Assembly: GCA_002279765.1 (NCBI GenBank)
Contig: NCCR01000086.1
Coordinates: 1 to 19,703 of the forward strand
Direction: 5' to 3'
Source of the DNA: Verrucomicrobia bacterium 12-59-8
Lineage (GTDB): Bacteria; Verrucomicrobiota; Verrucomicrobiae; Verrucomicrobiales; Verrucomicrobiaceae
Length of the DNA: 19,703 nucleotides
This document shows, piece after piece, positions 1 through 19,703 of the stretch (its first letter is position 1; each line of letters opens with the position of its first letter). The notes under the pieces are model-generated. The model did no database searches, had not been told where the DNA came from, and was given only the letters and a program-made list of their open reading frames with translations. Position numbers and translations under genes: made by a program.

Positions 1-333
1 CTGGGCGAGCGTGTGACCGTGGGGCACCGCGCGGTGGTGCATGCCTGCACGGTGGGGGATGAAGTGCTCGTGGGCATGGGGGCGATCATTTTAGACGGTG
101 CTCAGATCGGTGCGCGCAGCATTATTGCCGCCGGAGCATTGGTGACCAAAAACACGATCATTCCGGAGGGCTCGCTGGTCATCGGCTCACCGGCACGGGT
201 GGTGCGGTCCTTATCTCTGGGGGAGCAGCGGGGCAATGCGAAGCTCGCCTTGAAATATGTCGAGGTTTCACGGCGGTATCTGGCCATGGGACTTGGCGGC
301 GGGGTGGTGCAAATCGCCGCCGCTCCGGTTTAG
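1..333 (+). CDS. gamma-class carbonic anhydrase family protein (5' truncated)
   Basis: Reading frame 1 is open from the first base to the TAG at 331-333, so the N-terminus lies outside the window. The visible 110 residues are a left-handed beta-helix of hexapeptide repeats (V-G-H, G-M-G-A-I-I-L-D-G, G-A-R-S-I-I-A-A-G-A-L-V) ending in the family hallmark G-S-P-A-R-V-V-R. Two histidines five residues apart in G-H-R-A-V-V-H match two of the three zinc ligands of gamma carbonic anhydrases (Cam/YrdA type). The third ligand would lie upstream. Family members reversibly hydrate CO2 or act as uncharacterised cytosolic trimers; activity cannot be judged from a fragment. The C-terminal extension after the helix is about 40 residues and ends in a hydrophobic, Gly/Ala-rich tail. 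Confidence 0.85.
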   Translation: MGERVTVGHRAVVHACTVGDEVLVGMGAIILDGAQIGARSIIAAGALVTKNTIIPEGSLVIGSPARVVRSLSLGEQRGNAKLALKYVEVSRRYLAMGLGGGVVQIAAAPV

Positions 334-407
334 GCAGCCAGGCTAGGCGTAGAAAAACCCACCGTGTGTGTTGCCATCGGGCTGCGTGCGGCTTTTAATT
401 GGCCTTA

Positions 408-1049
408 ATGAACAAGGATGTCATCGAAGTGCAGGTGCGTGCGGTGCTGCCGCTGGAGGGCAGCTTTGCCGTTTTCCTGGGCAATGAAACCAAGGTCTTC
501 GTGATCTACATTGACGAGTCCGTCGGCACGGCGATCTCCATGTTTATGCGGGGTGTCTCCAAGGAGCGGCCGCTGACGCACGACTTGGTCGGGCATCTGC
601 TACTGGCCTTTGGCGCCAAGGTGGAGCGCGTGGTCATCAACAACATCAACGGCAGCGTGTTCCATGCGCGCCTCATTATCTCTGCGGAGAATGAACTGCA
701 AACGACGCGCAAGGTGATCGAGCTTGATGCGCGCCCGAGCGACAGCATTGCCATGGCGGTGCAGCAAAGCGCGCCGATTTTTGTGGCCAAGTCCGTGTGG
801 GATACGGTGGAAGATGTGAGCGACACCCTGGCCCAGATCGAAAAGAAGGGCCTGGAAGTGCAGCAGGCCGCTGAAGCCGCTGCGGAGGAGGATGACGAAG
901 ATGACGACGATATCGAGGAGTTCAGCGATGAAGACATCAACACCATTGCCGGCCTCGAACCGGGCAAGGGCGATGATGAATATGACGACGGCTTCGGCGG
1001 CGATGACGACGACGAGGAAGGTGAGGAGTGGAAGAAAGCGGACGGCTGA
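408..1049 (+). CDS. Bifunctional nuclease (BFN/DUF151) domain protein with acidic tail
   Basis: 213 residues from the ATG at 408; an in-frame TTG at 399 is possible but less likely. Residues 1-135 are a BFN domain. The diagnostic D-A-R-P-S-D-S-I-A-M-A-V block lies near residues 97-108, preceded by the family's I-Y-I-D-E and L-T-H-D-L segments. Relatives in Thermotoga and in plants are described as bifunctional (DNase/RNase) nucleases, but the biochemical role in bacteria is poorly settled. Residues 150-213 are almost entirely Asp, Glu and Gly, with runs such as E-E-D-D-E-D-D-D-D, and are probably disordered. Many bacterial BFN proteins end soon after the domain or carry a UVR motif instead. 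The gene converges on the cytochrome gene with only 7 bases between stops. No Shine-Dalgarno is visible. Confidence 0.85.
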   Translation: MNKDVIEVQVRAVLPLEGSFAVFLGNETKVFVIYIDESVGTAISMFMRGVSKERPLTHDLVGHLLLAFGAKVERVVINNINGSVFHARLIISAENELQTTRKVIELDARPSDSIAMAVQQSAPIFVAKSVWDTVEDVSDTLAQIEKKGLEVQQAAEAAAEEDDEDDDDIEEFSDEDINTIAGLEPGKGDDEYDDGFGGDDDDEEGEEWKKADG

Positions 1050-1056
1050 GGGGCGA

Positions 1057-3387
1057 TCAGCGCCTTGTCAAAGCGGCGCGCAGTTGCAAGGCTTCGCCAT
1101 AGCCGGGTGAGATGCTCAGGGAGCGATCCAGTGCGGCGATGGCTTCTGGTATGCGGTTTTGCCGTGCGAGAAGGGTGGCGCGGGCATACGGAATGCCGGG
1201 ATCGCGGGGATTGGCGAGTTCGCCGCGTTGCAGGGCGTCGAGTGCGCCAGGGATGTCGCCCTGGCCGTTTTTGGCGAGTCCCAGATTGTACCAGGCGCGC
1301 GACAAGCCGGGATCGAGCCGGGTTGCTTCCTGCAGAGCTTGAATCACGGCGGGCATGTCGCCCGTCTCGCTAAGGGCTAGGCCGAGTTCGTAATGATACT
1401 CGGCGTGATTGGGCGCGAGCTTGATGGCATCGCGCAGCTTGGCAATGGCGAGCGTTGTCTGGCCGGTCGTGCTGTACATCATGGCCAGGTCGTGATGGAA
1501 AGGCGGTGAGTTTGGGTCCCAGCGAATGGCGGTTTCCATATGCCGGGTGGCTGAGTCCAGATTGCGCCGGGCAAACTCGAACTGGGCCAGCTGCATCTGA
1601 CCGCTGGGCTGGTCGGCGTTCAAGTCGAGCATGTGTTGCAGGTCCTGACCGGCGGCGGAATCGAGATTCAGGCTTTCGCGCAAGGCCCAGGCGGCGGAGA
1701 CACGCACCCCGCGCACCGGGTCATTGAGCAAGGGCTCGATGGCAGACCGAATCGTGCCGCTTTGCAACATGGGTTCGAGGGTGCGGATGGCGCTTTCACG
1801 CACGAGTGGATGGGCATGCTGCAACTGGGCTGTGACGGCGGTTTGCACGGCAGGCTGGTCAATCCAGCGGTCAAGAAGCAGTGTGGCGCTGGCTTTCCAG
1901 TGGGGGATTTCATCGCTGCTGAGCAGATCCACGAGTCCGCTGCGGGCGGTCTCATCCCCCTGGCGCGCCTGGGCGATCAGTGTGGCGCGTGTGCGCGTTT
2001 TGCGGTCCATCTTTGGCCCCCACCACTTTTGCGTAGCTTCGAGCGCCCAGTCGGTGGTTTTGTCGGTGTGGCATTTATTGCAGGCGTTCGGCACGTTGAA
2101 CTGCTTGGTCAGCAGCGGATCGGGAATGGTGAAGCCGTGGTCGTGGCGCGGGTGTCGCTGCATGTAAACGGTCTGGGGCATGTGGCAGTTCACGCATTGA
2201 TTTCCGGTGCTGGAACTCTGATGAAAGCTGTGCGCCTCCGGCATGATGGGCGGTGCATTGGGGAAGCCTCCGGGCGTGTGGCAGCGCATGCAGAGCTGGT
2301 TGCCGGGCAGAATGGTCTTCATGCTGTGCATGTCATGGCAGTCCATACAGCGCACGCCGGCATTGTGCATGCGGCTACTGAAAAAGCTGCTGAACTCGTA
2401 GTCCTCGTCGCGAATCTGGCCGTCGGGGTAGAAGGTGTCGGTCTGATCGGTGATGGTGAGGTGGTAATGATCCCAGAAGGAATCGCCGGGCACAAAGTCG
2501 CCGGTGACTTCACCGCGCCGGGAGTGGCAGCCGGCGCAGTTTTCGATGTGCTGGTCGCGGGTCCATTTCGTGAGAGTGGGGTCGCCTTTGGCACCGGGAT
2601 GGGCATGCTGCCAGGTGTTGTGCGGTTTCATGGGGCCATGGCAGGATTCGCAGCTCACGGACATCTCGGCCATGGTGGTGCGGTAGCCATCGGTCTTGGC
2701 GTCATAGTTTTTACGCAGGCGAGTGTTGTGGCAGGTGGCGCACATCTGGTTCCACACCATGCCACGCCCGGTCCAGTGGCCCCACTCGCCGGGCTTGCGG
2801 TCTTCATTGCCATAAACATTGAACCACTCGTTTTTGTTCGGATCCAGGCAGGCTTCCATGGCCTGCAGCCGACCATTGCCGCCATCGGCGAGGAACTGGC
2901 GCAGCGGGTCGTGGCCGATGACGCGTTCGACACGATAGGGGGTGATCTTGTCGCCAAAACCGAGGGCGATCAGTTCGTAGCTGCTGCCGGCTTTTCGCAC
3001 CTCGGTGGTCTGCGTGCCGTGCTGGAAGCTGCGGGTGGGGACAAATCCAGCGTCGTCGAGCTTGGGATCCGGATTGCGTTCAGCGAGGCCGTGATGGGAG
3101 TCCTGCCATTTGATGAACTGATCGGCGTGGCATTCGCGGCAGCTCTGGGAGCCAGCGTAATGGGCGAAGACCGTTGTTTCATCCGGCATGGCGTAAGGTT
3201 CTGCCTTGGCGAGGGAGAACACTGCGGGGGCGGGCAAAGGCGTGTATGATTTCTGCGGCCACAAGGCCCAGGCGACCAGAATCGCCACGCCTGCGGCAAT
3301 GCCACCGATAAAAATGCCACCGATAAACAACCCGGCCTTCCACGAAGATTCGGGTGGGGGTGGGGCAGGTGGGGTCTTTTTCTTCAT
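1057..3387 (-). CDS. Membrane-anchored octaheme cytochrome c with HEAT and TPR repeats
   Basis: 776 residues from the ATG at 3387; a GTG two codons earlier (3393) is an alternative start. A Lys/Pro-rich N-terminus and one hydrophobic segment (about residues 18-44) anchor the protein with the bulk outside the cytoplasmic membrane. Eight CxxCH heme-binding motifs follow: CRECH (about 83), CATCH (216), CESCH (246), CAGCH (284), CMDCH (347), CMRCH (366), CVNCH (398) and CNKCH (426). The arrangement resembles cytochrome c554-like multiheme proteins. HEAT-like helices occupy about 450-580 and at least five TPR units run from about 590 to the end. This mix is known from Planctomycetes, Verrucomicrobia and Acidobacteria, where it is usually annotated only as a TPR protein. 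A respiratory electron-transfer or scaffold role is inferred; substrate and partners are unknown. No heme-lyase gene is nearby. Confidence 0.88.
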   Translation of the reverse strand: MKKKTPPAPPPPESSWKAGLFIGGIFIGGIAAGVAILVAWALWPQKSYTPLPAPAVFSLAKAEPYAMPDETTVFAHYAGSQSCRECHADQFIKWQDSHHGLAERNPDPKLDDAGFVPTRSFQHGTQTTEVRKAGSSYELIALGFGDKITPYRVERVIGHDPLRQFLADGGNGRLQAMEACLDPNKNEWFNVYGNEDRKPGEWGHWTGRGMVWNQMCATCHNTRLRKNYDAKTDGYRTTMAEMSVSCESCHGPMKPHNTWQHAHPGAKGDPTLTKWTRDQHIENCAGCHSRRGEVTGDFVPGDSFWDHYHLTITDQTDTFYPDGQIRDEDYEFSSFFSSRMHNAGVRCMDCHDMHSMKTILPGNQLCMRCHTPGGFPNAPPIMPEAHSFHQSSSTGNQCVNCHMPQTVYMQRHPRHDHGFTIPDPLLTKQFNVPNACNKCHTDKTTDWALEATQKWWGPKMDRKTRTRATLIAQARQGDETARSGLVDLLSSDEIPHWKASATLLLDRWIDQPAVQTAVTAQLQHAHPLVRESAIRTLEPMLQSGTIRSAIEPLLNDPVRGVRVSAAWALRESLNLDSAAGQDLQHMLDLNADQPSGQMQLAQFEFARRNLDSATRHMETAIRWDPNSPPFHHDLAMMYSTTGQTTLAIAKLRDAIKLAPNHAEYHYELGLALSETGDMPAVIQALQEATRLDPGLSRAWYNLGLAKNGQGDIPGALDALQRGELANPRDPGIPYARATLLARQNRIPEAIAALDRSLSISPGYGEALQLRAALTRR

Positions 3388-3534
3388 GCGCACGCCAGAC
3401 TAGGCGGACGCGACAACGGCGCAAGACGCGAGGAGCAGACCGCTTACAACGGGCTGATGCGGTTTTTCCTTTTCAGAGTGGTAGAAATCAGTGTTAACAA
3501 GGAGGTTATAGAGTTTTTTTCTGAATAAATACAG

Positions 3535-3563
3535 TTGACGATTTTAGGTGCTATTTGAATTTG
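3535..3563 (+). promoter_or_regulatory. Possible promoter for the NYN/LOTUS gene
   Basis: The 3394-3567 spacer between two divergent genes is clearly more AT-rich than its surroundings. It contains TTGACG (3535-3540), a 5-of-6 match to a sigma-70 -35 box. The region 16-17 bases downstream (about 3557-3563) is AT-rich but has only a poor -10 match, and it sits within 10 bases of the ATG at 3568, which would imply a very short leader. An AT-rich tract at 3511-3530 could hold another promoter. This is a weak call based on one box. Confidence 0.2.
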
Positions 3564-3567
3564 ATCC

Positions 3568-5046
3568 ATGAATTTGACCGAATCTGCCGCAGCACCGAAA
3601 GTGGCCATGTACTGGGACTTTGAGAACATTCATGCTTCGCTTTATGAGCAAGAGGTCGGCCCTTACAAGGAGGCGGCTCGGTTCAAGCCGCAGCAGGAGT
3701 TGCTGGATGTTGCGGCGGTTATGGATTTTGCCCGCTCGGTAGGTCGTGTGTGTATCAACCGGGCGTATTGTAACTGGTCGTTCTTTTTTCGTTATTCAGA
3801 CGCGCTTTCCGGGGTGGGCATGGAGTTGGTGCAATTGTTTCCACGAGGTCCGCATGGCAAGAACGGGGCGGACATTCAAATGTGCGTGGACATGATCGAA
3901 GACCTGCTGCGCTTGGATGTGGATGTCTGTATCATTGTGAGTGGTGACAGTGATTTCATCGGTGCTGCTCAGAAGGCTCGGCAATATGGGAAACGAGTGA
4001 TTGGCATTGGCGTGCGGGATTTTTCCAACCGCTTTTTTCAGCGCGTCTGCGATGAGTTTAAATTTTACGACACGCTGGTGCAGGCCGAGGTGGCGACTCC
4101 TGTGACGGTGGAGGACTCTGGCAAAATGAGCATGGAATCCGCCAAGAGGCTGCTGGTGGCCACTGTGAGCCGTCTGGTGACACTGTATGGCGAGCCAGCA
4201 GTGCTGAAAGCGCGGGTGAAGCCGATGATGCTTCGACTCGAGTCAGCATTTGATGAACGGGATGTGATTGCAGGCGAGGATGGGATGGGATTCGCCAATT
4301 TTTCCACCTTTCTATCCGCCTGCTCTGATGTGATCGAAGAGCTTCCAGGGGAAGGGGATCATACGATCAGGTTGCGCAGCGGTGTGGTCGAGGCTGCGGC
4401 TGGTGCGCAGATGTCCGAGGAAACGCGGGAAAAGTGCCGACGGCTGCTGGTGGCAGCTATGACCTTCATGCTGCGCAACCGTGACACGGTGCTGATGGCG
4501 GCGGTCAAGTTGATGATGATGAAGCTGGAGCCTGGATTTGATGAGAAAAAGGTAGGTGCCAAAAATCTGCTGTCATTCCTGCAATGGTTTCCAGACATCG
4601 TCGCCATTCATGGCGAAGGGCCGAAACGCACTTTGGAACTGCTGGTTGAGAAAAATGAGGGTGGGTACGAGCCGCCTCCGCTACCGCAGTCGGCGCTTCC
4701 TCCTTTGGAGGTGATTCAGGCAACCATGCCTTTTCACTTTGAATCACTGCGCGAGAAGCCTGCGGATGGATGGCCTGATTATTACGAAAGGCTGAAGGCC
4801 AGTCTCGATGCCGCAGGATTCGTCATTGAACGACCGGGACTGCAGGGGATCAAGAAGCTCATGACGGATATCAAAGCTTTCAATATGCTGCCGAATCAGG
4901 GGGGCGTCACGCTGGTGGACAGCTTTGCCAATATCGAAGGTTTATGGGCATGTGTCTTGGATCAACTGTCACGTGTGCCGCAAGGTGTTCTTTCTGTCAG
5001 TGAAGGCGTGTCAAAAAATGAAGTTACCGAGAAAACTGCAGGCTGA
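3568..5046 (+). CDS. NYN-domain nuclease with tandem LOTUS/OST-HTH-like domains
   Basis: 492 residues. Residues 12-170 form a NYN (PIN-like, LabA/DUF88) domain. The acidic residues expected to bind metal are visible: D17 in Y-W-D-F-E-N, D102 in G-A-D-I-Q-M, and D127/D129 in S-G-D-S-D-F. Two related helical segments follow, about 188-270 and 285-360. Both read R-R/K-L-L-V-A followed by V-K-x-M-M-x-(K/R)-L-E-x-x-F-D-E, the pattern of LOTUS/OST-HTH RNA-binding domains, which frequently accompany NYN domains in bacteria. A third similar segment may occupy 400-475 after a Pro-rich linker. RNA cleavage directed by LOTUS binding is inferred; the target is unknown. The gene stands alone, converges on the OmpA gene with a 16-base gap, and appears less GC-rich than its neighbours, which may indicate transfer. 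Confidence 0.85.
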   Translation: MNLTESAAAPKVAMYWDFENIHASLYEQEVGPYKEAARFKPQQELLDVAAVMDFARSVGRVCINRAYCNWSFFFRYSDALSGVGMELVQLFPRGPHGKNGADIQMCVDMIEDLLRLDVDVCIIVSGDSDFIGAAQKARQYGKRVIGIGVRDFSNRFFQRVCDEFKFYDTLVQAEVATPVTVEDSGKMSMESAKRLLVATVSRLVTLYGEPAVLKARVKPMMLRLESAFDERDVIAGEDGMGFANFSTFLSACSDVIEELPGEGDHTIRLRSGVVEAAAGAQMSEETREKCRRLLVAAMTFMLRNRDTVLMAAVKLMMMKLEPGFDEKKVGAKNLLSFLQWFPDIVAIHGEGPKRTLELLVEKNEGGYEPPPLPQSALPPLEVIQATMPFHFESLREKPADGWPDYYERLKASLDAAGFVIERPGLQGIKKLMTDIKAFNMLPNQGGVTLVDSFANIEGLWACVLDQLSRVPQGVLSVSEGVSKNEVTEKTAG

Positions 5047-5062
5047 GAGATTGAGTGCCTGC

Positions 5063-6532
5063 TCAGAAATCGAGGTAGATCTCCGCGCGGCGGTTGTGGC
5101 TGCGGCCTTCGGGATCGTCAGTGCCGTCGGATTTTTTGTTGGGGCTGAGTGGCTGGGCTTTGCCGAGGCCGGTGGTCTCCACCTGATCGGCAGGAACGCC
5201 GAGGACGGCAAGCTGCTGCTTCACGGCCTCCGCACGACCGCGTGAAAGGCGGATGTTGTAGTCATCCTCGCCTTTTTCATCGGTGTGACCGGCGATGCGC
5301 AGCTTCTTGGAAGGGTCCGCCTTCATGAGTGCGGAGATGACTTCGAGCTGCTTCAGCGCACGGGGATGCAGCTCAGCGCGGTCATATTCAAAGTAGAGGG
5401 CGAGCGATTCACCGCCCTTGGGGTTCTTCACGATGGGGGTGTAGGGCACGCCGAGCTTCGAGGCGCTTTTGGCAAAGGAACCGAGGATGTCGGAGAGATT
5501 GAGCCCCACGATTTTCCACGGCTGGGCGATGTCTGCGCGCTTGAGTTCCACGCCGAATTCGGTGTTTTGCTGGAGCGACTCCGACTGCACCTGGGCAATG
5601 ACCCAGGAGACTTCAGGATTGGCGATGGTAACGATGAGCGGCTTGGCCGAATTCAAGGAATACTGGCCTTCTTCAAATACGATGCAGAGGCCGAGGAGTC
5701 GCTCGACCGGCACTTTTTTGTCATCGACAAAAGCACGTGCGGCGGTGAAGTCGTGCTTCAGGAGGTGGCGGACAAAATCACTGGCAAAGGCTAACGCGTC
5801 GGTGCCGTCTTCAACTGTGAAAAGCGGCTTCATGGCGGCGGCGGTGGTAGGGGCCGGTGCTGGAGCGACAGGTGTGCCTGCGGTGGGAACCGCAGGCGGC
5901 GCGGCGGACATGGCCGCGATGGCACTGCTCATGGCCTTGGGCAGGGTGGCTTTGGCGACTTTCCAGCCCATGTGCTCGTCACGCTCCAGATCCAGCTGCA
6001 TGCGCACGGTTTCCTGCGAACCGGGCATGACAAAGGGGAGGGTGATGCGGGTGCGGTTTTCGACAAGGCCAAGGAGTTCCACCTGATCTTCCGTGGCAGG
6101 TTTATAGCCCATGGCGGCGAGTTTTTCAAAGAGCTTGGCGGCACTGTCAGACTGATTTGCATCTGAGGCGGCTGCGAGCTTGCCTGCCATGGCAAAATCA
6201 CCCGTGGTGAGGCTGCGAACCAATTGCCTGCCCAGATCCAGAGGGCGGGCAAAGGCAAAGGCCGGCGGTGCGGGCTTCGGCGGAGCCGGTGGCGTGACCA
6301 TGGGCGGCGGCGTGGCGGGAACTGCCGGTGCGGCAGGCTTGGCGGCGTCAGCCCCTGCTTTGGCGGGAGCGGCATCTCCAGCTGCAGCGTCCTTTTGGGC
6401 CTGCATTTTCTTTTGGGTGAACAGAAAGAAGATGGCGGTGCTCAGCGCAAGCGCGGCAACGACGATGATGACTGGCACGAGACTGCCGCCGAAAACGGAG
6501 CGGGGAGGGGTGGAGCGGGGCGGGATTTGCAT
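5063..6532 (-). CDS. OmpA-domain peptidoglycan-binding protein, inner-membrane anchored
   Basis: 489 residues from the ATG at 6532. Residues 16-40 are a hydrophobic segment with no clear signal-peptidase site, so it probably works as an inner-membrane anchor. A Pro/Ala/Lys-rich periplasmic stretch (about 42-95) follows, then two poorly characterised repeats that resemble each other: F-A-R-P-L-D-L-G-R-Q-L-V-R-S near 95 and F-A-S-D-F-V-R-H-L-L near 235. The C-terminal 115 residues are an OmpA/MotB domain with G-H-T-D-E-K-G, N-I-R-L-S-R-G-R-A-E-A-V and N-R-R-A-E-I, including the Asp and Arg used to bind diaminopimelate. Its likely role is tethering the membrane to the cell wall. The M23 peptidase gene lies 85 bases upstream on the same strand, so the two may form an operon acting on peptidoglycan. 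Confidence 0.87.
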   Translation of the reverse strand: MQIPPRSTPPRSVFGGSLVPVIIVVAALALSTAIFFLFTQKKMQAQKDAAAGDAAPAKAGADAAKPAAPAVPATPPPMVTPPAPPKPAPPAFAFARPLDLGRQLVRSLTTGDFAMAGKLAAASDANQSDSAAKLFEKLAAMGYKPATEDQVELLGLVENRTRITLPFVMPGSQETVRMQLDLERDEHMGWKVAKATLPKAMSSAIAAMSAAPPAVPTAGTPVAPAPAPTTAAAMKPLFTVEDGTDALAFASDFVRHLLKHDFTAARAFVDDKKVPVERLLGLCIVFEEGQYSLNSAKPLIVTIANPEVSWVIAQVQSESLQQNTEFGVELKRADIAQPWKIVGLNLSDILGSFAKSASKLGVPYTPIVKNPKGGESLALYFEYDRAELHPRALKQLEVISALMKADPSKKLRIAGHTDEKGEDDYNIRLSRGRAEAVKQQLAVLGVPADQVETTGLGKAQPLSPNKKSDGTDDPEGRSHNRRAEIYLDF

Positions 6533-6617
6533 AGCCGGGGGTAAGCTGTCCTAGAATAGCAGCAAAGATGCCACCACGGGGGGCGATGAATCAAGGTCTA
6601 TTATGCGCCGGGCGTGC

Positions 6618-7472
6618 TCAGCGTTTTTCGTCGGTGGCGGTCGTGGTCTGGCCGGCACGCATCTTGGCTTTCAGGCGTGACCAGAAGTCATCATCCTGTT
6701 TTGGCTCGTCCTTGCCCGTGCCGGAGCCGTTTTTGAAGGAGGGTACATCCACACTGGCGGTGCGCGCGCCATCGCTGCTGGTGTCCGCCAGGGCCCGGCC
6801 ATAGGGTGCGAAATTGTTTACGGGCACGTCGTACTTCTGCATGCTCGAGGGCAGGACGCGGCGCGCGTTGATGAAAGCGGTCGGGCTGTAGTAATTGGAG
6901 GAATCCCGCGCGAACTGGGAGCGGTTCATGCCGATGTGCAGATTCTTGCGCACTTCCAGATGCAAATGCACGGCGTACATGCCGTTGTTGCCACCCATCG
7001 TTCCGACGATCTGGCCTTTCTCGACGAGGTCGTGCAGCTTCACTTTGCGCTCATGGAGGTGACCGTACAGGGAGTCCACCATGGCGATTTTGCCATCGGC
7101 CTCGCGGAAAATATGACGGACCAAGATGCAGTTGCCCCAGCCGACACCGATGTTTTGGGAGAAAATCACGACACCACGACCGATGGAATAGATCGGTGCC
7201 CCGAGGTCGGTGTCACCGCCGCCGCGGCCGTTCCAGTCCTCACCCAGATGGCCGTTGGGCCAGTAGCCGCGTGCTTTGTAGAAGCCGTCGGCGTCCGGCT
7301 TGCCCACAGGAAAATCAAAGCCATCGGCTAATCGCACGCGCAGCCTTGAGCCGGACTGTGCGGCTGCATTCAGGGTCATCACCAAGGCGATGCAGGCACA
7401 CATCACCACCTGCCACCAAGAAAAATGGCGGTTGAACAATGGTACGGATGAATGGGAGGCACTGGCTGGCAT
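6618..7472 (-). CDS. M23 (LytM-type) metallopeptidase family protein, secreted
   Basis: 284 residues from the ATG at 7472. An upstream TTG (7508) and an internal ATG (7403) are alternatives, and none has a Shine-Dalgarno. From the 7472 start, a hydrophobic segment at about 19-37 ending A-A-A-Q looks like a signal peptide. The zinc-site motifs of M23 endopeptidases are present: H-x-x-x-D (H75...D79 in G-H-L-G-E-D), Y-G-H-L-H (H128), and H-L-H (H149/H151). The enzyme should cleave peptide cross-links of peptidoglycan in the periplasm. The C-terminal 80 residues are charged and low in complexity, without a recognised domain. Placed before the OmpA-domain gene and divergent from uppP, it belongs to a cell-envelope neighbourhood. 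Confidence 0.87.
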   Translation of the reverse strand: MPASASHSSVPLFNRHFSWWQVVMCACIALVMTLNAAAQSGSRLRVRLADGFDFPVGKPDADGFYKARGYWPNGHLGEDWNGRGGGDTDLGAPIYSIGRGVVIFSQNIGVGWGNCILVRHIFREADGKIAMVDSLYGHLHERKVKLHDLVEKGQIVGTMGGNNGMYAVHLHLEVRKNLHIGMNRSQFARDSSNYYSPTAFINARRVLPSSMQKYDVPVNNFAPYGRALADTSSDGARTASVDVPSFKNGSGTGKDEPKQDDDFWSRLKAKMRAGQTTTATDEKR

Positions 7473-7660
7473 GCCGAAGGGAGGTGATCGTAGTCGAAAA
7501 CGTTGCAAAGGCCAGCCTGAAAACCATTGCTGTGGAAGAGATTGGCGGCTTGCTGCGAATTATCAGGTTCAATGCATTGAGTGAAGTGCGGGGGCTTGCA
7601 AACTGCGCCGCCCGCCTGATTGTTCTCTATCCTTTACCAAAACCCCTCCCTATTCCCGTC

Positions 7661-8464
7661 ATGCCCGATTGGCTCGCGATCATTCTCCTCGGCATCATCG
7701 AAGGTGTCACCGAATTCCTGCCCATCTCATCCACAGGGCACCTGCTGATCCCGCAAAATCTGCATTGGCTGCCGCAGAAAAGCGATCTGTTCAATGTAGT
7801 GATTCAGAGCGGTGCCGTCCTCGCGGTGCTGGCGGTGTTCTCCCAGCGGCTGAAACATCTGGCATCCACCCTAGGAGAGGCGACCACGAGGGATTATCTG
7901 GCAAAGCTGTTTGTGGCGTTCTGCATCACGGCAGTGGGTGGTTTGCTGCTTAAAAAGTTCGGCGTCAAGCTGCCGGAGACGATCCCGCCGGTGGCTTGGG
8001 CCACCTTGATCGGCGGATTGATCATTCTTGTGCTGGAGTTTTTGCACAAAGGTAAAACGGGTACGGCGCACATCACCTGGGCGGTGGTGGTCGCCGTGGC
8101 GCTGGCGCAATTGCTGGCGGCGGTGTTTCCCGGCACCTCGCGCTCGGGGGCCAGCATCCTGATGGCGCTGGCCTTTGGCGTGTCACGGCCTGCCGCCACG
8201 GAGTTTTCGTTCCTGCTGGGCATCCCCACACTGATGGCAGCCGGGGCGTTCAAAATTCTCTCCGCGATCAAGGACGGTGAGGCGGGGCAGGAAGACTGGG
8301 GCATGGTCGTACTCGGCACCGTGGTTTCCGCCGTCTTCGCCTTCATCGTGGTGAAGTGGCTCATTCGTTTTGTACAGGGGCACACGTTCAATGGTTTTGC
8401 GTGGTATCGCATCGCGCTTGGTAGTGCGCTTTTGGTATGGGTTTGGAATGGAGGAGGGAACTGA
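7661..8464 (+). CDS. uppP: Undecaprenyl-diphosphate phosphatase UppP (BacA)
   Basis: 267 residues from the ATG at 7661, the usual family length. The frame is open much further upstream, but translation starting there would add a non-homologous leader. The integral membrane protein shows both catalytic signatures: I-I-E-G-V-T-E-F-L-P-I-S-S-T-G-H (residues 12-27) and P-G-T-S-R-S-G (157-163, with the essential Arg at 161). It dephosphorylates undecaprenyl diphosphate to recycle the lipid carrier for peptidoglycan and other surface polymers, and it gives bacitracin tolerance. It heads a plus-strand series; the DUF2062 gene begins 2 bases after its stop, so the two are very probably co-transcribed. 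Confidence 0.95.
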   Translation: MPDWLAIILLGIIEGVTEFLPISSTGHLLIPQNLHWLPQKSDLFNVVIQSGAVLAVLAVFSQRLKHLASTLGEATTRDYLAKLFVAFCITAVGGLLLKKFGVKLPETIPPVAWATLIGGLIILVLEFLHKGKTGTAHITWAVVVAVALAQLLAAVFPGTSRSGASILMALAFGVSRPAATEFSFLLGIPTLMAAGAFKILSAIKDGEAGQEDWGMVVLGTVVSAVFAFIVVKWLIRFVQGHTFNGFAWYRIALGSALLVWVWNGGGN

Positions 8465-8466
8465 GC

Positions 8467-8820
8467 ATGTTCGAGATCGCCCGTGGCTGGTTTCGCCGTT
8501 CGGTATTCAAAACCATCCGCTTTCTCAAACATCCGCGCAAACTGCGGCAAAGCCCCGCCCGGCGCTGGTTTGCGCGGCACTTCCTCGACAAGCGGGTATG
8601 GAAGCCCACGCAGCACACGCTCTCCGGCGGCATGGCCGTGGGGATGTTCATCACCCTGCAACTGCTACCCATCCAGACTCCGGCAGCCATGATTTTGGCC
8701 GCCATTTTCAGGGTGAATATCCCTATCGCCATCGCCCTGTGCTGGGTGAGCAATCCGGTCACGGTGCCCTTCATGGCCTGGCTGGAGTACGCCATCGGAA
8801 AATGGGTGCTGGCCCTCTAA
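8467..8820 (+). CDS. DUF2062 family membrane protein, N-terminal part (interrupted)
   Basis: 117 residues from the ATG at 8467. This is one of the few starts here with a purine-rich upstream stretch (GGAGGAGGG, about 8450-8458), lying inside the end of uppP. The product matches the first two-thirds of DUF2062 proteins: a basic N-terminus, W-K-P-T-Q-H-T-L-S-G-G-M-A-V-G near residues 45-60, two hydrophobic segments, and N-P-V-T-V-P-F near 97-103. TAA at 8818-8820 ends it. The same frame stays open for another 74 codons (8821-9042) that encode a plausible C-terminal membrane segment. The gene may be broken by a nonsense change, misread in sequencing, or truly split. The family's function is unknown. 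Confidence 0.75.
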   Translation: MFEIARGWFRRSVFKTIRFLKHPRKLRQSPARRWFARHFLDKRVWKPTQHTLSGGMAVGMFITLQLLPIQTPAAMILAAIFRVNIPIAIALCWVSNPVTVPFMAWLEYAIGKWVLAL

Positions 8821-8826
8821 ACCGCA

Positions 8827-9042
8827 GTGCCCACCTCGCCCTTTCCGAAGCATCTGCCTGAGTCCATGGTCGAAGCCTGGATCGTGCTCAGGGAGCATGC
8901 ACCGGTCATGCTGGTGGGTGGCATCCTTCTCGGTGCGGTGGTGGCGCTGCTCAGTTACATCACCACTTGGAGCTGCTGGGAAATCGGTTTGCGGATGGAG
9001 ATGGCAAAGAAATTGCGCGGGGTGAAGGCGGCCGCTGTTTGA
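8827..9042 (+). CDS. DUF2062-like C-terminal segment downstream of the in-frame stop
   Basis: This frame continues the DUF2062 gene after its TAA without any shift. Translation as a separate protein would have to begin at GTG 8827 or ATG 8866. The 71 residues contain one strong membrane helix (H-A-P-V-M-L-V-G-G-I-L-L-G-A-V-V-A-L-L-S-Y) and a basic amphipathic tail. DUF2062 proteins generally end with such a helix, so this is most simply the severed C-terminus. No Shine-Dalgarno precedes the GTG. It could be expressed by re-initiation, produced by stop readthrough, or not translated at all. Confidence 0.45.
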   Translation: MPTSPFPKHLPESMVEAWIVLREHAPVMLVGGILLGAVVALLSYITTWSCWEIGLRMEMAKKLRGVKAAAV

Positions 9043-9065
9043 CGCCCGGCAGAGCGAACGAGTCT

Positions 9066-9092
9066 TTTTTGCGTGTCAGCAGACACGAAAAA
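9066..9092. other. Stem-loop in the gap between the DUF2062 and TPR genes
   Basis: CGTGTC (9072-9077) and GACACG (9082-9087) pair around an AGCA loop. With G9071 bulged, five further T-A pairs extend the stem (9066-9070 with 9088-9092). The T-run is on the 5' arm and the A-run on the 3' arm for both strands, so it is not a standard intrinsic terminator. It is the only clear structure in the 100-base gap 9043-9142 and could act as an RNA processing or stability element. Confidence 0.3.
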
Positions 9093-9142
9093 CCTTGTTC
9101 CCGCGCAGGCTTTGCGTTCTCATCTGGCCATTCACACTCACC

Positions 9143-9628
9143 ATGACAGAAGCTGAACGCAGGATCATCGCCGCCCAGGGTTACGTGGAGCTGGGTCTCT
9201 TTGACGAGGCCCGTGTGGAGTTGTCCCCGCTGCCGGCGGAAATGCACAACCGGGTGGATGTCATCGAAATCACGCTGCTCTGTCTCATGGGGGCGCACCG
9301 CTGGGCCGAGGCACTGACACTGGCCACCAGGCTCTGCTCCCAGGAACCGGTGGAGCCCGGCGGCTTTATTCATGCAGCATTCTGCCTGCACGAACTCGGG
9401 CGCACCGCCGAGGCGGTGGACGTGCTCTCACGCGGGCCCGCCACCCTGCGCGCCAAGCCGGTCTATTACTACAACATGGGCTGCTATCACGCCTGCCTCG
9501 GTCATCTGGACAAATCTCTCACCTACCTCAAGCGGGCGTTCGAGATGGATGGTGAACTGCGCCAGCATGCTAGAAAAGACCGTGACCTGGACTGTCTGCG
9601 GGCTCAACTGGAGTCCCACCACGCATGA
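9143..9628 (+). CDS. Small tetratricopeptide-repeat (TPR) protein
   Basis: 161 residues from the ATG at 9143. The frame is open back to 9095, but ATG 9143 gives the natural N-terminus of a TPR helix. Helical repeats of the TPR type are visible: G-Y-V-E-L-G-L-F-D-E-A-R-V-E-L near residues 13-27, A-A-F-C-L-H-E-L-G-R-T-A-E-A-V-D-V-L near 79-95, and Y-N-M-G-C-Y-H-A-C-L-G-H-L-D-K-S-L-T-Y-L near 110-130. There is no signal peptide, so it is probably cytosolic and mediates protein contacts. Its stop overlaps the next gene's start as ATGA (9625-9628), which predicts translational coupling with the serine hydrolase. Confidence 0.8.
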   Translation: MTEAERRIIAAQGYVELGLFDEARVELSPLPAEMHNRVDVIEITLLCLMGAHRWAEALTLATRLCSQEPVEPGGFIHAAFCLHELGRTAEAVDVLSRGPATLRAKPVYYYNMGCYHACLGHLDKSLTYLKRAFEMDGELRQHARKDRDLDCLRAQLESHHA

Positions 9629-10800
9629 GTTCTCCCGCCAGCCCTGCCAACCTCCAGGCCGTACGTGCATGGTTCGAGGAAAGTTTCCGCACTCGCTGGG
9701 AGATGGGGGCTTCGGTTTCCATCTGGCAGCACGGGCAGGAGGTGCTGAATCTCGCGCATGGTCATCGTGACCGGGCGCGTACCCGCGAGTGGGATCACGA
9801 TACGCTCGTGCCCGTCTGGTCCGCTACGAAAGGTCCTGCTGCCGTGTGCTGCCTGCTCGCGCTCGAAGAGGCGGGCGTACCGCTTGAATGTCCCGTGGCG
9901 GAAGTGTGGCCCGAGTTTGTCGGTGGGGGAAAATCCAACGTCGCCTTCATCCATCTGCTCTCGCATACCGCCGGCTTGTGCGCGCTGGACGAACGTGCGC
10001 CGATCTACAACTATGATGCGGTGATTGAGGCGCTCGAACACCAGCGGCCCTTGTGGGAGCCCGGCACGCGCCAGGGCTACCACGCACGTACCTTTGGTTT
10101 CCTGATGGATGAAATCGTGCGGCGTCTCACGGAGGCGGAATCGCTCGGTGAGTATTACCGTGAAGTTTTTGGCAGTCCGATGGCGCTCGATTTCTGGATC
10201 GGGCTTCCCAGCGCGCAATGGGACCGCGTCTCGCCGGTCTATCCGGGGAAGATCAGCATTTCCAACAGCGACCAGGCCTTCATCAAAGCCTTCAACACCG
10301 CCGGCACGCTCACTCAGCGCACGTTCACCTCGCCCTTCGGGCTGAACGCTGTCAGCGATTTCAATCAAAGCGAAATGTGGTCACGCGGCTACGCCAGCAT
10401 GGGCGGCGTGGGCAGTGCGCAGGGGTTGGCCAAATTTTACTCCATGCTGGCGCAAGGTGGCCGCTGGAACGGTGTGCAGCTGATTCCCGAAGCCGTGGTG
10501 CGCCGGTTTGAGCAGACGCTCACGCAGGAGAACGACGCCGTGCTGCTCACCCCCATCGCTTTCTCCACCGGGATGATGCAGGACGCCTTGAATGAGGATC
10601 CGGAGTCTGATGGCGGCAAGCTGCGTCAGCTTTACGGTCCCAGCCGTCTCGCCTACGGCCACCCCGGTGCCGGCGGCAGCTTGGCTTTTGCCGATCCTGA
10701 GAACGGCATCAGCTTTGCCTACACGATGAACCAGATGGAAATCGGTGCGCTGCCTGGGGAACGTGCCCTGGGGCTGGTGCGGGCGCTCTACGGCGGCTGA
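9625..10800 (+). CDS. Serine hydrolase, class C beta-lactamase/esterase fold
   Basis: 391 residues beginning in the ATGA overlap with the TPR gene. It carries the penicillin-recognising catalytic tetrad S-A-T-K (Ser66, Lys69), the tyrosine motif as G-Y-H-A (Tyr152), and a third motif H-P-G-A-G-G-S at about 346-352 in place of the K-T-G of true beta-lactamases. This pattern, with F-G-F-L-M-D-E-I-V-R-R after the tyrosine, is that of the EstB/carboxylesterase-type branch, so it should hydrolyse esters or related amides rather than confer beta-lactam resistance. No signal peptide is seen, suggesting a cytosolic enzyme; the natural substrate is unknown. Its TGA is directly followed by the TCA of the convergent beta-helix gene, leaving no room for a terminator. 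Confidence 0.9.
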   Translation: MSSPASPANLQAVRAWFEESFRTRWEMGASVSIWQHGQEVLNLAHGHRDRARTREWDHDTLVPVWSATKGPAAVCCLLALEEAGVPLECPVAEVWPEFVGGGKSNVAFIHLLSHTAGLCALDERAPIYNYDAVIEALEHQRPLWEPGTRQGYHARTFGFLMDEIVRRLTEAESLGEYYREVFGSPMALDFWIGLPSAQWDRVSPVYPGKISISNSDQAFIKAFNTAGTLTQRTFTSPFGLNAVSDFNQSEMWSRGYASMGGVGSAQGLAKFYSMLAQGGRWNGVQLIPEAVVRRFEQTLTQENDAVLLTPIAFSTGMMQDALNEDPESDGGKLRQLYGPSRLAYGHPGAGGSLAFADPENGISFAYTMNQMEIGALPGERALGLVRALYGG

Positions 10801-11973
10801 TCATTCGGAGACCTCGTGTTTTCCTTCCTGGACCGCGATGGCCTTCATGCCGCTGCCGGTGATCTTGTTTGCCTTCACGATCTGGGCTTCTCCAGATAGA
10901 ATGATGCCGTTCCTGCCTGAACCGCTGATCTCATTTTGCGCGATGGTGTTGCCTTTGGTGCCGGTGGCGATCTGCACGGCGTTTCCCAGTGTGTGGACAA
11001 AGACGTTCTGCACGATCAGATTTCCCTCGTTCAACCCTCGCTGTTTGCACCAGCGCCAGAGATTGATGCCTGTACCGCATTCGAGGAAATCATTGCCCGC
11101 CACGAGGCAGTCGTTTGCATCGTTCAACTCCACGCCGATGTGGCAGCGGGCGATGTGGTTGTGCGTGGCGATAGACTTCGTGGTGAAGTGGTCAAAGTCG
11201 ATCGCCTCATCGGCGGTGTCACGAATCGTGCAGTCGTCGATCTCGGCTCCTTCCACCGAGTACAAGGCGATGCCGCGTCCGTGGCAGTTCTGGATGAAGC
11301 AGCGCGAGATGACAAGCTTCTTTACAGGCGGTCCTGTCGGTCCTTTTTCGTAGCTGTAGGTTCCTGAGGCAAACACGGCGCAGAGCTGCGCATGGCCGCG
11401 AATGGGTGGATCATTTTCCACGCGGCCGCCATCCAGGGTGAGCTTTTCAATTAGCACCTCTTCGCTGGCTCCGCGAATCTCAATGAGGTTCGGTGCGTCC
11501 TCGTGGCGGATCAGGGTGCCGTCAGGAACGGGGAATTTTAGCGCGGCTTCGAGTTGAATCGCCTCATTATTGACCGCTTTCACGGTGGCGAGATGGTAGG
11601 GCTTGGGCTTCTTGGTGAAGCTGTCCAGTTCGCCATCAGCTTCGATCTTCAAGCGCATGCCCGGCTTGAAGCCACGATGGGTTTTCACCGGGATGGTTGT
11701 TGCGCCCGCAGCGGTGGTTCCCGCTGGCAGAGCATAGGCCACAGGCGGCAGTTTCAGCACTGTTTGCTCCGCATCGAGACCGATGATGCGCAGTTTCTTC
11801 GCGTTTTTCACCATGAGGCCGCGCTCGATGAGATGGACGCCGGGCGGAATGACCACCTCACCGCCGCCCGCTTTGATCGCCTCATCGATGAAGCGTTGAA
11901 GCTCGACTTCAGGGAGTGCCCGCGCAGACTGGAGGGCGGTGAAAATCAGAACAAGCAGGGTGGAAAATTTCAT
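10801..11973 (-). CDS. Secreted right-handed beta-helix repeat protein
   Basis: 390 residues from the ATG at 11973. The upstream open frame encodes only low-quality sequence, and a signal peptide begins right at this methionine (about 1-19, ending A-R-A). Residues 20-70 resemble the start of pectate-lyase-like proteins (F-I-D-E-A-I-K-A-G-G-G-E-V-V-I-P-P-G). From about 155 to the end, short strands repeat with I-x-x-N/C ladders (C-F-I-Q-N-C-H-G-R-G-I-A-L-Y, C-H-I-G-V-E-L-N-D-A-N-D-C, N-E-I-S-G-S-G-R-N-G-I), the parallel beta-helix of NosD/polysaccharide-lyase folds. A carbohydrate-binding or -cleaving role outside the cytoplasm is likely, but no catalytic residues can be assigned. The divergent sulfatase unit starts 60 bases away, so both may serve sulfated-polysaccharide use; that link is inferred. 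Confidence 0.82.
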   Translation of the reverse strand: MKFSTLLVLIFTALQSARALPEVELQRFIDEAIKAGGGEVVIPPGVHLIERGLMVKNAKKLRIIGLDAEQTVLKLPPVAYALPAGTTAAGATTIPVKTHRGFKPGMRLKIEADGELDSFTKKPKPYHLATVKAVNNEAIQLEAALKFPVPDGTLIRHEDAPNLIEIRGASEEVLIEKLTLDGGRVENDPPIRGHAQLCAVFASGTYSYEKGPTGPPVKKLVISRCFIQNCHGRGIALYSVEGAEIDDCTIRDTADEAIDFDHFTTKSIATHNHIARCHIGVELNDANDCLVAGNDFLECGTGINLWRWCKQRGLNEGNLIVQNVFVHTLGNAVQIATGTKGNTIAQNEISGSGRNGIILSGEAQIVKANKITGSGMKAIAVQEGKHEVSE

Positions 11974-11989
11974 GGCATGGGAAAGACGG

Positions 11990-12016
11990 AGCGAGCAGGG
12001 TGAAACTCGCTTTTTT
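11990..12016 (+). terminator. Weak terminator-like hairpin between divergent genes
   Basis: AGCGAG (11990-11995) can pair with CTCGCT (12006-12011) around a 10-base loop, followed by the rest of a six-T run (12011-12016). No plus-strand gene ends here. The element could stop read-through transcripts that leave the hydrolase gene at 10800 and run antisense through the beta-helix gene, or attenuate the unit that starts at 12034. The stem is short and the loop large, so confidence is low. Confidence 0.25.
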
Positions 12017-12033
12017 CGCCTGCTTTCATTCTC

Positions 12034-12189
12034 ATGTCGTTTCTCTCCCGCCCCGGCTTTTATATGATTCTTCTGCTCATCGCAGCGATGCTGCTGCTGA
12101 CGATGTACCTGCAATGGAAGCTCGATTCGCTGCCGAAACACAAAGCGAAACAAGAAACTGCTCCCGCAGCCGTTTCCCATCCACCATGA
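12034..12189 (+). CDS. Small single-pass membrane protein overlapping the sulfatase start
   Basis: A 51-codon frame from ATG 12034 to TGA 12187-12189. The product has a short N-terminus (M-S-F-L-S-R-P-G-F-Y), one hydrophobic helix at about residues 9-27 (M-I-L-L-L-I-A-A-M-L-L-L-T-M), and a Lys/Gln/Pro-rich tail. Its stop overlaps the sulfatase ATG (12186) as ATGA, the same coupling seen between the TPR and hydrolase genes. It starts with a C before ATG, as most genes here do. I recognise no family. Function is unknown; a membrane partner or a leader that controls sulfatase translation are both possible. Reality is supported by the coherent membrane segment and the overlap, but not by any homologue I can name. 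Confidence 0.6.
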   Translation: MSFLSRPGFYMILLLIAAMLLLTMYLQWKLDSLPKHKAKQETAPAAVSHPP

Positions 12190-13697
12190 AGTCTCTCGTT
12201 CTTCTGCTCGCCCTGACCCTGACGGCGCATGCTCGCCAGCCGAATGTCATTTTCATCATGGCTGATGACCTTGGGCCCGGGGATCTCGGCTGCTATGGGC
12301 AGAAGATTATCAAGACGCCCCACATTGACCGCATGGCGGCGGAGGGCATGCGATTCACGCAGATGTATTGTGGGAATGCGGTGTGTGCACCGTCGCGCTG
12401 CGTGCTGATGACGGGGCTGCATCCGGGACATGCGTTCATTCGCGACAACCGCCAGGCGGATGATGCCAAGGGCCTGTCAGATGTGGGCAAGCAGGAGCAC
12501 GAGGGGCAGTTTCCGATTCCGGCAGAGACCGTGACGATGGCGGAGGTGTTCCATGCGATCGGCTATCCCACGGGTGGTTTTGGCAAATGGGGGCTCGGGG
12601 GGCCGACATCGAGCGGGGCGCAGCTGCGGCAGGGGTTTGACCGCTGGTTTGGCTACAACTGCCAGGGGGTGGCGCACAATTTTTATCCCACCTACCTCTG
12701 GGATGATGGCAAGACCATCGACTTGAAGAATCCGCCGTTTTCTCCTCATGACACTTTCAAGCCCGGCGAAGACCCGACCAAGCCGAAAAGCTACAAGCGC
12801 TTTCAAGGCAGTGAGTACTCTGCCGATCTCATTGCAGAGCAGGCGCTGAAATTTGCCCGCGACAACAAGGACAAGCCCTTCTTTCTCTACTGGCCCACCA
12901 CCGTGCCGCATGTCGCGCTGCAGGTGCCGGATGATCCGCTCAAGGAGTACATCGGCCAATTTGACGACCCGCCCTACACCGGCGGCAAGGGGTACATCCC
13001 TCACTTCAGGCCCAAGGCCGCGTATGCTGCGATGATCACGCGCATGGATCGCGAGATTGGCCGCATGCAGGCGCTGATCACCGAACTCGGCCTGGATGAC
13101 GACACGATCTTTGTCTTTGTCAGCGACAATGGGCCCCTCAGCGGCACGCATCAGGGGCTGGCCGGCACCGACTGCGCTTTCTTCAATTCCAACGAAGGCA
13201 GGCGCGACGGCAAAGGGACGCTGTATGAGGGCGGCATTCGTTCTCCCGGTATCGTGCGCTGGAAGGGCAGGATCATGGCGGGAAAGACCAGCAACCGTAT
13301 CACTGGGTTCGAGGACTGGATGCCCACGCTGCTCGAACTTGTGGGTGCCAAAGACCAGACCCCGCGAACCGACGGCATCAGCTTCGCCCCGACGCTGCTC
13401 GGCGGAAAACAGCCCGCACGCGAATTCCTCTACCGTGAATTTCATGGCTACGGCGGCCAGCAGATGCTGCGCATGGGCGACTGGAAACTCGTGCGCCGTA
13501 ATCTCACCCCCAAAGGTAAAGGCAAGGGCAAGGCCAAAGGTGCTGCCATGAGCGAGGAACTCTTCAACATCGCCACCGATCCCGCCGAGACCCAGGACGT
13601 TGCTGCGGAGCACCCTGATCTTGTCGCCAAGATGAAAAGGATCATGGCCGGGCAGCATGCTCCCAGCGCGGATTTTCCAATGACGGCTCTGGATTAG
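12186..13697 (+). CDS. Secreted sulfatase (formylglycine-dependent, arylsulfatase family)
   Basis: 503 residues from the ATG at 12186. A signal peptide covers about 1-17 (M-K-S-L-V-L-L-L-A-L-T-L-T-A-H-A). Residues follow the S1 sulfatase plan: metal-binding D27/D28 in M-A-D-D-L-G, the C-x-P-S-R formylglycine motif at 67-71, and metal-binding D314/N315 in S-D-N-G. The usual G-K-W-H-L-G reads G-K-W-G-L-G here, a variant I recall from planctomycete and verrucomicrobial sulfatases. The enzyme should remove sulfate esters from an extracellular or periplasmic substrate, probably an algal or host polysaccharide. It needs a formylglycine-generating enzyme, which is not in this window. A Lys-Gly repeat (443-452) forms a low-complexity loop near the C-terminus. 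It is coupled by ATGA to the small membrane protein upstream and converges on corA with a 9-base gap. Confidence 0.93.
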   Translation: MKSLVLLLALTLTAHARQPNVIFIMADDLGPGDLGCYGQKIIKTPHIDRMAAEGMRFTQMYCGNAVCAPSRCVLMTGLHPGHAFIRDNRQADDAKGLSDVGKQEHEGQFPIPAETVTMAEVFHAIGYPTGGFGKWGLGGPTSSGAQLRQGFDRWFGYNCQGVAHNFYPTYLWDDGKTIDLKNPPFSPHDTFKPGEDPTKPKSYKRFQGSEYSADLIAEQALKFARDNKDKPFFLYWPTTVPHVALQVPDDPLKEYIGQFDDPPYTGGKGYIPHFRPKAAYAAMITRMDREIGRMQALITELGLDDDTIFVFVSDNGPLSGTHQGLAGTDCAFFNSNEGRRDGKGTLYEGGIRSPGIVRWKGRIMAGKTSNRITGFEDWMPTLLELVGAKDQTPRTDGISFAPTLLGGKQPAREFLYREFHGYGGQQMLRMGDWKLVRRNLTPKGKGKGKAKGAAMSEELFNIATDPAETQDVAAEHPDLVAKMKRIMAGQHAPSADFPMTALD

Positions 13698-13706
13698 TGA
13701 CTGCTC

Positions 13707-14681
13707 CTACAGCAGCCGTTTGCGCTTGAAGTACACGATGGGGAGGATCGCGGAGAGGACGATCATGATCATGACGAGGAAGAAGGCCCAGCCGTTGGTG
13801 GCGGCGGGGAGGCCGACGTTCATGCCGTAGATGCTGGCGATGAGGGTCGGGGGCATGAAGAGCACGCTGGCCACGGTGAAGATCTTGATGATCTGGTTCT
13901 GCTGGATGTTGATGAGGCCCAGAGTAGACTCCAGTAGGAAGGTCATCTCCTGCGTCTGCTGGTTGGTGTAGTCGTCCATGCTCTTGATGTCGCGCATGAC
14001 GCTGCGGAACTGCGCGGCGAGGTCGCCACGCATCCAGGTGGCGGCGTTGTTGAGGAAGTACTGCAGCATGCGGCTGATGCTTAGCAGGCTTTCACGCACG
14101 TTGGCAACGAGGGCGCTGCGGCGTCCCAGGAGCTTGACGACGTCGCTGAGGTCTTTTTCCACCGCCGCGTGTGCTTTGTGCGGGTCGAGGCTGAAGATGT
14201 CTCGGCAGATTTTTTTCATGTCGCCCTCGACGCCCTGTAGCGCGTCGGCGATGCGGGCGACGATGAGCTCCAGCAGGAGCAGAAAGACCGCATCACTGGT
14301 CAGCGGCGTGCTGCACTGGCGTTTGGCCTGATCGGCAAGAATACGGAAGGACAGCGGGTCGGCGTAGCGCACGGTGGTGAGGCAGTCGGGCGCGATGACG
14401 AAGGATATGGACGTGTTGTCTGGATCCGGTGTATCCAGGCCGACAGGCAGCCACGCGGTCATGTACAGCGTGCCCTTCTCCGTATAGAGTCGGCTGGATT
14501 CCTCGATTTCCTGCATTTCTTCACGCGTCGGGAGCTGGTACTCGAGCCATTTTTCAGCTTCCAGCTCTTCGGCACGGGCAGGGTTCAGCAGATCGAGAAA
14601 GACGAGATTGTCCGGGAACGGCAGCGTCTTTTCGTCGTTCCAGTCGATGAGCTGTCCTTGCTGTGTGATAAGTCGAACCAT
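13707..14681 (-). CDS. corA: CorA-family magnesium/divalent cation transporter
   Basis: 324 residues from the ATG at 14681. A large N-terminal cytosolic domain (about 1-260, rich in charged helices) precedes two C-terminal membrane helices at about 267-287 and 297-317. The family signature Y-G-M-N ends the first helix (G286-M-N288), followed by a short loop and a basic tail (K-R-K-R). CorA proteins form pentameric channels that import Mg2+ and sometimes Co2+ or Ni2+ through the inner membrane. The gene is alone on its strand before the sulfatase; the rhodanese gene ends 67 bases upstream, so read-through from the L,D-transpeptidase/rhodanese pair is possible. No magnesium riboswitch was recognised in that 67-base gap. 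Confidence 0.93.
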   Translation of the reverse strand: MVRLITQQGQLIDWNDEKTLPFPDNLVFLDLLNPARAEELEAEKWLEYQLPTREEMQEIEESSRLYTEKGTLYMTAWLPVGLDTPDPDNTSISFVIAPDCLTTVRYADPLSFRILADQAKRQCSTPLTSDAVFLLLLELIVARIADALQGVEGDMKKICRDIFSLDPHKAHAAVEKDLSDVVKLLGRRSALVANVRESLLSISRMLQYFLNNAATWMRGDLAAQFRSVMRDIKSMDDYTNQQTQEMTFLLESTLGLINIQQNQIIKIFTVASVLFMPPTLIASIYGMNVGLPAATNGWAFFLVMIMIVLSAILPIVYFKRKRLL

Positions 14682-14748
14682 GCGTGCGGGGGTGGAAGGG
14701 TAGTCGCGCAGCCATCATGTGCCACAGCAAACTCACCCGAGATGTGTG

Positions 14749-15093
14749 TCAGTAACGTGGCGTGGCGGGATCCACCATGTCCGACCAGGCATCAATGCCG
14801 CCGCGCATGCTCTGGGCGTGGAGGATGCCGTGCTGCCGCAAAAACTGGGCGGCGCGCAGGCTGCGCATGCCATGGTGGCAGTAGATGATGATGTGTTCCT
14901 GCGCGTTGGTGAACATCTGCGGCACCAGTTCGCCGAAGCGAGACAAAGGAACAAGCTGAGCGTTCGGCAGGCGGCAGATCTGCCATTCGCTTTCTTCACG
15001 GCAGTCGATGAGCCGGAAGGTGCGCCCGCCGGGACGATCCATCAGATGGCTGACATCGGTGGGGCCGATTTCGAGCGGGGTTTCCGGTGTCAT
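14749..15093 (-). CDS. Single-domain rhodanese-like protein
   Basis: 114 residues from the ATG at 15093, matching a single rhodanese domain (GlpE/PspE-like). L-I-D-C-R-E-E-S-E-W (about 28-37) is the first family signature. The active-site loop is Y-C-H-H-G-M-R-S with the catalytic Cys at 72. It ends with the typical G-G-I-D-A-W. Such proteins carry persulfide sulfur from thiosulfate or other donors, in the cytoplasm here because no signal peptide is present. It begins 21 bases after the stop of the L,D-transpeptidase gene on the same strand and is probably in the same transcript. The H-H-G-M-R-S loop is common in this subgroup, whose real substrate is usually unknown. Confidence 0.92.
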   Translation of the reverse strand: MTPETPLEIGPTDVSHLMDRPGGRTFRLIDCREESEWQICRLPNAQLVPLSRFGELVPQMFTNAQEHIIIYCHHGMRSLRAAQFLRQHGILHAQSMRGGIDAWSDMVDPATPRY

Positions 15094-15114
15094 GACTTCA
15101 GCAGCAGCGGATCA

Positions 15115-15729
15115 TCAGGGCCGCACCGTGACGGGAGTGCCTTTGGCGACGTTGTTGTAAAAAATGGCCGCCATGTGCGGTGGCATGCGCACGCAGCCAT
15201 GCGAGGCGGCATAGCCGGGGAGGAAGCCCTCATGCATACCGATGCCTCCAACGAAGCGCATGAAATGATGCATTTTGGAGCCTTCAAACCGTGTGCCGGG
15301 CGGTGGCTTGTCCTTGGTGACGTCAACGTTGGCCACGACGACGTTGCCCGCACCATCCACAAAGTCGCCGTAGAGGTTGGATTTGTGCCACTGGTCCTTC
15401 TCGAAGACCTTGAATTTGCCGGTGGTGGTCGCATGCCGTTCGTCGCCGGTGGAAAGTGCAGAGACACCGGCGAGTGCGCCGCCTTTGTAAAAGTAGGCCT
15501 TCTGATCGCTGATGTCGATGACGATACTGGGGGCCCCAGACATGCCGTCACCATCCCAGTAGGAGTCCTGGTCGGCGTTGTACAACGCGGAATGCGGGAC
15601 GGTTCCAACAGAGAAGGCTTCGAGGTACTGGGTCTGTCCACGAGAACCCGAACTCTGGCAGGATGCCAGCAGTGCGAGGGCGGATAGAAGGGCGAGGCGG
15701 ACGGCTTGGGGGATCACCAATTGACTCAT
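15115..15729 (-). CDS. L,D-transpeptidase (YkuD domain) lipoprotein
   Basis: 204 residues from the ATG at 15729. The frame is open further upstream, but this start puts a lipoprotein signal peptide at the N-terminus, with lipobox L-A-S-C and lipidated Cys24. The YkuD domain spans about 65-204 and contains S-I-V-I-D-I-S-D-Q-K-A-Y-F near 68-80. The catalytic motif is G-M-H-E-G-F followed by A-S-H-G-C-V-R-M (His166, Cys179, Arg181). The enzyme is expected to form 3-3 cross-links in peptidoglycan or to attach proteins to it, in the periplasm. It lies 75 bases downstream of the damaged trxB and 21 bases upstream of the rhodanese gene, all on the minus strand. The frameshifted trxB reading frame runs over its beginning. 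Confidence 0.93.
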   Translation of the reverse strand: MSQLVIPQAVRLALLSALALLASCQSSGSRGQTQYLEAFSVGTVPHSALYNADQDSYWDGDGMSGAPSIVIDISDQKAYFYKGGALAGVSALSTGDERHATTTGKFKVFEKDQWHKSNLYGDFVDGAGNVVVANVDVTKDKPPPGTRFEGSKMHHFMRFVGGIGMHEGFLPGYAASHGCVRMPPHMAAIFYNNVAKGTPVTVRP

Positions 15730-15804
15730 GCGTAGGGGGTACGTGTGTGCGGCGGGAAAAGCCGCCACCATATGCCGCGCCACAGCGCGTCTGTCCAGCA
15801 TCAA

Positions 15805-15903
15805 TCAATGCACGCCGTGGTTGGCGAGGAAGCGTTCCGCCTCCAGTGCGGCGGCGCAGCCCTGCCCGGCGGCGGTGATGGCCTGGCGATAGACGTGGTC
15901 GGC
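15805..15903. repeat. 99-base direct repeat, copy 1 (last 33 codons of trxB)
   Basis: Identical over all 99 bases to 19605-19703, in the same orientation. On the minus strand it reads the final 32 residues of thioredoxin reductase plus the TGA, beginning [10 protein letters not shown] and ending L-A-N-H-G-V-H. The left edge coincides with the stop codon and the right edge with the breakpoint in trxB. Bases flanking the two copies on the left are unrelated. Confidence 0.97.
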
Positions 15904-16669
15904 TTTCGTCGGTATCGACGAGATCGCTCAGGAACTGGCCGTTTGGCACGTGGCCGATGGCGACGAAGACGCATTTCAGCTCCAGCTCGCTCTTCTCACC
16001 GGTGACGAGGTTTTCGAGCGTCACTGCCCGCATCTCGCCCTTCTCGTCGGTGAGGTATTCGCTGACCGTGGAGTTCCAGACGGGCTTGATCTTTGGATTG
16101 GCGAGGGCGCGGTCGGCCATGATTTTCGAGGCTCGCAGGGAGTCGCGGCGATGGATCAAATAGACGGTGCTGGCGAATTTGGTGAGGAATCCGGCTTCTT
16201 CGCAGGCGCTGTCGCCGCCGCCGATGACGCAGACGGGGACGTTGCGGTAAAAGGCACCGTCACAGGTGGCGCAGCTGGTCAAACCACGGCCGATGAGGCC
16301 CTTTTCACCCGGCAGGCCGAGATGCTTGGGGGAGGCACCCGTGGCAACGATCACCGTGTGGGTCTCATAGACAGTGCCGCCTTCGGTGTGGACTTCGAAG
16401 TGGCCAGTAGCGGTCTTTTTGACGCTGCTGACGAGGGAGTACTCGATGCGTGCGCCGAACTTTTCGGCCTGGGTCTGCATGTTCATCATCAGCTCAGGCC
16501 CCATGATGCCGTTGGGGAAGCCGGGGAAGTTTTCGACTTCAGTGGTCGTGGTGAGCTGCCCGCCGGGCATGTTGCCGGAGAGGATCAGGGGCTTCAGGTT
16601 GGCACGGCCGGTGTAGATGGCCGCCGTGTAGCCGGCGCAGCCGGTGCCGATGATGATGACGTTTTCCAT
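15805..16669 (-). pseudogene. trxB: Thioredoxin reductase with internal deletion and frameshift
   Basis: The ATG at 16669 starts a clear TrxB: G-T-G-C-A-G-Y-T-A-A (FAD-binding, 8-17), G-G-Q-L-T-T-T-T-E-V-E-N (36-47), the redox pair C133-A-T-C136, and the NADPH site G-G-G-D-S-A-C-E-E-A (150-159). Homology runs to D-T-D-E at residue 255, then the frame breaks at 15904/15903. The remaining 33 codons are present in another frame and match the true C-terminus. Compared with the family, about 26 residues are missing, including the conserved G-D-C/V-x FAD motif, and the frame shifts. As written, the protein would be inactive and run on to 15548. It sits divergent from arsR and would normally recycle thioredoxin for ArsC. 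The breakpoint equals a repeat boundary, so misassembly is a real possibility. Confidence 0.85.
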
Positions 16670-16730
16670 GAGAAAGGGAGGTTGGGGCGTGGTGAATGAA
16701 TGAAAAGAAAACGCTTGCTGCCAAGCAACT

Positions 16731-16758
16731 ATTTGGTTATTTAGCCAAATAACCAAAT
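16731..16758. promoter_or_regulatory. Perfect inverted-repeat operator between trxB and arsR
   Basis: ATTTGGTTATTT (16731-16742) is the exact reverse complement of AAATAACCAAAT (16747-16758), with AGCC between. The element is strikingly AT-rich for this sequence. It ends 5 bases before the arsR ATG (16764) and lies 61 bases from the trxB ATG (16669). ArsR/SmtB repressors bind dyads of this kind, so autoregulation of arsR and co-control of the divergent trxB are inferred. Weak promoter-like boxes overlap it in both directions: on the minus strand TTGGTT, 17 bases, AATAGT; on the plus strand TTGCTG, 17 bases, TATTTA. A second, smaller dyad GCTTG-CTGC-CAAGC lies at 16713-16726. Confidence 0.75.
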
Positions 16759-16763
16759 TAATA

Positions 16764-17075
16764 ATGCCTGTCAGCAAATCAGTTTCCAGCAAGCGCGCCG
16801 CCGTAATCAAGGCGCTGGCACACCCCTCACGGCTGCTTATCGCCGAGGCGCTGATGGAAGGCGAGATGTGCGTTTGTGATCTGAAGGACCTCGTGGGCGC
16901 GGACATGTCCACCGTGTCCAAGCACCTGAGTATGATGCGTCAGGCCGGGGTGCTGGTCTCGGACAAGCGCGGGCTGAACATCTACTACCGTCTGGCCTGC
17001 GACTGCCTGGGGGATTTCCTGCGCTGCCTGGACCAGCTGGCACCGAAGAAGGCCACCACCAAACCCTGCTGCTAA
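16764..17075 (+). CDS. arsR: ArsR/SmtB-family arsenic-responsive repressor
   Basis: 103 residues from the ATG at 16764. It is a compact winged-helix protein: A-L-A-H-P-S-R-L-L-I-A-E-A-L (17-30), then E-M-C-V-C-D-L (34-40), the ArsR metalloid-binding site with Cys36 and Cys38, and the recognition helix S-T-V-S-K-H-L-S (49-56). Further cysteines at 79, 81, 88 and a terminal C-C pair (102-103) could add As(III) ligands. It should repress the operon until arsenite binds. A perfect inverted repeat lies just upstream of its start codon. The DUF6428, channel, arsC and outer-membrane-like genes follow on the same strand with gaps of 9-35 bases, consistent with one operon. Confidence 0.93.
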   Translation: MPVSKSVSSKRAAVIKALAHPSRLLIAEALMEGEMCVCDLKDLVGADMSTVSKHLSMMRQAGVLVSDKRGLNIYYRLACDCLGDFLRCLDQLAPKKATTKPCC

Positions 17076-17090
17076 CTGCTTTTTCCTACC

Positions 17091-17579
17091 ATGAACATCA
17101 CCGAATTTCTCTCCCTCCTAAATGAGCATGCGGACAAGCCGCTGCTGTTTGTGCTGCCGGATGGCGGCATGATCCCAGCGCACTATCACGTCACGGAAGT
17201 GGGCCATGTGGCGAAGAACTTCATCGACTGCGGCGGGACACGGCGCGAGTTGGAGACCTGCCTGCTGCAAACGTGGGTGCATGATGATGTGGACCACCGT
17301 CTGCTCTCAGGCAAGCTGGCCACTATCTTCGAACGTGCGGGCGATGTGCTGCCGCATCACGAGCTGCCGGTTGAGATCGAATATGAGGACGGTGTGGTGG
17401 CGCAATTTCCGGTGGAGAGCGTGGAGATTATTGATGGCGCGCTCGCCTTTCACCTGGGCCTGAAGCACACCGACTGCCTCGCGCGAGGCATTTGCCTGCC
17501 CGGTGAATGCGCGCCCACGCCTGCACCGCAAATCGCAGTGGCAGCCTCTTGCTGCACGCCCGGATCCAAATGCTGCTGA
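17091..17579 (+). CDS. DUF6428 family protein of the arsenic operon, Cys-rich tail
   Basis: 162 residues from the ATG at 17091, 15 bases after arsR. The body (1-130) carries a conserved-looking core: I-P-A-H-Y-H-V-T-E-V-G (28-38), D-C-G-G (46-49), C-L-L-Q-T-W (57-62) and D-H-R-L-L-S-G-K-L (68-76). I recognise it as DUF6428, a family I recall beside arsR and arsC in Bacteroidetes and Planctomycetes; its function is not established. The C-terminus holds C129, C135, C140, and then C-C and C-C pairs at 154-155 and 161-162. This suggests binding of a thiophilic metalloid, for example as an arsenite chaperone or sink, but that is inference. No signal peptide is present, so it is cytosolic. Confidence 0.75.
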   Translation: MNITEFLSLLNEHADKPLLFVLPDGGMIPAHYHVTEVGHVAKNFIDCGGTRRELETCLLQTWVHDDVDHRLLSGKLATIFERAGDVLPHHELPVEIEYEDGVVAQFPVESVEIIDGALAFHLGLKHTDCLARGICLPGECAPTPAPQIAVAASCCTPGSKCC

Positions 17580-17588
17580 ACCCCCGCC

Positions 17589-18266
17589 ATGAAAAAAATC
17601 CTCGCTGAACTGCTGGGCACCTTCACACTCGTCTTTGCGGGCACGGGTGCCATCGTCATCAATGCCGCGAGCCACGGGGCCATCGGCCACGCCGGCATCG
17701 CCCTCACCTTTGGGCTCGTCGTGCTGGCGATGATTTATACTTTTGGCGATGTCAGCGGCGCGCATTTGAACCCGGCCGTCACGATCGCCTTTGCCGCGGC
17801 ACGGCGTTTTGCGTGGCGCGATGTGCCGGGCTATCTTGGCGCGCAGATCACCGGTGCGCTGGCAGCCAGTCTGCTGCTGCGTGTGCTCTATCCGCAGGAT
17901 GCCACCCTTGGGGCCACTCTGCCTTCAGGGTCTGAGATGCAGAGTTTTGTACTGGAACTGGTGCTCACCGCCATTCTGATGCTGACGATTTTGAGCGTGT
18001 CCACGGGAGCCAAGGAAAAGGGCAGCACCGCTGGCATCGCCATAGGAGGCGTGATCGCCCTGGAGGCCATGTTTGCCGGACCGGCCTGTGGAGCCTCGAT
18101 GAACCCCGTGCGCTCGCTCGCGCCTGCGCTGGTCTCCGGGCATCTGGAGCATCTGTGGCTCTACCTCGCCGCGACTGTGCTCGGCGCCCTGATTGCCGTG
18201 CCGCTGTGCATCGGCGTGCGTGACAGCGGCTGCTGCGGTGGCCGGTGCATGCCTGCCGTCGAATGA
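17589..18266 (+). CDS. Aquaporin/MIP-family channel of the arsenic operon (AqpS-like)
   Basis: 225 residues, starting 9 bases after the DUF6428 stop. Six hydrophobic helices are visible. The first half-helix motif is the standard H-L-N-P-A-V-T (N61-P-A63). The second reads S-M-N-P-V-R-S (N172-P-V174-R175), a valine in place of the usual alanine. The C-terminus ends with cysteines (S-G-C-C-G-G-R-C, 213-220). In Sinorhizobium meliloti the aquaglyceroporin AqpS in an arsR-aqpS-arsC operon lets arsenite made by ArsC leave the cell. The same role is inferred here because arsC follows and no ArsB or Acr3 pump is present. A seven-T run lies in the 35-base gap before arsC, without a convincing stem. 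Confidence 0.88.
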
Positions 18267-18301
18267 CTTGGTCCCATTTTTTTAGAGCGCCACTTCCTCC
18301 C

Positions 18302-18808
18302 ATGAAACCACCCACCATCCTCATTCTCTGCACCGGCAACTCCTGCCGCTCCCACCTTGCCGAAGGTATCCTGCGTCGCGCATTGGGCGATGACTACACC
18401 ATCGCCAGCGCCGGGTCCAAGCCTGCTGGCTACGTTCATCCTCTTGGCATCAAGGCCATGGAGGAGATCGGCATCGACATCTCGGCACATCATTCCAAGC
18501 ATCTCAATGAATTCCTCAACCAGGATATCGAAACCGTTATCACCGTCTGTGGCAATGCCGACCAGGCCTGCCCGATGTTTCCCGGCCAGGTGAACCGCCA
18601 CCACTGGGGCTTTGACGATCCCGCGCACGCCACCGGGACCGAGGAGGAGCAGATGCAGGTCTTCCGCCGCGTGCGCGATGAGATCCGCGAAGTGTTCGAG
18701 TCCTACGCCTCCGGCAGGCAGAATCAGGCCGATCTGGCCAAGACGGTGCCTCCGCTCGCTGCGCTGGCCTACAGCGACGGGCATCAGGATGAAAACAGGA
18801 AGAAGTGA
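18302..18808 (+). CDS. arsC: Arsenate reductase ArsC, thioredoxin-dependent (LMW-phosphatase fold)
   Basis: 168 residues from the ATG at 18302. The phosphatase P-loop C-T-G-N-S-C-R-S begins at Cys10. The redox cysteines of the Staphylococcus pI258-type enzyme are in place: Cys83 and Cys90 in [10 protein letters not shown], with the catalytic Asp in W-G-F-D-D-P (105-106). The enzyme reduces arsenate to arsenite by a triple-cysteine relay, and the resulting disulfide is restored by thioredoxin and thioredoxin reductase. This explains the divergent trxB in the same locus. The C-terminus is about 30 residues longer than the pI258 enzyme and hydrophilic. The upstream open frame from 18245 lacks family similarity and was not used. 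Confidence 0.95.
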
Positions 18809-18839
18809 AAAGTGGGGAGCCACATCTATCCGCACCGCC

Positions 18840-19529
18840 ATGAAAACCGCACCACACTTCCACATTCTGATGCTGGCCGTGTGTACCGCTGTGGTGCCTG
18901 TGTTTGGGACACCCAGCGGTCTGAACAACATCCCCACCGCTGACACTGTGCCGCACCGCACGGTGGCGGTGCAGTACTTCAGCAGCTTCGGTGGGGCGAA
19001 TCAGTTTGCCACGAGCGGGCCGGGCAAAACCTCAGACTGGGCGGGCTTCAAAACCGGGTGGGACTTCAAACCGCTGCATCTGGAGTGGGGTCTCGACAGC
19101 GTACTGGGCGCCGGCAACTCGGGGCCGCTGCTGCTGCAGACGAAGGCGCGGATTCAACCCTGGGAGGACGGCATGTTTGCGCTCGGTGTGGCCAGCGTGG
19201 CGCTGACGGACACAAAGCGTGCGGGAGATCCCTTTACCTACGCGATGCTGTGGCATGACTTCTGTCTCGTGCGCCTGCATGCGGGCTACGGCGTGCAAAC
19301 GCATGGCGACAGCTACCTCTTCGGCGTGGACCGCGCATGGAAGCTCTTTGGCCGCAATTTCAATCTGAACGCCGACATCGTGCAGTCGCGCAATCAGCAC
19401 GGCCTCATCACCGCTGTGGGTGCGAAGTTTGACCTGAGCAGGCACATCGTGCTGGAAACCTGGGCAAACTTTCCTGACCGCGACCGTGTGAGCGTCATTG
19501 CCAAGATCAATCTTGTGTTCACTTTTTGA
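18840..19529 (+). CDS. Predicted outer-membrane beta-barrel-like protein
   Basis: 229 residues from the ATG at 18840; the longer open frame upstream is a shadow within arsC. A signal peptide spans about 1-23 (hydrophobic I-L-M-L-A-V-C-T-A-V-V-P-V-F-G). The mature part alternates hydrophobic and polar residues in short strands rich in Gly, aromatic residues and Asp (for example Y-F-S-S-F-G-G and W-G-L-D-S-V-L-G). It ends F-T-F, the aromatic C-terminal residue typical of outer-membrane proteins inserted by BamA. I do not recognise a named family. It begins 31 bases after arsC and is probably the last gene of the ars operon; a role as an outer-membrane route for arsenicals is only a guess. Confidence 0.65.
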   Translation: MKTAPHFHILMLAVCTAVVPVFGTPSGLNNIPTADTVPHRTVAVQYFSSFGGANQFATSGPGKTSDWAGFKTGWDFKPLHLEWGLDSVLGAGNSGPLLLQTKARIQPWEDGMFALGVASVALTDTKRAGDPFTYAMLWHDFCLVRLHAGYGVQTHGDSYLFGVDRAWKLFGRNFNLNADIVQSRNQHGLITAVGAKFDLSRHIVLETWANFPDRDRVSVIAKINLVFTF

Positions 19530-19604
19530 GCGGTAGGAGAGATGAAGCTCAGGCGAATGCCATGGGCTGTTAGCCTTTTCTGTTGGCTGCCGTCACTTGC
19601 CCTC

Positions 19605-19703
19605 TCAATGCACGCCGTGGTTGGCGAGGAAGCGTTCCGCCTCCAGTGCGGCGGCGCAGCCCTGCCCGGCGGCGGTGATGGCCTGGCGATAGACGTGGTC
19701 GGC
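19605..19703. repeat. 99-base direct repeat, copy 2 (trxB 3' end at the window edge)
   Basis: Exact copy of 15805-15903. It occupies the very last bases of the window, 75 bases after the outer-membrane-like gene, and on the minus strand it encodes the final 32 residues and stop of TrxB. Whether an intact trxB continues beyond the edge cannot be seen. The 75-base spacer 19530-19604 shows no gene and no clear terminator. Confidence 0.97.

Follow-up and report, generated by a model that had tools for sequence, protein, structure and literature searches.

A 99-nt repeat most likely marks a second trxB gene beyond a small arsenic gene cluster at the end of a Verrucomicrobia contig

Main finding

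The window examined here, the whole 19,703-nt stretch of contig NCCR01000086.1 from Verrucomicrobia bacterium 12-59-8, ends in an exact 99-nt copy of the 3' end of a trxB gene that it also carries, broken, 3.8 kb before. This repeat most likely marks a true second trxB, separated from the first by a small arsenic (ars) gene cluster, at the point where the assembler halted, although an assembly flaw is possible. We give a probability of roughly 60 percent to the explanation proposed below: a real duplication of trxB around the ars genes, a contig broken at the second copy, and a deletion in the first copy that is either recent or a flaw of the assembly. The whole case is one of ordinary genome evolution together with ordinary assembly behaviour.

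The 99-nt repeat

Positions 15805-15903 and 19605-19703 agree at 100 percent identity over 99 nt, in direct orientation and at an offset of 3800, just as the preliminary description reported, and no other direct repeat family reaching 20 nt occurs anywhere in the window. The chance of an exact 99-nt match within 19.7 kb is negligible. On the left the repeat begins at the trxB stop codon (the gene lies on the minus strand), and the flanking bases differ, A at 15804 versus C at 19604. On the right, both edges fall where they had been said to fall: that of copy 1 is the break in trxB, and that of copy 2 is the final base of the window. The window contains no N, and its end, which we take to be the contig end as well, exactly repeats sequence from its interior. 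Copy 1 (15805..15903, minus strand) comprises the final 99 nt of trxB with the stop codon, encodes the C-terminal 32 residues of TrxB, and is 92 percent identical to the corresponding sequence in G001, the nearest genome compared. Copy 2 (19605..19703, minus strand), found by the repeat search, reaches the window's final base; the related genome G037 has an intact trxB at the same place, and the remainder of the copy 2 gene would lie beyond the window.

The broken trxB copy

The trxB body (15904..16669, minus strand; TIGR01292 and comparison with relatives) begins at the start codon and runs for 255 codons and 1 further nt; it is severed from the 3' end by the loss of 68 nt and a frameshift. 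It scores 309.9 bits against TIGR01292, under the cut-off of 343.45, and shares 93.7 percent DNA identity with G001. The missing stretch had been put at about 77-80 bases; it proves to be 68 nt, since exactly this much extra sequence stands between 15903 and 15904 in 20 of the 20 relatives compared (in G001 by direct measurement too). All 20 have a trxB of 933 nt with one stop, as against 766+99 nt (865 nt) in the window. Copy 1 joins the body out of frame at 15903/15904, and in this broken reading frame it resembles a pseudogene.

In its codons and residues it does not resemble one: neither the codon differences nor a comparison with 120 homologues revealed an excess of unusual residues, as relaxed constraint would leave. 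The body differs from G001 by 40 synonymous and 5 non-synonymous codons. Its private codon states relative to 10 near relatives (6 synonymous and 2 non-synonymous) are inside the range of those relatives. One residue at a conserved site is unseen among the 120 homologues, 43 of which have at least that many of their own. Of 8000 proteins scored against the frameshifted form, 120 were listed, and none of these is as long or covers over 80 percent of it. Because copy 1 lacks other decay, the deletion should be very recent or itself an assembly error, and a long-past loss is unlikely. The earlier advice not to trust the join at 15903/15904 is still valid.

Upstream of the body, BLAST match limits define a junction (16670..16763) between trxB upstream DNA, which is G001-like to about 16686, and arsR upstream DNA, which resembles the ars loci of relatives from about 16704. 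No listed match across 48 genomes of the genus spans both sides of the junction as it stands in the window.

The arsenic gene segment

Five open reading frames, all on the plus strand, lie between the two repeat copies. The first encodes an ArsR-type repressor (16764..17075; PF01022, NF033788). It is followed by a DUF6428 protein (17091..17579; PF20001, 148.3 bits), a major intrinsic protein (MIP), that is, an aquaporin-like channel (17589..18266; PF00230), and an ArsC (18302..18808; TIGR02691, PF01451) that is closest to the thioredoxin-type arsenate reductases while remaining under the equivalog cut-off (144.8 bits for TIGR02691, cut-off 174.3). The last is an ORF of 229 aa (18840..19529) recognised by blastn matches in the ars loci of relatives; Pfam and NCBIfam gave no match for it, and "porin" serves as a working label only. 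DUF6428, a family of unknown function whose gene here adjoins arsR, was matched in 40 of the 48 genus genomes. On the other side of trxB lies an L,D-transpeptidase (YkuD) gene, LDT (15115..15729, minus strand; PF03734), the downstream neighbour of trxB in many relatives. In some ars operons MIPs replace the other arsenite transporters; one survey found no further transporter in 18 of 18 (PMC4435449).

The trxB locus in related genomes

The surroundings of trxB were inspected in 25 of the 48 genus genomes. LDT is directly beside trxB, with no gene between, in ten (G001, G022, G015, G031, G023, G021, G041, G034, G019 and G012). Something is interposed in three: ars genes in G037, and a propeller gene in G036 and G030. 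LDT is located on a separate contig in four (G048, G045, G044 and G010) and is absent from the fetched stretch in eight (G013, G040, G009, G011, G014, G038, G035 and G026). Each outer junction of the window is known singly from this set, LDT to the trxB 3' end from G001 and others, and the ars ORF to the trxB end from G037.

The G001 locus (L083) shares with the window the order CorA, rhodanese, LDT, trxB, and its trxB body is 94 percent identical, but it has a single intact trxB beside LDT, and its ars genes are on another contig. G036 and G030 (L143 and L144) resemble the window in having a gene between LDT and trxB; theirs, however, encodes a beta-propeller/phosphoesterase protein of 829 or 815 aa (L143:3689-6178 and L144:5946-8393), and no trxB-like remnant was scored in the LDT-trxB interval of G036. 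The same propeller/phosphoesterase gene follows LDT in G048, close to a contig end (L156). In L018, L022 and L027 trxB is also close to arsR, but the order is trxB - ORF - arsR on one strand throughout, and the trxB body is just 76-79 percent identical at the DNA level. These diverged trxB genes beside ars genes are found at about 5990-7990 in both L018 and L022, and at about 2460-4460 in L027.

Among plasmids, 168 records matched 15700-19703, and none covers 80 percent at one place. The 20 listed of these 168 cover 18-22 percent, and the annotated feature, where one is named, is trxB. Among the best literature matches, judged by title, a trxB-ars-trxB arrangement was not found named.

A trxB remnant in G037

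G037 (L005/L145), of the same genus, provides the closest parallel. It has LDT, arsR-DUF6428-MIP-arsC-ORF and trxB in identical order and orientation, and at the position of the window's broken copy, between LDT and arsR, stands a trxB-like remnant. Unlike in the window, this left trxB has shrunk to tens of nt, and the contig continues past an intact right trxB. Its trxB upstream DNA resembles that of G001 (86 percent over 1328 nt). In the LDT-arsR spacer, the trxB 3' region is matched at 23 of 27 nt, and a second match, in the vicinity of the trxB start codon, agrees in 15 of 17 columns (one mismatch, one gap); the two overlap by 9 nt, the first running into the second. In 2000 dinucleotide shuffles the first score was never reached, the second was reached in 0.4 percent, and both together in none, although these figures and those that follow are somewhat favourable, the test having been designed after BLAST extension drew attention to the site. 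Across 748 windows of the same locus the corresponding counts are 0, 10 and 0, and neither score is reached by any of 15 other arsR upstream stretches. It would appear, from sequence comparison, that this spacer holds a decayed trxB remnant.

There is thus trxB sequence on both flanks of the ars genes in the window, as the repeat, and in G037, as an intact gene on one side and a remnant on the other. The G037 locus supports trxB on both sides of ars independently of how the window was assembled, and these bacteria probably once had the order LDT - trxB - ars genes - trxB. A single event common to the window and G037 does not follow, because neither of the spacers that bound the ars genes is detectably similar between the two (the score is reached in 226 and 289 of 1000 shuffles) and the ars-gene tree lacks a sister pairing. 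In that tree the window is clearly paired with neither G001 nor G037, and G037 is not its sister. The trxB body tree pairs the window with G001 (support 0.93), and the CorA-rhodanese-LDT tree pairs it with G037 (split support 0.895). Judging from these trees the histories are mixed, and we draw no firm line through them; the LDT-ars-trxB order may have arisen twice, separately in the window and in G037.

Assembly behaviour

The effect of such a repeat on assembly was followed in a toy de Bruijn graph built from random sequence, with k of 55, 77, 99 and 101 and the two trxB bodies set 6 percent apart. A real deletion combined with a 99-nt repeat gives a graph in which the path of the window is present at all four values of k. 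A true 99-nt repeat breaks the contig at k of 55, 77 and 99 alike; at k=101 the break is absent. With k of 55 or 77 the repeat is split off as a separate piece and the trxB bodies fragment too; with k=99 the repeat is where three pieces come together, so k=99 would best fit the unbroken trxB body of the window. The path of the window is missing from the graph when two intact copies share 167 nt (model M2) and when two strains are mixed (model M3). For the window to follow graph edges, both the trxB-arsR junction and the deletion must therefore be true; otherwise a wrong join is required.

Contig ends in related records show that such repeats are not rare. Exact repeats of at least 40 nt were found at 2 of 57 contig ends, a lower bound from ends picked by hand in named records only, with repeats sought inside the fetched stretch. 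These two, L004:8997-9060 (64 nt) and L043:1-164 (164 nt), are like the window in that the contig end repeats, exactly and in direct orientation, sequence from further inside, and unlike it in their short offsets. The preliminary description read the length of 99 as the sign of a k-mer size; with end repeats of 64 and 164 nt, and with the toy graph breaking at three values of k, it is no proof of that.

Explanation and alternatives

In the proposed explanation, the chromosome would read LDT - trxB copy 1 - arsR, DUF6428, MIP, arsC, ORF - trxB copy 2. The ars genes would have come between trxB and its former neighbour LDT through an event from which trxB emerged on either flank; a local duplication could do this, as could a circle bearing trxB and ars that integrated by a single crossover. 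The copies would be identical over at least the final 99 nt, and the contig would have stopped at the second because the assembler could not get beyond it. The 68-nt loss and frameshift would mean either that a redundant copy 1 lost sequence very recently or that the same assembly step introduced an error; copy 2, to go by G037, is probably the working gene. Duplication is favoured because five relatives (G001, G022, G015, G031 and G023) have trxB against LDT without ars genes, because G037 combines LDT, ars genes and an intact trxB with a remnant in the LDT-arsR spacer, and because the toy graph holds the window's path only with both the junction and the deletion; that exact repeats are met at other contig ends as well also agrees with it. 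It is weakened by the unmatched trxB-arsR junction among the matches listed for the 48 genus genomes, by a copy 1 body apparently under constraint, unlike an old dead copy, and by the frameshifted form having no counterpart of its length among the 120 proteins listed.

Within this explanation a serious contender as regards the deletion, though less likely than not, is that the duplication is real and the deletion false: two intact copies would share 167 nt, and the assembler would have skipped the shared piece on the assumption of an overlap of k. This would account jointly for the number 99 and the deletion point, and the absence of decay in copy 1 speaks for it too; in M2 at k=99, where the shared end is longer than k, the piece that ends with LDT halts exactly 99 nt into the repeat. 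The behaviour asked of the assembler is, however, an assumption, and the join would run along no graph edge.

A pure artefact with no duplication at all, an assembler (with k=99, say) having fused two strains, one with LDT/trxB and the other with ars/trxB, into a false contig, seems to us unlikely. The separate occurrence of each outer junction in relatives would suit it, as would the number 99, a usual k (one related contig is even named k99). Contigs in de Bruijn graphs overlap by k, by the formula in PMC9104695, and SPAdes repeat resolution is described as a common source of misassembly in PMC5481147. But M3, by construction, has no edge from the trxB 5' end to arsR and none over the 68-nt loss. 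The artefact also predicts no relative with trxB sequence between LDT and arsR, and the G037 spacer has it, supporting the junction. The preference of the preliminary description for a de Bruijn artefact is thus borne out in one part, the stop at the contig edge being probably an assembly effect, and not in the other, since the intact trxB and remnant of G037 make the repeat itself probably biological. The second trxB that it named as an alternative fits better than a pure artefact, given the junctions in relatives and that remnant.

A broader form of the duplication reading can be offered as speculation: the trxB-LDT junction might be a recurrent landing site in the genus, where ars genes enter by recombination at trxB, leaving two copies of which the arsR-adjacent one is then lost, and the window would be caught at an intermediate stage. 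The idea draws on the ars genes of the window and G037 and the propeller gene of G036 and G030.

That the 3.8-kb trxB - ars unit is amplified in tandem or forms a circle is very improbable. The contig end does re-enter the unit at its start, as a graph loop would give, but G037, the sole relative seen with ars here, has one unit in the fetched stretch, and were all copies alike the path need presumably not stop at 19703. Least probable of all is an integrating element: some integrases duplicate the 3' end of their target gene, and the repeat begins precisely at the trxB stop codon, but among the five ORFs that we treated as genes in this segment there is no recognised integrase (four belong to other families, one to none), and the trxB body sits within the unit.

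Meaning of the duplication

Relatives alone can help to tell a repeat at a contig end from a true duplication, if each junction is sought in other genomes together with a decayed remnant. The case also carries a warning for annotation, in that trxB should not be recorded as lost from this organism when a working copy is probably just beyond the contig edge. Thioredoxin-type ArsC takes electrons via thioredoxin and TrxB, so the ArsC of this cluster, if it behaves as its nearest relatives do, would be supplied by the product of the gene that flanks it. If the duplication is true, the arrival of an arsenate-reduction cluster would have been tied to the very gene whose product feeds electrons to the reductase.
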